64,000 nucleotides of DNA from a virus. The first letter of the stretch is position 1, and every line of letters begins with the position of its first letter. The position numbers and the translations under genes are program-made. Under the pieces are notes generated by a model. The model had not been told where the DNA came from, made no database searches, and saw nothing but the letters and a program-made list of their open reading frames with translations. Positions 1 through 64,000 of the stretch are shown here, one piece after another. The stretch covers positions 1 to 64,000 of the IMG/VR virus record IMGVR_UViG_3300005613_000048, one strand, 5' to 3'.

Positions 1-184
1 CGTTGTGTTTGTACGCATGATGTCCGTGGTAGACTGCACCGGGTGTCCATACCCGAATGCAGTTTTTCTCGTAACGGATCTTAGTGACGCAGTTGAACAT
101 CTGGTGCTTCACGAGAGCGTCAACGCAGTCCACTACCATTCGGACTGTCAGCTCAATTCCAGGGTTGGCTTCGATTTTGATCAT
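1..184 (-). CDS. Hypothetical protein, runs off the left edge
   Basis: An open frame reads leftward out of the window from an ATG at 184-182, giving about 61 residues with no stop before base 1. Its start overlaps the stop of the serine recombinase gene as ATGA, so the two are probably translationally coupled. The visible part begins MIKIEANPG and contains three cysteines and several aromatic residues. I do not recognise a family. Coding is supported by the coupling and by the lack of stops in this frame. Confidence 0.6.
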   Translation of the reverse strand, partial: MIKIEANPGIELTVRMVVDCVDALVKHQMFNCVTKIRYEKNCIRVWTPGAVYHGHHAYKHN

Positions 185-1065
185 CAGGCCAAGAACCTTG
201 TCTTCTTTGCGAGCCGCTCCGCCTTGCGTTTCTTTTCCAGATCGCTTTGCTTGATCGTTTCCTTGAACATCTCAGGCGCACTTGTGACACCGCTGGCCTC
301 AATTGCTCGATAGGCCTTCTCTGTCTGATACCACTTCTGAACCTTCTTGATATTGAAAGGCCTCGGGGCTACCCATTCACGAGAGAACGGAACTCCTTTG
401 GCCTTCGCGAGCTGCTCGCACAGTCGGCACGATATCTCTTCAAGCGGCAACTTCTCAACGTCTCGCATGTGAACAATAGCCGCCATTGTTCCGCGTTGCT
501 GTTCATCCCACTCCAAGAATGGTTCCTTCCCTTTCTTCGTCATCTTGAACACCACTCGCATACCCAGCGGTGCCTGATTGTTGTGAGGCTTCCCTTCGGC
601 GCGACGCATCTGGACGACAGCCGAGTTTCGTTCGCTCTTGATCGCGCTCTCCAACTGTGCAACCATCACAAACAAGCTGAGGGTAAATTCTCCCATCGGC
701 GTATCGCTGGAAACCTGGACGCCCTGAAGGTTGACAAAGTGGACAGTGACCATCCGCGTCTTGAACCACTCATACAGTCGAGTGAAGTCCTTCAGGCTTC
801 GCCAGATTCGATCGACCTTGTCAATTACAAGATGATCGCCTGGCTCAAGATGCTCGACCAAGTAATTGCCTCCAGGCCTCCGATGGAAAGGCGTCTTGTA
901 AGCACTCCTCCCAAGATCCTCAACGGCCTTGCCGAACGCCACGCCGAGAGGCTTGATGTTCCGCTCGTAAAGCTCAAGCGTTCTTACGTTCTGGTCGGGA
1001 ACCGAGTCGGTGTCGACTTGATACTGACGGTGAGATGCACGCGCGTACGTGTAGCACAAAGGCAT
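184..1065 (-). CDS. Serine recombinase (resolvase/invertase family)
   Basis: This is a 293-residue site-specific recombinase of the resolvase family. The N-terminal YARAS motif places the expected nucleophilic serine at residue 11. A DKVDRIWRS segment at about residues 82-90 and a GEFTLSLFVMVAQLE stretch near 125-140 fit the dimerisation part of the catalytic domain. The C-terminal half is rich in Lys and Arg and probably binds DNA; I see no zinc-ribbon cysteines, unlike the large integrases. AGGAGG lies just upstream of the ATG. Its neighbours are a winged-HTH protein upstream and a coupled unknown downstream. It may act in inversion, resolution or integration. The window also encodes a tyrosine integrase with an att-like site, so this enzyme's role is uncertain. 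Confidence 0.88.
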   Translation of the reverse strand: MPLCYTYARASHRQYQVDTDSVPDQNVRTLELYERNIKPLGVAFGKAVEDLGRSAYKTPFHRRPGGNYLVEHLEPGDHLVIDKVDRIWRSLKDFTRLYEWFKTRMVTVHFVNLQGVQVSSDTPMGEFTLSLFVMVAQLESAIKSERNSAVVQMRRAEGKPHNNQAPLGMRVVFKMTKKGKEPFLEWDEQQRGTMAAIVHMRDVEKLPLEEISCRLCEQLAKAKGVPFSREWVAPRPFNIKKVQKWYQTEKAYRAIEASGVTSAPEMFKETIKQSDLEKKRKAERLAKKTRFLA

Positions 1066-1107
1066 GGTTACCTCCTAATATCCTGTGGTTAGAAAGACGG
1101 TTGGTTC

Positions 1108-1530
1108 TTATTCGTAGAGTGCGGCCATATCCGCATAACTGCATAGAAGACGAAGTGCAGCCATAGAACTGGCACTGTCCTCTCCATTGAAAGCCCACTG
1201 AAGCGACTCCGAAATTTCCTGTGGTTGGAGCAGCGACAAGACTTCTTTGACGTTTGCAATGTCCTTCTCTTCCGTGGTGATGATTGCCCTTGCAGAAAGC
1301 CTTATCGGCTTCGCTGGAGCAAACTCCTCTCCGGTCAAGATAAACGCGTGGTCTCGATCGCCAAAAGCAGGCATGACCACAATGTGATCCAAGTGGTGGC
1401 CAACAACACAGACAGGGCCAACTTCTTTGTTGCTATCCAGCAGCGACACGCTCAAGTGCCACCATGGATAGCAAGACGGCGCACCGTGATCTTCGCACGC
1501 GACAACGTCGCCGAACAACTCACTCTTCAT
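1108..1530 (-). CDS. Hypothetical protein, 140 aa
   Basis: The frame is open further upstream, but the ATG at 1530 is the likely start because it overlaps the stop of the HTH gene (1520) in the usual coupled arrangement. The product begins MKSELFGDVVACEDHG and has a compact beta-rich look in the middle (CVVGHHLDHIVVMPAFGD), followed by a Glu/Lys-rich helix-prone C-terminus. No signal peptide or membrane segment is evident. I do not recognise a family. It lies between an excisionase-like regulator and a serine recombinase, which suggests an accessory role in that operon. Confidence 0.5.
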   Translation of the reverse strand: MKSELFGDVVACEDHGAPSCYPWWHLSVSLLDSNKEVGPVCVVGHHLDHIVVMPAFGDRDHAFILTGEEFAPAKPIRLSARAIITTEEKDIANVKEVLSLLQPQEISESLQWAFNGEDSASSMAALRLLCSYADMAALYE

Positions 1531-1777
1531 TGAGTTCCTCCAAGAAATGAAAATATGCGTCCACGGTCGAGGCGATTCCTTTGGGACGATGGATGTACTG
1601 CATTTTGACTCGACGGCCCGAGACCGGCGAGATGATGCCTCGTAAACAATATCTACGGACTGTTGCGCAGTGGGGTTTTCCCGGCAGATGCCGGGCAAGG
1701 TCCGAGATGAACATCGCGTCCTGGACGCTGACCTTGAAGACCTCTTTTTTTCTTCGTGCCTTAGCCATTGCCTGCAC
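1520..1777 (-). CDS. Winged-helix/MerR-type HTH protein, excisionase-like
   Basis: The segment ISDLARHL...ATVRRYCLRGIISPV matches the helix-turn-helix pattern of excisionases and MerR-like proteins, in which a TVRRW/YC helix precedes a 'G-I/L-I' wing. A GTG at 1777 is preceded by AAGGAGG at 5 nt spacing and is the preferred start; an upstream TTG at 1813 and a later ATG at 1768 are alternatives. The product would be about 85 residues with a basic N-terminus. It heads the leftward operon that includes the serine recombinase, so it could be a recombination directionality factor or the operon's regulator. The HTH codons contain a copy of the GCGCAAC-N8-GATATTG motif found in the 57-62 kb region. 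Confidence 0.65.
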   Translation of the reverse strand: MQAMAKARRKKEVFKVSVQDAMFISDLARHLPGKPHCATVRRYCLRGIISPVSGRRVKMQYIHRPKGIASTVDAYFHFLEELNEE

Positions 1778-1988
1778 GGCGACCTCCTTGGGCGATGAAG
1801 CGGGTCGAGCCAACTAATGAGCTAAACGTTGCCGGGGGAGCGACGAATAAATCAAGACCTTGGCCGAAACAACGGATTTTATTCCGACTTGTAACAACTT
1901 ACGCGAACTGAGCCCTTGGTGCTAGTCATTTGGCTGCTAGCCTTCTCGCAGTGGCAAAAACGAGTTCCCCCGAAAACCGATCAATCGC
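1778..1988. promoter_or_regulatory. Divergent intergenic region
   Basis: This gap separates the leftward recombinase operon from the rightward head-gene operon and must hold divergent promoters. I see short inverted repeats, including GCTAG...GCTAGC at about 1920-1946 and a GTAA...TTAC pair near 1890. No convincing -35/-10 pair or terminator is visible. The start of the scaffold-like gene at 1989 lacks a clear Shine-Dalgarno sequence. Confidence 0.4.
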
Positions 1989-3545
1989 ATGAGCTATAAC
2001 TTTCAACCACAACAGCAAAGCGGACCCGCTCCAGCTCTCGATACCAACGCATTCAGTGATGCCGCTGCACGGGCGGCGCAGCAAAGCCAGCCGGCGCAGC
2101 AATTCGTACAACCTGGAGTCGGGCCTTCACCATCCCAAATACCAGGCGCTGACGCCGGTTTTAATTATCCGCAGCCTCAGTGGCAGGCACCTGGGGGTCC
2201 GTCTCCGCAATACCAGCAGCCGCAGTACGCGCCGCAGTATCCGCAGCCAACCGCTCCCACGCCGCAACCCCAGGGATTCCAGGGCGAACCCGCTGGCAAT
2301 CCCTGGGGCCAGGGCATGCCGAGTCCTCAGCCGCAGTACCAGCAACCCGAGCCTCAGTGGCAACCTCAATATCAGCAACCGCAATTTGCCCAAGGAGATC
2401 TTGGCCAAGAGCCAGCATACGCTCAGCCGCCAACTCCCGCGCAGCAACAGTACCCAGCCTGGGACGCATCGACTGCATCGCGATTGCAGCAGTACGGTGT
2501 CGATCCAACATTGCCGCCAAATGAACAGATCAACCAACTGACGCAACGCATTGATGAGTTGCGACCATACGCTCAGTTCGGGCAGCAGATGGCAAGTAAC
2601 CCGGTAGCTAATCAGCAACCGCAAGCCAGCGAGCCCGCCGGCGAAGAGGAGTTCGATCCGGACGCCTACTTCAATCAAGCATGGGGAGCGCCTCAGTGGA
2701 ATCAGCAGTACGACATTGCAATGCAACAGGGCATGGTCGAACGCGATCCAGCGTCCGGTCTTTTCAAGCCAACTCCAGGCTACGAGATGATGGTGAGCCC
2801 GCAGCTCCTGCACGGACTCAATGAGGCGATGCAGTACCAAACGCAGAACGTCCAGAAGCTGTTCCGCGAGAATCCTTATCGCCAGATATATCAGGTCATG
2901 CGGGAGCCCATGAAGCGAGAGATGGAGCGTGAGATGCGCAACATCCTTAATCAAGAAATGGGACGCATGCAAAGCAAGGACTTCTTGGGAAAGTTCCAAG
3001 AGAAGAACTCTGAATGGCTTTTCACGACCGACCATTCCGGAAGACGCATCTACTCTCCAGTTGGCGAGCAATTTGTCCGCGAAGCTGAATCACTTATTGA
3101 TGCTGGTATTGATGTTCGCAAGGCCGTTGAATACGCCGAAAGAATTACAGCTACAGCGCGGCAGCAGTTTCAAAGCCAACGCCAGCAGCCACAAGCTGCT
3201 CCGCAACAGCAATCTTATCAACCGCAATATCAACAACCTCAGCAGCAGGTTCTGCCATTCATGCAGCAACCGCAGCCGCAATATCAGCAAGTGCCAATGG
3301 GACGGCCCATGGCGCAACCTGGTTTCCAGAACTCCCCGACGTTGCAGCGCCCCATGTCTCCCGAGATGGCAAGTGCTGCGCAACAGCAGTCGTTCCTCCA
3401 GAACGCGCTGCAAATGTCGTCTTATACACCTAGTGCGGTCGGCGCACCGGGGGCGGCGCAACCTCAAGGGCCTCCGCAAATGCTGAGCCCCGAAGGTCTT
3501 GAGTCCATGTTCACCAACGCGGCGCATTCATTAGGCGCGGCATAG
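1989..3545 (+). CDS. Q/P-rich scaffolding-like head protein
   Basis: The 518-residue product has a long N-terminal region (about residues 1-210) made almost wholly of Gln, Pro, Tyr and Ala repeats such as QYQQPQ. A charged helical core follows at about 220-400, then a second Q/P-rich tail at about 400-470. It lies directly upstream of the major capsid gene (13 bp), the standard position of capsid scaffolding proteins, which are often helical and low in complexity. The assignment is by position and composition only. There is no obvious ribosome-binding site. A role as a minor head or ejected protein is possible. Confidence 0.55.
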   Translation: MSYNFQPQQQSGPAPALDTNAFSDAAARAAQQSQPAQQFVQPGVGPSPSQIPGADAGFNYPQPQWQAPGGPSPQYQQPQYAPQYPQPTAPTPQPQGFQGEPAGNPWGQGMPSPQPQYQQPEPQWQPQYQQPQFAQGDLGQEPAYAQPPTPAQQQYPAWDASTASRLQQYGVDPTLPPNEQINQLTQRIDELRPYAQFGQQMASNPVANQQPQASEPAGEEEFDPDAYFNQAWGAPQWNQQYDIAMQQGMVERDPASGLFKPTPGYEMMVSPQLLHGLNEAMQYQTQNVQKLFRENPYRQIYQVMREPMKREMEREMRNILNQEMGRMQSKDFLGKFQEKNSEWLFTTDHSGRRIYSPVGEQFVREAESLIDAGIDVRKAVEYAERITATARQQFQSQRQQPQAAPQQQSYQPQYQQPQQQVLPFMQQPQPQYQQVPMGRPMAQPGFQNSPTLQRPMSPEMASAAQQQSFLQNALQMSSYTPSAVGAPGAAQPQGPPQMLSPEGLESMFTNAAHSLGAA

Positions 3546-3558
3546 TGGAAGGGGATTG

Positions 3559-4683
3559 ATGATTCAGTCAACAGAATGGGTAGGTATCGTACACAGTACG
3601 ATGCCGTATTACCTGGACGGCTTGGTGGATGTGACCACTCGCAGCCGCCTTTTGCTAGCGATGCTCCGTCAAAAAGGACGCATCAAGTTGAACAGTTCCG
3701 GCGAGTATCTGCGCTGGCCTGTGTTCTTCTCGCTTCCGCCAATGGAAACTTATTCCGATGGTGGCGTGATTGACTTTGGGAACCACAACCCGAACAAGAC
3801 CCTCGCGGTCGATTGGCGTGGTTACGTTGTGACCGACAGCATGTCGATCAAGCAACGCGCGATGAACGCAGGCGCTCAACAGATCGTCAACCTGTTCCAG
3901 CAAAAGCAGAACGTCATCAGCCAAGCGCTGATGGAAGGGTTCTGTGGCGAGCTGTACGGAGACGGTTCTGCTGCTGACCGATCGGAACGCATTCACGGAC
4001 TCGAAACCTTCTTGGGTGCCGAATCCGGAACGACCACTGCTGCTGACCGAGTTGCCAAGCCGTCCGCTTTGTACGGCCTGACAAACGCATCGACCGAGCT
4101 GGGAGCCGAGGGCGGATGGTGGAGCGCTAAGCTCGGAACCTACAACAACGCCAACCTGGCAACTGACTGGCCAGATGGTCAAGGTTCGAGTGAGTACGAC
4201 CACATGAGCCCCAAGCTCATCAATTGGTCGAGCAACGCCTGGGGAACTGGTTCGACAACCTGGGAAGACAACTCGTGGAGAGTCGTTGACGCGATGATCG
4301 ACTGGCTGTCTTACACCGGCGGTGCTGAAGCCAAGCCTGATGTCATCATGCTCGGCAATGACATGTTCCGTGGTTACAAGAACCACCAAGAGGCCAAGAC
4401 GAGGATCAACATTCCTCACAAGCCATCGGCAGACCTCGGCTTCGGTGACGTTCTCAACCACGACGGTGTCGGAATCCAGAAGGACTTCGACTGTCCGCCG
4501 CTGACCGGGTACGGACTGAACGTCGACAAGATGCGAGTCCACTCGTTGATGAGCAAGCTGTTCTACAGCAAAGGCCCTGACGAGGATCCGCACTCGATGT
4601 GGTCTTACCTCATCGGAACTGGCTTCTTCGGCAACGTGGAATACCAGCCTAAGTATTTCGCAAAGACCAAGAACTACGCCTAA
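3559..4683 (+). CDS. Major capsid protein (HK97-fold candidate)
   Basis: This 374-residue protein lies between a scaffold-like gene and a small decoration-like gene, the usual place for the major capsid protein. Features that fit phage capsids are an amphipathic N-terminal helix (TTRSRLLLAMLRQKG), a long mixed alpha/beta body rich in Trp, Asn and Gly, and a C-terminal strand region ending FFGNVEYQPKYFAKTKNYA. ATG 3559 is chosen over the preceding in-frame TTG because GGAAGGGG sits at good spacing before it. High, even coding quality supports strong expression. The fold is inferred rather than proven. Confidence 0.8.
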   Translation: MIQSTEWVGIVHSTMPYYLDGLVDVTTRSRLLLAMLRQKGRIKLNSSGEYLRWPVFFSLPPMETYSDGGVIDFGNHNPNKTLAVDWRGYVVTDSMSIKQRAMNAGAQQIVNLFQQKQNVISQALMEGFCGELYGDGSAADRSERIHGLETFLGAESGTTTAADRVAKPSALYGLTNASTELGAEGGWWSAKLGTYNNANLATDWPDGQGSSEYDHMSPKLINWSSNAWGTGSTTWEDNSWRVVDAMIDWLSYTGGAEAKPDVIMLGNDMFRGYKNHQEAKTRINIPHKPSADLGFGDVLNHDGVGIQKDFDCPPLTGYGLNVDKMRVHSLMSKLFYSKGPDEDPHSMWSYLIGTGFFGNVEYQPKYFAKTKNYA

Positions 4684-4740
4684 GCGTTTTCTGAGTCCAT
4701 CGTCCTGAATCTCATAACTCAAAAAACATAAGGTAGTTCA

Positions 4741-5322
4741 ATGCCACGAAACGTATCGGTCATGCCGGATGTCGGCAAGACATGGTATGGTGACCAGACA
4801 ATCGACGCCAATAACTATGGCGTCTCTGTGAACCATGAAGGGACTGAATGGGAGAGTCGCGACTACAACCCGCTTGTTACCGGGCCTGTTCGCGAGACTC
4901 GATCCAACCGCACTCAGAAACGCATCCTTGTTCGCAACACCTCGGGCAGTGCTTTGCTGCCTGGGTCCGCTGTGAAGTGGGAAGCCGGGTATCGAGGCAA
5001 GCGCGTCGACGGCTCGGCTGCGGCTCAAGGGCCAACAGCCGGTTTCGTTGACGACATGCTTCCTGCCTCGGGCGTCAAAGATGATGACCTTTTCTGGTTG
5101 ATCGTCGACGGCCCGGTTTTGGCGAGGAAGGCGACAGGAGCGAGTTCGGCGATCGCGGCTGATGCCGCCGTCATCTCCAGCGCTACATTCTTCGTTGCGG
5201 CGGTTACCGCAGCAGCGAGCGATGCCGGCGTTCAAGCAACCGCGCTGAACTTCTGCGGTCGCGTGATCACGGCTTCGGTCGATGGCGATGCACGAGTTCT
5301 CGTCGACGCCAAGTGCAGATAG
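4741..5322 (+). CDS. Capsid decoration/cement-like protein
   Basis: The 193-residue product follows the capsid gene by 57 bp. It has a beta-rich N-terminal part with an RILVRNTSGSALLPGSAVKW pattern and an Ala/Val-rich C-terminal half (ASSAIAADAAVISSATFF). Similar 'RNTSGA.L..G.VV' small proteins follow capsid genes in many phages and act as head decoration or stabilising proteins. The role is inferred from position and composition. A strong hairpin cluster follows the gene. Confidence 0.6.
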   Translation: MPRNVSVMPDVGKTWYGDQTIDANNYGVSVNHEGTEWESRDYNPLVTGPVRETRSNRTQKRILVRNTSGSALLPGSAVKWEAGYRGKRVDGSAAAQGPTAGFVDDMLPASGVKDDDLFWLIVDGPVLARKATGASSAIAADAAVISSATFFVAAVTAAASDAGVQATALNFCGRVITASVDGDARVLVDAKCR

Positions 5323-5370
5323 TCCAACTGTGAATACCACTGGACCCGTATCTAAGCGAGTCGGGGGACC

Positions 5371-5427
5371 AGCGGGAACCCGCTGAGACGGTCGCTGGGG
5401 CAATCGTCTCAGCGACCGTCATCTTTT
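5371..5427 (+). terminator. Hairpin cluster/terminator after the capsid genes
   Basis: An 11-bp stem (5387-5397 with 5410-5420) is followed by ATCTTTT and looks like a rho-independent terminator. The same bases can form a competing 10-bp stem (5381-5390 with 5405-5414) and a small AGCGGG/CCCGCT hairpin (5371-5384). The stems are mutually exclusive, so partial termination or RNA processing between capsid and packaging genes is plausible. Confidence 0.7.
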
Positions 5428-5451
5428 GCCCCAAAATCCCCCGAGGTTTTC

Positions 5452-6321
5452 ATGCAGTCCATTCGACAGTTTTTCGAGGAGCGAGGTGGTGTATTCACGC
5501 GAGACGACATCACGTTCCTTGCTCAGTACGGCCTTCAGTGTCTTATCCGCGATTCCATCAATGAATCTTTCGCGGATGAACATGCACCCGATGCAGGCCA
5601 AGCTCTTAAAAGCCCAGCCGTGCCGAACGGTGAGCAGGGCGACAAAGTACAAGCGCATCCGGCTAGCCCGTTTGCTGGAATCCGACCTGAACACCTGAAA
5701 GGGTATCGGATCGCACAGATCCCAGTGATGGCTCTGGGTGAGCAGATACCAGAATACGCGCTGGAGGGTCTGTACTCCGTTTCGCAAACTCTTGCACTTC
5801 GAGTTGACTGCCGGGTTGCTGTTGTTAATCCATGGGTCGGAGAAGAGGTGGTTACGATTCTCCAAGGGTTCCGGAAGAATGTTCCAGCAATTCATTGCAT
5901 TGGACTGTTCGATGGTAACGCCAATCCTACCACCTCTGACATTGTGGATGAGTATGGCCCTCGCACGGTCATGAGTGTGTTCGATAGCAACATCGCCGCC
6001 GCACAGGCCCAGGGCGTTGTTCGCAAGATTACGGCCGATCCAGTTCAACTAGCAGGCGAACTGGACAATCAAGACATTCACCTGCTTGTGATTCCGCCGA
6101 GTTTGTATGGCGTCGAGTTTGATGCTTGGCTCCAGCATTGCCGCAACGATGCGGTCATTTGTGGTTGGGGCGACCGTGGCACCATAACTGGAAAGCTGCA
6201 CGCCCTGGGGATCAACATCAAGCCAAACACTTTCTGGTCGGTGCAGGCTAGCACTGTTCGCCAGGCCATCGAGCAGGTGAGCGCGTCCATGCTTCAGCAA
6301 GGAGGGCTCGCTTCCGAGTAA
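5452..6321 (+). CDS. Hypothetical protein with Rossmann-like C-terminal part
   Basis: The 289-residue product begins MQSIRQFFEERGG after a GAGG ribosome site. The middle and C-terminal part alternates hydrophobic strands and helices (RVAVVNPWVGEEVVTIL, HLLVIPPSLYG, DAVICGWGDRG), which resembles a Rossmann or class I methyltransferase-like fold without a motif clear enough to name. It sits between the capsid module and the candidate small terminase. No signal peptide or membrane segment is seen. The function is unknown. Confidence 0.55.
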   Translation: MQSIRQFFEERGGVFTRDDITFLAQYGLQCLIRDSINESFADEHAPDAGQALKSPAVPNGEQGDKVQAHPASPFAGIRPEHLKGYRIAQIPVMALGEQIPEYALEGLYSVSQTLALRVDCRVAVVNPWVGEEVVTILQGFRKNVPAIHCIGLFDGNANPTTSDIVDEYGPRTVMSVFDSNIAAAQAQGVVRKITADPVQLAGELDNQDIHLLVIPPSLYGVEFDAWLQHCRNDAVICGWGDRGTITGKLHALGINIKPNTFWSVQASTVRQAIEQVSASMLQQGGLASE

Positions 6322-6325
6322 TCCA

Positions 6326-6985
6326 ATGCCAGGGCGAGACACGAGATTTACGAAGGCGCTTCGAGTGCCGGTTGCAGTTGGTGAAGCCATTGGCCATAAG
6401 CCCGCCAAGGTGGTTCAGCCGATTGTATGTCCGGACTGCACTCGCTCATTGCCGCCGTCAGAGTTTCGCCGTCTGCCTGGTGATCGTCGATGCGAATCCT
6501 GCGTCAAGAAGTGGGAAGAACACAGCCGCGCACCTTATGAAGCGGATGATGTGAAGCGAGTTGCCGCCCAGCTTCTTGACGCAGCCAGCAAGGGAACCAC
6601 GGCTCCAACGCTTGACGACATGATCGGCGAGCTGATGGATCAGTTCGGTGGCTACCGAACATTCGTGATGGAGTGGGTGCTGCAACTCAAGACGGCATTC
6701 GACGCTCGACCTGGTGCTGTCTCTAACCTTCAGGCATGCGCTGCCATCGCCAAGCTCGTCGGCCTGTCCGATCGCAACAAGAACGATATCGAAATTGCAA
6801 AGATGTCGGACGATCAGATTAACAAAACGCTAGAGCTTGAAATGATGAGAATGCTCAGCGAACGCACGGACGATGAGACTCGCAAGAAGTTCATTGCCAT
6901 GCTGGCCATGAAGCAGGGTGCAGATGTCAACGCCTTGATTCCCGTCGCCAAAGACGCGGAAGGAGGTAGTGATGGCCAAGAGTAG
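6326..6985 (+). CDS. Candidate small terminase subunit with zinc-ribbon
   Basis: The 219-residue product lies immediately before the large terminase and overlaps it by 14 nt, the expected place for the DNA-recognition subunit. A CPDC...CESC pair at about residues 34-60 would bind zinc, followed by helical segments and a C-terminal region of charged helices (DDQINKTLELEMMRMLSERT). Small terminases are poorly conserved, so the call rests on position and size. Another DNA-binding packaging factor is possible. Confidence 0.55.
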   Translation: MPGRDTRFTKALRVPVAVGEAIGHKPAKVVQPIVCPDCTRSLPPSEFRRLPGDRRCESCVKKWEEHSRAPYEADDVKRVAAQLLDAASKGTTAPTLDDMIGELMDQFGGYRTFVMEWVLQLKTAFDARPGAVSNLQACAAIAKLVGLSDRNKNDIEIAKMSDDQINKTLELEMMRMLSERTDDETRKKFIAMLAMKQGADVNALIPVAKDAEGGSDGQE

Positions 6986-8765
6986 AATCCAGGAGCTGAT
7001 GCTGGAAAAGGATCGCCGCGAAACCGAGGCGCTCAAGATCTATCGTCCGTACCTGAATCAAATTCCTTTCCACCGATCGCGAGCGACAGAGCGCGTGATT
7101 CGCGGGGGCAAGCGAAGCGGTAAGTCAATTTCCGCTGCCATGGAGTTCGGCTCGATTGTCACGGGCCAGCCGATTACTGGCCCTGACGGAAAGCCGATCT
7201 CGCAATCACGACCGTATCCGAATCCGAGTTACCCACGGATCTATTGGATCATCGGATGGGGCGTGAGCCATATTGGCCAAACCATCCACAAGTTGCTGTT
7301 CCAAGACGGCATGGGTGGAACATTCCGCTGCATTCGTGACCCAAATACAAATCAGTGGCGAACATGGGACCGCACGCGACAGTGGGATCTTGATAACGTT
7401 CGCCAGTCTAAGCTGGCCGGACCAATCATTCCGGAGAGGTTCATCGTCCCAGGATCTTGGGTCTGGAACTCTTCCGGCGGTGGAGCTGCTGGCAACTGCT
7501 TTGAGTCTGTGGAGCTGATTACAGGCGCAAAGATCTTCGCTTATCCATCCTCAGCTCGCACGCCTAAGCAGGGTGACGCAGTTTCTGGAATCTGGATTGA
7601 CGAAGACATTCAGAACCCCGATCACCTTTCCGAGTATCAGGACCGCCTCGGTGACGAAAGCGGCTGGTTCCAGTGGTCGGTATGGCCGCACACGAAGAAC
7701 TTTGCTTTGATCGACATGCTCGACCGAGCGGAGCGAGAACTGGAGATTGAGCCAGAGGAGAGGAACGTCGAAACCTTCCAGCTCATCTTCAGCGAAAACC
7801 CGTTCATCACAGATCACGGCAAGCAAGCCCAGCTCGCGCGGATGGGTGATGAAGAGTCAATCGCTCGCCGCGACCGTGGCGAGCTGCTGCTCGATCAACT
7901 TTCGATGTACGACTTCAACAAGTCGCTCCACACACTTGAACGTGGATCGGTGCAGTGGGAAGAGAGGCCGACAACTGCGATCCAAGCAATCTCGCAATAC
8001 TTCTCCAGGCACGGGGCTTTGCCTGAGGACTGGACTCGATACCTGACCGTCGACCCGAGCAATACCCGCACAGCTTGTTTGTCATTTGCTGTTCCGCCGC
8101 CGATATTCCTTGGCGTCCCAATCGGCAACATGATCTTCGTTGAGTGGGAAATGACGGCCAAGAAGGCCTCTGCGAAGATTCTCGCCCAGCGGCTCATGCC
8201 ATACATGCAAGGCAAGCGATACGAAGCCTTTGTCATGGACCGCAACATGGGGCGACAGACACGAGTTGGCGATGACCAAACAGTGTTCGATGCGTACTCA
8301 AAGGAGTTCAAATCTGCGGGCCTTGTTTCTCGCCAGACACTTTCAGGTTTCATCCCAGGGTGCAACGTTCCGCCGACTCGATACCGAGCCGTGCGAGATG
8401 CGATGGCGTTGACTCCAACAGGCATGCCGCAGCTTGTGTTGATTCAAAACACAACCTCGGAGACGCAGCGAGAGTTCAATACTTATCGCAAAAAACAAAT
8501 CATGATTAGCGGCGAATTGAGCTTGCTCGATGAGCCGGCTAACCCGCGAATCCACGACTGCATGGCAGCGCTGGAGTATGGCGTCACTCACATCACAATG
8601 TTGTTTGCGACTGGCCACGCCTACGTCCCAGCGAGTGCTTATCAGAGTCAGGGAAGTCCAGCTTACAGAGCTGCGATGAAATTGAGGAAGAAGATGGAGC
8701 AGTCGGAGCGGCAGGCTGTTCATCTTGGCCCCGGTGCTGGGCCGCAGATTTACAACGCCGCGTAG
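6972..8765 (+). CDS. Terminase large subunit
   Basis: This 597-residue packaging motor has a Walker A GGKRSGKS at residues 45-52 and a Walker B-like GIWIDED near residue 205. The C-terminal part has the acidic pattern of a terminase nuclease (TVDPSNTRTACLSF near 358, FVMDRNMG near 420, and a late Asp near 530). It would translocate DNA into the prohead and cut the concatemer. ATG 6972 is chosen because GGAGG precedes it at 5 nt; a GTG lies one codon upstream. It overlaps the candidate small terminase, and the portal follows after one small gene. Confidence 0.9.
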   Translation: MAKSRIQELMLEKDRRETEALKIYRPYLNQIPFHRSRATERVIRGGKRSGKSISAAMEFGSIVTGQPITGPDGKPISQSRPYPNPSYPRIYWIIGWGVSHIGQTIHKLLFQDGMGGTFRCIRDPNTNQWRTWDRTRQWDLDNVRQSKLAGPIIPERFIVPGSWVWNSSGGGAAGNCFESVELITGAKIFAYPSSARTPKQGDAVSGIWIDEDIQNPDHLSEYQDRLGDESGWFQWSVWPHTKNFALIDMLDRAERELEIEPEERNVETFQLIFSENPFITDHGKQAQLARMGDEESIARRDRGELLLDQLSMYDFNKSLHTLERGSVQWEERPTTAIQAISQYFSRHGALPEDWTRYLTVDPSNTRTACLSFAVPPPIFLGVPIGNMIFVEWEMTAKKASAKILAQRLMPYMQGKRYEAFVMDRNMGRQTRVGDDQTVFDAYSKEFKSAGLVSRQTLSGFIPGCNVPPTRYRAVRDAMALTPTGMPQLVLIQNTTSETQREFNTYRKKQIMISGELSLLDEPANPRIHDCMAALEYGVTHITMLFATGHAYVPASAYQSQGSPAYRAAMKLRKKMEQSERQAVHLGPGAGPQIYNAA

Positions 8766-8783
8766 TCCCCCTTGGAGTTTGAT

Positions 8784-9200
8784 ATGGACAAGGTGTTAGA
8801 AAACTTGCAAAGCGAAAAAGATAACCTCATTCCAACGCCACCGATCGGCAGGATCGTGCTTTGGTATGAGAGAGGATATGTCAGCCCTGATCACGCGCAA
8901 CCAGCAGTGGTGACAGCCGTCGAAGGTCCAGGCCGAATATCCGTTTGCTTGTTGGCGAAGAGTCGCGGCGCGATCAAGACAGGCGTGAAGTTTCACAAGC
9001 TCGAAGGTGCGACGGATTCACGAGTCCAGACAACATACCGCTTCGGGTGCTGGAATTACATCGAAGGTGAGGCTCCCACAAAGAACACTCACCCTGACTA
9101 CCAACCGCACCTGAAATCTATTTCGGAACGAGAGCAGGTTTACAAAACTCGCCAAAGCGCCGAGGCGAATCGACCTAGTTCGCAGAAAGCCACCGCTTGA
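8784..9200 (+). CDS. Hypothetical protein between terminase and portal
   Basis: The 138-residue product starts at ATG 8784 after TTGGAG. It contains a beta-type segment with PPIGRIVLWYERG and AVVTAVEGPGRISVCLLAKS, which suggests a small barrel-like domain, and a Lys/Glu-rich tail. Position suggests a head-assembly accessory protein. I do not recognise a family. Confidence 0.6.
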   Translation: MDKVLENLQSEKDNLIPTPPIGRIVLWYERGYVSPDHAQPAVVTAVEGPGRISVCLLAKSRGAIKTGVKFHKLEGATDSRVQTTYRFGCWNYIEGEAPTKNTHPDYQPHLKSISEREQVYKTRQSAEANRPSSQKATA

Positions 9201-9219
9201 TCAAGGGTAGATCCGTAAC

Positions 9220-11493
9220 ATGGTTGCACTCGCAGAAAACCCGTTGGCATACGAATTTCTTAGGCCGCTGGTCACAGGCTGGCTTGAGAAAATCAATGCT
9301 GCGCTGCAGAGTCCCTCGCGAAAGCGATGGGATGAGGTGGCTGACGAGTGCATCATGTTCTACGCGCGTTCCGCCGCTGCGATGTGGAATCCAGATTACT
9401 CGCGCAAGTTCTGGAGAAACGTTCCTGCGCCAAAGTTCCAGTTCACGGTCAACAAGGCGTTTGAGCTGGTTGCAATTTATGGGCCAAACCTGATGTGGGA
9501 TGTTCCATACAGGACAGTCAAGCCAAAGCGATTGATTGAGTATCCACAGGATCTCATGCTCGCGACGTTTGGCGATGAACAGGTTATTCAGCAGATGATG
9601 CAGATGCAGCAGATGGAAAGCAGCAAAGATAAGGCTGTTTCCTATCTGATGGAATGCGCATTGAATTACTTCGCCGCTGAGCAGCCGCACGGAGGCCTTG
9701 CTCGTCACAGCAAGCGATGCGTTACCGACGCGCTGCTGACTGGCCGGGGATGCACTATCACCAGGCCTTACACCTACCACGGCAGCAATCGAAACCTTGT
9801 CGGCTCATTCCGCGTGGATCCGCGACACGTTTTGACAGACCCTGATTTTCCAACGACAGGCCAGGCGAAGTGGATTGCTATCTGGCACTGCGACCCGCAC
9901 TGGGAGGTTGAGCGGCGGTTCAAGCTGGCACCGAACTCCCTTCGAGGGCGCGCGACACTTGAGAGCGTCTCGGCTCGCTCCGAGGCTGCAACTCAATTCG
10001 ATCGCGGCAACATGCAGCGACAGCAGGGCGTCAGCAACGACCTTGTGGTGTGGTGGGAAATCTACTCCAAGACTGGTCCTGGAACTCGCATGTCAGGCAT
10101 GCCAAGTCCGATTAAGGAACACTTGGAGAATGTTGTTGGCGACTACGCCTACATTGCGGTGTCAGCAAACGTTCCTTTCCCGCTGAATATGCCAACAGAC
10201 CGACTGAGGAACGGCGCTTCGGATAGCGAAGTCAAGGCTCAGTTTTCTTGGCCTGTTCCAGTTTGGGCAGACGATCGCTGGCCCGTGGAGTTCCTCGACT
10301 TTTACGACGATCCGGATGGCTCCTATCCGATTGCACCGATGGCCCCAGGCCTCGGCGAGTTGAAGTTCATCAACCACATGCTGAGCTGGCTTGCAAATCG
10401 AATCTACAGCAGCTCCCGAGACTTCTGGGCTGTAGCTGGTCCTCACGTTGATCACTACCGCGAACACCTGGAGAACGCGCTCGACCAAGGAATCATCCCA
10501 ACGCCCTTGACGGTTGACGACGTTCGCAAAGCAATAACCGTCCTTCAGCAGCCGGAGACTCGATACGACTCGTGGCGAATCCTGGAAAAGGTGAGCGAGT
10601 TGTTCGACAAGGCCACCGGCTTGACTGAGTTCGCTTATGGCCGCAACGAAGACGGAACGCAAGACCGCACCGCAGAGACCACCATGGCCAGAGCAAAGGC
10701 TGTTGGGGCTCGTCCGGAAATGATGCAAAAGGCTGTAGTTGAATGGCAAAGCCAGATCGCCAGCCTTGAGGCTTTCATGGCTCGCTGGTTCGTCACGGGC
10801 CAAGACTTGGAACCTAAGATCGGTCAAGTCGGTCGCATGCTTTGGGAGCAGCATGTCATGCAGTCGGATGTTGAACTCGTCGTTCGCCAGATGCAGTATG
10901 ACGTATCGGCTGCGAGCGTTAGGCGACCAAACCTGGAGAGGTCGTTGGCTAACTTCCAAGGCCTGCTTAACACGTTCGCCGGCATCCTCCAGAGCCACGC
11001 GCAACAGACCGGGAACTACGACGGTATCAACGCACTGATTCGCAAGTGGGGCGAACTCCACGACGAGGATATGTCGGGCATCATGCTCGCCGCTCCGGAG
11101 CCAGATCCCGCGCAGCAGCAAATGCAAGAGCAGCAGATGCAGCTCGAAATGCAGAAGATGCAATCCGAGATTCAGAAGGCGGAGATGGAACTGCAAAAGA
11201 CGCAGGCCGAACTCCAGTCAAAGGTCCAGCAGTCTCAAATGCAGATGGCCGCTCAGCAGCAGCAGATGGCAACGGACTCGCAGCGATTCCAGCAAGAGAC
11301 GCAGCAGGACCAAATCAATCACCTCATGGACATGCTCCAAGACCAAGAGAAGCACGTTCAGGAAATGCGGCAGATGGCTGAGAAGCACAAGCTGACTATT
11401 GAGCAAATGAGGTCCAACCAAAAGCTCAAGGAGAAGCAGCAGGCAAGCAAGCCTAAAGAAACTCAAACCGCTAGGAGGCCGCAAGCAGCCTAA
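9220..11493 (+). CDS. Portal protein
   Basis: The 757-residue product follows the terminase and has the size of large portal proteins. The N-terminal 200 residues contain portal-like aromatic and Arg patterns (KFWRNVPAPKFQFTVNKAFE). The middle includes DRWPVEFLDFYDDPDGSYP and a helical region near 470-520 (AETTMARAKAVG). The last 150 residues are a Gln/Met-rich coiled coil (QQQMQEQQMQLEMQKMQ), typical of portal C-termini lying in the crown or barrel. It would form the dodecameric vertex for packaging and tail attachment. The next gene overlaps its stop by one base. Confidence 0.85.
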   Translation: MVALAENPLAYEFLRPLVTGWLEKINAALQSPSRKRWDEVADECIMFYARSAAAMWNPDYSRKFWRNVPAPKFQFTVNKAFELVAIYGPNLMWDVPYRTVKPKRLIEYPQDLMLATFGDEQVIQQMMQMQQMESSKDKAVSYLMECALNYFAAEQPHGGLARHSKRCVTDALLTGRGCTITRPYTYHGSNRNLVGSFRVDPRHVLTDPDFPTTGQAKWIAIWHCDPHWEVERRFKLAPNSLRGRATLESVSARSEAATQFDRGNMQRQQGVSNDLVVWWEIYSKTGPGTRMSGMPSPIKEHLENVVGDYAYIAVSANVPFPLNMPTDRLRNGASDSEVKAQFSWPVPVWADDRWPVEFLDFYDDPDGSYPIAPMAPGLGELKFINHMLSWLANRIYSSSRDFWAVAGPHVDHYREHLENALDQGIIPTPLTVDDVRKAITVLQQPETRYDSWRILEKVSELFDKATGLTEFAYGRNEDGTQDRTAETTMARAKAVGARPEMMQKAVVEWQSQIASLEAFMARWFVTGQDLEPKIGQVGRMLWEQHVMQSDVELVVRQMQYDVSAASVRRPNLERSLANFQGLLNTFAGILQSHAQQTGNYDGINALIRKWGELHDEDMSGIMLAAPEPDPAQQQMQEQQMQLEMQKMQSEIQKAEMELQKTQAELQSKVQQSQMQMAAQQQQMATDSQRFQQETQQDQINHLMDMLQDQEKHVQEMRQMAEKHKLTIEQMRSNQKLKEKQQASKPKETQTARRPQAA

Positions 11494-11798
11494 TGCAAGT
11501 CCTAAATTTATCGCAACGACTGTTCGTTCGCACCATCGCCCGCGAGTGCATGATGCAGGCGAATGGAAACAAAGACATGGCAATCGAGCTTGGTAAGGCG
11601 AGACTGAGAGAAGCCCCGAGGTCGATCATTCTCACGATCTTGATCCCCATCGCTATTAGACTCCTCGTGGCGTTCATCATTGCATGGGTAACAAAAAACG
11701 TCTCGACACCACCAGCATCTTACCAGTCCGATGAGCCTGGTTACGTGAAGTGGGATGAGACAGACAACACTGATTACACCGAGGTGGACGATGACTGA
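11493..11798 (+). CDS. Small membrane protein, one TM segment
   Basis: The 101-residue product has one strong transmembrane helix at about residues 48-67 (SIILTILIPIAIRLLVAFII) and an acidic, Tyr-rich C-terminal tail ending in DDD. Its start overlaps the portal stop. It opens a run of eight membrane or exported proteins between the portal and the tail-fibre genes. A lysis or virion-membrane role is possible but unproven. Confidence 0.65.
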   Translation: MQVLNLSQRLFVRTIARECMMQANGNKDMAIELGKARLREAPRSIILTILIPIAIRLLVAFIIAWVTKNVSTPPASYQSDEPGYVKWDETDNTDYTEVDDD

Positions 11799-12330
11799 GC
11801 GAAAGGTTTATGAGATCAAGCACGTAGACAACCGGGGCATTGCAACTTTGGTTGGTCTGGTGGTTGTCGCAATCTTGACTCGCATGTGGTTAACAAACTC
11901 TCTTCCAGACCTGTTCTTGGCGATGTATTCGCCAACTGGTGAGGGTCTCGGATCGGCATCCTACGTGATCATCAATTTTGTCGCGAACATTGTCTACGGG
12001 ATTGGCACTGCGATCGTGCTAGTCTCCTCAGGGCTGTGGTGGGTTATTACCGACGTGGCCTCGGGCATTCGCCAAATCATGCGAGAGCGATCCGCCAAGC
12101 AGGAGATCGGCGAGGCCGTCGCCACTCAAGCAGTGACTGAAGACATCCAGCAGCAACCGCCAGCCGACAATCCGATCGTCATTGCGTTGCAAACCATGAA
12201 TGAAAACATTGAAACCACCTTCAACTCGGTCCAACAGATTGGAGAGAAAGTGGAGAGCCTCGATGCTCGGATAACGATGATCGAGGACGGGGCCACAAAG
12301 ACCACTACGAGGCGAACGACAAAATCATGA
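11791..12330 (+). CDS. Membrane protein with coiled-coil tail
   Basis: The 179-residue product has two hydrophobic helices (about residues 17-40 and 62-90), followed by a cytosolic-type tail with a coiled-coil segment (NENIETTFNSVQQIGEKVES). ATG 11791 overlaps the previous stop by 8 nt, showing coupling. I do not recognise a family. Holin-like or membrane-scaffold functions are possible given the neighbours. Confidence 0.65.
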   Translation: MTERKVYEIKHVDNRGIATLVGLVVVAILTRMWLTNSLPDLFLAMYSPTGEGLGSASYVIINFVANIVYGIGTAIVLVSSGLWWVITDVASGIRQIMRERSAKQEIGEAVATQAVTEDIQQQPPADNPIVIALQTMNENIETTFNSVQQIGEKVESLDARITMIEDGATKTTTRRTTKS

Positions 12331-12842
12331 GCAGACTGAAGCCTATTGACTTTGCTGGCATTTTTGGTGGGACTGAACCGCAGCCGGCAGCAACTTCACG
12401 GCCAGTTCGACCTGGGCCTCCAGTAGATCGCAGGACTTGGATAATTGTCGCCTTGCTGGCTGTGGTTGCGTTCATGATGTTCGCGATGTTCGGTCGTGGA
12501 CTCATTCCTGACGTTGACCCAAGGCCCGATGTTGACATCGACGGCAAGTACGTCCTGTTCCTGAAGGATGAGTCTCGCCGCGAATCGATCACCGAGGGGC
12601 AAGGCGTTGTAATGACCAGCGTCAAGATCCTTGACTGGTGCAAGGAGAATGGCGTCGACATGCGCGTTCTCGATGTGAGAGACGGAACCATCTCCGAGAT
12701 GGAGCCTGTCTGGGATGAATTGCGAAAGGTTGCGGACGTCAACCCTTCGATGACAACCTTGAAGGATCGCAAGGTTGTGACTCAACCAGTTCCGTCCACC
12801 GTGGACGCGGCAATCAAAGAACTCGAATCGAGGTTCAAATAA
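12327..12842 (+). CDS. Single-pass membrane protein with possible thioredoxin-like domain
   Basis: The 171-residue product has a Pro-rich N-terminus, one transmembrane helix at about residues 38-56 (WIIVALLAVVAFMMFAMFG) and an outside domain. That domain alternates strands and helices (KYVLFLKDESRR, MTSVKILDWCKENGVDMRVL), loosely like a thioredoxin fold but with only one cysteine. Its stop overlaps the peptidase start by one base, so membrane display next to the peptidase is likely to be functional. The family is not recognised. Confidence 0.6.
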   Translation: MSRLKPIDFAGIFGGTEPQPAATSRPVRPGPPVDRRTWIIVALLAVVAFMMFAMFGRGLIPDVDPRPDVDIDGKYVLFLKDESRRESITEGQGVVMTSVKILDWCKENGVDMRVLDVRDGTISEMEPVWDELRKVADVNPSMTTLKDRKVVTQPVPSTVDAAIKELESRFK

Positions 12843-13657
12843 TGTACCTGCCCGACCTTGGCAATATGCCGATCATTGACGATACCCTCGCCAGCCAACT
12901 TGCCGAGCAGTCGGCAGACGAGGGCTTCGGCAGAGGTTACGTCGAACGCGACTACAGCCAGTTTGGCGAGGGATTCTACTCGCCGCGATACACTGGGCCT
13001 GTGTATCCGCGTAGCCAATGGGATGACCTGGCCAAGCGGCAAGACGACAACCAAACGTCTCCAGACCATTGGCGAATCAAGGCCGGCCAGCCGATCCTTG
13101 ACCAGAACGGATATGGATATTGCTGGGCCTACGGCACGGTGGCCGCGATCATGACTGCTTATGCGCAGACAGGCATGAGCATTCCGCACCTCAGCGCAAC
13201 ATCCGTCGCAGCACTTGCCAAGAATTGGCGAGACCAAGGCGGATGGGCTGGCGAAGCCATTGCGCAAATTAAGAAGACCGGCATCGCTGAGTTGAGCGTT
13301 TGGCCGGAACACTCCATGAATCGCTCTCTGCCAGGGAAGCCAGAGGTACAGGAGTCGATGAAGAAACATGATGTTGTGGAGTTCCTGGAGCTTCCGAGTC
13401 GCCAGTTCGATGTCGCGATGTCGGTTCTTCTTGATCCTATTAACCCTCGCCCCATAACGCTCGGTCTTATGTGGTGGGGGCACCTTGTTGAAGGCGTTAA
13501 GGCTGTGAGGATTGATCGCCGCGAATGGGGCATCAAGATCGTCAACTCATGGCGAGCATCTTGGGGAGAGAACGGGTGTGCCGTTCTCGTCGAATCTAAG
13601 GCGACGGCGCACGAGCATGTTGCCGTCGACCGTGTGAAACTGCGGGTAGCTGCATGA
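12842..13657 (+). CDS. Papain-like (C1) cysteine peptidase
   Basis: The 271-residue product has the papain triad in order: the nucleophile in QNGYGYCWAYG (Cys near 94), the histidine in MWWGHLVEG (near 215) and the asparagine in KIVNSWRASWGENG (near 233). The NSW..WGENG block is a strong C1A signature. There is no signal peptide, and the N-terminal 70 residues may act as a pro-region or a targeting segment. It lies in a tightly coupled row of membrane-protein genes, so it may act at the envelope during lysis or entry. Planctomycete envelopes are unusual and protein-rich, and a peptidase there is a reasonable inference. Confidence 0.85.
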   Translation: MYLPDLGNMPIIDDTLASQLAEQSADEGFGRGYVERDYSQFGEGFYSPRYTGPVYPRSQWDDLAKRQDDNQTSPDHWRIKAGQPILDQNGYGYCWAYGTVAAIMTAYAQTGMSIPHLSATSVAALAKNWRDQGGWAGEAIAQIKKTGIAELSVWPEHSMNRSLPGKPEVQESMKKHDVVEFLELPSRQFDVAMSVLLDPINPRPITLGLMWWGHLVEGVKAVRIDRREWGIKIVNSWRASWGENGCAVLVESKATAHEHVAVDRVKLRVAA

Positions 13658-14091
13658 AAAGAGCGATCATTTGTTTTGTGATATTGATCTTTGTCGCAGG
13701 AGCTTCGTTCTACGCGGGACTCAATGCGGAAATATCAAGCGTATTGCTCAGCGGAGGAGATATGAGCGAGGAAGAAAAGCAATTTGGTGGCTTCGGCGCT
13801 GTGCCACCCGGCAATGAGATTTTCTCGAAGCACGACAGAGAAAAAGGTGTTGACCTGGGTGGCGTACATCACCAACAAGGTTTGACTATTCACTGGGCTG
13901 GAAGCGATCCACTGGACGAACGAGTACGCCCTGTGGATGTCTTGAAAGCTACGTCCGGAAGGTTGCAGATGGAACAGCTTACAGACCTCGGCTCAGACGC
14001 AAACGCAAGAGCCCTGATCAAAGTCATGGAAGCAATCGCAGAACTGGATGGCGATACACAAGAGACGCCAGACGGACCCGTGATTCGGTAG
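13654..14091 (+). CDS. Exported or membrane-anchored hypothetical protein
   Basis: The 145-residue product starts with a signal-peptide or anchor segment (MKRAIICFVILIFVAGASFY) and continues as a soluble, acidic domain with HH and Gly-rich parts (FGGFGAVPPGNE, GVDLGGVHHQQG). Its start overlaps the peptidase stop as ATGA. I do not recognise a family. Coupling to the peptidase gene suggests co-function at the envelope. Confidence 0.6.
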   Translation: MKRAIICFVILIFVAGASFYAGLNAEISSVLLSGGDMSEEEKQFGGFGAVPPGNEIFSKHDREKGVDLGGVHHQQGLTIHWAGSDPLDERVRPVDVLKATSGRLQMEQLTDLGSDANARALIKVMEAIAELDGDTQETPDGPVIR

Positions 14092-14150
14092 CATACTGGC
14101 CCAGAAGACCAGGCTAGAAGATTTTACTCACAAAAAGAAGGATTAAAGAA

Positions 14151-14939
14151 ATGAGTCGTTTGACACGAATGAAATGCCGAGTTGCGATGATGGTTCCGGT
14201 TATCATGGCCGCAATGCTCGGGCTCGTGCTTTCCAATCTCACAATGACAGAATCGCCCAACGCACGAGCGCAAGTCTTTGATGATGTGAAGAGAGTTGAG
14301 AGTCCTGAAGTCGCCAGCAATTTGGAAATGCAGATTGCCGATGATGCTAAACCCGTCGCTGAGCGGTTGGCTGCTCAATCGGGAGGTGCTGGCTTTCAAC
14401 CAAAACCTCAGTCCAACGAGGACCAGCCTTGCTTGACTGAAGAACAGGTTCGCGCCATCGTTCGCGAGGAAATCGACAAGCTATGCCTTTCCGCTCCCAT
14501 AGCACCCAGGTCAGAGAGGTTGATGCCTAGTGTGTCTCACTTAGGCTTTCAGACTGCAACAGACTCAATCACGGCTACAGCGTCTGGAGAGACAAAGATT
14601 GTGATGTACACAGTCAAGGGAATGCGATGCTCGGCATGCGATTACGTGAAACGCAACAAGGTTCCGCGATGGAGGAGCAAAGGTTACAGCGTTTCAATCG
14701 TCGAAGTTAATCGCGCCGATCTCGACAGCCCTGATGGCAAGATCCCTTACTTTGATGTTTGTGAAGATGGCGGTTGCCGCAGGCTTACTTACAGCCAGAT
14801 GATGAGCTTGAATTACGCTGTTCAGCCAGTCTATCAGCAAAGCTCTTATCCTAGCGGCCCCGTATATTACGAGCAGTCATTCACAACGCCAACGTCAAGT
14901 GGATGCGTAACGGTCGGCAACAGGACTCATTGCCGATAG
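14151..14939 (+). CDS. Exported thioredoxin/glutaredoxin-like protein
   Basis: The 262-residue product has a signal peptide (MVPVIMAAMLGLVLSNL at about residues 14-30). Residues 140-225 resemble a thioredoxin-type fold: KIVMYTVKGMRCSACDYVK supplies a CSAC redox-like motif, GYSVSIVEVNRADLDSPDGK a second strand-helix, and IPYFDVC a cis-Pro-like turn. A further CEDGGCRR pair follows. It would act outside the cytoplasmic membrane, perhaps on disulphides of the neighbouring exported proteins. AAGGA precedes the ATG. The fold call is by pattern, not by search. Confidence 0.6.
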   Translation: MSRLTRMKCRVAMMVPVIMAAMLGLVLSNLTMTESPNARAQVFDDVKRVESPEVASNLEMQIADDAKPVAERLAAQSGGAGFQPKPQSNEDQPCLTEEQVRAIVREEIDKLCLSAPIAPRSERLMPSVSHLGFQTATDSITATASGETKIVMYTVKGMRCSACDYVKRNKVPRWRSKGYSVSIVEVNRADLDSPDGKIPYFDVCEDGGCRRLTYSQMMSLNYAVQPVYQQSSYPSGPVYYEQSFTTPTSSGCVTVGNRTHCR

Positions 14940-14982
14940 GACAAGCGTAACGGGTTAATCATTTCATTTTGCGGAGGTTGCT

Positions 14983-15462
14983 ATGTGGGGAACGCTATTG
15001 ATCGTGGCAGTTGTTGTTGGTGTCCTGTTCTTGATTGGTGTTGCGGTTCACTTCACTCACCTTGAGAAGGTCCAAAACGACTGCCAAGACTCACTGGGCA
15101 ACCTTCGCGCCCATCACGACGAAATGATGAGGCAAATACGCAGAGACCTTGAAGCAAAATTTGTCAAAGAGGCCATCGAACTGCGGGCTGGTATTGAGGA
15201 GCGGAACCAAACGATAGCGGCGAAATGTGCGGAGGTTGCTTCAGGAGCTGCATCGCTCGCTAGTTTGCGAGAGCTGTATGCTGAGTCAGAGACAAAACTC
15301 GAAAAGTCTCATGACGACTTTGTTCAAATGCGTGCCGAGCGCAATGAGTTGCTCAGTGAAGTCGAGCAATTGAAAGACAGGCTACATCAACTGCTCAGCG
15401 CCGCGCGTGCGGCGAGAGAAGTCCTAAAAGGCCCGTGCCACGAAACAGAAAGTACATCCTGA
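14983..15462 (+). CDS. Inner-membrane coiled-coil protein (spanin-like candidate)
   Basis: The 159-residue product has an N-terminal transmembrane helix (TLLIVAVVVGVLFLIGVAVHF) followed by a long, highly charged coiled coil over about residues 30-145. That is the architecture of an i-spanin or Rz-type protein, though no embedded Rz1 lipoprotein frame is evident. GGAGG lies upstream of the ATG. It stands beside a probable holin-like gene, so a lysis role is reasonable but unproven. Confidence 0.55.
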   Translation: MWGTLLIVAVVVGVLFLIGVAVHFTHLEKVQNDCQDSLGNLRAHHDEMMRQIRRDLEAKFVKEAIELRAGIEERNQTIAAKCAEVASGAASLASLRELYAESETKLEKSHDDFVQMRAERNELLSEVEQLKDRLHQLLSAARAAREVLKGPCHETESTS

Positions 15463-15463
15463 A

Positions 15464-15895
15464 ATGCAAGCATTAGACACAATCGCCAGCCCTGAGATTA
15501 TTCGCGAAGGGACTAACTTTGCTGACCGCTTCGGATGGGAAGCGCTTGCCATCATCATCTTGCTGATCTTCACGCTTGTATTTGTGTGGAGATATGGAGG
15601 CAAGGTGATGGATGCACTTGTTGAGTTCATTCAAGAAACAAAGTCGCAGATCGTTCAGCTAACGGCACTTGAAGCCAAGCAGGCGGAGTCGTTTGCGGAC
15701 CTCGCCAGGTCGATGGCATCGCTATCCACTGCGCAATCTGAATGCTTGAACCACTGCAAGCTCAGCAATGATCACTTAAAGGTGGTTATTTCCGTAATTA
15801 AGTCTTGCGTCCAAGCACTCATTGCCGCGCTGCCGGACGACAAGGCCGAGTTGAAGACGCGGCTCAAACATGTACTTGAAGAACTCAAGGTCTAG
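15464..15895 (+). CDS. Membrane protein with amphipathic helices (holin-like candidate)
   Basis: The 143-residue product has one hydrophobic helix at about residues 27-45 (ALAIIILLIFTLVFVWRYGG) and a long helical C-terminal part with heptad character. It begins one base after the previous stop. Small single-TM proteins next to a spanin-like gene are often holins or antiholins. The evidence is only topology and context. Confidence 0.5.
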   Translation: MQALDTIASPEIIREGTNFADRFGWEALAIIILLIFTLVFVWRYGGKVMDALVEFIQETKSQIVQLTALEAKQAESFADLARSMASLSTAQSECLNHCKLSNDHLKVVISVIKSCVQALIAALPDDKAELKTRLKHVLEELKV

Positions 15896-15903
15896 GGGGC
15901 ACT

Positions 15904-16218
15904 GTGAATACATACGCATCAAGAACGCCGATTGCCGATACGACTCCTGTCGTCATCCCAACCCCACCGGGCAAGATCAGCGTTAGCGCTGAGGGGACAT
16001 TTGGCGGTGCATCACTGGCCATGCAAGCAAGCGATTACTCGGATGGCTCCAATCCAAGTGACATCATTGATGATGAGGCCGACGGCGCTGCCTTATCGTT
16101 TACAGCTCCTGGACAACGGAGGGTAATCGACGGCGGACTAAATCTCGTGGTCACCGGATCCAGCATGGGTAGTGCAGAAGACTTGTTTATTGTTGTCACT
16201 TCACTGGAAAGAAAATAA
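15904..16218 (+). CDS. Small virion-like beta protein
   Basis: The 104-residue product starts at GTG 15904 after an AGGGGG stretch. It is rich in Gly, Ser, Thr and Asp, with strand-forming segments (GKISVSAEGTFGGASLAM, GGLNLVVTGSSMGS). There are no membrane segments. It precedes the LamG fibre protein by 7 nt and may be a small structural or fibre-associated protein. The family is not recognised. Confidence 0.5.
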   Translation: MNTYASRTPIADTTPVVIPTPPGKISVSAEGTFGGASLAMQASDYSDGSNPSDIIDDEADGAALSFTAPGQRRVIDGGLNLVVTGSSMGSAEDLFIVVTSLERK

Positions 16219-16225
16219 GATCGCC

Positions 16226-18781
16226 ATGCGTGCCTCAGCAGTCAAATCTATGGGTTACCGCGCTAAGGGCTTGCGAGCGCATGCGCATGGTCGCTCAAAC
16301 TGGATGGCGGGTCAAAGCGCACTCGCCATCCCATCAAACGTCAAACAACTGTTATTCCACGACAACAACGTAGCCCAACCTGCCTACTACACTGAAGCGG
16401 AGTGGGCAGGTCATTCACACCTGTTGAAGGACTACGTCACCAAGGGATCACTACGGGATAAACGTCAACCGTACTGCTACAACTTTGACGGGGTGAATGA
16501 TTACGTCGAAGCTTCAAGTTCGGCTGCTTATCAACCTTCTACAGTGACTATCAACGGTTGGTTATTTCTTTCAACTATTGGTAACGGCAAGAATGCGACA
16601 CTAGTTGCCGCCAATGGTTTTAGTGGGTGGGAACTCAGAACTGATGAAAGATTAACCACCTTAGCGTTTGATTTTGGCTACAATAACGCAAGCGGAACTT
16701 TACAACTTTATAGGTCGGCTACAGTACCGAATGTGGCTAATACTTGGGTACATTTTTTAGTAACTTATACTTATGATGTCCCTTCTTCGATAAAAATATG
16801 GGTCAATGGAGTCTTAAGAAATGGAAGTTGGGTTTTAGGTTCAGGCACAGGAGGTAGACAAGCTATTACAGGAACTTTGCGATTAGCTAAATACTCCTCA
16901 AGTTATTTACTAGGCAAACTCTCCGATGTTCGTATCTACAACACCGCCCTCACTGCTGGTCAAGTAGCCGACCTCTACACCGGCACAGAACCGGATGTAA
17001 CTCCAATTGTCCACTACCCACTCCAAGAAGAATCCGGCCCAACAGCCTACGATATATCAGGCAACGGTCATCACGGCACGATCATGAACGCTACCACTTC
17101 AGGTGTCGGTAGTATTCATGTTATTGATGCAGATGTACCGAAGTCGTATCCGAATGACGAAGGGTTCAGCTCTTACTACAGATTTAACGGTACTAGTGAT
17201 TATATTCGTATTCCTACACTCCCAACACAAACCCAAACTACTTGGTCAGTTTGGGCTAAACGAGAGGGAACTGGGTGGAATATGCTGTTAGGATCCCAGA
17301 ATACTGGTGCGGAATTAAGATTTAACAATAATAGACCAGAAATAATTTGGAACAATACCAGTGGATCCGTATTGAGTTCTAGTACAATCGATAGTAATTG
17401 GCATCACTATGCTGTGACAGCTATTCAGGGAGAAATAAAGCTGTACGTAGATGGAATCCTAGTAGGAGTTGATAACACATTCAATTATGCGTCTCAAATC
17501 AATATAGACATTGGAAAAAGATATAATGACACTGCAACTACGTCGTATTTCTTTCCAGGTTTTATTAGGGATGTTCGCGTATATGATAGAGTGCTTACAC
17601 CAGACGAAATAGCTTTTCTTTACAACGCGTCTGGCTCAAACCCTGGAACAGCCAATCTATTAGTACATTACCCACTTACTGAGAATGCTTTAGACGCGTC
17701 AGGTAACGAAAGGAACGGTACGGTTTTTGGACCAGTTCTAAACTATGTCCCCGCTGCCACAGCAACCCTAGACGCATTAGGCGGAACACTCACGCACACC
17801 GGAGAAGCACCACTCCCAGGACTTGCTAAGGGTTATGCTTGGCAATGTGATGGAAGTACGGTGAGTGTGTTAACAGGGCAAAACCCAGTACCCGCTACCG
17901 ACGCTTTCACAATAACAACTTGGGTTTATCTAGACGCAATAGACGAAGATAGGGATGGAATTTGGCAGCAAATAGGTAGTAACGTTAACCACAAAATCTC
18001 ATTGTTGGCTAACTTAGCGGCAGGCGGATTTAGTTTATTCTGTCGTTTTACAAATAATAGCACATTAAGTGTGACTGCCCCTTTAGGTGCCGTTGTCGGA
18101 TGGAATAAAGTAACTGTAAGTAGAGTTGGTAGCACATTCACACTATCAGTAAACGGCACAACTACTTCAGGCACAAATTCTGGGTCACTTCCCGTAGATG
18201 GTAACTTCAGAATAGCACTAGTAGATTCAGATTATTCTTCTGTGTCTATTGGCCCCGTCACCATCACCACCGGCGGAGTCACAACAACCTACAGTCCTGT
18301 CCCAGGAACACGGAACGTAGCGGTCACGAAGTCCGATGGAACCTATTCGGTTATTACCAACGCAGTAGTCAACGGCACCCTAGCCAGCCTATACACGTTG
18401 GGTGATGGATCGTGGAGACTACCGGAGATTGAGAATGGTGCTCATTGGGATGGAACTGGATTGTACCCTGCCGCCCCAGGAGCATCGGTGGCAGCCAATG
18501 GAAATGCTATCAACATCCCAGCCAACAAACATCCAAGAGGAATCTTAGTAGATCGTACTGGTGGAATCATTGCACCAATCGACTACGAGATGGGAACCGA
18601 TGAACTAACCAATGAAACATGGGAACAAGACGTCACTTACATCACACTAGAAAAACGATTGATTAACGAAAATTACTCTGACAGAGAAGGGGCTTCATTG
18701 AATGATCTATCAAGTGAAACTTTCTTTAGCGTACCATCTACGTATGCTGAAGATTATGTTGAAGAGGGATACGTAAGATGA
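16226..18781 (+). CDS. LamG/concanavalin-type adhesin, tail-fibre candidate
   Basis: The 852-residue product contains at least two clear LamG-like units, with YNFDGVNDYVEAS near 87 and FNGTSDYIRIP near 319. Each continues with a '(K)I(K)(I/L)(W/Y)V(N/D)G' strand and closes with a 'DVR(I/V)Y(N/D)..LT..(Q/E)(V/I)A.LY' signature. A third, weaker unit spans about 530-680. Such domains bind glycans, and in phages they sit on tail fibres or tail tips for host recognition. ATG 16226 follows the previous stop closely. The coding sequence is AT-richer than the genes on both sides, consistent with acquisition of a host-range module. Confidence 0.8.
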   Translation: MRASAVKSMGYRAKGLRAHAHGRSNWMAGQSALAIPSNVKQLLFHDNNVAQPAYYTEAEWAGHSHLLKDYVTKGSLRDKRQPYCYNFDGVNDYVEASSSAAYQPSTVTINGWLFLSTIGNGKNATLVAANGFSGWELRTDERLTTLAFDFGYNNASGTLQLYRSATVPNVANTWVHFLVTYTYDVPSSIKIWVNGVLRNGSWVLGSGTGGRQAITGTLRLAKYSSSYLLGKLSDVRIYNTALTAGQVADLYTGTEPDVTPIVHYPLQEESGPTAYDISGNGHHGTIMNATTSGVGSIHVIDADVPKSYPNDEGFSSYYRFNGTSDYIRIPTLPTQTQTTWSVWAKREGTGWNMLLGSQNTGAELRFNNNRPEIIWNNTSGSVLSSSTIDSNWHHYAVTAIQGEIKLYVDGILVGVDNTFNYASQINIDIGKRYNDTATTSYFFPGFIRDVRVYDRVLTPDEIAFLYNASGSNPGTANLLVHYPLTENALDASGNERNGTVFGPVLNYVPAATATLDALGGTLTHTGEAPLPGLAKGYAWQCDGSTVSVLTGQNPVPATDAFTITTWVYLDAIDEDRDGIWQQIGSNVNHKISLLANLAAGGFSLFCRFTNNSTLSVTAPLGAVVGWNKVTVSRVGSTFTLSVNGTTTSGTNSGSLPVDGNFRIALVDSDYSSVSIGPVTITTGGVTTTYSPVPGTRNVAVTKSDGTYSVITNAVVNGTLASLYTLGDGSWRLPEIENGAHWDGTGLYPAAPGASVAANGNAINIPANKHPRGILVDRTGGIIAPIDYEMGTDELTNETWEQDVTYITLEKRLINENYSDREGASLNDLSSETFFSVPSTYAEDYVEEGYVR

Positions 18782-19710
18782 GTTTAATATTACGAAGTAC
18801 AAAAGGAGCAATCCTTACCAGCACTGAGGTTGATAACAACTTTACGTACCTAGCCTCCACGAAGCAGGCTGCACTCATAGCGGGAACCAACATCAAAACC
18901 ATTAACGGCAACTCTTTGCTTGGTGCGGGAGATTTACCAGTTGGTTCTGTCAACTGGAGCGGTCAAGCTATCCGTACCAGCAATTTCAATTCAGTCGCTG
19001 GGTCTTGGCAGGAGATTGAGATTACGGGTGCTGGCAACATCATCGGTACGCTTCCAGTCTCACCTGCCGATAACGAAGAGCATTCGTTTGTATGTCGCCC
19101 AACTGCGACTGACCCAGGTGGGAGATTTAGACTAGGGTTAAACGGCAAGGTCATTAACGGGCGGACGGATGCAGCGACGGAAACGAGATCAACTGATTTT
19201 CCGTTACCGACTATTGCAGAAAACTTCGCATACCTCGGTGGTTCAATTTCCATGAGCGGAGGCAACATGAGTATTGGAGATAACTTACGTATAAACAACC
19301 TATACAATCCCCCTGGTTCGATCACTTGGACACTCCCTAGTGTTGCTGCAAACTCTTCTGAATTAACCGTATCTCCCTTTGTGGAACCAGGATTAAGAGG
19401 AGCAAACATTACTTTAAATGGAACCTTAGTCTATCAAACACCAAATAGTGGTGCAAACCGTTGGGATACAGTTGCGATACCTTTAACGCAGTCGTTAAAT
19501 ACCGTAGTTATGTCATCTTATGTAGGTGCCTATAACTACGGATGTGATATCAGAGATATCACGTTAACAGGTATTTTAATATCCGCTCCCGCAGCTTGGA
19601 CCGATGTGGTCCCATGGCAACTTAACTCAGGTGGCAGACTAGCTGTTCGCTGGAATGCTGAATTTCAAACTTGGTTCGTTCTAGAGTACTACAAAGGAAT
19701 TTACGCATAA
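18778..19710 (+). CDS. Tail fibre protein
   Basis: The 310-residue product overlaps the LamG gene by 4 nt. Its N-terminus has the phage-fibre repeat pattern ALIAGTNIKTINGNSLLGAG, which is widespread in tail fibres and tail spikes. The rest is Gly/Ser/Asn-rich with strands ending in an aromatic C-terminus. It shares the AT-rich composition of its neighbours. It probably carries the receptor-binding tip together with the LamG protein. Confidence 0.75.
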   Translation: MSLILRSTKGAILTSTEVDNNFTYLASTKQAALIAGTNIKTINGNSLLGAGDLPVGSVNWSGQAIRTSNFNSVAGSWQEIEITGAGNIIGTLPVSPADNEEHSFVCRPTATDPGGRFRLGLNGKVINGRTDAATETRSTDFPLPTIAENFAYLGGSISMSGGNMSIGDNLRINNLYNPPGSITWTLPSVAANSSELTVSPFVEPGLRGANITLNGTLVYQTPNSGANRWDTVAIPLTQSLNTVVMSSYVGAYNYGCDIRDITLTGILISAPAAWTDVVPWQLNSGGRLAVRWNAEFQTWFVLEYYKGIYA

Positions 19711-20141
19711 TGGCTAAGCAAATTTTTCAGTGGAACGCAGGTGTGATCGAAGTTCAACCACCTGCAAATGCGCCAGAAGGTTGTCCACCTGTGCAAATCA
19801 CGCTGGGTACGATCACGGCGACATGGGGCGAAGACGATCCACCGCCACCTGCACCAAACTGGGCTACCTTCCGCACGGAACTAGCAGATAACGATACTTA
19901 TTTGCGAGTCATCGCAGCCGATGTAGGACGAGGCATGTTGCTAAACCTAGCAGTTGAGCGACTGCACGCTTTATCAGGTGCTAAGTATCTCGATGGTTTG
20001 ATGGAAGTTGTAACTTTGTGGAACAGAATTGTTGTTTCTTTAACAACCCCGTTAACACAAGAAGAAATCGGTACATTGAACAATCTTAGTACAACAAATA
20101 ATGTACCGTTTGCTTTGAACTCTAACGGATTGCTTGGATGA
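19710..20141 (+). CDS. Hypothetical tail-fibre-module protein
   Basis: The 143-residue product starts at ATG 19710, overlapping the previous stop by one base. It has a beta-type N-terminus (IFQWNAGVIEVQPPANAPEG), a Pro run (DDPPPPAPN) and a helical C-terminus. Coupling with the fibre genes suggests a fibre-assembly or attachment factor. The family is not recognised. Confidence 0.5.
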   Translation: MAKQIFQWNAGVIEVQPPANAPEGCPPVQITLGTITATWGEDDPPPPAPNWATFRTELADNDTYLRVIAADVGRGMLLNLAVERLHALSGAKYLDGLMEVVTLWNRIVVSLTTPLTQEEIGTLNNLSTTNNVPFALNSNGLLG

Positions 20142-20845
20142 CACGCAAATACACAATACCAACAGCTTTCACTTCAGAACGAATCTACCGAACCATTGAT
20201 GCCAGTAGTCTCACACTACTCAATCAATTGTTCGGTGGTGCTCTAGCAATGGAGCAAGCACAAGAGGCAACACCACTCACGCAATGGACTGGAGATTACT
20301 GGGGCAACCCAAGAATGACTCCAGCCGAAGCAATGGAGAAGTGGGGTGTCACAAACCAAGTCCCAGTAGCTAACATCGCTCCTGGTGACATTAACCCGTT
20401 CTTCCGTTTCATCGACGACATTACAAAAACAGGTAACGTCATAAGTCGTGGTCCAGAAATCACAACCATGGAAATGGTCAACAGTGATGATATGTTCTGG
20501 ATCGGTTCAGGTGTTGGTCGAATCCTATTGCTTTGTGCTGTAGGGGGAGACTTAGAAGGTTGGCAAGTCTTCTACAAGATTCCTGAAGCAGCCTACGAAA
20601 CTGACGTACCTACTGGATTCCCTTTTGGTACTGTCACAGAAGTCATTGACGACGAAGAAGTGACTCGCCCCAGATTATGGAGTGAGTACAAGGACGAGTT
20701 CCACGAACATCAGCTAGTCGATGGTTATTACTACATCGCTTCTAACTCGTTTGATCGTATGCCCGCTGCCAGCGAATGGTTTATGTTTGCTCTCGGTGGG
20801 TTGGAAATTGTTACCTCGGTTCCTGTAGCTACAGCGGAAGTTTGA
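20138..20845 (+). CDS. Hypothetical protein at the end of the fibre module
   Basis: The 235-residue product overlaps the previous gene by 4 nt. It contains an aromatic-rich central domain (MFWIGSGVGRILLLCAVGGD, WQVFYKIPEAAYE) with acidic patches. I see no membrane helices or catalytic motif. The AT-rich composition ends with this gene, marking the right edge of the acquired block. Confidence 0.5.
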   Translation: MTRKYTIPTAFTSERIYRTIDASSLTLLNQLFGGALAMEQAQEATPLTQWTGDYWGNPRMTPAEAMEKWGVTNQVPVANIAPGDINPFFRFIDDITKTGNVISRGPEITTMEMVNSDDMFWIGSGVGRILLLCAVGGDLEGWQVFYKIPEAAYETDVPTGFPFGTVTEVIDDEEVTRPRLWSEYKDEFHEHQLVDGYYYIASNSFDRMPAASEWFMFALGGLEIVTSVPVATAEV

Positions 20846-20851
20846 TCTGTC

Positions 20852-21538
20852 ATGAATATCCCCGACAGCCTGAAAGTCTACTTCGTAAAGTTTCCTCAAC
20901 ATGAAAGGTTTGTTGAGTGGCTCATCGTGCCGCCTAGTGCGGAGGAAGCCGCCGGCGAGTATCCAGAACTTACGGGATCATCGCTGATGCAGAATGAGTT
21001 TGATTTGATCATGGACGGTGTTACGAGGTTGTCGTTCTACGTGTGCCTGAGGCTCAGCGGTGAAAGCCACCGCATGGCTGAATCTATTGCAGCTCAACGT
21101 TGCGCCATGGGCATGACAGACGATATTTTCTTTGCAGGCCTTGGGATGCTCGGCGACAACATGAGGCCGGCGCAGCTCCAGTCACTCATTGATACGGCAA
21201 AGGCTCAAGGTTTTACGCCAACAGCGAACCATGTTTACATGCCGGGCCTCGCTAGATTCCGTGGCGATCGCGAGGCGTTTGTCAGCAGGTCTGATGGTAG
21301 GTCGTACATCAAGAAGCTGATTGAGAGTCGAGGCTGGGAATGCGAGGGCGGCGTCAACGTGAAAGGGCGATCGCCAGAGGCGGACCCATTAGACAGCGCG
21401 AAACCGTTGGCTGATGACATCATCGCTGACACAGCAAGAGACATGATCAAGGCCGATCCGGAGGTCGGCAAACTTTCGAGGCGCGAACTCCGCGAACGGA
21501 TTGTGGAGAAGCACGGATTCACAGTTGGGGGCAAATAG
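20852..21538 (+). CDS. Hypothetical protein, 228 aa
   Basis: The product begins MNIPDSLKVYFVKFP and contains a helical central part with a distinctive CLRLSGESHRMAESIAAQR segment and a basic C-terminus (SRRELRERIVEKHGF). Base composition returns to that of the head genes. It stands at the head of the tail-assembly run, so a tail-associated role is possible. The family is not recognised. Confidence 0.5.
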   Translation: MNIPDSLKVYFVKFPQHERFVEWLIVPPSAEEAAGEYPELTGSSLMQNEFDLIMDGVTRLSFYVCLRLSGESHRMAESIAAQRCAMGMTDDIFFAGLGMLGDNMRPAQLQSLIDTAKAQGFTPTANHVYMPGLARFRGDREAFVSRSDGRSYIKKLIESRGWECEGGVNVKGRSPEADPLDSAKPLADDIIADTARDMIKADPEVGKLSRRELRERIVEKHGFTVGGK

Positions 21539-21820
21539 GTGGCACTAACAAACAACACAAGAAATCAACTCCGAATCGCGCTGACTTCAGCCGACGCTGC
21601 TGACAAGTTAGCCGATGCGATCGACGCTGGCAGTGGCGTGATCTCTGTCCATGTGCGGCGGCGGCTGGCTGCTGCGTTGGGCAGCATTCACCATGCGAAC
21701 AGGATTTCTGATCTTGTTCAGGCTGGCCAGCCCCTAGCAGCGATGGATACACGCCTGCTGTCCAGCGCTTTGGCATCGTGGACGGCAGCGAGAGACATTC
21801 AGGCAGAAATGGCGAGCTAA
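21539..21820 (+). CDS. Small helical protein, 93 aa
   Basis: It starts at GTG 21539, directly after the previous stop. The product is Ala-rich and helical (SADAADKLADAIDAGSG) with a repeated 'DL/AL..A' pattern. Very similar short sequences occur in phage structural regions. The function is unknown. Confidence 0.5.
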   Translation: MALTNNTRNQLRIALTSADAADKLADAIDAGSGVISVHVRRRLAAALGSIHHANRISDLVQAGQPLAAMDTRLLSSALASWTAARDIQAEMAS

Positions 21821-21821
21821 T

Positions 21822-22970
21822 ATGATACCTCACACAAGAGTCGAATCAGCAAGGCGACCTCTCATGGTGACACTGCAAGATGCGGTGAATCATGTGCTGC
21901 GATCTGCTGATCTATCGGCAAATGAACCCGAGGCGAAGTCAGCCGCTCTGCGTGCGGTGCGGTACGCCTGTGACAACATCGTTGTTTATCACAGGTGGAA
22001 AGCGTATCAGGCCTACACGACGGTGATGATCAATGGACCTTATACAACTGGCAGTGTTAGCTATTCATCTTCGACTGGGATTGTCACGCTTACCGGGGGT
22101 TCGTGGCCTGACTGGGCGCGATACGGCGAACTGCGGATGGGATCGCAAGAGCATTCGGTTGTCGAAGTTATCTCAGCAACGCAGATTAAGTTGGCAGAGA
22201 GGTCACGACCGGCAAAAGATATTTCCTCGTCCACGTTCAAGCTCATTCAGCGACGAGCCCCCTTGCCAATGGACTTTAAGTCTGGCAATAAGGTTTTTGA
22301 AGTGGATGACGAACTGGAGGTAAGGAACGTCGGCTCCGGAACGCTTTCTGAGATGCAGGCGAGGTTTAACGAGACCGCCTCGACTTATGATGTTTCAGCG
22401 GTCACAGGAGACCCACGGTTTTACGGTTACTTCCTGAATGTATCACCAGCCCCTCAGGGCGATGTGTACTTCCGGCTGCTGTACGACAGGTATCCGCGAA
22501 CTCCAGAGATTCTTGCGGTCAGCGGCAATGCAACTTCCGCAAGCCAGACCGTGACTGCCGTTAGCTCGGTGTTCACCGAAAGGCATGTCGGCGCTTTGCT
22601 CAGGTTCGGTTCCGCAGATCCGATGGACGGCGACGGCTCCATTGTCGCGGAGCGAATCATCACGGGTGTGACTAGCGGCACTGTAGCAACAATCGACTTA
22701 CCATTGACCGTTGGGACTGCAACTGCTTTTGTGATTTCCGATGCGATCGACGCGCCGACGGCTCCAATGCGAACGGCGATCCTTCGGCTTGCCGAGTACG
22801 AGTTCAATCGGTTCGCAGGAAGCAAGAAGGCTCCATCGCTGGAGCGCGATTTCCGGATGGCTTTGGATGCGGCCATGGTAGACGATTCGCGATACACCGG
22901 GCCAAGCTCGGGTGAACAGTTGAGCGCGCCGGTGCGGTCTATCGTAGGTGAGGTAAACGTTAGGCCATGA
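21822..22970 (+). CDS. Head-tail connector/adaptor-like protein
   Basis: The 382-residue product has an N-terminal helical part (LQDAVNHVLRSADL...AALRAVRYACDNI) of the type seen in phage adaptor proteins that dock under the portal. A beta-rich middle (SVSYSSSTGIVTLTGGSWPDW) resembles tail-adaptor and gp10/gp4-like proteins. It is followed by a tail-terminator-like and a tail-tube-like gene, which fits a connector. The assignment comes from order and pattern. Confidence 0.55.
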   Translation: MIPHTRVESARRPLMVTLQDAVNHVLRSADLSANEPEAKSAALRAVRYACDNIVVYHRWKAYQAYTTVMINGPYTTGSVSYSSSTGIVTLTGGSWPDWARYGELRMGSQEHSVVEVISATQIKLAERSRPAKDISSSTFKLIQRRAPLPMDFKSGNKVFEVDDELEVRNVGSGTLSEMQARFNETASTYDVSAVTGDPRFYGYFLNVSPAPQGDVYFRLLYDRYPRTPEILAVSGNATSASQTVTAVSSVFTERHVGALLRFGSADPMDGDGSIVAERIITGVTSGTVATIDLPLTVGTATAFVISDAIDAPTAPMRTAILRLAEYEFNRFAGSKKAPSLERDFRMALDAAMVDDSRYTGPSSGEQLSAPVRSIVGEVNVRP

Positions 22971-23458
22971 GCGCGAACACTCTGATCATTGCGAAGCGAG
23001 CTAAGGATGTTGTTGTCGAGCAGCTCGGGTTGGTTGCTGCCGACAACGCATACCAAGAAGTTCCGCATGTTCAGATCCGCAAGCGAGTAGATGGCAATCA
23101 CCGGCTGAAAGATTCTCCAATGACTTTCCAGAAGGGAATCACGATCGTCCCGACTGGCCCAAAGCCTGCTGGTGGAACAAGCGACCGAGAGGATTGGGCG
23201 CATCAGTTCCTGATTGCGATTGCATTAGGAACGCACACGGATAACCTTGATAGGGACGACTGGCCTTTTGCGGCGTGGGAGCAAGCAATTCGCCAGCGGT
23301 TGCAGCAACGCAGGCTCGGTAGCATGTCGCTACAAGATGCCTGTGAGCTGCACACGATTGTCCGACCTGGATCTCTTCCGGATTGGGCGCAGTTGGCGGA
23401 GGGCTTGGAAGCAACTTTCCTAACCCTTACCTGCTTTGTTCGCGAGGCACGCCGATGA
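22967..23458 (+). CDS. Tail terminator/minor tail-like protein
   Basis: The 163-residue product lies between the connector-like and tail-tube-like genes and overlaps both by 4 nt, the normal place of the tail terminator or head closure protein. Its size and alternating helix-strand pattern (FLIAIALGTHTD, TFLTLTCFVREARR) fit. No strong motif supports it further. Confidence 0.5.
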   Translation: MSANTLIIAKRAKDVVVEQLGLVAADNAYQEVPHVQIRKRVDGNHRLKDSPMTFQKGITIVPTGPKPAGGTSDREDWAHQFLIAIALGTHTDNLDRDDWPFAAWEQAIRQRLQQRRLGSMSLQDACELHTIVRPGSLPDWAQLAEGLEATFLTLTCFVREARR

Positions 23459-24402
23459 GTTTGAATTGTGGTGCGCAGGGTGCGTTTGCTGCCCTCGCCG
23501 TTGATGACGTTGGCGCGACCTTTGGCGCGTCTTCTGAGCGGTACGAGTTTATCGCTGAAAACACCGCTCTGCGAGAGCGAATTGTGAAGGGCGTTGGCGT
23601 AACCGGCGACCTCGATCTTATTGGCTCTCACTTGAGGCCTGGTGCGGGATTTGTTTATGGCCAACTGCTCATGAACGTCACGCCTAAGGAGTTGGACGCT
23701 TGGCTACCTCGCATATTGGGAGGCACAGAAACAGCCAATGTCCATAGTCCTGGCAACGCACTGCCGGCGTTCGACATGCTGATCAAGCGAGACACGGCAA
23801 CCTACAGGTACAACGAGTGCATGATTGCATCTGCGACATTCAGCGCAGAGACTTCGGTCGGTGGCGACGAGGACGACGAGCCGAGCTTAGTCAAGATGAT
23901 GCTGACCATCATGGGCAAAGATGAAGTTCAGGGAACTTGGGCGGAAGCCATTCCCGATGTGGACGAAGAACACAAGCTGTATTGGATCGCGGCTGACTCG
24001 GACTTAACGCTGATGGGCACAGCTTACCCGTTTGATTCGTTTCGATTGGTCATCAACAACATGCTGAAGCCGCATATCCGGAACAGCTTGCGTCCGGTGT
24101 GCATCCAGTCTCAGGGGCGTGTCGTCAACTTTGCTCCAGTGATTCCAAAGTCTGCCACGGCTGTCACTAACCTTTACTGGACCCGTCCGAACGGTGCCGG
24201 GTCGCTGGCCTTTGCGGGAAGCAAGTACATCGCCAACAGCGAGTATGTGACGACGTTTACCATGGCCAAGTTGTTCGGAGAGAAGGTGACTCCTGCTGTA
24301 CGCGGGAGAACAGAGATTCCATTGCCGCTGAATCTCACGGCTTACAAGCCTAGCGGCGGTCACTCAATCACCATCACCAACGACTTCCCGAGCCACGTTT
24401 AA
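23455..24402 (+). CDS. Major tail tube protein
   Basis: The 315-residue product starts at ATG 23455. It has the character of siphovirus tail-tube proteins: a beta-rich body with paired segments GDLDLIGSHLRPGAGF and YNECMIASATFSAETS, and a C-terminal TIMGKDEVQGTWAEA segment. It would form the tail tube stack. The presence of this gene argues for a long-tailed phage. Confidence is moderate to good because tail-tube patterns are loose. Confidence 0.65.
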   Translation: MSLNCGAQGAFAALAVDDVGATFGASSERYEFIAENTALRERIVKGVGVTGDLDLIGSHLRPGAGFVYGQLLMNVTPKELDAWLPRILGGTETANVHSPGNALPAFDMLIKRDTATYRYNECMIASATFSAETSVGGDEDDEPSLVKMMLTIMGKDEVQGTWAEAIPDVDEEHKLYWIAADSDLTLMGTAYPFDSFRLVINNMLKPHIRNSLRPVCIQSQGRVVNFAPVIPKSATAVTNLYWTRPNGAGSLAFAGSKYIANSEYVTTFTMAKLFGEKVTPAVRGRTEIPLPLNLTAYKPSGGHSITITNDFPSHV

Positions 24403-24409
24403 TCGGTAA

Positions 24410-25492
24410 ATGACATCTAAGCCCCCGATCAATGATCCCGACCGACCCGACTGGGAACTCCAGAAGGCGGTCGAGGAGACGCAGCAAGTCATCGAGAAGC
24501 GGACCAAGAAGCGGTCTCGCTTTGAGGAGCTGTTCGAGAACGCCGCCAACCTGATAGCCGATCGGCTTTCGGAGACTGTTCGCGAAGCGCTGCAGCCGCA
24601 AGCGTCGGTGCCTGGCGAACTTCCGGCCGATCCAGCCTTGGAGCCGAGTTCGATTGCTCCGATCCAGGATGCAGAGTCGGTTTCCTGGGACGCCACTGCT
24701 CCCGAACTGCCTGCGTTTCAGGCCATTGATGGCGAGGAGTCGCGAATTGCCTCAGCTCCCGCGCTGCAGTTCGAGCCGATTGACATTCAGCCGCCGCGAG
24801 AGGCAGGCCTTGGCAGTGGCGTGGAGCTGGTGACACAGTCGATCACGGCCTTGCCGGTCAACGCTCCAGCGAGTGCCAGCGTCGACCCCTCAGGGACAGC
24901 AGAACTGCCGGAGCTTCCATCTCCGTTCGCCGGTGGCGTGGTGCCGCGCAATCCTCCAGTGCAGTCCGCTGCCGGCGACGGAGAGACTCTGGAGACCGCA
25001 GCCAGCTTGCCTCCTGCCGCTTCGCAGGGGACGCCGCCAGGCACTCCGCCGACGTCCGAGCCAGTCGTTGCGGAAACTGCGTTAGAACGCGAGCTAGGGC
25101 CCATTGCGACAAGCCCCCAGTTAGCGGCTGTCAAGCCAAAGTCTGCCGAAGGAAATCCACGAGGACTCCCGTCGCTACCATTCGGCTTGACGCCTTCCGT
25201 GGTTGGTGTGAACCCAGCGGGCCGTTTGCCGCAGTGGCCGGATCCCGATGTTGAGTTGCCAAAGCCGCATTGGGATGAATCTGAAGGGCAGGCAGTCAGC
25301 TACCAGGACACGCAACGCAGCGACTGGTCGCCCCAGGTTTCCATGGCCATGGCAGACTCAGGAGACGCCCAGTCGGATTTTGCCGACGAGCTACTGCTGT
25401 ACCTGACCAAGATCCATGACAAGTACGTGGAGTTAGCAGACTCCGTACGCCGGCTGTCCAATGACCTCGACAGAGCAGGAGACGATCGGTGA
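24410..25492 (+). CDS. Pro/Ala-rich tail-region protein
   Basis: The 360-residue product has a charged helical N-terminus (WELQKAVEETQQVIEKRTKK) and an extended, probably disordered middle rich in Pro, Ala and Ser. A helical C-terminus contains YVELADSVRRLSNDLDRAG. It follows the tail-tube gene, where tail chaperones or tape measures are usual, but it is short and disordered for a tape measure. The function is unknown. Confidence 0.5.
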   Translation: MTSKPPINDPDRPDWELQKAVEETQQVIEKRTKKRSRFEELFENAANLIADRLSETVREALQPQASVPGELPADPALEPSSIAPIQDAESVSWDATAPELPAFQAIDGEESRIASAPALQFEPIDIQPPREAGLGSGVELVTQSITALPVNAPASASVDPSGTAELPELPSPFAGGVVPRNPPVQSAAGDGETLETAASLPPAASQGTPPGTPPTSEPVVAETALERELGPIATSPQLAAVKPKSAEGNPRGLPSLPFGLTPSVVGVNPAGRLPQWPDPDVELPKPHWDESEGQAVSYQDTQRSDWSPQVSMAMADSGDAQSDFADELLLYLTKIHDKYVELADSVRRLSNDLDRAGDDR

Positions 25493-26241
25493 GCGTTCAG
25501 TTTGAGTACGGAGATTATAGGCACCCGGTAGGCGAAGTCTTTCCCCGCAACTTTCGCTTACAGCCACTGATGAGCGAGCGAGGCCGGCAATGGGGACTCC
25601 GCGCGACAATGATTGTCGAGGGCTCGTTCCTGTCCCATCCAGACACGCCGCTCGACGAAGCAGCGGTCGCAACGAAAATCGCAGAGCTGGAATCGGCCTA
25701 TGAGTCGAACAACCAAAACGCCGGATTCGTCTATGCGGGTGGCACGCCAACGTCACACTACCTTACGCAGGACAGCGCATTCAACCTCACTGGCAACAGG
25801 ATCATTCACCGAGACTGGCTGTACCAAAGCCCTGCTGAGATGGCAAACACTCGATCCTTTGCCATAGGCATTAGCGCAGACTTTGCTGCCGCTGAATCTT
25901 TCATCATCAGCTTTCAGGAGACGGTGAACTTCATTGGCAATGGCGGGCCTGACTGGGACTACCAAGAGCGATGGTCTGGATCGCCGCAGCTCTTGACCTT
26001 TGCGAACCAGACCGTCGTCAGGGCTCAGCAGTCTGGCATGATGCTCTCGCTGCAACCCTTTCCGTCTGCTCCAGCGCCGCTGTGGCCCGACAACGAGCAA
26101 GGCAAGTATCGTCGCATCACTCGTCGCAACCCGCATGACCACGGGCACCCTTCCGGCAAGTACAGCCACTACATGGTAGCGTGGAGCTATCGGTTCGCAT
26201 TCCCCGCTTCACAGACTGGCAATCCAAACAACTACGGGTGA
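25489..26241 (+). CDS. Tail protein candidate, 250 aa
   Basis: It starts at GTG 25489, overlapping the previous stop. The product begins SVQFEYGDYRHPVGEVFPR and contains many aromatic and Asn/Gln residues, with strands resembling distal-tail or tail-hub domains. It lies between the disordered tail protein and the 470-residue tail-tip-like protein. Assignment is by context. Confidence 0.45.
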   Translation: MSVQFEYGDYRHPVGEVFPRNFRLQPLMSERGRQWGLRATMIVEGSFLSHPDTPLDEAAVATKIAELESAYESNNQNAGFVYAGGTPTSHYLTQDSAFNLTGNRIIHRDWLYQSPAEMANTRSFAIGISADFAAAESFIISFQETVNFIGNGGPDWDYQERWSGSPQLLTFANQTVVRAQQSGMMLSLQPFPSAPAPLWPDNEQGKYRRITRRNPHDHGHPSGKYSHYMVAWSYRFAFPASQTGNPNNYG

Positions 26242-26245
26242 TTCT

Positions 26246-27658
26246 GTGGCAGCGAGCGTACTTGTTAGCGGAGTTCAGGCATTTGCTGTCGACGGCTTTC
26301 TCCCTTCAGGATCAGAGCCTGGTCGTTTCGTAGTGGATGCTGAGCCAACCTCAAACTTCCCGCAGTTCACCACGATAACCTTCAGTGAGGTTGGGACAAC
26401 CCTTTCGTTTCCAAACTGCCGTCTTGTTGGCACACCGAAGGTGACTCGACGGGGTGCGCGTGCCGTCTACGAAGACGAGCGATGGAAACTGAGGCAAGCG
26501 ACAATGACGGCCTCATTCAACGTTCGCGGTGCCAATGGCGCGATTCACGCAGCCACCGAAAAGACAGTCACCGAACTGTGGGCGGAAATTGCAGCAGCGT
26601 CTGGCCTGACCATCAGCGTTGAGACTTCACCAACTACAAAGCCGGCAAGTTCTTGGGCTGGATTGTCAGCGGATCATGCAGCCAAACAGTTGCTTGAGCG
26701 AACGGTGTCAACGCTGTTTTATGATGCAGCCAATGGAACATGGAAGGTTTTTCGCCGTGGCGTCGGTAGCCTTCCGGATCTCTCTCCGAGGGTCTTTCGC
26801 GAAGTCACCGCGACCAAGCCAGCTACGCTCAATGTGTATTCTTCGCCCAACCTTTATGTTGCCAAGGTGAGTTGCACAGCAAAGCTCATGGATAATGCTG
26901 GTTCGCTGGTAGACTTTGACGCAGGCACGGCAGAGGCAGTAGATATTTGGGGCGGATTCAGCGGCGCATCTGCCACGCATCGAGAGCATTACATCGCCTC
27001 GGCAATGAGAGTCTGGGAGCCTGTTTCGACAGCCTACCCTGAAGCGATTAACGCGAGCGACATGCTGTTTGCCAACCATCGACTGCTTTCGCTCTGTCCA
27101 AGCAGTGGCGAGATGATCGCGGTCAGTCCGCAGGCGATAGCACCATCAATGCGATACGGTGCTTCAGCCTTTCGCACAAGCGTGACAGATGGTTCGTCAG
27201 ACATTGGCTCCCGCGTCATCGACGGCAAGTACATCCTGTGCGATAGCCCGGTATTAGTGCCAAACGCTGATGGCGATATTAGAACTACACTCGACTTTGC
27301 CATTGCCTACGCATGGAAGGAAACAGGCAAGCTCAAGCGGCAATTGGAGACCCGTGCGATAGCAGGCGGATCGGGTGAAGTCGACATCTACGCAGACTGG
27401 GTCACTTTCTCATACAGCGATCTGTCGACCATGCCGCTAACGCAGACAGATCCAGAGGCCGAGCTTGATTCGTTAGCTGATTCGTTCTCCACTGCCTACT
27501 CTCAAGATGCGTACTGCGTCCGCTTACCTTCGATTGTGAACTACTCTCCAAGTGGTCAGACTGGGGCAGTTCGGCTGATGTGCAGCATGTATCCTGCGAG
27601 GCGAGCTGAGACGAACATCGCACTCAACTATCAGCCGAAGTCGGGAGTGAATCTATGA
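26246..27658 (+). CDS. Tail-tip/baseplate hub-like protein
   Basis: The 470-residue product starts at GTG 26246. It has beta-rich N-terminal repeats, a region with a tail-hub-like layout at about 100-200 (ELWAEIAAASGLTISVE..AAKQLLERTVSTLFYD), and a long mixed domain. The '(A/S)...LL..L....G' motif reminiscent of LysM-like or hub oligomerisation segments is weak. Genome order fits a tail hub or baseplate component. The exact family is not recognised. Confidence 0.5.
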   Translation: MAASVLVSGVQAFAVDGFLPSGSEPGRFVVDAEPTSNFPQFTTITFSEVGTTLSFPNCRLVGTPKVTRRGARAVYEDERWKLRQATMTASFNVRGANGAIHAATEKTVTELWAEIAAASGLTISVETSPTTKPASSWAGLSADHAAKQLLERTVSTLFYDAANGTWKVFRRGVGSLPDLSPRVFREVTATKPATLNVYSSPNLYVAKVSCTAKLMDNAGSLVDFDAGTAEAVDIWGGFSGASATHREHYIASAMRVWEPVSTAYPEAINASDMLFANHRLLSLCPSSGEMIAVSPQAIAPSMRYGASAFRTSVTDGSSDIGSRVIDGKYILCDSPVLVPNADGDIRTTLDFAIAYAWKETGKLKRQLETRAIAGGSGEVDIYADWVTFSYSDLSTMPLTQTDPEAELDSLADSFSTAYSQDAYCVRLPSIVNYSPSGQTGAVRLMCSMYPARRAETNIALNYQPKSGVNL

Positions 27659-28287
27659 GCCTCTCCCACGCGATACCAGGAGACCAGGCGTGCGTTCCGA
27701 TTCCGGTGCTGCTGCACAACTCAAGCGGAGTGTCTTTGCCGCCATTCAGCCCGTGTGAAGTGGTTGGAGCCTATGCAATGCCAGCGTCAGGCGATCGACG
27801 CTGGACCGATCAAATTGCGCTGACTGTGTCAACATTTAGCGATAGCTGTCATGTTCGATCAATAGCGGCCAGCTCCAGCTTTAGGATTTTGCCAGGAAAG
27901 ATTGGCCCAGGATACATCGGGTCTGTCCTCCCTTTGAATGTTGCTGGGACCGTAGGTCATTCATTCAAGCAGACAAAAAACGCGTTTGGCATTACTGCTG
28001 GGTTTGGACCAATCATAAAGATCGACGGCCTGAGTCCTTCTTTGTTTCGAGTCAACACAGAGCCTGACTACCTTTTCATTTTTACCTTAACGAGTGAGTG
28101 GGGATTACAGGATGGCGGTCTCGTTGCTGACGCCTCAATTCGATCTGTTACCAGCGCAACTGCCCTGGTTGTAAGCGACAAGGTGTACGATCCGCTGAGC
28201 GTCTTTGAAGAGTTGACTATCGGAGACAAAGGCTACTGCTTGTTGCAAAAGGGTAAGTTCTATGCAATCCAAGCGCCGTGCCCGTGA
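27655..28287 (+). CDS. Tail-associated hypothetical protein
   Basis: The 210-residue product overlaps the previous stop by 4 nt. It is strand-rich, with Gly/Ser and few charged residues (IPVLLHNSSGVSLPPFSPCE, GKIGPGYIGSVLPLNV). No catalytic or membrane feature is visible. It ends the contiguous tail-tip run. A 10-mer TTGACTATCG inside it is coding. Confidence 0.5.
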   Translation: MSLSHAIPGDQACVPIPVLLHNSSGVSLPPFSPCEVVGAYAMPASGDRRWTDQIALTVSTFSDSCHVRSIAASSSFRILPGKIGPGYIGSVLPLNVAGTVGHSFKQTKNAFGITAGFGPIIKIDGLSPSLFRVNTEPDYLFIFTLTSEWGLQDGGLVADASIRSVTSATALVVSDKVYDPLSVFEELTIGDKGYCLLQKGKFYAIQAPCP

Positions 28288-28295
28288 GGTGATTT

Positions 28296-28844
28296 ATGGG
28301 ATGGTATGGACCTGCCGGCGATTGCGGCTGCTGCAAAAGTGAATCATCATCCGTGGCATCAAGCGAATCGTCTAGCGCCTCTTCAAGCAGCTCCGCCAGT
28401 AGCTCTTCGTCTAGTCAGTCATCATCAGTTTCATCAAGCGCAGTGAAGTCGCAACCTTCGTCCGTCAGCTCGTCGCTGCCGGCGTCAAGATCGTCGGTTT
28501 CAGGGTCAGATACAAACTCAGTATCTTCTTTGAGCAGTTACCAACGATCGTCATTCGCTCCGTCTTCTTCGCTGACTGTGTCAAGTTCTGCCAGCGATTC
28601 AGGATCTTCTAGCTTGCCAGCAAGTTCTAGCATTGCATCCAGCCGGTCGGCTTCTGCCGCGAGTGGGTCGGAAAGCAGCGCTTTATTGCCGCCACAGCCT
28701 GACGATTGTTGTGGCACAGTGCAGCCATCTGTGCCCGGTTCATTCATTGGAGAAATCACGTTGACATTCTGTACGACAGGTCAAGGGTTTGAGTTAATAT
28801 GCACTTGGGAATGGGACGGGAGTAAATGGGATTATCTTGGATAG
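28296..28844 (+). CDS. Serine-rich low-complexity protein
   Basis: The 182-residue product has an N-terminal GDCGCCK cluster, then about 120 residues that are mostly serine with scattered Ala, Val and Gln, and a C-terminal folded part (EITLTFCTTGQGFELICTWE). Ser-rich stalks of this type are potential O-glycosylation substrates. Two glycosyltransferase-like genes follow directly. AGG lies 7 nt before the ATG. The last residues overlap the start of the next gene by 19 nt. Confidence 0.7.
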   Translation: MGWYGPAGDCGCCKSESSSVASSESSSASSSSSASSSSSSQSSSVSSSAVKSQPSSVSSSLPASRSSVSGSDTNSVSSLSSYQRSSFAPSSSLTVSSSASDSGSSSLPASSSIASSRSASAASGSESSALLPPQPDDCCGTVQPSVPGSFIGEITLTFCTTGQGFELICTWEWDGSKWDYLG

Positions 28845-30100
28845 ACTGCGAAAATCGCATTGGAGAATGCTGTGGCGTGGCGTCTAAGCATGCTGGCAAA
28901 GCCGTGCCTGCTCAACAAGACGCATGTAATACATGTGTCAGTTGCGAGAAACCAAATCAGCTTAATAAAGTCACGGCATCATTGGCAATGCAGGCGATTG
29001 GATTTCCGATACCAGATGACAAGCGGTATCTTTTTGGTGAAGTAGTAGAAAAGCAAGAAGGGCCAGGGACCGAACTAAAAAAACTGCTTTCTTGGTTCTG
29101 GTGGCCAAAGAAAAAGTGCGAAAGATGCGCCAATCGCGTTCTTAAAATGAACAAATGGGGTGCCGAGAAATGTCGCAAAAGACGCAGTCTTATCATTATG
29201 TGGCTACATCAGTCTGCGGAAAAGCATGGCATTCCATTCAGCCATTTTGCCGCCGGCGTCATGGTCGACATGGCAATCGCCAGCGCTGAGCGCAAAGCTA
29301 TTCAAAAGCCTGGATCAGTTGTCGTTAAGAGCAAGGAAAAGTACACGGCTGTGTGGGTTTATTGGAAGGGTGGCGCGTATGCCGATGAGCTGGAGTATTC
29401 GATACGCTCAGCTATAAATAACCTGTCTGACTTGCGAAATGTTGTGGTTTGCGGAGACCATCCAGGGGATTGGTACGATGGAGACTTTATACATTCAAAA
29501 AGGTTCAACAAGCAAGATGGACGCGACAAATTCGGAAGCGGTAGATTTTGCAAGTGGATAGATAGCGCAGTAAAACTTCAGCGAATTATTGAAAGTGAAC
29601 TCGTGTCAGAGTCATTTCTCTGGATGTACGACGATACATTCATACTTCAGCCATGGAGCATAGAGCAGATGGCGATTCTCCGTGCTGGAGGAAACTTGTG
29701 GAACTACGAAACCATTAACAAACCTGTGCGGAAAACCTGGCGAGAAGTAATGCGGAGAACTGCTAAGTCACTCGTGGAAAGGGGGCTGCAACAACGCAAT
29801 TATTCAACTCATTACCCAGTCGTTTACCAAAAGCGTTTACTACAGCAAACGATTGACGATTTCGACTTACTAAACAAAGCTAGGCTAGTGGAGAGTCTGT
29901 ACCTGAATCACCACTTCAAAGACCCAGCTTCGGTTGACGATGTTTTTCAGTATTCGCAGCGACCGCAAGCAGGGTGGGCACCGAAGGCAGGCATTCCAGT
30001 AGTAAACGTAGGCGGCTTTAACGCTGCGGTTCAGGCCTTCATTAAGCCGATGTTCGCTAAGAGCGTTGCAATCCCAAAAAAGGTTCAAAACAATGATTGA
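28826..30100 (+). CDS. Stealth-like glycosyl/phosphotransferase with Cys-rich N-terminus
   Basis: The 424-residue product has a Cys-rich N-terminal segment (CENRIGECCG, CNTCVSCEK; then CERCANRV) that probably binds zinc. The C-terminal half resembles Stealth or capsular hexose-phosphate transferases: ELEYSIRSAINNLSDLRNVV, then VVCGDHPGDWYDGD, and WMYDDTFILQPW as an acidic 'DD' motif. It would modify a sugar or surface component. Overlap with the Ser-rich gene and coupling with the GT-radical SAM gene suggest a common modification pathway. The family call is by motif. Confidence 0.6.
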   Translation: MGLSWIDCENRIGECCGVASKHAGKAVPAQQDACNTCVSCEKPNQLNKVTASLAMQAIGFPIPDDKRYLFGEVVEKQEGPGTELKKLLSWFWWPKKKCERCANRVLKMNKWGAEKCRKRRSLIIMWLHQSAEKHGIPFSHFAAGVMVDMAIASAERKAIQKPGSVVVKSKEKYTAVWVYWKGGAYADELEYSIRSAINNLSDLRNVVVCGDHPGDWYDGDFIHSKRFNKQDGRDKFGSGRFCKWIDSAVKLQRIIESELVSESFLWMYDDTFILQPWSIEQMAILRAGGNLWNYETINKPVRKTWREVMRRTAKSLVERGLQQRNYSTHYPVVYQKRLLQQTIDDFDLLNKARLVESLYLNHHFKDPASVDDVFQYSQRPQAGWAPKAGIPVVNVGGFNAAVQAFIKPMFAKSVAIPKKVQNND

Positions 30101-31598
30101 TCAACTGACTTTAGTCACGCCATTAAAAGCGGTGTGCAGATATCGACTTAGGAACTGGAGCGTTCTGCAACAGCATTTTCGGAATATTGGCGTCGACTGG
30201 ATTGTTGCGGAAAATTCATCGCTAGCAGCCAACGTGCCGGGCGTGAGGCGGATTGCCATAGAACCCTTTTCGATCGCAGCAGCCAGGAATGCTGGAATGA
30301 AGGAGGTGAACACTGACCATGTGTGCTTTATTGACGCCGACTTGCTAATCAGGAAGTCGGATTTTTACGCGGCTTACAAAGCTTTCCTGGAAGGTGACTA
30401 CGACATTTACTCACCTTACGACACAGTAGTTCGCTGCGGCAGACAGAACTCGTCGATAGCATCTGAGAGAGGCGACTACATTCGCTGGTCCTACTTAAAG
30501 CAAAAGCGAGGGAATTATCGCCAGGCAGCAAACTTCTGCGGCGGCTCTGTCTTTATGAAGACAGAGGTTGCGAGAGAATTGGGTGGGTATGACGAAAGAT
30601 TCGTTGAGTGGGGATTTGAAGACGTTGCACTTGACAAGCTCGCAAAGAAGTCGCGCAAAAGAATGGGTATGCACCGCGCAGATAGCTTTCATTTGTGGCA
30701 TCCAAGAGTTAGCGGACTAGCATCTTCTAAGAGGTTCTTTGAAACAGAGTATCGACTACCGATTGCAAGTGTCGTGGAAAGGAAGTCTTTAGTTAGCATA
30801 AACCGATTTGAGTATCACGTAACAGACACTTGCAATCTTCACTGCGTACAGTGCAGCCACTACAGCAACTTTACCACGAAAGGAATGCGAACCGTTGACC
30901 AGGTCAGAGAGGAACTGGAGCCATGGTCTACGAGGATACTTCCAGGCATGGTGTGCTTGCTCGGCGGAGAACCTACTGTCAACAAGGACCTGGTCCCGAT
31001 TATGTACCTTGTTTCAGAGTTGTTCCCGAGGTCCGAAATCATGCTAGTTACGAACGGCTTCTTTCTTCAAAAACATCCAGACCTTGCGAGTGCGGTTGCC
31101 GAACTTGATGTAAACCTTCAGGTTTCCAAGCATCACGAGTCTGTTGAGTACAATCAAAAGTTTTCAGAAATCCTCAGCGTACTTGAGCAGTGGAAGCAAG
31201 ACGTTGAAGGATTTAATTTTCATGTGCGGCGGTCGCTCAAGAAGTGGATGCAGCAATACGATGTCAGGGATGACGGGAAAGCATATCCAATACGCAGCAG
31301 GCCTACCTACGCGTGGAGCGCATGCGTGCAGAAATACTGCCACCAGATCTACCGTGGTAAGTTATGGAAATGCCCTGCGATAGCGTACTTTAAGAACTTA
31401 GAGGAGAAACTTGGTCTGCAAGAGGTTGCCGACTGGGATCGCTTCAGGGCATACCAGCCACTGTCTCCAGACTGTTCCACTTTTGAACTGCAAAACTTTG
31501 TGTACGAAAAAGCAATTAGCGCGTGCGGATTGTGTCCTCAAAACCCGAAGAAGATTCCAATTCCGAACCCAATGCACTTGCCTGTCATAGAGAGTTAG
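30093..31598 (+). CDS. Glycosyltransferase-radical SAM/SPASM fusion
   Basis: The 501-residue product has two modules. Residues 1-210 look like a GT-A glycosyltransferase: FSIAAARNAGM, a DXD-like HVCFIDADLL near 79, and a GGYDERFVEWGFEDVAL segment near 160 as in galactosyltransferase C-terminal domains. Residues 240-500 are a radical SAM domain with CNLHCVQC (CX3CX2C) near 246 and CLLGGEPT near 289, followed by C-terminal cysteines (CVQKYCHQ, KCPA, CGLCPQ) typical of SPASM auxiliary clusters. It would combine sugar transfer with radical chemistry on a peptide or sugar. ATG 30093 overlaps the previous stop. Confidence 0.8.
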   Translation: MIDQLTLVTPLKAVCRYRLRNWSVLQQHFRNIGVDWIVAENSSLAANVPGVRRIAIEPFSIAAARNAGMKEVNTDHVCFIDADLLIRKSDFYAAYKAFLEGDYDIYSPYDTVVRCGRQNSSIASERGDYIRWSYLKQKRGNYRQAANFCGGSVFMKTEVARELGGYDERFVEWGFEDVALDKLAKKSRKRMGMHRADSFHLWHPRVSGLASSKRFFETEYRLPIASVVERKSLVSINRFEYHVTDTCNLHCVQCSHYSNFTTKGMRTVDQVREELEPWSTRILPGMVCLLGGEPTVNKDLVPIMYLVSELFPRSEIMLVTNGFFLQKHPDLASAVAELDVNLQVSKHHESVEYNQKFSEILSVLEQWKQDVEGFNFHVRRSLKKWMQQYDVRDDGKAYPIRSRPTYAWSACVQKYCHQIYRGKLWKCPAIAYFKNLEEKLGLQEVADWDRFRAYQPLSPDCSTFELQNFVYEKAISACGLCPQNPKKIPIPNPMHLPVIES

Positions 31599-31666
31599 CT
31601 TGACAACACTGGCCGTGGAGCCAAGAATCGTTTCCGGTGAAGGCCCGGCTCTTTTTGGAGTCGGCA

Positions 31667-33523
31667 ATGACCAGAGTTCAAACAGATTACACGGCCAACG
31701 CTCGCCGGCTTGCAGCTCAAGCAAAGACGCCACAGGAACAGCAGCAGGGCGCTAGCCTTCTTAGTCTTGCGGAAAAGACCCAGGCGATGGTCGAGTCTCG
31801 CCGCAGGGCATCCTACAACAACGCAGTCAATCCAGGCGTTGTTCGCACGCCGAGGAATCCAACCGGCGACCCTTACAATGCCGGCAACTGGGCGATTGTT
31901 GACGGCATGAGCAGGGATGTTGATCGCATGAAGCGATTCTCAACAACCCAGGGGGACAACCCTGAAGCGGCGGCAATGAATCAGAAAGCGCTGGCACAGC
32001 GTCAGGCCATGAGTCAGTACGGCTACAACCCCGTGGCTGGAGTCGGCGGATCTGGGGTCATGCGGCGAGGCGTCTTCACTCCCATGCCAGCTATGTCGCT
32101 TGGGGGTGAAACGCTTGGTGACCGACTCGCTGCCCAGGCACAGGCACAGCGAGCCGCTAGCCAGGCAGGCCAGGTAGATCGCAACGCTCGATACGATGAA
32201 TGGGCCGCTGCTCAGAACACTCCCGAGGCTGTTGCTGAGAGACTTGCTGGCATGAGACAGCGATACGGCGACGGTCAGCCAGTTGGCCGCGAAGGCGCGA
32301 TTATGGCTCGCACCGATCTGGACGACGACCAAAAGCTGGAGTTCCTAATACGAGCCAGGGCCAATCAAGTGCAGCCCACGAGAGACGAACGCATGGCACG
32401 CAAAGCCAATCGTGAGGCACGCTACGGCTCGATGCGTCAGGAACAAATGGCCGCACGCATGGCTCCAATGCAACAGGCGATGATGATGCAGATGATGAAT
32501 CAGAACCCTGAGCTGGCTCTGCGATTGCTAGATTTGCAGCAACGGGGCCAGGCGACTGCAGCGCAGATGGGACTGGCTCAGCAAAGACTCGGGCTCGATC
32601 GCGAGCTTGGGCTTGGTGAGCTGGGAATGGGGCAAGCCAGACTGGGACTCGACGAGCGAAGGCTTGACTCTGACACGCGATACAGGGACGAATCTATTGG
32701 CATTGATCGTGAGCGATTAGGCCTCGAAGGTCGCCGCTTGGACTCCGAAGACGAGCGATTCGAGCGACAGCTTGATCTTGATGAACGCCTTGGTGACGCT
32801 GGCATCACAGCGAGAGATGAGGCGAACGCTATTGCACGACTGGAAGCCGAAGGTCGAATCTCGACAGCAGAAGAATCTAACAGGCTCAAGGAGGAGGAGC
32901 TTGACGTTCTTCGAGACCGTGGGTTCTCTGAGTCAGAGATGGCCATGGTCAGCGAATTGGCTGGTGCAATGCAAGAAGAGGGCATGTCATCGCCAGAAGC
33001 ATTCAACGAAGCATGGAGGCGTGTCGCTGCGATGCGTAGCGGAGAGGCTCCTGCAGCGCCAAGCTCTGGGCGTCCGGCGGCTGCTAGTCCTGCGGACGAT
33101 CCTATTGAAGCACTGAAGCGATTGGAGGCCACGGCGTCTAGGCCTACAAGCGAACTGAGCAGGACATTTAAGGTTCTGGGAATTGCAGACGATCCTACAG
33201 CCCTCGACATTTCCGAGCGATTATTAAGCCGATCGCGGAAGAGTGGGGATCCCGTTACAGAAGATTCACTAGACGCGATTAGACAGTACATGCTCGATAA
33301 GCGTTCTGTCGACCCTGAGTTCATGGATCTTGGAAGCCCACTATTCGCTCCATCCATAGCTAGCCGCCACGAAAGCTATGCAATGGCTGAGATGCTCGCC
33401 GACCCTTCAGTTCCGCTTGCAGAAGTTTTGGATATGGACAAAGTTCGCGAGCGAGCGAAGCGAAGGGCAGAAGCAGCTAGTAAGTCCATCAAGCGACCTG
33501 GATGGCGAGACGTAGTTCGATAA
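31667..33523 (+). CDS. Coiled-coil internal/tail protein, Leu-Asp-Arg repeat
   Basis: The 618-residue product starts at ATG 31667 after TTTTGGAG. Its central part (about residues 270-400) is a long helix-forming array of short repeats of the type (R/E)(R/L)GL(D/E)(R/E)R(L/R)(D/G), for example LGLDERRLDSDTRYR. The N-terminus is Ala/Gln-rich. It precedes the 2033-residue virion protein and may be an ejected internal protein, tape measure or scaffold for it. No catalytic motif is seen. Confidence 0.6.
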   Translation: MTRVQTDYTANARRLAAQAKTPQEQQQGASLLSLAEKTQAMVESRRRASYNNAVNPGVVRTPRNPTGDPYNAGNWAIVDGMSRDVDRMKRFSTTQGDNPEAAAMNQKALAQRQAMSQYGYNPVAGVGGSGVMRRGVFTPMPAMSLGGETLGDRLAAQAQAQRAASQAGQVDRNARYDEWAAAQNTPEAVAERLAGMRQRYGDGQPVGREGAIMARTDLDDDQKLEFLIRARANQVQPTRDERMARKANREARYGSMRQEQMAARMAPMQQAMMMQMMNQNPELALRLLDLQQRGQATAAQMGLAQQRLGLDRELGLGELGMGQARLGLDERRLDSDTRYRDESIGIDRERLGLEGRRLDSEDERFERQLDLDERLGDAGITARDEANAIARLEAEGRISTAEESNRLKEEELDVLRDRGFSESEMAMVSELAGAMQEEGMSSPEAFNEAWRRVAAMRSGEAPAAPSSGRPAAASPADDPIEALKRLEATASRPTSELSRTFKVLGIADDPTALDISERLLSRSRKSGDPVTEDSLDAIRQYMLDKRSVDPEFMDLGSPLFAPSIASRHESYAMAEMLADPSVPLAEVLDMDKVRERAKRRAEAASKSIKRPGWRDVVR

Positions 33524-33536
33524 TTAGGAGTTAGAC

Positions 33537-36500
33537 ATGGCCTTAGGTGATCTTGCACGCCGCGCTAAGATGCGGCGTTACGGTGGTGCTGGCGACATTG
33601 AGATGACTCCCGAGCTGGAGGCGAGTCTCCTTGGTCGCATCGGAGACCGCGCAATCGGCGGCATTGCTGCTGCCGGCAACATCCTGGACTTGCCAGGATC
33701 GACGATTCGGGATGTACTCACTTGGATCCCAGGCGGAATTGAGGGCCGTAATCCGGTCGATCAATGGTTGCCGTGGAACTGGACATCACCGCAAAACAGG
33801 ACGACTGGCCGAGAACTGCTGCGCAGTTCTGGGATGCTGCCGAAACGCAACCAAGGTTTCGGTGGCATGGTCGCAGGAATCGCAGCCGAAATCGCTCTTG
33901 ATCCTCTCACGTACATGACGCTCGGCGGCGCTTCCCTTACTAAGGCTGGCACTGTAATGCGCAACGCCGGCCTGATGGACGACGTTACTCGCGTGGCTGC
34001 GAAGAAGGCCAATGTCGCAAACGGTCTTATTGGCAAAAGACAAGCCAGGGTCTCGACCACTTTTGAGGACATGTATAAGGCTGCTGACACTAATCAGCGA
34101 GCTGCGATTGACATTGCCGCTGCTGAGATGGGAGTTAAGCCAGCGAGCCTAATGCAAGACAACCTTGCGGGCCTGGTCGGCTTTGGCCTGCCTTTCCGCG
34201 ACCCTTCGGTTGTTCTCGGCAGAGGCGCTGACCGCACGGCGAAACGCATCGACGACACGCTATCTGCGATCCAGTACGCGAAGGTTCCAGGCACGAACTT
34301 TTCTCCCGTTAACGACATGATCGTTCGTCCTTTTAACGCCATGGTTGGCGAAGCACGGACCAAGATTGGACAGGCAGCTAACAGAACATTGTTTGAGAAT
34401 CGCGGATCTAAGCAATGGGAAGCCAGGCATCGCGTTGCTCAGTTCATGACCAAGCTGGAAGATCTGAATCTAACAGAGGAGCAGTACGGTGATGTTCTGC
34501 GACAGGCGTTTGAGATTCCAGGTGCCACAAAAAACCTTCCGCCTGAGTTGCAGTCAATGGTCAAGGAGATGCGAAAAGACCTCCGTCGCATGCCTGACGA
34601 AGCTGCTGAATACGGCATTCAGCTCAAGAACTATATCGACCCGCAAGCCAAATACTTTCCAAGGTATCTGACGCAGTCACTTCACGGAAAGAATAGCGGC
34701 GGCGTACCTCGCGTCATGAGTACCCTCGACCCGAGCCAGTCCGAGCGACTTGAGTTCCTGCATGGCATTAAGGGCGGAACTGTCACAAGCAAGAACGTGT
34801 TTATGGATAAAGACCTGAACGATCTTGTTGACGCCGGCATGGACACAGGGTCGATTGCCACCCACATGAAGAAACTGTACGGCAACAATGCCTCAGAGTT
34901 GTACGTCTCTCCTGACATCATCCCTGAAATCAAAAAACTGGTTCGCGCCACCGTTCCGGATCTAAAGCTGCGCAAGCTACTTATCGACTCCATGCAAGAT
35001 AAGACGGCTGACCAGATTTACCGCATGGCGAGAAACAACTTGCCTGCTGCTGGTGCGCAACTTGACCGCCTTGGGAATAAGTTCATCAAGAACCGATTCA
35101 ACGAAATGGCGAAATGGTTCAAGGGGCTGTCGAAGGAGACTCGCGACACTGCTGTTTTTGGAAACCATCCGCTTGCCGATTTGCAGGCTCGACTATTGAG
35201 CTACAACGACAGCATTGAAGCCGCTAAGGTTTTCACTGATACGCTCGCAGCTCGTGGCGTGACTGTTGCGATCGACGACAAAGGAGTAGGGCCGACAATC
35301 CGCGAGATGTTGACCACGGCAAAATTGCAGTCTGGCACCATTCGCCGTGGCGCTCTCAAGCAGATCGCTAGAAAGATGGGGCACGATGTAGACAACATGG
35401 CCCCAGACAAGCTGCAAGATGTTATGAATGAGATTGGTCGACTGCGAGTTCGGCAAGATATTGCTGACGACATGGTGCGCATGCAAAAGGGCTTCTCGGA
35501 GCCGGACAGCGTATCACCGCTGATCGAAGTGGTTCAGAACATCACCAACTTCTACAAGTCGAACTTGACCAGTCCGTTCCCAGCGTTTCACGTTCGCAAC
35601 TTATTTTCCGGCCAGTTTCAAAACTGGGTTCGCGGGATGTGGGATCCGCAAAGCGCGTATGACTCGCACACGTTCCTTCGCGGTGGTGTGATTAGCGGTG
35701 CCAAGGACATTCCCATTCTGCAGCGCATCTGGAGGCAGCGGCAGGCACAGTACGGAGCTGGCCCTGGAGCGGCTGGTGCAGGAGGCGCAGGCGGTGCTGC
35801 TGGTGGCGGAGGTGGAGCTGCTGGACCAGGCGCTGGCCCGAGCGGTGGAGGCGGTGGTGTGTCGCCTTCTGTTCTCCCGACGTCCACACCGAGCGGAATG
35901 CAGTCGCCAAACCCTTCTGGGTTTTTCTTGCGATCACAGCGAGTGCTGAACTCTGTCAACCAAAATGTTGCAACCGCTGACCAATGGCGAGCGATGCTTC
36001 GCAAGGGCGGCGTTAAAGCTGAGGAGTTCGACGACCTTGAAATCGAACAGTTCTTACAGGCCAATCCAAAGGCGACCAAGCAGCAACTCCAAGAGCATAT
36101 CGAGGCAAACACCCCGCAGATTGAAATCATCCCCGGCAAAGGAGAGTACGCAAAGTATCAGATCCCAGGCGGCGATCCAGGCACATATAGAGAAATCCTG
36201 ATACGCAAGCCTCTCGCTGGAGACGGCAAATCCTTACAAGATGAACTTAACGCACTTGAGAAGATTGAGAGGGATTTTACTCCAGCAGAATACGAACGCT
36301 ACAGAGAACTGACCGTAGGCAGGCAGAACGACTCATTCTACGGCCCTCACTTCGACGAATCTAACGTGCTGGCTCACCTGCGAGTTGACGACGTAACTCT
36401 TCCCAATGGTCGCAAGTCCCTTCGTGTTCAAGAAGTGCAGAGTGATTGGCACCAGAAGGCAAGGTCAGAGGGTTATCGACCGAAGTCAACTCAGGGCGCT

Positions 36501-39500
36501 GTCGCTACGGAGGTGCCTGGGAGTCGCAGCGGAACAGCAGGCGTCGGTGCTGGTGAACACGCCACTTACGACGTTATCTTTCCAGGCGGAATAAATGAAC
36601 GCGTTCGCGCATCTTCGCCAGAAAAGGCCATTGCGATTGCCTACAAAGCCCCGCGAGGTTGGCAAAAAATTCCTGACGCTCCGTTCAAGAAATCTTGGCA
36701 CATGCTTGGGCTGAAGCAGATTCTCAAGCAGGCTGCGGAGGAGGGCTATGACGAGGTTAGTATTGTTCGTGGTCGCGACATAGCAAAGACGGTTGGAGGC
36801 CCTGAGGATTCACTTGATAAGTTTTACGCTGACATTGTCAGTGGAGACCTCAAGAAGTACACGAAGCGTTGGGGCAGCTTTCAAGGCGATAGTCAGTTTC
36901 CTGGCGCTGCAAAAGTCAGACACCGTGAATTTGTACCGAGAGGCGAGAGGCAAGTTTGGCTCAACACCGATGATGAATTTGCAGGTATTGATGCTGGCTA
37001 CTACAAGGAAGGTTCTGGCTGGGTCGCGACCATAAGGGAGCCGTGGTCGGCAAAGACTCCATGGAGACAGACGTTTGCCAGCAAAGCAGAAGCAGACCGC
37101 GCGATCAAAGAAAAGCTGGAAGCAGAATACCGCGATCAGTATTACTACCCTGAGATGACGGGCGATGTAAAGGTATTCAAGATCACTCCGGAAATGCGGC
37201 GTGACTTGCTTGACGAAGGCCAGCCGATGTATAGCCCAGCTCCGACTCCGTCTGCGGCGATGCCGCCGGCAAAGAGCGGGCCGCTGGCAAGTATCGGCAA
37301 TAAGCCGATCAACCAATGGACTCCGGAACAGATCCGGATGATTTCTGATGGTGCTGAGTTTTCAAAGATCAGCCCATCGCACAAACGACTCAACGATCAG
37401 ATTGAGACTCTGGTGAAACAGCGAGGCATCTTGCCGGCAGACGCTGAGATCATGCGACTCATATACGCACAAAGCAAGGTCCACCATTTGCCTGACGTTG
37501 TTGCGGCAATGCGACAGATTAAAACCCAGGAAGGTAAAGTCATTCGTGGCGCAGCCGGTATCGCCGAATCGAAGTTCTGGGGCAAGAAGGTTGATCGCGT
37601 TGTGATGAAGTCAGCCAGTCAAAAGACTGGCGATCCAGGCGCGACCGATGAAGGCGTTCGAGTGCTTCTGCATGAGATGGCTCACATTTTGAGCTACGAC
37701 ATCTTGCATCGCAAAGCGTTGGGGACGGCAACCAAAGAAGAGATTGCCGCCATGGATGAGTTTATGGCAATTAGCCGAACAACGCCGACCACAGACTTCC
37801 AGAAGGAGTTCGCATCCGGTGGCAACGCAGCTAATCAAGCGCTGCATCACTCAGGCGCTGGGGCTCGTTCTGGGCCGCAGCCATGGAGCGAGCAGTTTGC
37901 AGAGTTTTATGCTCAGTCTGTGATGAGGCGAAAGGTTCCTGATGGAGCCCTGGGTGCGATCATCCACAAAGCAACTGCTTGGATACGGAACATGCTCAAC
38001 GCGTTGCGGCAGGTTACCGGGCTGAAGCCTGACGTTCGCACGCGACTCGATGCGATCATGGACGAGTTAGGTGGATTTAATCAACCGCCGGATATTTCTA
38101 GCTTGCTCAATCGCGCAAAGTCTCAGGCCCAGCCGCAACCGCCTAGACCTCAGCCACAGCCACAGCCGCAGCCGCAGCCTCCAGCTCCACAGCCACCAGG
38201 CCAACAGCCTCCTGTGCCATTGCCGCCGGGACGACAGCCACCGCCACTCCCGCCGGCAAACCAGCCGCCGCCGCCGTTCAATCCACAACTGCCGCCGGCT
38301 GGAGCGCCTATGCCAGCAACCCTTGACGATGAGACTGCAACTCGACTTCTAGCAGAGCTGGTTTACGCATACGGCCTATCTGGAAAGTTCCAGGGTGAAG
38401 CCAGTAACGTGATCGGCAAGCCGGTCATGGCGCAGGCTGGTCAGTTAGAGGACATGATGGCGCAAGCCCCGTCACCTCGCAGACCCGGTTTCAACTTCCT
38501 AGATGTTCCATCGGCTTATGTCGGCAAAAAAGCTGGCACCACCCTGAATCCATTGCACGCACGAGGCGTTGGCACTCAGATCGAGAGTCGCTTTGGGCCG
38601 CTTGCTGCTGGTGAAATGGCCGGGTACTACATCGAAGGCCTGAACCGCATTTCGCCCTTCCTGAATTTACTTCGCAAGGGCGTCGACCCAGCCGAAGCAG
38701 CCAAGCGAATCGGCGACGCGCAGGTGAACTACAGCAACCGGCATTACACGCGGTTTGAACGAGACCGTGCATCGCTTTTGCTGCCGTTCTACAAGTTCAG
38801 TCGCGGCATGCTGCCTCACACCATACGCAGCTTGGTAGAGAAGCCCGGCGGTCGATTGGCACAAACGATACGAGCAGCAAACTCAGCCAGGGAAACTGAC
38901 GCGCTTACGCCTGATTACATCAGCGAGACCGCTTCGATTCCAGCGAACGGCCTGCCATTTATTGGCAATCCGCCTGAAGGCACGCAGCGATACATCACGG
39001 GCATGGGCTTGATGTTTGAAGATCCGCTATCTTTCCTTGGAGGCGGCGCTAGGGGAGCTGGACTCGAACTCTTGAGCCGAATGAATCCGCTAATCAAAGG
39101 CCCGCTGGAGTGGGCCACCGGCGAGTCGTTTTTCCAAAAGGGTCCGCGCGGTGGTAGGGATCTTGAGGATCTTGACCCGACGCTCGGTCGACTGTTCAGC
39201 AACGCAGGACAACTCGCACAGAACCCTGACGCAATCTTCGGAGGCAAGACACTGCCACGAACGGACGCCGTTACTTGGCCAGGCTCCGAACAGATGGAGC
39301 ATATCTTAGGCAATTCGCCGCTTGCGCGGATTTTAACGAGTGCGCGGGTTGCGAGCGATCCGCGAAAGAATCTCTCAACGAAGGCCCTTAACCTTTTGAC
39401 TGGATTGCGGATATCCGACGTATCACCCGAGGCGAGTGAAGCGATAGTACGTGAGCGGACGATGGAATTGATGGAAGATCTTGGGTCGAAAGAGTTTGTT

Positions 39501-39638
39501 CGTCCCTACTTCCCCCAAGACATGATGGAACGACTCACGCCTGAGCAGCAAGAAGAGAGAATGCAGCTCCAGGCGATGATCAACGCCTTGGCCGCGAGGG
39601 CCAAGGCGAGAGCAGAGGCGGCTGCTAACCAGCGTTAG
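33537..39638 (+). CDS. Giant polyvalent virion protein with inserted enzymatic cassette
   Basis: The 2033-residue product has a scaffold split in two: residues 1-735 (including SPFPAFHVRNLFSGQFQNW near 680) and about 1595-2033 (LNPLHARGVGTQIESRFGP; YYIEGLNRISPFLNLLRKG; LPFYKFSRG). Between them lies a cassette bounded by a Gly/Ala-rich linker (about 740-778) and a Pro/Gln-rich linker (about 1530-1590). The cassette holds a large-polyvalent-protein domain (VLAHLRVDDVTLPNG near 942, VQEVQSDWHQKARSEGY, DAPFKKSWHMLGLKQILK near 1060) and a metallopeptidase-like HEMAH motif near 1378 with a later EQFAEFYAQ. It is probably injected with DNA. AGGAG precedes ATG 33537. Confidence 0.8.
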   Translation: MALGDLARRAKMRRYGGAGDIEMTPELEASLLGRIGDRAIGGIAAAGNILDLPGSTIRDVLTWIPGGIEGRNPVDQWLPWNWTSPQNRTTGRELLRSSGMLPKRNQGFGGMVAGIAAEIALDPLTYMTLGGASLTKAGTVMRNAGLMDDVTRVAAKKANVANGLIGKRQARVSTTFEDMYKAADTNQRAAIDIAAAEMGVKPASLMQDNLAGLVGFGLPFRDPSVVLGRGADRTAKRIDDTLSAIQYAKVPGTNFSPVNDMIVRPFNAMVGEARTKIGQAANRTLFENRGSKQWEARHRVAQFMTKLEDLNLTEEQYGDVLRQAFEIPGATKNLPPELQSMVKEMRKDLRRMPDEAAEYGIQLKNYIDPQAKYFPRYLTQSLHGKNSGGVPRVMSTLDPSQSERLEFLHGIKGGTVTSKNVFMDKDLNDLVDAGMDTGSIATHMKKLYGNNASELYVSPDIIPEIKKLVRATVPDLKLRKLLIDSMQDKTADQIYRMARNNLPAAGAQLDRLGNKFIKNRFNEMAKWFKGLSKETRDTAVFGNHPLADLQARLLSYNDSIEAAKVFTDTLAARGVTVAIDDKGVGPTIREMLTTAKLQSGTIRRGALKQIARKMGHDVDNMAPDKLQDVMNEIGRLRVRQDIADDMVRMQKGFSEPDSVSPLIEVVQNITNFYKSNLTSPFPAFHVRNLFSGQFQNWVRGMWDPQSAYDSHTFLRGGVISGAKDIPILQRIWRQRQAQYGAGPGAAGAGGAGGAAGGGGGAAGPGAGPSGGGGGVSPSVLPTSTPSGMQSPNPSGFFLRSQRVLNSVNQNVATADQWRAMLRKGGVKAEEFDDLEIEQFLQANPKATKQQLQEHIEANTPQIEIIPGKGEYAKYQIPGGDPGTYREILIRKPLAGDGKSLQDELNALEKIERDFTPAEYERYRELTVGRQNDSFYGPHFDESNVLAHLRVDDVTLPNGRKSLRVQEVQSDWHQKARSEGYRPKSTQGAVATEVPGSRSGTAGVGAGEHATYDVIFPGGINERVRASSPEKAIAIAYKAPRGWQKIPDAPFKKSWHMLGLKQILKQAAEEGYDEVSIVRGRDIAKTVGGPEDSLDKFYADIVSGDLKKYTKRWGSFQGDSQFPGAAKVRHREFVPRGERQVWLNTDDEFAGIDAGYYKEGSGWVATIREPWSAKTPWRQTFASKAEADRAIKEKLEAEYRDQYYYPEMTGDVKVFKITPEMRRDLLDEGQPMYSPAPTPSAAMPPAKSGPLASIGNKPINQWTPEQIRMISDGAEFSKISPSHKRLNDQIETLVKQRGILPADAEIMRLIYAQSKVHHLPDVVAAMRQIKTQEGKVIRGAAGIAESKFWGKKVDRVVMKSASQKTGDPGATDEGVRVLLHEMAHILSYDILHRKALGTATKEEIAAMDEFMAISRTTPTTDFQKEFASGGNAANQALHHSGAGARSGPQPWSEQFAEFYAQSVMRRKVPDGALGAIIHKATAWIRNMLNALRQVTGLKPDVRTRLDAIMDELGGFNQPPDISSLLNRAKSQAQPQPPRPQPQPQPQPQPPAPQPPGQQPPVPLPPGRQPPPLPPANQPPPPFNPQLPPAGAPMPATLDDETATRLLAELVYAYGLSGKFQGEASNVIGKPVMAQAGQLEDMMAQAPSPRRPGFNFLDVPSAYVGKKAGTTLNPLHARGVGTQIESRFGPLAAGEMAGYYIEGLNRISPFLNLLRKGVDPAEAAKRIGDAQVNYSNRHYTRFERDRASLLLPFYKFSRGMLPHTIRSLVEKPGGRLAQTIRAANSARETDALTPDYISETASIPANGLPFIGNPPEGTQRYITGMGLMFEDPLSFLGGGARGAGLELLSRMNPLIKGPLEWATGESFFQKGPRGGRDLEDLDPTLGRLFSNAGQLAQNPDAIFGGKTLPRTDAVTWPGSEQMEHILGNSPLARILTSARVASDPRKNLSTKALNLLTGLRISDVSPEASEAIVRERTMELMEDLGSKEFVRPYFPQDMMERLTPEQQEERMQLQAMINALAARAKARAEAAANQR

Positions 39639-40518
39639 CTCGTGTGACCGGAGGCAATATCGGCTCGTCGGCTATTCGGCGGTCGATGTAGTGCTTGCGG
39701 CTCAGCGCGGGCTCTGTATGGCCAAGGTACTTCCAAGCAGTGTGCGGCGAGTTTGCTTCGACGGCAGTCGCCCCGGTACGCCTGAGGTGTTGCATGACAC
39801 GATTACGCTCATTGGGATCGACTCCTGCCTGCTTTCGACACTGCTTCATCCAGTAATAAAGCTGGGTCAAGCAGCCTGGAAATGCTAATGGAGTCTCCCA
39901 CTTGGCATCGTTCAGCTCCTTTAGCCTGTTGCTGATCCACTCAAGCTCGTGGACTGTTTCACTGGTCAGGCGACATGAATGCACGCGGCTGGTCTTGTGT
40001 TGCGAGAACGACACTACATTCCCTCGCAGCCATGACATGTGAAACGAGAACGCATCTCCCCGCCGCATGCCAGTCTCGAAGCAGAACCATATCAGACATG
40101 GGAAGTACCTGTGCCTCGGTATCCCATTCACGAGCTTACCTCTGAGTTTAGAAGCTGCTTGTGCAACAGAATCCAATTGCTTGAAGTCCCATGCTTCTGG
40201 GTTCTTGTCTGCAACCTTCACTCTCCTGATCTTTCCAGGCTGTGCGGTAAGATCACGCTCGGCTGCGTACTTCCATATAGTTAGCATGCTGGTCCTTAGA
40301 TTTTTCCTTGACCTGTCTGAGAGATTACCTTTCGATTGCTGGTCCTTTAACCACGAATTTATGAGATGGTCCGACAGTTCGGATGCTAGGACTTGTTTTC
40401 CATGCCATTCTTCTAGCTTCCTCCTTGCGTAATCAAGCTGATACTCATACGCCGAAGTCAATTCGTTTTCCAGGAGATAACTCTCAACCAAACTTTCTAA
40501 TGAAATGTTAGATTTCAT
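39625..40518 (-). CDS. Tyrosine recombinase (phage integrase)
   Basis: The 297-residue integrase has an N-terminal SAM-like core-binding domain and a C-terminal catalytic domain. The catalytic residues are visible: Arg in TGMRRGDA (near 150), Lys in SFSQHKTSRVH (near 175), HLRRTGA (near 244), YLGHTEPALS with the second histidine, and the nucleophilic Tyr in SRKHYID (near 276). It is convergent with the polyvalent gene and overlaps its end by 14 nt. The tRNA-Leu fragment about 180 bp upstream of its start is the likely attachment site. Confidence 0.92.
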   Translation of the reverse strand: MKSNISLESLVESYLLENELTSAYEYQLDYARRKLEEWHGKQVLASELSDHLINSWLKDQQSKGNLSDRSRKNLRTSMLTIWKYAAERDLTAQPGKIRRVKVADKNPEAWDFKQLDSVAQAASKLRGKLVNGIPRHRYFPCLIWFCFETGMRRGDAFSFHMSWLRGNVVSFSQHKTSRVHSCRLTSETVHELEWISNRLKELNDAKWETPLAFPGCLTQLYYWMKQCRKQAGVDPNERNRVMQHLRRTGATAVEANSPHTAWKYLGHTEPALSRKHYIDRRIADEPILPPVTRANAG

Positions 40519-40827
40519 CTTATCAATGCCCCATATCTAAGTGAATCTCCATAACGTGTGATGAGCATTTACAGAATCGTCTCTGCGAATGCAATTCTTA
40601 ACAATTCCACACGACCGCCAGACTTGCGCATCAGCGCAAAGACGGCACAGAAATGGCTTCTAACAAAATTCGCGAAGGTTCACATTTTGCGAATTTGGTT
40701 GAGGGCCTAGTGGGCATTACGCCCGTGGAGGTTCGAGTCCTCTTGGCCGCACTGTTGGTCCTGTGGAGTGTTGCCACTCCCAGGAATAGTTGTTTTTCGG
40801 TCTCCAGTCAAGCGAAAAGGAGATGTG
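40519..40827. other. Integrase-repressor intergenic region, attachment-site area
   Basis: This 309-bp gap between integrase (minus) and repressor (plus) carries the tRNA-Leu 3' fragment and flanking inverted repeats. TTGCGC/GCGCAA lies at 40624-40639, and ATTCGC/GCGAAT at 40668-40694. These could be integrase arm sites or regulatory operators. Small overlapping ORFs here look spurious. Confidence 0.5.
40697..40751 (+). other. tRNA-Leu(GAG) 3' fragment, putative attP core
   Basis: About 55 bp match the anticodon-loop-to-acceptor part of a class II tRNA-Leu. The loop TTGAGGG gives anticodon GAG. CCTAG forms the 3' anticodon stem, GGGC...GCCC an extra arm, and GGAGG-TTCGAGT-CCTCT the T arm. TGGCCGC would be the 3' acceptor strand. 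The 5' half of the tRNA is missing. Phage attP sites often carry such a 3' half, which restores the host tRNA after integration, and the adjacent integrase supports this reading. Recombination would occur in the anticodon-to-T region. Confidence 0.75.
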
Positions 40828-41061
40828 ATGATCCGCAGGTACGAAGAGGTTTGCGTTCTCGAACGCACGATTTTGCACAACGCGGAACGAATCCGACAGG
40901 AGAAAGGACTCACTCATCAGGTGATGGCGGATCGGCTAGGCCTCAACAAAGTCGCGCTAGGGGACATTCTCAGGAATAAGCGGCGACTGAGTGTAAAAAA
41001 TGTCGAAAGATTGGCTCTCGCACTAGGAGTTCATGCCGCTGACCTGATGGGCGACAACTGA
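40828..41061 (+). CDS. Cro/C1-type HTH regulator
   Basis: The 77-residue product is a complete XRE-type domain: IRQEKGLTHQVMADRLGLNK followed by VALGDILRNKRRLSVKNVERLALALG. AGGAG lies before ATG 40828. It is encoded beside the integrase and att region and upstream of the replication operon, the position of a lysogeny repressor or Cro. The TTGACTATCG inverted repeats near 41.12 kb and 46.36 kb are candidate operators. Confidence 0.85.
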   Translation: MIRRYEEVCVLERTILHNAERIRQEKGLTHQVMADRLGLNKVALGDILRNKRRLSVKNVERLALALGVHAADLMGDN

Positions 41062-41113
41062 CCTAACCCTCGCCACACACGCTACTTACGACCCAATCGC
41101 TGCCGACTCGCTA

Positions 41114-41151
41114 CGATAGCTATTTGACTATCGAGGCGGGGCCGCTATCTT
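41114..41151 (+). promoter_or_regulatory. Putative sigma70-like promoter with operator-like repeat
   Basis: TTGACT at 41124-41129 and TATCTT at 41146-41151 are 16 bp apart. A CGATAG/CTATCG inverted repeat (41114-41119 with 41128-41133) overlaps the -35 box. It would drive the replication operon, with the XRE protein as a possible repressor. Confidence 0.5.
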
Positions 41152-41173
41152 TGTGCGCGTCCGAGACCGGGCT

Positions 41174-41206
41174 GGGAGTGAAAACCTAGAAGGCATCTAG
41201 GCTCCC
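41174..41206 (+). ncRNA. Structured leader hairpin of the replication operon
   Basis: GGGAG (41174-41178) pairs with CTCCC (41202-41206), and CCTAGA (41185-41190) pairs with TCTAGG (41196-41201) around an AGGCA loop, with TGAAAA as a one-sided bulge. It would lie near the 5' end of the transcript from the upstream promoter. It may stabilise the leader RNA or serve as a regulatory site. Confidence 0.45.
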
Positions 41207-41282
41207 AACAATTCGCGCAGTAGTGAGACTTCGCGTGTTCCACAGGATCGTAAATCTCGTTATTTGCTGCGCGCGTTGGCCC

Positions 41283-41302
41283 GGCTCCATCTTAAAGGAG
41301 CC
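41283..41302 (+). promoter_or_regulatory. Ribosome-site-sequestering hairpin
   Basis: GGCTCC (41283-41288) pairs with GGAGCC (41297-41302), placing the AAAGGAG ribosome site of the GTG start at 41308 inside a stem. A phage CsrA is encoded 2 kb downstream, and CsrA binds GGA motifs in hairpins, so translational control is possible. Confidence 0.4.
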
Positions 41303-41307
41303 ACTCA

Positions 41308-42285
41308 GTGGAAAACGCAGAAAATGGTGGACAGTTGGCAACCGTCAAGCCAACATCCGGCGTTCTGGCCGATATGCGGTCACAACTCCAACGGCTACCA
41401 ACCGAAGCCCAGGAAAAGGTTTTGGCGGAGTATCGAGACCGACGAGCAAACTTTCGTAAGTGGCTGCTGGATCAGCTCAAGGAAGGTGTGCATTACGGGT
41501 TTCCGCCGGGAACTCTGCCGGAATCTCGCAAGATTAACGGTATCACGCACTTTTCCTCTAAGTCCAAGAACGGCACGAATTGGATCCCAGAAACACAGTG
41601 GCGTCCAAAGCCATCGCTTTACAAAGCGGGGGCTGATTTCGTCATTGAATTGATGGCGTGTCGTGATAGCTATTCGCCTGACAAGGATGTGTGGCAGATG
41701 ATGGGAGGCAACAAGAATGAAGTCTGCATGCGCTGCGATCTGTACGACAATGTCAGCGGCAACAAGATTGCCGATGGTCATGGTTTTGGCAGTCGCGGGG
41801 ATAAGGGTGATTGGGACGGCAAGCAAGGCAACTCTGCGATCAAGATGGCCTCAAAGCGGGCGAAGGTGGCGGCTGTTCTGAATGCTTTTGGCCTGGCCGA
41901 TTTGTTCACACAGGATATTGAGGACCGCCAGAGACCGGAGAACGAGCCCGAAGTGTCCAATCCGGTGCAGGCGGAAGGTGCGCCAAAAGAAGTCCCGACA
42001 CGCAAAGAAGGTGGGCAATCGCCGGGGCCGCGCGGAACCGGGCCGCTGGAGATGGAAGAGATCCGCAGCCTATTCTCGCGATGGTCTCGCATCGTCAAAG
42101 CGGAAGCTGCCGGCATGGGAGAGACCGCCAACCTCAGCAAAGAGAACTTCATTGCTTACGCATCCCAATTTTTGGGCGCTAACAGCGACGACCCGAGCGT
42201 ACTGGAGCCGAGCAGTTGGAGCAGGCCTCAGTACCGTGCTGCCGAGAAAGACCTCAAGCAAAGCGAGGAGGCACTCGGATTATGA
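41308..42285 (+). CDS. Putative single-strand annealing/recombination protein
   Basis: The 325-residue product starts at GTG 41308. The segments KPSLYKAGADFVIELMACRD and GNSAIKMASKRAKVAAVLNAFGLADLFTQDIED match a pattern I recall from phage recombination proteins of uncertain class, some annotated as annealing proteins. The C-terminal 100 residues are charged and helical. It overlaps the Cas4/RecB-like nuclease gene by ATGA, as annealing proteins often do. Its exact family needs a search; a DNA-binding replication accessory is the alternative. Confidence 0.5.
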   Translation: MENAENGGQLATVKPTSGVLADMRSQLQRLPTEAQEKVLAEYRDRRANFRKWLLDQLKEGVHYGFPPGTLPESRKINGITHFSSKSKNGTNWIPETQWRPKPSLYKAGADFVIELMACRDSYSPDKDVWQMMGGNKNEVCMRCDLYDNVSGNKIADGHGFGSRGDKGDWDGKQGNSAIKMASKRAKVAAVLNAFGLADLFTQDIEDRQRPENEPEVSNPVQAEGAPKEVPTRKEGGQSPGPRGTGPLEMEEIRSLFSRWSRIVKAEAAGMGETANLSKENFIAYASQFLGANSDDPSVLEPSSWSRPQYRAAEKDLKQSEEALGL

Positions 42286-43424
42286 GCAAGTCAAAACAGA
42301 AGATCGCGGATCAGCATACGGCGATGGAATCCTTCATGGATGTGATCGAGGTTCCCAAGCTGGTTGTTCGCAGGACTGCGTTGGAACAAGTCTCGACTTG
42401 CCCAGCCATGCACTCACTGATTCGGCAAAAGAAGTGCGTCGATCGCAGCGAGCTGACGGAAGTCGGTGAGGCGGTCCATCAAGCGATTGCTTTGGCGACG
42501 ATCGAGTACGTGGAAGCTGGCCACGGCATGACGCGAGACGACCTGTTGGATGAGGTTCGCTGCCAACTTCGTGGCGTGCGACCTGACATTCAGCCAAAGG
42601 CGATCCAGGCTGCTGACCGCGCCTTGTGGAGCTGGGCCGACTATGTCTCTCGCCTGCCGGCGCGCACGATCCTGGCTTTTGATGGTGGCGACCGAACGAC
42701 GCACCCTGACCAGCAGGACAGGACTCGCACCGGCCAGCTCAGTTGGGAGATAGCTGGTGCGGGGCGATCGGATTACATCGTCACGGCAGAGCTTGATTTA
42801 CTGCATGCCACACGAAGCCCTGAGGTTCTTTGTGAGGTCGACTACAAGAGCGGCTGGAAGGTCTGGGACTACGAAATGATTTTCGACTCGTTTCAGTTCA
42901 GCTTCCATGCGTTCCTGGTGTTCAAGAACTTTCCTACGGTGAATTTTTTGGATGTAAGAATCTGGTCGACACGAACCAATCAGCTTACGGCTCCGGTTCG
43001 ATTCGATCGCCGCGATCTTGATCATATCAACGCTCGCCTTCGTCGGGCCGTAGGAGACTATGACATGTACGGCAAGCTAGACAATGCACCGGCTTGGCCG
43101 TATCCCGAAAAGTGTTCGATATGCCCTTGCTCACTGCATTGCCCTTCATCCGAGGCATTGTTTTCGGATGTTGCGAAAGGGCCAAAGGAAGCAGTACGTA
43201 AGTATGTTGTGATGGGCGAAGCGCTGAAGGCACAGAAGGAGGCGCTGAAGGCGTATGTTACGCTTACAGATCAAGACATCATCATCGAGGAGGAGGGCCT
43301 AGCGTTTGGACGCGACAAGCCTTCTGCTGAGAGGTGGCCAGCAGACCCAGTTTACAAGATCAAGGACGATAAACCCAAAAAGGAAAAGGCAAATGGAAAG
43401 AGGGCACCTAAAAATAAAGCGTAA
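42282..43424 (+). CDS. PD-(D/E)XK nuclease, Cas4/RecB-like
   Basis: The 380-residue product begins at ATG 42282, overlapping the previous stop. It has an N-terminal CPAMHSLIRQK/EVGEAVHQAI segment typical of RecB-like nucleases and a catalytic VLCEVDYKSGWK near 185 (D...DxK). A cysteine cluster CSICPCSLHC near 277 could bind an Fe-S cluster. The C-terminus is Lys-rich. It would process DNA ends in partnership with the preceding protein. The last 32 nt overlap csrA. Confidence 0.75.
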   Translation: MSKSKQKIADQHTAMESFMDVIEVPKLVVRRTALEQVSTCPAMHSLIRQKKCVDRSELTEVGEAVHQAIALATIEYVEAGHGMTRDDLLDEVRCQLRGVRPDIQPKAIQAADRALWSWADYVSRLPARTILAFDGGDRTTHPDQQDRTRTGQLSWEIAGAGRSDYIVTAELDLLHATRSPEVLCEVDYKSGWKVWDYEMIFDSFQFSFHAFLVFKNFPTVNFLDVRIWSTRTNQLTAPVRFDRRDLDHINARLRRAVGDYDMYGKLDNAPAWPYPEKCSICPCSLHCPSSEALFSDVAKGPKEAVRKYVVMGEALKAQKEALKAYVTLTDQDIIIEEEGLAFGRDKPSAERWPADPVYKIKDDKPKKEKANGKRAPKNKA

Positions 43425-43605
43425 GGCTGGGCAGACCATCATCATTGGTGATACCGAAGTGAGAATTGTTAGGACTTCGCAAGGATCGGCTGACCTACTT
43501 ATCAGTGCAAGCAAGGATGTTCCCATTAGACGCGGCGAGCTTGCCGCAATTTCAATCGAGGAGAGTGAAGATGAAGAAGTTAGTGTTCCGTTTGGGCGAG
43601 GCTGA
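43393..43605 (+). CDS. csrA: CsrA/RsmA family RNA-binding regulator
   Basis: The 70-residue product has the CsrA core: LKIKRKAGQTIIIGD followed by VRIV, ADLLISASKDVPIRRGEL and a Glu-rich tail. CsrA binds GGA motifs in mRNA leaders and blocks translation or alters stability. The normal MLVL(T/S)R N-terminus is replaced by MERGHLKIKRK, so the RNA-binding first strand is divergent. ATG 43393 is preceded by AAGGAAAAGG and overlaps the nuclease gene by 32 nt. A phage-encoded copy may target host or phage leaders. Confidence 0.85.
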   Translation: MERGHLKIKRKAGQTIIIGDTEVRIVRTSQGSADLLISASKDVPIRRGELAAISIEESEDEEVSVPFGRG

Positions 43606-44152
43606 CCCAAGAGCTACCCATCGAGTCCTGGAGTATGACCTCGACGGCGAAGCGCACCATGTGGTCGTTGAAGCCAAAGACAACAAGATCGAAATCTTTG
43701 TTGAAGAAGGCGTCACTGTCAGTGATGTGATGTTCTACGACAAGGATGACGACGGCTGTGAATCCAGGCCGCTTGAGGTGCTTGGCTCTTACGTTGTCAG
43801 CGACAAGGAGCCGCTACTGACGGCGAGCTGCTTGTTCGATCGCGTGGTGGATGTTCCGGAAGATGAGATCCCAAAGGAGATCGTTGACTATGTCGACGAC
43901 GCCTTGCCAGCTCCGGAGATCCCCGAAGTTTATCCTCCGGTAAAGCCTGAGCCTGCTGCTCCAGTGAAAGCCAGCGAGCCAGAAGTTCTGGAGGAGCCGG
44001 CGAAGCCTGTATCCGAAGCCGAGTCAATTCGGCAGTACCTCAAGGCTAACCCAGACGCTGAAAACACGGAGGTGATCGACGCTCTTGGCGAGCAAGGCAT
44101 CGAGGTGAACTCTTCCCAGGTCAATCGCGCTCGCAAGCAACTTGCTGGCTAG
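43571..44152 (+). CDS. Hypothetical protein with C-terminal winged-helix-like segment
   Basis: The 193-residue product starts at ATG 43571 after GAGGAG, overlapping csrA. The N-terminal half is beta-rich and acidic (LEYDLDGEAHHVVVEAKDN). A Pro/Glu linker follows at about 115-150, and the last 45 residues (SIRQYLKANPDAENTEVIDA) resemble a small helical DNA-binding domain known from planctomycete proteins. A strong terminator follows. It may be a regulator. Confidence 0.6.
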   Translation: MKKLVFRLGEADPRATHRVLEYDLDGEAHHVVVEAKDNKIEIFVEEGVTVSDVMFYDKDDDGCESRPLEVLGSYVVSDKEPLLTASCLFDRVVDVPEDEIPKEIVDYVDDALPAPEIPEVYPPVKPEPAAPVKASEPEVLEEPAKPVSEAESIRQYLKANPDAENTEVIDALGEQGIEVNSSQVNRARKQLAG

Positions 44153-44170
44153 CGTTTCTGCTTCAGTCAA

Positions 44171-44203
44171 CCCGACCGGGCCAATGCTCGGTCGGGTTTT
44201 TTT
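44171..44203 (+). terminator. Rho-independent terminator
   Basis: CCCGACCG (44171-44178) pairs with CGGTCGGG (44189-44196), followed by TTTTTTTAG. It lies 19 bp after the stop of the 193-residue gene and 24 bp before the DUF5131 gene, so it ends the recombination/csrA transcript. Confidence 0.9.
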
Positions 44204-44226
44204 AGCAATCAACACAGGATGGAGCT

Positions 44227-45246
44227 ATGGAAAACACTGATATTGAATACGTGCATCACTCTTTCAGCCCGTGGCGCGGATGCACGGAAATTGATGCTGG
44301 CTGTCGATTCTGCTTCGCAAAGCGTGGCTCAGATCGCAACCCGAGAATCTTAGGCAAATGGGGTGATGCAGGGAGTCGCGTCGTGGCGAGCCCGAAGGCC
44401 TGGAGAGAGATGCGGGCTCTTGATCGCAAATGTGGACGCATGGGTATTAAGCAGCGAGTGCTATGCCACTGGTGCGATCCTTTCGAGGATTGGACTGGCC
44501 CGATGATTGACCACGTTGGAAATCGCTTGGAATACTGCGATCAATGCCACAAGGTGCTATGGTCTTTCGACAAGCCGTGCCCGTGTGCCAAACGATTCAA
44601 ACGCATGGCTACGATGCACGATGTGCGTCATGAATACATGATGATGATTGAGAGCTGCCAGAATCTAATATGGCTTCTCACGACTAAGCGACCCGAAAAC
44701 ATTCGCAGTTTTTGGGAAGGCTACGCGGGCTTCAACATTGCGCTCGGGATTAGTGTTTGCAACACGGCTGATGCGCTTAAGAAGTTCGACATCTTTCGCG
44801 ATTGCATGTACCTAGCTGAGACGTCGTGGATCTCCGCAGAGCCTTTAATCGGTGCGCTAGACTTGGTCGAGGCTCGCGTGCTGCCACGGTACGAGTGCGG
44901 CACTTGCGGCGCTGTCGTGACTGATTACTCGCATGACTCTGACGATGTTTGTCGTACTTGCGAGTCTACCATGAGTTTTCAATTTGACTGTGTTGACTGG
45001 TTGGTTGTTGGAGGTGAGAGCGGTGGCCGGGCTCGCTCTTGCAATCCTGATTGGATACGGAAAATCGTCCGCGATTGCGATCGAGCTGATGTGCCGTGCT
45101 TCGTCAAGCAACTCGGAAGCAATCCGGACGGCGTTCAAGTCGCCGATCCAAAGGGCGGCAACATGGACGAGTGGCCAAAAGATCTTCGCGTTCGACAGTA
45201 CCCTGAATCCTTTGGAGATTGCAATGATGCACCAACCGTCGTTTGA
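44227..45246 (+). CDS. DUF5131 (phage Gp37/Gp68) family protein
   Basis: The 339-residue product matches the DUF5131 pattern: SPWRGCTEIDAGCRFCFA near residue 12, PFEDW, WLLTTKRPENI, and WLVVGGESGGRARSCNP near 265. A long insertion with CDQCHK, CPCAKR and CGTCG/CRTC pairs adds two zinc sites. These proteins have a radical-SAM-like cysteine layout of unproven chemistry and are common in phages. GATGGAG precedes the ATG. It overlaps the next small gene by 23 nt. Confidence 0.85.
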   Translation: MENTDIEYVHHSFSPWRGCTEIDAGCRFCFAKRGSDRNPRILGKWGDAGSRVVASPKAWREMRALDRKCGRMGIKQRVLCHWCDPFEDWTGPMIDHVGNRLEYCDQCHKVLWSFDKPCPCAKRFKRMATMHDVRHEYMMMIESCQNLIWLLTTKRPENIRSFWEGYAGFNIALGISVCNTADALKKFDIFRDCMYLAETSWISAEPLIGALDLVEARVLPRYECGTCGAVVTDYSHDSDDVCRTCESTMSFQFDCVDWLVVGGESGGRARSCNPDWIRKIVRDCDRADVPCFVKQLGSNPDGVQVADPKGGNMDEWPKDLRVRQYPESFGDCNDAPTVV

Positions 45247-45481
45247 GCAAGCTGTCGCAAGATACGCTCGGGATTTATACCTCGCCGCTATCGTCGAAGA
45301 GGTGCGAACTGCCGCTCTGGAGAAGCGAAGAATCGACTCGCGACACTACGAGCGAGTGTATTTCAATTGCGTCGAGTCGGCGTACCAAATGTTCAAGATG
45401 GAGAATCCGCAACTGGAGATTCCTGAAGGAGAGCTGAACGTTATATGGGACAAAATTACATCAAAACTGAGGGGAAAATGA
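45224..45481 (+). CDS. Small helical protein before the initiator
   Basis: The 85-residue product starts at ATG 45224 after TTTGGAG, inside the end of the DUF5131 gene. Two helical segments (FEQAVARYARDLYLAAIVEE) dominate. Its stop overlaps the initiator start as ATGA. The function is unknown; a replication accessory is possible. Confidence 0.55.
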   Translation: MMHQPSFEQAVARYARDLYLAAIVEEVRTAALEKRRIDSRHYERVYFNCVESAYQMFKMENPQLEIPEGELNVIWDKITSKLRGK

Positions 45482-46338
45482 TGAAGCATCAGACCCCTGA
45501 TACGATGAAATTCAAGAAGTTTGCTAGGCGACTTTCCCTGCGAGAGTACGAGGCTGCTGGACTCCTGGAACTGCTCTGGATAGCCACCCAAAAGAATGCA
45601 CCGAGAGGCGACATTGGGAGGTATGACAACGAGGAAATAGCCATCGCTTTGGATTGGCCAGGAGACCAAAACGAGCTAGTCCAAGCCTTCGTCGAAACCG
45701 GCTGGTTGGATGAATGTCCTGTCCACAGATTGGTGGTTCATGATTGGGAGGATCATGCTCCGAGATTTGTCCACGCGCTGGCTAAACGGCTCGGCGGATT
45801 TGCCAAGCCAATGATTGACAGTGCGTCACTACAGTCGGCCACTACAGTGCCTGACTGTAGTGCGTCACTGAAGGGCACTACAGTCGCCGACTATAGTACG
45901 CCCACACCTAACCTAACCAAACCTAACCTAACCAAACCTCTCTTTTGTCCTTCGGACGATGAGCCGGTGAAGCCCGATCCATTGGAGGCTGGGACCAACC
46001 CCAATGATGTGGTCAGTGAGTGGAATGCGCGCGCCAAGCAATCGCCCACTCTCAAGGAGGTTCGTTCACTCACAGATGGTCGGCGCAAAAAGTTGGTCAC
46101 TCGGCTATCCGATCCGAGTTGGCCGTGGCGCGAAGCGATCGCGAAGTTGCCGCTGCCGAACCGTCGCGGATCTGGCTGGCAACCGAGCTTCGACTGGCTC
46201 ATCGAAAACGCCACGAACGCCGTCAAGGTCGTCGAGGGCGTGTATGACTGGCTTGGCGAGTCGGACGAGCGGCAGCGATCGCAGCCCAGAGAGCCGGCTC
46301 CACTGCCGAGGCTTGATCCGATTCGCGAAGCGGTTTGA
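45478..46338 (+). CDS. Replication initiator-like protein (lambda O-type arrangement)
   Basis: The 286-residue product begins MMKHQTPDTMKFKKFARRL and has an N-terminal winged-helix-like part (about 12-120; EYEAAGLLELLWIATQKNAP, IGRYDNEEIAIALDWPG). A low-complexity linker (about 120-165) contains PNLTKPNLTKP, and a basic C-terminal part follows (GRRKKLVTRL, RRGSGWQPSFDWLIEN). It precedes the DnaB helicase gene, as O precedes P in lambda. The linker codons carry five ACTACAGT-type iterons, so the gene probably contains the replication origin. Translation is coupled to the upstream gene. Confidence 0.7.
   Translation: MMKHQTPDTMKFKKFARRLSLREYEAAGLLELLWIATQKNAPRGDIGRYDNEEIAIALDWPGDQNELVQAFVETGWLDECPVHRLVVHDWEDHAPRFVHALAKRLGGFAKPMIDSASLQSATTVPDCSASLKGTTVADYSTPTPNLTKPNLTKPLFCPSDDEPVKPDPLEAGTNPNDVVSEWNARAKQSPTLKEVRSLTDGRRKKLVTRLSDPSWPWREAIAKLPLPNRRGSGWQPSFDWLIENATNAVKVVEGVYDWLGESDERQRSQPREPAPLPRLDPIREAV
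45828..45936 (+). repeat. Iteron cluster, putative replication origin
   Basis: ACTACAGT occurs at 45828, 45841 and 45877, its complement ACTGTAGT at 45854, and ACTATAGT at 45890. Start intervals are 13, 13, 23 and 13 bp. A perfect 15-bp tandem CCTAACCTAACCAAA x2 follows at 45907-45936, then a pyrimidine run (CTCTCTTTTG). The cluster lies in the linker part of the initiator gene, like the lambda ori within O. Confidence 0.7.
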
Positions 46339-46355
46339 AAAATTTTTTTTCTTGC

Positions 46356-46384
46356 TTGACTCGCGATAGTCAAACGGCTACCTT
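46356..46384 (+). promoter_or_regulatory. Putative promoter with inverted repeat before dnaB
   Basis: TTGACT (46356-46361) and TACCTT (46379-46384) are 17 bp apart. TTGACT-CGCGAT-AGTCAA forms an inverted repeat over the -35 box, and CGATAGTCAA is the reverse complement of the 10-mer at the 41.12 kb promoter. An A/T run (46338-46350) lies just upstream. A shared repressor operator is likely. Confidence 0.55.
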
Positions 46385-46466
46385 TCCGACGATCACGATT
46401 TCTGCGGCTGAGCCTTGAGCGCTCGGCCCCGAGGCTTAGGCCAGTCCCGATCGGAGTTTCAAGCAA

Positions 46467-47804
46467 GTGAACCAAAGACCCCCAAGTAGTTATGTACCAG
46501 CCCAGCAGACAGATCAACGCGAATTGGAGACCTCGCTCGTGGCAGCGGGGTTGCTTGACCCAACGAGCTTGGATCGTACGAGCTTGGTCGTTGGGCCTGA
46601 TGACTTCCTTGACCAGGCGATCGGCCGACTTTTCGCACTCTCCGTCGACATGCGAAACGCCGGTGAGCCCGTCTCAATCAAGAGCTTGTACTGGCGGGCC
46701 AAAGGCCTTCGGATTGGCGGCGAGATGCTTGTTTCTCGTGTTGGTGGGCTTAGCGAGATTGGGCGTTGGTGCCAGAGTATCCCAAACGCCGGCCACTGCG
46801 TGTACTACGCCCAGCAGATTCGGCGAGCAGCACACAAGCGGCGGCTTGCAAAACTAGCCATTCAGCTAGCGGAAGACGCGTCTGATTGGAGCGTCGACCC
46901 CGAGGATTCTATTTCCGCAATCGAAGCTCTTGCCACTCAGATCAACGCTCGGACTGACGAGGTTGTGACTTTACGCCAGGCCTCTCTCTCGGCCCTGGAG
47001 TTGATTGAGGCCCGTCGCAGTGCTGTGACTGAGAGCGAGGACGCAGCCGGCCCATCACGAGTTAGCTTTGGGCTCCCTTGCCTTGATGACGGCGTTGGCG
47101 GAATGTACGGCGGTGACCTAATCGTTGTTGGCGCTAGGCCTTCGATTGGAAAGACTGCTTTCGCAATGCAATCGGCGGCATTCAACGCGATGCACGGTCG
47201 CAAGGTTCTGCTGGTCAGTATCGAAATGAGCCCTGAGGATTTGGCCATGCGCTCGATAGCTGGTGAACTTGGCGTTGAGGTTCGCCAGGTGCGTAAGGGG
47301 GCGATCAGTAACGAGCTGGTCGAGAAAACACGATCGTGGATCAATGACGAGGCGAACGCAAACTTACTGCTGTGGTCAGGCGGAGAGGTGACTGCATCAA
47401 AGATTCGGGCGATTGCTCGGATCATGAAAAGCACTAAGAAGATCCAGATGGTTTGCGTTGATTACCTGAACATCATCAAGCCAGAGAATCGTCGCGATGA
47501 TCGACACTTGCAGATTGGTCAGATTACTCGCGACCTGAAGACAATGGCGATGGAACTGCGTGTCCCAGTGGTGCTGCTGTGCCAGCTTGGTCGTGGTGCT
47601 GAGTCGGCTCGCCCCAGTATCCGTGACCTGAAGGAGTCGGGGAGCATCGAGCAGGATGCCGATGTGATTCTGCTGATGCACCGTGAAGATAGGACGAAAC
47701 GTGTTTGCGATATTGAAATCGCAAAGGTGCGCAACGGTAAGGTCGGCTCTGTGCAACTGGAATTTGACGGCCCGACAACCACTTTTCGTGATACGAGTTT
47801 CTGA
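46467..47804 (+). CDS. dnaB: DnaB-type replicative helicase
   Basis: The 445-residue product has an N-terminal helical primase-interaction domain and a RecA-fold C-terminal helicase. Walker A is GARPSIGKTAF near 221. Other DnaB marks are the VLLVSIEMSPEDLAMRSIAGE segment (H1a), VDYLNII near 331 (Walker B), and VVLLCQLGR then the LKESGSIEQDAD loop. It would unwind DNA at the fork. The start is GTG 46467, with GGAG 10 nt upstream. The gene follows the initiator and its own putative promoter. Confidence 0.93.
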   Translation: MNQRPPSSYVPAQQTDQRELETSLVAAGLLDPTSLDRTSLVVGPDDFLDQAIGRLFALSVDMRNAGEPVSIKSLYWRAKGLRIGGEMLVSRVGGLSEIGRWCQSIPNAGHCVYYAQQIRRAAHKRRLAKLAIQLAEDASDWSVDPEDSISAIEALATQINARTDEVVTLRQASLSALELIEARRSAVTESEDAAGPSRVSFGLPCLDDGVGGMYGGDLIVVGARPSIGKTAFAMQSAAFNAMHGRKVLLVSIEMSPEDLAMRSIAGELGVEVRQVRKGAISNELVEKTRSWINDEANANLLLWSGGEVTASKIRAIARIMKSTKKIQMVCVDYLNIIKPENRRDDRHLQIGQITRDLKTMAMELRVPVVLLCQLGRGAESARPSIRDLKESGSIEQDADVILLMHREDRTKRVCDIEIAKVRNGKVGSVQLEFDGPTTTFRDTSF

Positions 47805-48394
47805 TGATAGTTTGTGGGATAGATCCTAGTTTGAAGGCCACGGCTGTAGTTGTTGGGCCTGCGGGCGAGTATCCAGAGTCGCGAGTGTTTTCTTCGTATC
47901 GCGTGGATGGCACCGTGAATGGGCGATTCGCGCGCTACGAGAATCAGATCGCTAATTTGTGCGATTATTTGGAAAGGTGGAAGCCTGATATCGCGTATAT
48001 CGAGGACTATGTTTTTGGCCGTTGGGATGTGACTCCGATTACAGAGTACGGGGCATTGCTGCGATGGAGCGTGTTAGAGTTCTGCCCGGTGATTGAAGTT
48101 GCACCGACCACGCTAAAGAAATTTGCCGTTGGCTATGGCGGCTCGAAGGGGAATCCTGTTGGGAAGCCTCAGGTGATTGAGGCGCTGCGATCGCATTTCC
48201 ATGTCGACTTTGCGACCGATGACGAATACGACGCGTACGCTGCCTGGCGTCTTGGTTGCCTGGCGTCTGGTCTTGAGCAGCCAACCAGGCCGCACGAGTT
48301 GCAGTGCGTACAGACTGTAGTGACTTCCTCCGAGAAGAAGCGGGGAAACAAGAACGCCAAGGAGTCGAAGGGTTCGGCTCGCAAGGCCAAGTGA
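47804..48394 (+). CDS. RuvC-like Holliday-junction nuclease
   Basis: The 196-residue product has the RNase H-fold acidic set: CGIDPSLKATA (Asp 7), AYIEDYVFG (Glu near 67), and DDEYDAYAAW near 139. The APTTLKKFAVGYGG...GNPVGKPQV segment is typical of RuvC-like phage resolvases. It would resolve recombination or replication branches before packaging. It overlaps the helicase stop by one base. The Lys-rich tail may bind DNA. Confidence 0.85.
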   Translation: MIVCGIDPSLKATAVVVGPAGEYPESRVFSSYRVDGTVNGRFARYENQIANLCDYLERWKPDIAYIEDYVFGRWDVTPITEYGALLRWSVLEFCPVIEVAPTTLKKFAVGYGGSKGNPVGKPQVIEALRSHFHVDFATDDEYDAYAAWRLGCLASGLEQPTRPHELQCVQTVVTSSEKKRGNKNAKESKGSARKAK

Positions 48395-48401
48395 GGATGA
48401 G

Positions 48402-48725
48402 ATGGTTGAAGCAGAAACGACCGAAAAGAAGCGGCGAGGGCGCAAGAAGGCTGTTCAGACAAAGTTCTGTGACACTTTCGAGGAGTTGCCGGAACAAGTG
48501 CAGGCGGCTGTCTCTGAATACTCAGAGGCTCTTTCGCAGCGAATGGCATGGCAGGAATCTGAGGCCGTCGCTCGCCGGGAACTAAAGGACCAGATGGAAG
48601 CCCACGGGCTAAAATTTGTTCCAGATCCTAATGATGAGGAGAAGGTGTTTGCGCTGCAGACTAGCGATCCAGAGCAGAAGATCAAGAAGCTGCCTCGTAG
48701 CAAGGTGATCGCAGGGCTGGAATGA
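48402..48725 (+). CDS. Hypothetical protein, 107 aa
   Basis: The product has a basic N-terminus (EKKRRGRKKAV), then a helical segment (FEELPEQVQAAVSEYSEALS) and a strand with KVFALQTSDP. It is coupled to the Dam-type gene by an ATGA overlap. AGGATGAG precedes the ATG. The function is unknown; DNA binding is possible from charge. Confidence 0.55.
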   Translation: MVEAETTEKKRRGRKKAVQTKFCDTFEELPEQVQAAVSEYSEALSQRMAWQESEAVARRELKDQMEAHGLKFVPDPNDEEKVFALQTSDPEQKIKKLPRSKVIAGLE

Positions 48726-49540
48726 TTAAGCCCATCAAGTATCACGGCGGCAAGCATTACCTTGCTGCAAGAATTGTAGAGTTGATGCCTCCGCACGAGC
48801 GTTACCTGGAAGCGTTTGTTGGTGGTGCATCAGTGCTGCTGGCTAAGAGAGCTGGCGGTGTTGCAGAGTTCATCAATGATACGAACGGTGAGCTGACCAA
48901 CTTTTGGCGAGTCTTATCAAGACCAACAGCGTTCTTGCAGTTTCAGCGAATGGTTGAGTCAACGCCTTTGGGTGAGTGGTACTTTGAGAATGCGAAACGC
49001 GAGGGCAATTCTCTCTATCAGAGAGAGTTCGGCCCCGACGCAACAAGGGCGTACGCGTTTTTTGTGCGGATGCGTATGAGCCGCCAAGGATTAGGGAAAG
49101 ACTATTGCACGCCTACATCGCGAACCCGCAGGGGCATGAATGAGAATGTTTCTGCTTGGCTTAGTGCTGTGGATGGGTTGCCTGAGGTTCATGGCCGGCT
49201 CAGGCGAGTAGAGGTTTGGAATCGTCCAGCGATTGAAGCAATTCAGCGTCTGGACGATCCAGGCCTCTTGGTTTATGCCGATCCTCCATACATGCACGAG
49301 ACGCGGGCGACAAAGCAGGAGTATGGCGAATATGAGATGGGTGATGCTGAGCATGTTGCCTTGCTGGAGTGTCTAGCAGGTATGCGTGGCAAGTTCATGC
49401 TCAGCGGGTATTGGAATCCGGTCTATGATCGGTTTGCAATTGACAATGGTTGGCAGCGTGTGGACTTCGATCTTCCAAATAACGCGAGTTCGCGGAAGTC
49501 AAAGCAGCGTAAGACTGAATGTGTTTGGATGAACTTTTAA
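48722..49540 (+). CDS. DNA N6-adenine methyltransferase, D12/Dam class
   Basis: The 272-residue product has the class alpha methyltransferase order: KYHGGKHYLA near residue 6 (SAM-binding), YLEAFVGGASVLLAK near 36, and VYADPPYM near 184 as the catalytic DPPY. Dam-class enzymes methylate adenine, often in GATC, and phages use them to avoid restriction or mark replication. The target sequence cannot be told from sequence alone. It ends the replication operon. Confidence 0.9.
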   Translation: MIKPIKYHGGKHYLAARIVELMPPHERYLEAFVGGASVLLAKRAGGVAEFINDTNGELTNFWRVLSRPTAFLQFQRMVESTPLGEWYFENAKREGNSLYQREFGPDATRAYAFFVRMRMSRQGLGKDYCTPTSRTRRGMNENVSAWLSAVDGLPEVHGRLRRVEVWNRPAIEAIQRLDDPGLLVYADPPYMHETRATKQEYGEYEMGDAEHVALLECLAGMRGKFMLSGYWNPVYDRFAIDNGWQRVDFDLPNNASSRKSKQRKTECVWMNF

Positions 49541-49557
49541 CTTGAGGCATGGTTGGT

Positions 49558-50193
49558 ATGGAATTTAAGGCGAGTCGCCAGTTTGGCGATAGGGCTTGGG
49601 TGGCTAGGCGTAGACTGGTCCACTTTGTTCACATAGATAACGCCGGGATGTTTGTTGCAGTCAGTACGGGCCATGAGCCGACAACGCACGCGACGTTTGC
49701 CGATGCTGTAAAAGAGTGTACTCGGCTGGAGTCTCTAGCGACTGAATGCGGTGCAGATAAGTTTGCCGGGGACGATGGTCGCATGACTCCAGAGAAGGCT
49801 GCTCAGGTAGTGAAAGATATCTTGGGCGGAATCTTCGGAGGCGATGTGGGCGTGGAGGTTGAGACTCTCGGTACGATGCAGTGCCCAGTCCTTTCGCAGC
49901 ATTTCTTTGCTGCTGATGGCAGGCCGGACGGCGGCGTTTCTCATGGCTTTGGGTTCACTATCTCCTGGCAGCGTGGCCCTACAAAGCTGGAAGGAGAGTA
50001 TCGACGCAACGGCGCATTCGTAACGGATGCTTTGGAGGCCGTCTACTCCAGGATCAAGAGTTACCAGGACGGCCCGTTCAAGTGCAAGGAGAATGAGGAG
50101 GCCCTGTTTCATATCCATAAGGCTTTGGCTGCTCTTAGTAGTCGCCGCGAACAGCGGAAGGCTCGCGGCGTAGAGGGAACACACGCAGTCTAG
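49558..50193 (+). CDS. Protein with Acb2/Tad1-like C-terminal hairpin
   Basis: The 211-residue product starts at ATG 49558 (an earlier ATG at 49549 sits too close to its ribosome site). Residues 95-160 form a beta-type domain (VSHGFGFTISWQRGP). The last 40 residues (FKCKENEEALFHIHKALAAL, then RREQRKARGVEGTHAV) match a two-helix hairpin ending in 'RxxRGVEGTH' that I recall from phage proteins annotated Acb2/Tad1-like. Those families sequester cyclic nucleotides from CBASS or Thoeris defence. A counter-defence role is an inference from that resemblance and from the accessory location. Confidence 0.5.
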   Translation: MEFKASRQFGDRAWVARRRLVHFVHIDNAGMFVAVSTGHEPTTHATFADAVKECTRLESLATECGADKFAGDDGRMTPEKAAQVVKDILGGIFGGDVGVEVETLGTMQCPVLSQHFFAADGRPDGGVSHGFGFTISWQRGPTKLEGEYRRNGAFVTDALEAVYSRIKSYQDGPFKCKENEEALFHIHKALAALSSRREQRKARGVEGTHAV

Positions 50194-50296
50194 GCTGCGG
50201 TGTAGCTCGTATCCACGGAGGCAGAAACGTGGAGTCCAGGTTTAGGGTCATCCTGAAAGTAGCTCGAACCCATCCGCTACTTAGAAAACCCTATTC

Positions 50297-50398
50297 GGAT
50301 CGGCGGTGTGACGCGACACCTACTTTGCAACGGAAGACCTACTTCACCGGAGGTGAGGAGCGCTGGGCTTCACGCAGGTTCAAATCCTGCCCGATCCA
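50297..50398 (+). tRNA. tRNA-like sequence with non-standard core
   Basis: GGATCGG at 50297 pairs fully with CCGATCC at 50391-50397, followed by A. GCAGG-TTCAAAT-CCTGC forms a perfect T arm. The 70-nt core is too long for a standard tRNA: GGTGT/ACACC makes a D-like arm, and a 17-nt CTTCACC-GGA-GGTGAGG hairpin and a doubled ACCTACTT (19 nt apart) follow. No anticodon with U33 and good pairing can be chosen. It may be a pseudo-tRNA with an internal duplication or a tRNA-like RNA. Confidence 0.4.
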
Positions 50399-50463
50399 CT
50401 AACCGACTGCTGAGTCTGATTACATGGTCAATGATAAATCTGGTTCGACCTTCGTCGGTTTTT

Positions 50464-50537
50464 GTCGGGGAGAGTGTTGGTTCTCCGCTGGGTCTCATAA
50501 GCCCATGCTGACGCTCGTTCGATTCGAGCCCCCGGCC
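50464..50537 (+). tRNA. tRNA-Met-like gene, anticodon CAT
   Basis: GTCGGGG (50464-50470) pairs with CCCCGGC (50530-50536). A 3-bp D stem GAG/CTC encloses TGTTGGTT, the anticodon arm TGGGT-CTCATAA-GCCCA carries CAT at 50496-50498, and the T arm is GCTCG-TTCGATT-CGAGC. The discriminator is C, and position 8 is A rather than T, so it is slightly irregular. It could be elongator Met or a lysidine-modified Ile tRNA. Confidence 0.7.
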
Positions 50538-50577
50538 CTGTTGAGTGTTGTGATTAGCGTTTATTAGGAGTCTTGTG

Positions 50578-50808
50578 ATGCGAGTGGAAGTTCCGATTCT
50601 GACAGCTCATGGTGCGGCGACTTATGAGGTGGATGCAAAGAATCAGACTGAGGCCAGGGAAAAGATTCAGCGAGGCGAGGCCAGGTTCTTAACAACTCAG
50701 ATCGTGCATTACAAGTTGAATTTCGACGCGATCAGGGAGGTGCCGCGACCTGATGTGGATGCAGATGCGGAACTGTGCGATGTAAGAAACGTAGAAGCCG
50801 GTCGGTAG
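50578..50808 (+). CDS. Small hypothetical protein, 76 aa
   Basis: ATG 50578 follows an AGGAG ribosome site; a GTG lies one codon upstream. The product begins MRVEVPILTAHGAATYEVDA and shows strand-helix-strand character with a 'A.N.TEA..KI..GEA' helix, a common small DUF-like phage fold. No specific family is assigned. Confidence 0.6.
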   Translation: MRVEVPILTAHGAATYEVDAKNQTEAREKIQRGEARFLTTQIVHYKLNFDAIREVPRPDVDADAELCDVRNVEAGR

Positions 50809-50835
50809 GCCGCTTGGTATTTGAGAGTAGTGAAT

Positions 50836-51300
50836 ATGTTGACTGACAGAAAAACTGAAGACACGTACATATTCCGAACAGAAAGCGGAATGAAAAACGG
50901 TCGTGAACCTAAAACCTTGCGGTTGCAACTTCCCTCAAGGCGAGTGTGGATCGATCTCGACGAGGTTAAATATGAAGCCCTGATTAAAGCGAGAGACGTT
51001 TGGCGACAACACTGCGAATTAGTCTCGCTCTCGGATTGTGCTGTAGACCTGCAACTACACGGCGAAGGATTTACGGTTCGCATTTATTCAGCCTATTCAC
51101 TAGTGAGCAACGAAATAGTTAGACCCACTAACTCGCTCAATTACATCGAGCTTGACACGATTGGCCGCCGTTCAGAGATTATCATTTGCAACACCACGCC
51201 ATCAGAAAAATCAGGTTTTAAAGGTTGTCTGGAATATTTTTTAGACAGCGTTGATGAAATGGAACGATTCGTTGCTTCACGGTCAACTAACCGCCACTGA
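50836..51300 (+). CDS. Hypothetical accessory protein, 154 aa
   Basis: ATG 50836 follows TTGAGAGTAG, a leader string reused at 51302 and 52042 in this region. The product has a basic N-terminus, a beta-type middle (LRLQLPSRRVWIDLDEV) and an acidic C-terminal helix (KGCLEYFLDSVDEMERFVAS). It has no recognised family. It is one of a run of small plus-strand genes of unknown function. Confidence 0.5.
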   Translation: MLTDRKTEDTYIFRTESGMKNGREPKTLRLQLPSRRVWIDLDEVKYEALIKARDVWRQHCELVSLSDCAVDLQLHGEGFTVRIYSAYSLVSNEIVRPTNSLNYIELDTIGRRSEIIICNTTPSEKSGFKGCLEYFLDSVDEMERFVASRSTNRH

Positions 51301-51316
51301 GATATTGAGAGTAGCC

Positions 51317-51532
51317 ATGTCATTAAATTTGCCGCGGGATTTAGAGTTAAAGCTTGATGAGTACCGGCGACATCGAAAGGATGAAACCGGCAAGCGACCG
51401 TTTCGAGACACGGCAATAGTTGAGTTGTTGAGGACAGCACTCGAAGGGTTTACGCCGCCACAGCCGCTATCGGATCGCATCGCCAAAATTGAAGATCGCT
51501 TGGATTTGATTGAAAGCGACTTAGGACAGTAA
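51317..51532 (+). CDS. Small ribbon-helix-helix-like protein
   Basis: The 71-residue product begins MSLNLPRDLELKLDEYRRHR and has a strand followed by helices (AIVELLRTALEGF), as in RHH or CopG-type DNA-binding proteins. A coiled-coil tail (DRIAKIEDRLDLIESDLG) could dimerise it. GAGAGTAG precedes the ATG. It may be a regulator of the small gene cluster; the RHH call is by pattern. Confidence 0.5.
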   Translation: MSLNLPRDLELKLDEYRRHRKDETGKRPFRDTAIVELLRTALEGFTPPQPLSDRIAKIEDRLDLIESDLGQ

Positions 51533-51566
51533 CGGTCATATTTACATACACAGGAGTCCTGCGAAA

Positions 51567-51848
51567 ATGAATCCTTACGAAACGCCTACTGAACCAGAAG
51601 ATAACGTTTGGACGGCACCGCGATGGTTCGCATTACCATTTCGAGTGCTTGGTTTTCCGCTTATGGCCGTGATTTATCTCGGCCTAAAAATCCCACTAGA
51701 TATTGTGATATGCATGGATTGGATGTTCGATCGAGTCGCAGCGTGTTGCGGTTACGATCCTAGATATTGGCCGCTGCCCAAGGGACAGGATGTTGATTTT
51801 CGTTTTCGTCGGCCACGATGCGAGCGTTGCAATCGTGCGGTCGATTAG
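51567..51848 (+). CDS. Small membrane-associated protein with Cys pair
   Basis: The 93-residue product has a hydrophobic central segment (LPFRVLGFPLMAVIYLGLKI) and Cys residues (CMDW, ACCGYD) ending in a CERCNRAVD zinc-ribbon half. AGGAG lies 10 nt before ATG 51567. The function is not recognised. Confidence 0.5.
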   Translation: MNPYETPTEPEDNVWTAPRWFALPFRVLGFPLMAVIYLGLKIPLDIVICMDWMFDRVAACCGYDPRYWPLPKGQDVDFRFRRPRCERCNRAVD

Positions 51849-51870
51849 TTCATAACACTATCGAGAGAAC

Positions 51871-52041
51871 ATGAAGGCGTTCTTAGAAATAACCGACGAG
51901 CAGCGGGAGTCCATTCTGCTGAGTGCTGGCGTTGTACCGCTCAAATATGAGCTACAGAAAGACGGTACTGTCGTTGCTAAATATCCACCGCACACAATTG
52001 TATTTGTGAACGGAAGTTACATTGTTAGCGTCAAACACTAA
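51871..52041 (+). CDS. Small hypothetical protein, 56 aa
   Basis: ATG 51871 directly follows CGAGAGAAC, the same AGAGAAC string that bounds the attC-like element at 53053. The 56-residue product has a helical N-terminus (ITDEQRESILLSAG) and a beta C-terminus (TIVFVNGSYIVSVKH). It is followed within 10 bp by the first attC-like inverted repeat, so it may be a one-gene cassette. Confidence 0.5.
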   Translation: MKAFLEITDEQRESILLSAGVVPLKYELQKDGTVVAKYPPHTIVFVNGSYIVSVKH

Positions 52042-52050
52042 TTGAGAGTA

Positions 52051-52108
52051 GTAACGCTTCCCATTGCCAACAGAGCTTGCCGCCGCTCCGTTGCAATTTT
52101 TTGTTCGG
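52051..52108 (+). repeat. attC-like inverted repeat 1
   Basis: The left arm (ATTGCCAACAGAGC at 52063-52076) matches the complement of the right arm (GCTCCGTTGCAAT at 52084-52096) with single-base gaps, and AAC/GTT triplets close the ends. It shares with repeats 2 and 3 a right arm of the form GC(T)CCG(A/T)TGCA...TTGTTC. The extra bases in one arm resemble the extrahelical bases of integron attC sites. Confidence 0.5.
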
Positions 52109-52131
52109 TGGCTTTTCGAGGAATAGAGATT

Positions 52132-52452
52132 ATGCAAACGCATTACGACAACAATCACCAATCGGCATTCATCGACGCATTGCGAGAGCGTGCAGCCAAA
52201 GCGGAGAAAGCAGCGGCATCGGTGATTACGGCAGGCGAGAAGGACGAACAAGAGCTTGGATCGTGGAAGGCATCGAACGGCGTTCATTGCCGTCATCTTC
52301 CAGACGATCCGCAAGGCATCCTGCGAATGAGCATTGGCGGCGGTGAACATCTTCCGGTCACGATGAATTACGTGGTGGTTCGCGGGAAGATTGGGCAGTG
52401 TATCGAGTTGCTGGAAAAGGCTCTTGTTGCGTTAAAGGAGTGCTCAGAATGA
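52132..52452 (+). CDS. Hypothetical cassette-type protein, 106 aa
   Basis: ATG 52132 follows AGAGAT. The product has a helical first third (FIDALRERAAKAEKAAASVI), a beta core (GILRMSIGGGEHLPVTMNYV) and a Cys-containing helix (GQCIELLEKALVALKECSE). It is coupled to the next gene by ATGA. The pair lies between attC-like repeats 1 and 2. The family is not recognised. Confidence 0.5.
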   Translation: MQTHYDNNHQSAFIDALRERAAKAEKAAASVITAGEKDEQELGSWKASNGVHCRHLPDDPQGILRMSIGGGEHLPVTMNYVVVRGKIGQCIELLEKALVALKECSE

Positions 52453-52631
52453 AACGGTTTATGCGATGGGTTCGGTTGACGTTGGGTTTAGCCACCGTTC
52501 CAGAAGTATGCGAAGCATCTTCCGGTGGCGTGGATTACCACGACTACCCCAAGGACAAGGGAGGCGACGGAACGCCGTCGCACTTCCACGAGTACACATG
52601 CTGGAATTGTGGCAAGAAGTTCGGAATCTAA
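52449..52631 (+). CDS. Small protein with C-terminal zinc-finger half
   Basis: The 60-residue product has a basic N-terminal helix (MKRFMRWVRLTLGLAT) and ends YTCWNCGKKFGI, a treble-clef-like CxxC half-site. It overlaps the previous stop by 4 nt and ends 4 bp before attC-like repeat 2. It could bind a nucleic acid or a partner protein. Confidence 0.5.
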   Translation: MKRFMRWVRLTLGLATVPEVCEASSGGVDYHDYPKDKGGDGTPSHFHEYTCWNCGKKFGI

Positions 52632-52635
52632 GTCC

Positions 52636-52727
52636 ACCGAACGCTGCCCATCATCGGGCAACGGCCAACAGATTAACCATTTCAAATAAACCACGCCCGT
52701 TGCTCCGATGCATGGGCTTGTTCTCTG
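52636..52727 (+). repeat. attC-like inverted repeat 2
   Basis: The left arm GAACGCTGCCCATCATCGG (52639-52657) pairs with the right arm over 52701-52723 (TGCTCCGATGCATGGGC and TTGTTC), with two extra bases in the right arm. The centre is about 38 bp of unpaired AT-richer sequence. The end is GTTCTCTG, as in repeat 3. The element separates two small-gene units. Confidence 0.6.
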
Positions 52728-52744
52728 TTCACAAAGGAAAAGAC

Positions 52745-53050
52745 ATGAAGTATGTAGGTTACGCAACAGTCACGATTTTGTTGATGGTGTTTTCGGCTCT
52801 GTTCAATGGATACGCCCTCTCGGTTTTGTGGGGATGGTTTATCGTTCCGACGTTCAATTCGCCACAACTAAGTATTCCCGCAGCGATTGGAGTCTCAATG
52901 ATCGTTGGATACTTGGCGAAGACGATCAAGGTGGACGACGAAGACAAACAAAAGCCGTTTGGCGAGACGCTGTTTAAGGGTGCGGTTTTGAGCGTGTTGA
53001 AGCCGACCATCGCGTTGATGTTCGGTTGGGTGGTCAGTGTTTGGATGTGA
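52745..53050 (+). CDS. Small membrane protein in a cassette-like unit
   Basis: The 101-residue product has two to three hydrophobic helices (YATVTILLMVFSALFNGYAL; PAAIGVSMIVGYLAKTI; LKPTIALMFGWVVSVWM) and a short charged loop. AAAGGAAAAGAC lies before ATG 52745. It is the only gene between attC-like repeats 2 and 3. Membrane proteins are common cargo in integron cassettes, but its function is unknown. Confidence 0.55.
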   Translation: MKYVGYATVTILLMVFSALFNGYALSVLWGWFIVPTFNSPQLSIPAAIGVSMIVGYLAKTIKVDDEDKQKPFGETLFKGAVLSVLKPTIALMFGWVVSVWM

Positions 53051-53052
53051 TA

Positions 53053-53145
53053 CAGAGAACGTTTGCCGTCATCGGGCGGCGAAGGAAAAACTATGAACAA
53101 ATCGAAAGACTCTCCCGCCGCTCCGATGCACGGCATTGTTCTCTG
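53053..53145 (+). repeat. attC-like inverted repeat 3
   Basis: The ends CAGAGAAC (53053-53060) and GTTCTCTG (53138-53145) are perfect inverted repeats. Inside, TGCCGTCATCGGGCGGCG on the left matches the complement of CCGCCGCTCCGATGCACGGCA on the right with a few single-base offsets. It is the best preserved of the three. The start codon of the next gene lies in its centre. Confidence 0.65.
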
Positions 53146-53476
53146 CGTGGCGGTGTTATTGCTCATCAGTTGTTTGCTGACATCGAGTTACATTTGGTGT
53201 CACGCGATGGGCTGGCGATCAACCCGCGTCGTCGATGAAATTCACATCGAAAAGCTTGATGACAGGTACACCATCCCAGCAACACAAATGCGGAAGATGA
53301 TTGCCTTCGATGGCTCACCTTTTTTCGACTACTGGTGGGAACCAGCAAAAGACATTCACTATGAACGGTGGACCATCAAAGCGGTCGATGGATTTGAGAT
53401 CGTAATTAACCGGGTAGATCCGATGGATCCGCCAGAGATTTGCGATGGCGATAGATACACTGGATGGTGGAAGTAG
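53093..53476 (+). CDS. Single-pass membrane protein whose start lies in an attC-like repeat
   Basis: The 127-residue product has an N-terminal transmembrane helix (GIVLCVAVLLLISCLLTSSY) and an outside domain rich in Trp and Asp (FFDYWWEPAKDIHYERWTIK). ATG 53093 has GAAGGA before it but lies within the third inverted repeat, so residues 1-18 are encoded by the repeat. A downstream start at a Met in PMHGIVL is possible. A GAGAAC string follows the stop. Confidence 0.5.
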   Translation: MNKSKDSPAAPMHGIVLCVAVLLLISCLLTSSYIWCHAMGWRSTRVVDEIHIEKLDDRYTIPATQMRKMIAFDGSPFFDYWWEPAKDIHYERWTIKAVDGFEIVINRVDPMDPPEICDGDRYTGWWK

Positions 53477-53494
53477 CCATCCAGAGAACTATTT

Positions 53495-53521
53495 ATTCAC
53501 CCCGGTTCACACAGGGTGAAT
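53495..53521 (+). terminator. Hairpin after the cassette-like genes
   Basis: ATTCACCC (53495-53502) pairs with GGGTGAAT (53514-53521) around an 11-nt loop. No T-tract follows, so it is a weak terminator or processing site. It lies 19 bp after the last small membrane-protein gene. Confidence 0.5.
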
Positions 53522-53594
53522 TAGCAATTCGGCAAGAATCGCCACCTATGGGTGGTGGTGAGATTTGATAGTTCGATACGCGATAGGCATATTT

Positions 53595-53682
53595 GGATTG
53601 CAGGCGTGGGCCAGCCTAATCGGTTCATCCACGCAGGGGCGTAAATTCGCGGCAAACACAGGTTCGATTCCTGGGCGATCCA
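53595..53682 (+). tRNA. tRNA-like sequence with irregular D region
   Basis: GGATTGC at 53595 pairs with GCGATCC at 53675-53681, followed by A. A T arm (ACAGG-TTCGATT-CCTGG) is present with one mismatch. The left part GGCGTG...ACGC has a D-stem-like closure with CGGTTC in a long loop, and the anticodon arm cannot be defined. The acceptor ends resemble those of the 50.3 kb tRNA-like sequence. It may be a decayed or atypical tRNA. Confidence 0.35.
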
Positions 53683-53718
53683 CTGGTTAGGTTTTGGTGT
53701 TTTTTTAAGGAGAGACAG

Positions 53719-54000
53719 ATGGAAACGACAGAGACAGGATTGGTAGAGCAGTCGGATACGCCACGCAGTCTGGTAAGCCTCGACCATAACGGGCCGAGCA
53801 TACGCGTGTTGTGCATTGGTAATGGCAATATGGTTGTGCCGGCTGGCGCAGTTGATGAAGACGGGAACGCTAGGCCGATCAACCATAGTTTTGTGTCGAG
53901 GCTTTCTTTCGGCATGTTCGCGCTGTCATTCGCATGTGGTCTGAGCCTCGGCGTATGGACCAACGTACTCATGGATTGGATTGTAGCGCGGGGATGGTAA
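53719..54000 (+). CDS. Small protein with C-terminal membrane segment
   Basis: The 93-residue product starts at ATG 53719 after AAGGAGAGACAG. It has a soluble N-terminal 65 residues (SIRVLCIGNGNMVVPAGAVD) and a C-terminal transmembrane helix (LSFGMFALSFACGLSLGVWT). It overlaps the next gene by 7 nt. The function is not recognised. Confidence 0.55.
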   Translation: METTETGLVEQSDTPRSLVSLDHNGPSIRVLCIGNGNMVVPAGAVDEDGNARPINHSFVSRLSFGMFALSFACGLSLGVWTNVLMDWIVARGW

Positions 54001-54812
54001 GGCGAGTGCAGCGAAAAAGGCTCAAGGGTTGGCAGAGTCCGCCGAACACTCGTTCGGTCTGCCGCCCTGGAAGGTTCGGCAATCCGTTTGCCACTGCGAA
54101 AGCGTACCGCGACTGGCTTGTTCGCGGCGAGGTTGATCGGATGCAGTTACTCGACCAGCTCTCGGCTGCGGAACTAAGATGCAGGCGGTTCGAGATCCTG
54201 TCTGCCCTGCATGAAATACGCAGACAGAACCTGAGTTGCTTTTGTCCGCTTGATGGGGATTGCCATGCCGATGTGCTTTTGGATCTTGCGAATCGTCGCA
54301 GCGACTGGATCACTGACGGAGGCGAATTGACTGCCTTTGGTGCAGTATTCAGCGATGATCGCAGGTATCGTTACACGCTTTGGCGGCGATGGAGCTTTGG
54401 AGGTGATAACCTTTGTGCTTTCATAGGCCTCAACCCTTCAACTGCGGACGAGTTCAGGAATGACCCGACAGTGACTCGTTGCATCAGGCGCGCGCAGCAG
54501 CTCGGCCACAGTGGCATGGTCATGCTTAACTTGTTTGGCTATCGCGCCACTGACCCGCGCGACATGAAGAGGTTCCCAGAGCCCATTGGCTGGCAGAATG
54601 ACCAGGCTATCTTGGATGTATGCAGGGAAGCAGGGAGAGTGATCTGTGCATGGGGCGCTCATGGTGAATACCAGGGGCGGGCAGAGCATGTGTTGGGCAT
54701 GCTGAAGCGCAATCGGATCGCAGTCTATCACTTGGGCTTGACGCAAGCTGGACACCCACGGCATCCGCTTTACTTGCGAAATGATTTGGTTCCCGAGCGT
54801 TGGGAGATTTGA
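53994..54812 (+). CDS. DUF4326-DUF1643 fusion protein
   Basis: The 272-residue product starts at ATG 53994. Residues 10-100 match the DUF4326 pattern (VCRPGRFGNPF; LSCFCPLDGDCHADVLLDLA). Residues 115-272 match DUF1643 (YRYTLWRRWS; CAFIGLNPSTADEFRNDPTV; VMLNLFGYRATDPRDMK; ICAWGAHGEYQGR; HLGLTQAGHPRHPLYL). Both domains occur separately in phages, possibly in nucleotide or DNA-modification contexts, but their reactions are unproven. The fusion suggests the two steps act together. It ends the plus-strand accessory cluster. Confidence 0.8.
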   Translation: MVRRVQRKRLKGWQSPPNTRSVCRPGRFGNPFATAKAYRDWLVRGEVDRMQLLDQLSAAELRCRRFEILSALHEIRRQNLSCFCPLDGDCHADVLLDLANRRSDWITDGGELTAFGAVFSDDRRYRYTLWRRWSFGGDNLCAFIGLNPSTADEFRNDPTVTRCIRRAQQLGHSGMVMLNLFGYRATDPRDMKRFPEPIGWQNDQAILDVCREAGRVICAWGAHGEYQGRAEHVLGMLKRNRIAVYHLGLTQAGHPRHPLYLRNDLVPERWEI

Positions 54813-54876
54813 TGCGGACTTGGGACCGCTTCTATCAGGAAGTGCATTAACCGGCGTCCTTGCCGGTCCCTCTGCG

Positions 54877-55233
54877 TTAGTTGAGCTTGAGCATGTTAGA
54901 TGGTGCGATTCGGAAGCTCGAACCGAATGTAGATCGAATGAACTCAGCGTCTCCATTGGTGGCCTGGAGTTCTTCGATAGCATCCTCAGCACTGCGGAGC
55001 CATCCCAGCAGTCTGCCTGCCTCGACATTGATTGCCAACATGAGCTTCTGGCTGAATTGCATGTGCAGGTTTTGATTCTTGAAGGCCCGCACGGCCACCA
55101 GCGGCTCGCCGTCATTCATCTTGATGGTGTTCTTCGTGCTGCTCGACCACCGATAGTTTAGTGGACTGTCGTCGCAATCGAAACCGAGGTTGTTGGCTAC
55201 CGTGATGCAATCGCGGATGAAGTCATACGCAGC
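54877..55233 (-). pseudogene. In-frame continuation of the DUF4942-like gene after an amber stop
   Basis: The frame continues immediately after the TAG at 55234-55236 for 118 sense codons: AAYDFIRDCITVANNLGF...NYRWSS, then VAVRAFKNQNLHMQFSQKLM and LRSAEDAIEELQAT. The FKNQNLHMQF segment is what I expect at the C-terminus of DUF4942 proteins. There is no ATG, GTG or TTG start near its beginning, so it is either reached by readthrough or has become a remnant. A 60-bp gap separates it from the plus-strand fusion gene. Confidence 0.6.
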
Positions 55234-56487
55234 CTAACAGAGCCCGTTGCGGTTCTCGAACTGCCACTGCGAAGTGCTGATTCCGCCAATGCGTTCGCAG
55301 ACAATGCGGTACTCCAGCTTGTAATGGCTGTGATGTTCGTCCAAGTATCGCCATCCCGAACGCTCCCATACTTTGTGGTTTGATTTGTAGTTGACGACGT
55401 TGCACTTCTCGCTCAGCATTCGGAACACGCCGATGAGCTGTTCATCGAAGTAATCATTGGACCATTTGGTGATCCAGATCAGCATGGAGTAGATGTTGCT
55501 CTCGGTGAAGTCGATGGTTGACTTGCTTTCGAGGCTGTCAAGAAACTGCTTGCGTTGCTTGGTCGCGAGTCGCTTGGTGATTGGATCCAGGCGATCGAAA
55601 AGAACACGCCAGTATTTGTACTTGAGGCCCGTAATCTTTTCCCTAATGCCAACCATCACGCTGCTCTTAGTGACATCTAGTTCCTTCAGGATGATTGGAT
55701 TTAGTTGTGCAACAGCCCTGTAGTTGTTCACGAGCTGAACCAGCTCGGCATCGTAGGCCTTCACGAGCGACTGGATCAAGTTGGAATCGCTTTCGATCAT
55801 GCGGCAGGCTCGATCGTAAGCGTCAGTCTCGGGCTCAAGCTCAATGTCGAAAACTTCGAGTTCAGGCATCATCTCCTCGATTGCAGCATTGAAAGGGCAA
55901 TGCTCGTGGTCGCGAAGGTAGAGGTAGACAACCTCGACCTTGCACCTTGCTTTGCGTTCGGCGTTTTCAAAGTCAAACTCGCCAAGCGATACGGTTTCGA
56001 CGTTGCGAGAGGCAATGGCAGCATTGATTTCCAGTGACTGCCTCCAACGTCTAGGAATCACCAAGTACAAATGATTCGCGTTCGATTCGCGGATCAGTTT
56101 CACTGCCCAATCCTCGTACTCACTGTACGGTGGATTTGAAAAAGTGATATCCATGTGCTTGTCGACGATCATCTGACACCGAAAGTCAGTTCCAATTACG
56201 ACAATATGCTTTGGCATTGCGTTGAGGTGTGGAGTTGCCTTCTCGATGCCAAAGAGTTCCACTTGGTGGTGGAAGTTCTTGTTCTCATCGAGGGTGCTTT
56301 TGATGGCATCGAGAACCCGTCCGTCACCAGCTCCGACATCAAGGATCTTCAGTTTGCCGTGGTGGTAGTCGACTTGCGAGACGATGTGGCTGGCGACCAA
56401 CTGAGTAATCTCCTCAGTCGTTGGATACCATTCAAAATCTTCGCCAGCATCTTTCAATGCTAGTACGGTCTGCGTGGTGCTACTCAT
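55234..56487 (-). CDS. DUF4942-type methyltransferase, interrupted by an in-frame TAG
   Basis: The 417-residue product starts at ATG 56487 after AAGGA and has a class I methyltransferase domain: FEWYPTTEEITQLVASHIVS, LKILDVGAGDGRVLDAI near 45 (motif I), and the NPPY motif in ITFSNPPYSEYEDWAV near 120. The C-terminal half is the helical DUF4942 region (FDRLDPITKRLATKQRKQFL; YRIVCERIGG). The frame stops at TAG 55234-55236 but stays open and domain-consistent to 54877. It probably methylates adenine in DNA. It may be truncated, decayed or made full length by readthrough. Confidence 0.7.
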   Translation of the reverse strand: MSSTTQTVLALKDAGEDFEWYPTTEEITQLVASHIVSQVDYHHGKLKILDVGAGDGRVLDAIKSTLDENKNFHHQVELFGIEKATPHLNAMPKHIVVIGTDFRCQMIVDKHMDITFSNPPYSEYEDWAVKLIRESNANHLYLVIPRRWRQSLEINAAIASRNVETVSLGEFDFENAERKARCKVEVVYLYLRDHEHCPFNAAIEEMMPELEVFDIELEPETDAYDRACRMIESDSNLIQSLVKAYDAELVQLVNNYRAVAQLNPIILKELDVTKSSVMVGIREKITGLKYKYWRVLFDRLDPITKRLATKQRKQFLDSLESKSTIDFTESNIYSMLIWITKWSNDYFDEQLIGVFRMLSEKCNVVNYKSNHKVWERSGWRYLDEHHSHYKLEYRIVCERIGGISTSQWQFENRNGLC

Positions 56488-56692
56488 TGCTATCCTTCGT
56501 TGGTAGTGGACTTTTGGGAACTTTGCCGCCTGTAATGTGCTTCCAGTTGCGGCCATGGACGATATGCTTGACCGTGCTGTAGTTGGCACCGATCAGCTTT
56601 GAGATTTTCAAGGGACCATGCCCTTGGTGCCGAAGTTCAATGATCTTCCGCACTTGTTCTTCAGTCAGTTTGGGAGTACAGAGCTTGCTCAT
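56480..56692 (-). CDS. Small HTH DNA-binding protein
   Basis: The 70-residue product begins MSKLCTPKLTEEQVRKIIEL and carries a homeodomain/HTH-type pattern (GHGPLKISKLIGANYSTVKH then IVHGRNWKHITGG), like phage HNH-associated or resolvase HTH segments. ATG 56692 overlaps the previous stop (ATGA) and its stop overlaps the methyltransferase start. It may regulate this operon. Confidence 0.65.
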   Translation of the reverse strand: MSKLCTPKLTEEQVRKIIELRHQGHGPLKISKLIGANYSTVKHIVHGRNWKHITGGKVPKSPLPTKDSNE

Positions 56693-56919
56693 TCGTCGAA
56701 GCTCTCGATTTCCCGTGCTTTCAACATTGCATCCGCAATGCGGTAGCACTTCTCAGCCACGCACCTGATGCAGTCGTTGCTGTTGATCCAACCACCTTGT
56801 TCTGACTGTGATGCCAGTTCGCCACTGAGCGCAGCCGCAGCGAAGTAATCGCGAATGGTGATCCCAGGAAACGCTTGGGTTCCGTGTGGCAGAGGGAACG
56901 CTGGTAAATTGCCGCTCAC
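56689..56919 (-). CDS. Conserved-type small phage protein, 76 aa
   Basis: The start is GTG 56919, overlapping the previous stop by one base. The product contains GITIRDYFAAAALSGELAS and YRIADAMLKAREIE, a combination I recall from many short phage and prophage hypothetical proteins. No function is known to me. It lies in a tight row of overlapping small genes. Confidence 0.6.
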   Translation of the reverse strand: MSGNLPAFPLPHGTQAFPGITIRDYFAAAALSGELASQSEQGGWINSNDCIRCVAEKCYRIADAMLKAREIESFDE

Positions 56920-57176
56920 TACTTGATCCTAATGATAGAGACACGACCTGTAAGAATACGACTTTGGGAACGTTGCACGAGCTTGATGGTTTCATCTCCG
57001 TGCCCATCTTTAACCATCCATGCTTTTGCGGTCAGCTTGCTGCTGAACCGCAGCCCAACGATGGCGGAACCATCACTAGTAACGGTTGCTCGCATCCCAA
57101 CCTTGATGCTTGGCAGCATATTGCCGTATGGGTTCTTGGTTACTTCGACGATGTCGCCCTTGCGAAAACTTGGCAT
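56919..57176 (-). CDS. SH3-like small protein
   Basis: The 85-residue product begins MPSFRKGDIVEVTKNPYG and has the strand pattern of a KOW/SH3-like barrel (MRATVTSDGSAIVGLRFSS, TIKLVQRSQSRILTG). GGAG lies 7 nt before ATG 57176; an upstream in-frame ATG at 57188 lacks a ribosome site. A terminator hairpin and a copy of the spaced motif lie just upstream. Confidence 0.6.
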   Translation of the reverse strand: MPSFRKGDIVEVTKNPYGNMLPSIKVGMRATVTSDGSAIVGLRFSSKLTAKAWMVKDGHGDETIKLVQRSQSRILTGRVSIIRIK

Positions 57177-57209
57177 GATTCGCTCCATGTGAGAGTGCGG
57201 TGTGTCTAC

Positions 57210-57242
57210 AAAAAAAGCCCGTCGACCGAAGCCGGCGGGCTA
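57210..57242 (-). terminator. Rho-independent terminator (leftward)
   Basis: On the minus strand AGCCCG pairs with CGGGCT around a TTCG-containing inner hairpin and is followed by seven T residues. It lies between the spaced motif (57246-57267) and the next gene, so transcripts starting at that motif would pass through it. It could act as an attenuator. Confidence 0.85.
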
Positions 57243-57245
57243 ATG

Positions 57246-57267
57246 CAATATCTACGGCGAGTTGCGC
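57246..57267 (-). promoter_or_regulatory. Spaced motif GCGCAAC-N8-GATATTG, copy 1
   Basis: The minus strand reads GCGCAAC, 8 nt, then GATATTG. The copy overlaps the stop codon of the truncated DUF6884-like gene and is followed by the terminator-type hairpin. It lies 70 nt before the start of the SH3-like gene. Confidence 0.6.
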
Positions 57268-57527
57268 CGGCTACGCTGGCTGGCAATAGTAGGCCAGTTG
57301 TTGGCCAATCCCTTTCCCTTGCACTGGTCTGGCGGTTCGTACGCCAAAGACGCGAAGGGTCGTCGACGTTGATCCATCAAAACAAGGATTGAAACGCGAA
57401 AGAGAGTGCCGTTGTAAAGTTCTCTCGCTGGGGTAAAGTCACAAACGCCCCGGTGTACCTTGGACTTGCCGCAGCCTACCAGAGCGATCCGCAGGCCTGG
57501 CCGGTTGTCGAGTTGCTTTGGAGTCAC
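57252..57527 (-). CDS. Truncated DUF6884-like protein
   Basis: The likely start is GTG 57527 (GGA 6 nt before it), giving 91 residues. Residues 12-42 (LRIALVGCGKSKVHRGVCDF then ARELYNGTLFR) match the N-terminus of DUF6884-type proteins, which are usually well over 100 residues. After LFR the homology stops exactly where a CRISPR-repeat-like 37-mer begins on the opposite strand, and the remaining 48 residues look random. The gene seems broken by insertion or recombination at that point. Confidence 0.55.
   Translation of the reverse strand: MTPKQLDNRPGLRIALVGCGKSKVHRGVCDFTPARELYNGTLFRVSILVLMDQRRRPFASLAYEPPDQCKGKGLANNWPTIASQRSRRNSP
57359..57395 (+). CRISPR. Solitary CRISPR-repeat-like 37-mer
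   Basis: The plus strand from 57359 to 57395 starts with GTCGTCG and ends with ACAAGGATTGAAAC, the end typical of type I and III repeats, and contains TTGA-TCCA-TCAA as a short stem. Length is 37 nt. Only one copy is present. CGCGAA occurs at both flanks (57351-57356 and 57395-57400). No cas gene lies nearby apart from the Cas4/RecB-like nuclease at 42.3 kb. Confidence 0.5.
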
Positions 57528-57612
57528 GTTAGTTCCTGCGTGAGAGTGTGAAGGTGAACCTAATCGCACTGCCCCGCAGGGCAGCGCCGTTAGTGTCACG
57601 TTCGGTAGCCAA

Positions 57613-58926
57613 TCAGCCAGCCAAGCTGACGGTTTTCATCCACGATGGCACTTCTCGCTTGCAATCGTCGCGAGTGAGAGCGACCACCACAGGTGCCTTT
57701 GGCTTCTGGTCAGGCCAAGGGGTGTACCCATCGGTAACGCAGACGATCAGATCGACAGGGTCTTTCTGCTCGGCTACGTGGTCGATGATGGCGCCCATGT
57801 CGGTGCCACCGCCGCCGGCAAGTTCGACTTGGTCATGCCGGAACACTTTGGCCTTGGTGCAGGCCTGAGTGTCTCCGGTGATGACGCGGATCCCGTCGCT
57901 CGATCGAAGGGCTCCGAGGACTTGAGCGATCAGCCCGAGCGCCGAGGCTAACTCGGATTGACGCATCGAGCCCGAGGTGTCGACGATGATCACAACCCTT
58001 GGGTTGGGCCGGATCGACTTTGGCCGCAGAACACCGCCAACGGGCAGACGTCTGGCGGGCCTTCGATAGGTCGAAGTGCCAGGGCCGCTTTCGGCTCCGG
58101 TCAGCCGTGTGCGGATCGCATTGGCCAGCAATCGGCGAGGATTGATCTTGGTTGGCTGTGCCTGGTCGACCAAACGCTTGGCCGACTGAGACCCTACGCC
58201 CTTCCGCTTGGTAATATCCTCGACCACCTTTTGGACAATCTGCTCCGCGTCGTGACTACTCACGCCGGGTGGAGCGTCATTTGAGGCCCCTGAGGCCTCG
58301 CCTGACGCGTCCTCTTCGCCACCTGACTCAGACAGCGGCTCGTCCTCTAAACTCGATTCCCAGGGCCGTTTTTGGCCGTCGCTGCCGCTTCCGCCCGGTT
58401 GTGGTTGGCCTTGGTCGCTTTCCTGGCCTGTGCCGGACTCAGGATCGCCATCGCCGCCCCCACCGCTTGCCGGTTGGTGATCCTGTTGCTTTGCGTGTTG
58501 CTGCATCAGGATCTGGAAGTATTCTTCCGCGGGTAGCTCGGGCTTGAGGCCGTCACGCTGTGGCATCAGAGCGTATTCCGGAACCGTCATGCCCTCGGCG
58601 TCCAGCATGCTGTTCACGGCGTAATCCGCCGCGATGTTCCAGAGTACCTGTTCATGGCCTCCAGGTCGCTTCAGCACACGCTGGCCACGGGTGCAGTGAC
58701 CTAGAACGAGGTGGCACACTTCGTGAGCCACAACGAACTCCAGATCGTCCTTGGAACGAGTGTCCACAAACTCTCGATTCCAGTACAGTCGCCACTTGGC
58801 GTCGACAGCCATGGTTCCGACAGCCGATTGCTCGACTTCGGCCATGGACAAGGTGGCCGTTGCTAAGAACGGCCACCGGCGGCACACAGCAAGGCGTGCC
58901 GCTGCAATCTTGTCCTCGGCTTTCAC
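57613..58926 (-). CDS. VWA-domain protein with HExxH motif (partner of MoxR ATPase)
   Basis: The 437-residue product has an N-terminal HEVCHLVLGH motif (residues 68-77), which resembles a metallopeptidase zinc site. A disordered acidic/Gly linker covers about 145-250. The C-terminal von Willebrand A domain has the MIDAS elements DTSGS (317-321), GGGGTDMG (about 372-379) and VTDGY (about 397). Such metallopeptidase-VWA (COG3864/DUF2201-like) proteins are paired with MoxR ATPases in bacteria. It overlaps the MoxR stop by one base. The pair probably remodels a protein complex. Confidence 0.85.
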   Translation of the reverse strand: MKAEDKIAAARLAVCRRWPFLATATLSMAEVEQSAVGTMAVDAKWRLYWNREFVDTRSKDDLEFVVAHEVCHLVLGHCTRGQRVLKRPGGHEQVLWNIAADYAVNSMLDAEGMTVPEYALMPQRDGLKPELPAEEYFQILMQQHAKQQDHQPASGGGGDGDPESGTGQESDQGQPQPGGSGSDGQKRPWESSLEDEPLSESGGEEDASGEASGASNDAPPGVSSHDAEQIVQKVVEDITKRKGVGSQSAKRLVDQAQPTKINPRRLLANAIRTRLTGAESGPGTSTYRRPARRLPVGGVLRPKSIRPNPRVVIIVDTSGSMRQSELASALGLIAQVLGALRSSDGIRVITGDTQACTKAKVFRHDQVELAGGGGTDMGAIIDHVAEQKDPVDLIVCVTDGYTPWPDQKPKAPVVVALTRDDCKREVPSWMKTVSLAG

Positions 58927-60032
58927 TATGCGGAAGCTCCTACGATCAGTTCAGCCATCTCCTGGGAGATGCCAGCTCGAATGCGAGGCTCGTAGCCGCT
59001 GGGCTTGGCTTTCCAAACCGCACCGTGGCAGCTCACGGCCAGCTCTCGGCGCTGGCTGAAGATGTGTTCGTTCAGGTCCATGAGACTCTCCCAGGTCTCA
59101 GGATCGTTCTCACGCTTGGCCACACCGATGCAGCCAGCGATCATTGCACGGGCTAGGTCGAATCGTCGTGGAACTTGCCAAGACGTCGGGTTGGCCAAGA
59201 TCGACTCGGGCGTTGGCAGTCGCTGTTTGTCCACCCATGCCAGGAACTCCATGGCAGGGCCATCACCGACACAACCACGAACCAGCTTGGATGCGGTTGC
59301 CTTGGATCCGCCAGCCGCTTCACAAGCAGCCAACAAGATGCCGGCGTTGGTCCAAGAGCGATCCGAACGCCATGGGCGAATTGCAGCCGATTCGTCCTTG
59401 GGATATGTCTCCTCGGGATCGAAGTGCTGCGGCATGCTCTCCTCGAACATGCAAAGCAACTGTCCCCACTTGGGACCGAAGTCTAACAGGAAGTCAGGCG
59501 GAACGATTGGGAACTCGGGTGCTGGGAAGTGGGTAAAGCCATTGGCCCATCCAGCCCGTCGCTCGTCGATGTGTCGCTCCCATTGGAGCATACACACGCG
59601 GTTGATCACTGGCGGTGCCAGTTCAACACCCGAGGTTGATTGTTCGATCGGGTTCATGAACGCGCCCATCCAGCAAAGGTCAGGCGGGTTGTTGATGATT
59701 TCCTGAGCAGCCCCCAAAACATCATGCGATGCGTGGTTCAGCTCATCGAGCAGCACAATCGAAGGCTCGTTGGTCGCACGGACCAGTTCCTCAGGCATGA
59801 GAGACATGACACACTCATGCTCCTCGCCATCAATGTCGATGGTGCGAGGCACAGGAACGCCACCGATGTCCTCACGCAATTTTTGCGAAAGGATCACTTG
59901 CAAGAATCGCCGCTTCGTAGCAGCAGCCATTGCACGGCATACAGCCGTTTTGCCTTGACCAGGGCTGGACTCAGCCACTGGCACTACACCCGCTTGCATT
60001 GCGATGTAGAAGGCCCAGTTGGTTTGACTCAT
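58926..60032 (-). CDS. MoxR-type AAA+ ATPase
   Basis: The 368-residue product starts at ATG 60032 (MSQTNW). The Walker A is SSPGQGKT (residues 22-29) and the Walker B is IVLLDELNHA near 93, followed by an LAPPVINRVCMLQWE sensor-type segment. MoxR ATPases work with VWA proteins as chaperones. A spaced motif and hairpin lie 54 nt upstream. The frame is open further upstream through the motif, which explains a spurious longer version. Confidence 0.85.
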   Translation of the reverse strand: MSQTNWAFYIAMQAGVVPVAESSPGQGKTAVCRAMAAATKRRFLQVILSQKLREDIGGVPVPRTIDIDGEEHECVMSLMPEELVRATNEPSIVLLDELNHASHDVLGAAQEIINNPPDLCWMGAFMNPIEQSTSGVELAPPVINRVCMLQWERHIDERRAGWANGFTHFPAPEFPIVPPDFLLDFGPKWGQLLCMFEESMPQHFDPEETYPKDESAAIRPWRSDRSWTNAGILLAACEAAGGSKATASKLVRGCVGDGPAMEFLAWVDKQRLPTPESILANPTSWQVPRRFDLARAMIAGCIGVAKRENDPETWESLMDLNEHIFSQRRELAVSCHGAVWKAKPSGYEPRIRAGISQEMAELIVGASA

Positions 60033-60085
60033 GCGAATCACCAGGGGACAGAGGGAAGAAAACACGGCGGTCACCGCCGACATAG

Positions 60086-60107
60086 CAATATCCACGGCGA
60101 GTTGCGC
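60086..60107 (-). promoter_or_regulatory. Spaced motif GCGCAAC-N8-GATATTG, copy 2
   Basis: The minus strand reads GCGCAAC, 8 nt, GATATTG, then a CGGCGG-TGA-CCGCCG hairpin, and the MoxR start 54 nt on. A terminator precedes it. TTGACTATC-type sequence (complement at 60124-60132) lies 20 bp upstream. Confidence 0.65.
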
Positions 60108-60157
60108 CGGGCTCCGAGCGAGAGATAGTCAAGTGTCGACCATGTCGCTCTACAAAC

Positions 60158-60193
60158 AAAAAAACCCGCTAGCAGCCGAAGCCACTAGCGGGT
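60158..60193 (-). terminator. Rho-independent terminator (leftward)
   Basis: ACCCGCTAG pairs with CTAGCGGGT around a TTCG-containing loop and is followed by seven T residues on the minus strand. It ends the transcript of the 60.3-61.4 kb genes before the MoxR/VWA unit. Confidence 0.9.
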
Positions 60194-60202
60194 CAGGATT
60201 AG

Positions 60203-60290
60203 GAAAAATGGCCAGCGGGCTTTCGGGGGAGCTTAGACGTTGCCCAATCACCCATACATCGGGTTACCAATCCGATGCGCTGGCCCTTAG
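60203..60290 (-). ncRNA. Structured intergenic RNA candidate
   Basis: CGCTGGCC (60278-60285) pairs with GGCCAGCG (60210-60217) over 8 bp, enclosing a nested CATCGG/CCGATG stem near 60257-60277 and a purine-rich part. It lies between the 77-residue coiled-coil gene and the terminator, so it would be a 3' UTR structure. The plus-strand fold is tRNA-like but lacks a proper T loop. It may be a processed small RNA. Confidence 0.4.
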
Positions 60291-60294
60291 AACG

Positions 60295-60528
60295 TTACTT
60301 GATGCCTTGCATCCGGTCAACTCTGACACACAGAGCGTGGTGCGATCTTTCCAGTTCTTGCAGTCGAACACTAAGATCTTCCATGCGGTCAATGGCTTCG
60401 TGAATTTCGGCACTGACAATGTCAGCGTCAACCTCCAGGCCCTCCTTGATGCGTTTCAGCTTCAAGTGGACAGCCGCAGCAAGTTCCGTGACTGTCTCGC
60501 AATCTGTTAGCCTTCGTGGCTTGGTCAT
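60295..60528 (-). CDS. Small coiled-coil protein
   Basis: The 77-residue product begins MTKPRRLTDCETVTELAAAV and is almost wholly helical (LKLKRIKEGLEVDADIVSAE; IDRMEDLSVRLQELERSHHA). It overlaps the upstream gene by one base. It probably dimerises; the function is unknown. Confidence 0.6.
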   Translation of the reverse strand: MTKPRRLTDCETVTELAAAVHLKLKRIKEGLEVDADIVSAEIHEAIDRMEDLSVRLQELERSHHALCVRVDRMQGIK

Positions 60529-61388
60529 TAGGCCACCTCGTACAGATCTTCAAACACCTGATCGGCTTCACGCTCGGCCTTAGCAGCCTGCAAAGCCTGG
60601 AGTGTCGGACGCAATGCATCGCGGCAAGCGGCAAGTGTCTCGCCAAGCAAACCCTCGTATTGCTTCATGCGGTTGAACAGGTTCCCTGAGCGATCAACCC
60701 GGTTCTGGATGGCTCTGTCGCCAAGATCGTTATCGGCCAGCTCCTTGCGAATCGCAGCGGCCTCTGTCTCGACTTCGCGAACAATCGCATCGCGAATGTC
60801 TCGCAAGGTCATAGCATTGGTCTCCATCGGGCAGATGGTGACGCTGTTGGACACGCCATTGCATGCCGACTCCTCGACAGCCTTAGCGATGTTCATCCAC
60901 TTGCCAGTCATGTTTTCTGGCACAAAGTAAATTCCACCGCCCTCACGCATGGCAATGCCACCGAGAACGCTGTTGATGATTTCGATCATCACGGCTGACA
61001 CGCTTGAGGCCGGCAACACGCGGCGATAGTGGTTGGCCTTGTCTTGCAAGGCCTGGCGGTCAAAGTCACCAGAGCGAACAATGACTTCGCCCTCATCGGT
61101 GATTGTCGCCGAACCCAAAGCAGGAAAGTTGTTCTCCCGCTCGCCCTTGATTTCTTCAACCACGCTGTAGCCGTTCTTCTCGCGGCGTTTCAGTGGCCGA
61201 ATCATCTTGCCAGGAAACTGGTCAGTGAGTGCAGCCTTCAGGCTCATAAGCCAAGTTCGTTGCTCAGGGGCATACTTAGGCAAGCCAAGTTTGTCAAACC
61301 GATGGAGCAAGCCATCGGGGTCAGTCTCTGCGCCGAGTGACCACCAAGTGATGCACCCGGCGTGCTCTGACATGCTTTGGATTCGCAT
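60528..61388 (-). CDS. Hypothetical phage protein, 286 aa
   Basis: The product starts at ATG 61388 after GGAGCTTAGATC. It begins MRIQSMSEHAGCITWWSLGA and contains a domain with RRVLPASSVSAVMIEIINSV and GGGIYFVPENMTGKW, followed by a long coiled-coil C-terminus (REVETEAAAIRKELADNDLG). Similar phage proteins carry a DUF6744-type annotation, as I recall, but I am not sure. It may work with the neighbouring clamp-loader-like ATPase. Confidence 0.5.
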   Translation of the reverse strand: MRIQSMSEHAGCITWWSLGAETDPDGLLHRFDKLGLPKYAPEQRTWLMSLKAALTDQFPGKMIRPLKRREKNGYSVVEEIKGERENNFPALGSATITDEGEVIVRSGDFDRQALQDKANHYRRVLPASSVSAVMIEIINSVLGGIAMREGGGIYFVPENMTGKWMNIAKAVEESACNGVSNSVTICPMETNAMTLRDIRDAIVREVETEAAAIRKELADNDLGDRAIQNRVDRSGNLFNRMKQYEGLLGETLAACRDALRPTLQALQAAKAEREADQVFEDLYEVA

Positions 61389-61467
61389 GATCTAAGCTCC
61401 GAGGGTAAGAGGAAGTAAAGCCGAAGCCGCCGCCCGGCGTGGCGGGTGGCGGTTGTCGGGTCTACAT

Positions 61468-61489
61468 CAATATCTAAGCCGTGTTGCGC
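61468..61489 (-). promoter_or_regulatory. Spaced motif GCGCAAC-N8-GATATTG, copy 3
   Basis: The minus strand reads GCGCAAC, 8 nt, GATATTG, then a GC-rich hairpin (GCCGCCCGGCG type), a CTTCCTCTTACC tract, and GGAGCTTAG before the ATG at 61388 (80 nt away). It begins 22 bp after the stop codon of the clamp-loader-like gene. Confidence 0.65.
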
Positions 61490-61510
61490 GGCCTGGTCGC
61501 CACTTGACTA

Positions 61511-62173
61511 TCAGTCTAGCATCTCGCCGGCGGCAATCTTCTGCAACGCTTGACGCATGTTGCCCTTGCAGTTCGCGATCAGTTCGCAGTAAGCGTCCAG
61601 TGGCTTGCCATTGACATCCTCAATGGTTGCAATCTCCGAAAGCCGCTTGGCCATCTCCAGTAGAGTGCCCTTGTCGAACTCCAGGTCGATGCAAACAGCT
61701 CGGGAAAGAAAAGGGCAAGCGTCAAATTTGTCGCCAAACAAACGATCTTGCCCTTGGTTAGTGGTGGTGAAGATCCAAGTCCCGTTGCGTTGAACGTTAG
61801 GATCTTCTAGCACCGTCTGAAGCCGACTGACTACCTTGTTGCTGAGCCCATGGCTCTCGTTGACTACGAAAGCGTAGCCGCCAGGCTTGCCGTCGTAGCT
61901 GAGTGGCTTCAGTTGACATTTGCGTTCCCATTCTCGAACCATGTCGAGTGACAAGTCCTGAGCGTCAATCTCGAACGTTGTGAACTCGCTAGCCGAATAG
62001 CTAGCGATGATGCGGGCCAGCGTTGTCTTGCCGGTGCCCGATTCGCCAACGATCCAGAACACTTGGCCCTTGATGCCAGTGGTCTTGTGGATGCACGTTA
62101 GGCGTTTGATGGCTTTCTTTTGCCCAACGACTTCGCTGAACTTCTTCGGCCTGTATTTCTCATACAGTTGCAT
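61511..62173 (-). CDS. AAA+ clamp-loader-like ATPase
   Basis: The 220-residue product begins MQLYEKYRPKKFSEVVGQKK, a typical clamp-loader (RFC/DnaX) N-terminus. The Walker A is GESGTGKTT (43-51). The Walker B position reads AFVVNESHGLS, with Asn and Glu in place of the usual Asp-Glu, and WIFTTTNQ near 133 is sensor 1. Short length means the collar domain is missing. It could be a single-protein RFC-small-like loader or a different AAA+ factor. The divergent Walker B may lower hydrolysis. GGAG precedes ATG 62173. Confidence 0.75.
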   Translation of the reverse strand: MQLYEKYRPKKFSEVVGQKKAIKRLTCIHKTTGIKGQVFWIVGESGTGKTTLARIIASYSASEFTTFEIDAQDLSLDMVREWERKCQLKPLSYDGKPGGYAFVVNESHGLSNKVVSRLQTVLEDPNVQRNGTWIFTTTNQGQDRLFGDKFDACPFLSRAVCIDLEFDKGTLLEMAKRLSEIATIEDVNGKPLDAYCELIANCKGNMRQALQKIAAGEMLD

Positions 62174-62222
62174 GTCTAAGCTCCTTGGTAAGAGGAAGTG
62201 GCGGCGAACATCGCCGCCGTAG

Positions 62223-62244
62223 CAATATCCAGCCCCGGTTGCGC
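62223..62244 (-). promoter_or_regulatory. Spaced motif GCGCAAC-N8-GATATTG, copy 4
   Basis: The minus strand reads GCGCAAC, 8 nt, GATATTG, then a GGCGGCGA/TCGCCGCC hairpin, a CTTCCTCTTACC tract and AAGGAGCTTAGAC before ATG 62173, 50 nt away. The upstream gene stops 8 bp before the motif. Confidence 0.65.
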
Positions 62245-62251
62245 CGCCGGC

Positions 62252-62590
62252 TTAGCAGTCGCACTGAGGTTGAAAGTTAGAGCAGAGTGCCAATCGCATC
62301 ATGATGACCCAGCGGCCAACGCCCTTGTTTCCAACTTGCAGCAGTGGCGCACTGGCTTCAGGTGCCGTTTCGATAACCCTGAAGATCCCAACCGTTCTCG
62401 GGTCATAGCCAGGCTTTTGCATGACGATGACCACCTGAGAACCAGCAGCAACGTAATCTTCTGGCCGAAATGGCATGTAGCCACGGTCAGTGTTGCGGCG
62501 ATAGATAACATCAATCGAACCGTCAAACTCAGAAGCCATCCAATGGACAGCTTGCTTGAGTTCGCCAAGCGTACAGAAACCACTAGACAT
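62252..62590 (-). CDS. Small hypothetical protein, 112 aa
   Basis: ATG 62590 overlaps the preceding gene by 8 nt. The product begins MSSGFCTLGELKQAVHWMAS and has a compact alpha/beta look (GSIDVIYRRNTDRGYMPFRP, SQVVIVMQKPGYDPRTVGIF), resembling short phage regulators or SH3-like proteins. It has no recognised family. Confidence 0.6.
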   Translation of the reverse strand: MSSGFCTLGELKQAVHWMASEFDGSIDVIYRRNTDRGYMPFRPEDYVAAGSQVVIVMQKPGYDPRTVGIFRVIETAPEASAPLLQVGNKGVGRWVIMMRLALCSNFQPQCDC

Positions 62591-63227
62591 TGCAGAACTC
62601 CTGGTATTGGATGACAGGCTTAACGCCCCACCAGGAGTTGCAGTAGCGAATAGCCATCTCTTCGCTCTCAAAAGTGCTGTGATAATCACCACCGCAGAAC
62701 AACATGAAAGGGCGTTCTTGCTTGTATGATGGCAGGAAATCTAACACAAGAGCCTTCGTGTGATACTTTGGATGGCTGTATAAGACCTGCTTTGGGTTGC
62801 GCGTCGTTGTGATTTTCACAATCTTGTCGGAATCGATAAGAGCCCCGCCCATGCTTCTGCGGTTGTGTACCAGCAACGGAAACTTGCTTGCTGTTGTTGA
62901 AACAAGGCCTTCAACGTCGTAAGTACACATGTCGTCAAGGCCTGTCACCGGATTTCCATAGTGAAGACGCAACCGCCTGCCCCTTACTTGGAGCAGGATT
63001 GCGTTCACTTTTGGTTCTGTACCAACAGCACAGAAGATCTTGGCCATGCTCTTGTTGTTGCGCTCGCCGGCAATGTACTTCTCGTTGTGAAAAGCCAGGT
63101 CATCTGGATTGTGATCGCTCCAGTCCTCGCCGCAGGCAACGCATCGCATTGCCTCATAGCCTAGTGCGCCGTTGTAGTAACTCTTTTCGCCACCACAAAG
63201 GCAGTGACTTTTGTAAATCTGCCTCAT
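62583..63227 (-). CDS. Zinc-ribbon hypothetical protein
   Basis: The 214-residue product starts at ATG 63227 after GGAGCTTAGA. The N-terminus has a zinc ribbon (SHCLCGGEKSYY...MRCVACGEDWS). The rest is beta-rich (ILLQVRGRRLRLHYGNPVTG; LVLDFLPSYKQERPFMLFCG). It does not match a family I know. It shares the GGAGCTTAG leader with three other genes in this operon set. Confidence 0.6.
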   Translation of the reverse strand: MRQIYKSHCLCGGEKSYYNGALGYEAMRCVACGEDWSDHNPDDLAFHNEKYIAGERNNKSMAKIFCAVGTEPKVNAILLQVRGRRLRLHYGNPVTGLDDMCTYDVEGLVSTTASKFPLLVHNRRSMGGALIDSDKIVKITTTRNPKQVLYSHPKYHTKALVLDFLPSYKQERPFMLFCGGDYHSTFESEEMAIRYCNSWWGVKPVIQYQEFCNV

Positions 63228-63310
63228 TCTAAGCTCCATGGTAAGTGGTAAGTAAAGTCAAAGGCCCCCACTCAATCGTTGAGTGAGGTGGTTTGAATTA
63301 ACTTGCCAGA
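63228..63310 (-). promoter_or_regulatory. Leader with hairpin before the zinc-ribbon gene
   Basis: The 83-bp gap contains a CACTCAA-TCG-TTGAGTG inverted repeat (63269-63285) and then the pyrimidine-rich ACTTACCACTTACC tract and GGAGCTTAG. The spaced motif is absent. The leader pattern matches those of the clamp-loader and 286-residue genes. Confidence 0.5.
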
Positions 63311-63973
63311 CTACATGCGCTCAGCAATCTTTCGCCAATTCTCATACTGATCAACGGTTGTGTTGAACTTGCTGCTATCGGCATAAGCGTTCACATCCCC
63401 ATTGGCCTCCATGACGATATTGGGATGGTCAAAGACTTCGTAATGCCAACCTTCGCCGATGATCATCCCCGGCGCATAGCAAGGGAAAAGCACTTGCAAT
63501 CGTGCTGGCGGAAAGTCTTTACTGGCCCCATGCGTCTTGCGGAGTACACCAACCGCCGCGATGACCCATCGCTTGTACCCTTCGTCGTCGTATCCTGTCA
63601 TGTACTGGCGAAGCCACTTAGGAGCCCCATGGCGAATGCTGTATCGCTCACCACGCCACATGTAATCCACTTCGTGCTGGTAACTGCACTTGAAAGACAC
63701 TTCAGTAAAGGCCCCCATGTACTTTGCCCAGGCGTCCATCCAGCTACAGTCAAGAGACTCCAGTTCGCAGAACCGAGTGAAGCCATCCCGAACACGATCA
63801 ATGATCCAGTAGTCTCCAGACTGGATTGGCGTAAGATTCAGCCAACGACTGCTTGAATAGGAAAGTCGCTGCTTCAATCGCTTGAGATACTCATCGCGAA
63901 TGAGCTTGCTCATGGTCCCAGCGGAGAGTTGTCTTGCCTGATACGCAGCGGTAGATTCAGCCGTAATTGCCAT
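63311..63973 (-). CDS. Hypothetical protein, 220 aa
   Basis: ATG 63973 follows GGAGCTTAGT. The product begins MAITAESTAAYQARQLSAGT, with a charged helical N-terminus and a long mixed domain containing GDYWIIDRVRDGFTRFCELE and WVIAAVGVLRKTHG. It has no recognised family. It is the right-most gene fully inside the window on this strand. Confidence 0.55.
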   Translation of the reverse strand: MAITAESTAAYQARQLSAGTMSKLIRDEYLKRLKQRLSYSSSRWLNLTPIQSGDYWIIDRVRDGFTRFCELESLDCSWMDAWAKYMGAFTEVSFKCSYQHEVDYMWRGERYSIRHGAPKWLRQYMTGYDDEGYKRWVIAAVGVLRKTHGASKDFPPARLQVLFPCYAPGMIIGEGWHYEVFDHPNIVMEANGDVNAYADSSKFNTTVDQYENWRKIAERM

Positions 63974-64000
63974 ACTAAGCTCCAAGGTGAAAGGCCCCAC

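Follow-up and report, generated by a model that had tools for sequence, protein, structure and literature searches.

A serine-rich protein gene, a divergent Stealth-type transferase gene and a glycosyltransferase-radical SAM fusion in a phage tail operon: a possible module for tail glycosylation

The window analyzed here comprises 64 kb of the 70,857 bases of the virus record IMGVR_UViG_3300005613_000048. At 28296-31598, the three overlapping genes described by the initial annotation were confirmed: a gene for a Ser-rich protein, a transferase gene and a gene fusing a glycosyltransferase (GT) with a radical SAM domain, all on the plus strand. The first two overlap by 19 nt and the latter two by 8 nt if the third gene begins at its likely start ATG 30093 rather than at TTG 30066, and these overlaps suggest translational coupling. 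They follow a run of tail genes on the same strand (23383..28287), giving the operon order tail genes, Ser-rich gene, transferase gene and GT-radical SAM gene. This run consists of a minor-tail-like gene (23383) with a weak match to the phrog_290 minor tail family (E=1e-4), gene 24410, and three genes named from their position as distal-tail-like (25489), hub-like (26246) and tip-like (27655). As revealed by tblastn, homologs of 23383, 25489, and 26246 stand in identical order in contig L006/L007, and homologs of 25489 occur with partial synteny in L008 and the planctomycete provirus L168. Judged from metagenome-assembled genome (MAG) titles and from its tail and radical SAM kinship, this tailed virus likely has a host among the Planctomycetota.

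The first gene (28296..28844, +) encodes a protein of 182 aa, of which 69 are Ser, reaching 28 Ser per 40 residues within a tract spanning approximately residues 14-130, with Cys motifs near both ends. Its designation as serine-rich holds; elsewhere in the window, the likely genes stay within 9-10 Ser per 40 residues. All six Ser codons are mixed (TCA 17, AGC 14, TCT 14, TCG 12, AGT 8, and TCC 4), which places the enrichment at the protein level rather than in a DNA microsatellite or repeat artefact. The protein is probably a virion component at or near the tail tip, as suggested by its gene position and by the Ser-rich genes of contig L002 and provirus G004, which follow soon after a clear tape-measure gene. 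The virion stalk setting proposed initially is supported insofar as the genes lie in the tail module. An even longer tail-operon protein of this kind is encoded at L095:6650-9682 (-), with 1010 aa and 381 Ser within a 620-residue stretch.

Serine-rich repeat glycoproteins of the GspB/Fap1 type likewise combine a long Ser-rich tract with an adjacent GT cluster. The window locus shares the long tract adjoining GT genes, but it lies in a phage tail operon and contains other enzymes. Moreover, reading of the 182-aa sequence showed no signal peptide or wall anchor, and no accessory Sec genes were recognized among the neighbors.

The second gene (28826-30100, +) encodes a 424-aa protein composed of a Cys-rich N-terminal domain (28826..29320; motif GPGxELKK...CxxC...MNxWGAExCR) and a divergent Stealth-type transferase domain (29321..30100). 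The match to the Pfam family Stealth_CR2 remains below the curated cut-off (E=0.0035, 18 bits vs 39.4), and a comparison by hhalign of three phage Stealth-like sequences with one true Stealth protein yielded a probability of 1.6%. A fold search using a low-confidence model (mean pLDDT 47) returned GlcNAc-1-phosphotransferase (GNPTAB) as the top three PDB matches (E 3e-4 to 8e-4, TM about 0.23). In addition, a profile of three phage homologs retrieved three planctomycete proteins matching Stealth_CR2 with E 4e-7 to 9e-16, two of which pass the curated cut-off; as intermediates, these proteins bridge the phage sequences and the Stealth family. The Cys-rich, Stealth-like character of the enzyme is hence retained, in a divergent form. 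Residues D269-D270, H329, and N361 are kept in six relatives, the DD pair and the His being invariant in six sequences (three phage, three planctomycete), whereas Asn-394 is found in the three phage proteins and R353 in two of these three. The catalytic residues of human GlcNAc-1-phosphotransferase are D408, H956, R986, N1151, and R322 (PMC11418123). Equivalences to the first four were drawn from our own alignment, outside any confirmed profile match, and Arg-322 finds no clear counterpart in the phage transferase, making phosphosugar transfer unsure. Taken together, the best fold matches of the low-confidence model, the kept DD and His, and the planctomycete relatives suggest a resemblance to GNPTAB and Stealth proteins, from which the enzyme differs by the sub-threshold profile score, the missing clear Arg-322 equivalent and the fusion to a Cys-rich domain. 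Searches by tblastn in named phages with the Stealth-like protein and with the Cys-domain protein gave no match.

The third gene (30066-31598, +) encodes the fused enzyme, for which all Pfam matches exceed the cut-off (Glycos_transf_2 E=9e-8, Glyco_transf_7C E=2e-6, Radical_SAM E=8e-10). Its N-terminal GT-A domain (30093..30776) carries a DxD motif (D90-A-D92) and a WGxED-type motif (W182-G-F-E185-D186; numbering from TTG 30066), in line with a GT-A enzyme of the GT2/GT7C-like type. The C-terminal half (30777..31598) belongs to the radical SAM superfamily, showing the CX3CX2C motif (C256, C260, C263), a GGEP motif and the profile match. Besides these three Cys, four further ones (C420, C436, C487, C490) are invariant, so that all seven are present in 33/33 relatives. 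The structural model of this half (pLDDT 92) matched SpeY best (E=7e-12, 17% identity, TM about 0.6), followed by EpeE, BtrN, and MoaA at about 1e-6, with SuiB and viperin also among the matches. In BtrN, a cyclitol hydroxyl is oxidized and the auxiliary cluster is held by four Cys (PMC9012708). Based on the SpeY-like fold and the four additional Cys, we assign the C-terminus to the Twitch type with one auxiliary cluster; cluster binding as well as dehydrogenase activity are predicted from the sequence and the model. The GT-A and radical SAM halves of the fusion had thus been recognized correctly, but the SPASM domain proposed alongside them was rejected, since only four further Cys are invariant and Pfam returned no SPASM profile match.

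The closest solved relatives of the radical SAM half oxidize antibiotic sugars and cyclitols. It shares with SpeY and BtrN the fold and the CX3CX2C motif plus four further invariant Cys, and differs by an identity of about 17%, its fusion to a GT-A domain and its phage origin. Because the best structural match, SpeY, is a Twitch radical SAM dehydrogenase and the next group includes BtrN, which acts as a cyclitol dehydrogenase, sugar oxidation or epimerization appears likelier than peptide maturation, although at 17% identity and a TM of about 0.6 substrate and reaction type can differ. The relatives in marine phages adjoin genes for carbamoyltransferases, DegT aminotransferases, oxygenases, GDP-mannose dehydratases, and glycosyltransferases, while most of their neighbors matched none of these enzyme classes. 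Fold, Cys pattern and such sugar-enzyme neighbors make sugar tailoring the best guess. Ser-rich ORFs at these marine loci were short, lay on the minus strand and were discounted, being regarded as shadow frames of other genes.

Among 62 radical SAM domains placed in a tree, that of the window is sister (100/98) to seven sequences. Five of these come from Ser-rich proviruses and the other two from a Planctomycetaceae MAG, a different contig of which harbors genes of both the Ser-rich and the Cys-domain type; the long branch of the window's domain (1.25) renders its exact place less sure. A joint alignment of the GT and radical SAM halves was discarded because GT rows fell on radical SAM columns. 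A scan of viral contigs with the GT-radical SAM enzyme as a single protein gave no match, and L160/L170 was dismissed as a further long fusion, as the N-terminal half of the frame looks out-of-frame. A search for the fusion elsewhere, as suggested initially, led among 392 planctomycete genomes to a second GT2-radical SAM fusion in the tail operon of the G392 provirus (L168:8722-10515, -). This protein of 597 aa has a Cys-rich N-terminus, and each of its two domains exceeds the Pfam cut-off. Its gene overlaps by 4 nt the last gene of a tail run that includes a homolog of 25489, and a Ser-rich gene is absent from this provirus. The GT of this second fusion seemingly differs in kind from that of the window, so that separate origins of both fusions are possible, which supports joint action of GT and radical SAM domain.

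To examine the association of these genes, loci were fetched by the Cys-rich domain alone, disregarding Ser-rich and glycan genes. Stand-alone homologs of this domain exist in proviruses (E about 2e-18), and the scan covered 33 loci, 15 close and 18 distant. In 15/15 close loci, a Ser-rich gene (632-1062 aa) lies directly upstream and ends 4 nt inside the Cys-domain gene, while a gene for a GT25-sulfotransferase fusion lies directly downstream in all 14 uncut ones. Further downstream, GT2 genes account for 16/34 scanned ORFs and a radical SAM gene was seen in six loci. In contrast, a Ser-rich gene was found in 0/18 distant loci and a glycosyltransferase in 0/31 of their downstream ORFs. The close loci all belong to a single lineage, and among them are the two records that had prompted the query (L009/L010); they represent one evolutionary association rather than fifteen, and 15/15 vs 0/18 does not amount to 33 independent events. 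The cassettes of proviruses G004/G005 comprise a tape measure, a Ser-rich protein of 974-1010 aa, the Cys-domain protein, the GT25-sulfotransferase, GT2s, and a radical SAM gene. Two cassettes are built differently from this provirus type, that of the window and that of L002, in which a tape measure is followed by a Ser-rich gene (28/40 Ser), a Stealth-like gene overlapping by 4 nt, another Ser-tailed protein and a WecB-type UDP-GlcNAc 2-epimerase.

Several minor observations were made in addition. The GT25-sulfotransferase fusions of the Ser-rich proviruses (L121-L135, at about 6332-7930) indicate that their glycan may be sulfated, and the isolate record IMG 2824432718 contains four proviruses of this type (L122, L130, L131, L133). 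Among the distant relatives (L136-L153), several carry calcineurin-like phosphoesterases downstream and none a glycosyltransferase according to Pfam. The window itself encodes another Cys-rich protein of 339 aa (22 Cys) at 44227-45246, matching phrog_2045 (E=4e-42).

Considering these data, we give roughly even chances to the explanation that the three genes form a phage-encoded module that glycosylates the Ser-rich tail protein and subsequently modifies the sugar by radical chemistry. Sequence and structure support the enzyme classes, homology and position the tail location, and the repeated association the functional coupling. The Ser-rich protein would sit on the virion at or near the tail tip, and the Stealth-type transferase would attach a sugar or sugar-1-phosphate to its Ser tract, perhaps being held near its target by the fused Cys-rich domain. 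The GT-A half would add a further sugar, from which the Twitch radical SAM half would abstract a hydrogen atom at a carbinol carbon in the manner of SpeY/BtrN-type enzymes, and fold and Cys pattern point to a keto or epimerized sugar as product. The Ser-rich protein as substrate and the chemistry are what we infer; on the basis of genomic association, the module appears real, recurrent, and functionally plausible. The specific picture of a tail stalk whose Ser tract bears sugars, possibly sugar-1-phosphates, oxidized or epimerized by a GT-fused radical SAM enzyme is more tentative, and we would put it at somewhat less than even. Radical chemistry on a sugar-bearing product, as anticipated by the initial annotation, fits the resemblance to sugar and cyclitol dehydrogenases. 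Of the two alternatives it offered, glycosylation or peptide modification, the former is favored by the recurrence of glycan enzymes with Ser-rich proteins, while no positive sign of the latter was obtained.

A different substrate is the most serious competing possibility, albeit one to which we ascribe a rather low probability: the enzymes would act on another virion protein, either a further tail-tip protein or the Cys-rich protein, the Ser-rich protein being a flexible linker only. L006 retains the Stealth-like gene next to genes with only short Ser tracts, with the GT-radical SAM gene not found in its record, and the G392 provirus combines tail genes and a GT2-radical SAM fusion in the absence of a Ser-rich gene. 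Against this stand the co-occurrence with Ser-rich and GT25 genes in close but not distant Cys-domain homologs and the joint presence of a Ser-rich protein and glycan enzymes in three differently composed cassettes. In view of L006 and the G392 provirus, there may be substrates besides the Ser-rich protein. Slightly less probable again is an alteration of host envelope sugars of the seroconversion type, blocking superinfection or changing the receptor. Host glycans are the target of many known phage glycosyltransferases of such sort, and marine radical SAM relatives reside in sugar clusters not adjoining Ser-rich genes. However, the genes lie inside the virion operon and overlap the Ser-rich gene, the transferase is fused to a domain elsewhere coupled to a Ser-rich gene, and neither flippase, polymerase nor membrane-anchored GT was recognized among the three genes. 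We regard as improbable that the radical SAM half is a RiPP-like peptide maturase acting on the Ser/Cys protein, with the GT half decorating the product. The Cys motifs that the Ser-rich protein carries near either end and the matches to EpeE and SuiB would suit such a role, but the mixed group of EpeE, BtrN, and MoaA scores five orders weaker than SpeY, the invariant Cys suffice for one auxiliary cluster only, and relatives are often neighbored by sugar enzymes. A viperin-like antiviral nucleotide enzyme, for which viperin structures among the fold matches and a PADLOC pVip match (E=2e-8) would speak, was rejected as very improbable, since the pVip match is confined to a shared radical SAM core of about 90 residues, and the Twitch Cys and GT fusion are without counterpart there.

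Virion glycosylation as such is already known, and the window set can be regarded, from its genes, as a variant with a Ser-rich tail protein and a GT-fused radical SAM enzyme. For mycobacteriophages Che8 and Rita, virion glycosylation by phage enzymes has been described (Freeman et al. 2023, as cited in PMC11256854). According to that source, phage-encoded glycosyltransferases are likewise credited with glycans on virion proteins, but the targets named there are capsid proteins, whereas the window offers a Ser-rich tail-operon protein known from its gene, together with a Stealth-type enzyme and a GT-fused radical SAM domain. Our search of open-licence literature found no paper on such a gene set, in agreement with the initial view that no phage system of this composition had been described.

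If the tail glycosylation module holds true, planctomycete phages would possess a dedicated pathway for making their own glycoprotein tails, and a virion glycan would be tailored by radical SAM chemistry of the type familiar from antibiotic sugars. The theme recurs in related viruses, suggesting that they put sugars with unusual modifications on their own tails, and the system would offer a setting in which to study why a phage should glycosylate its tail. It would also suggest a function for the radical SAM family found in many marine phage contigs; in several of these (within L013-L057), two radical SAM genes belonging to the family are separated by about 3-4 kb.
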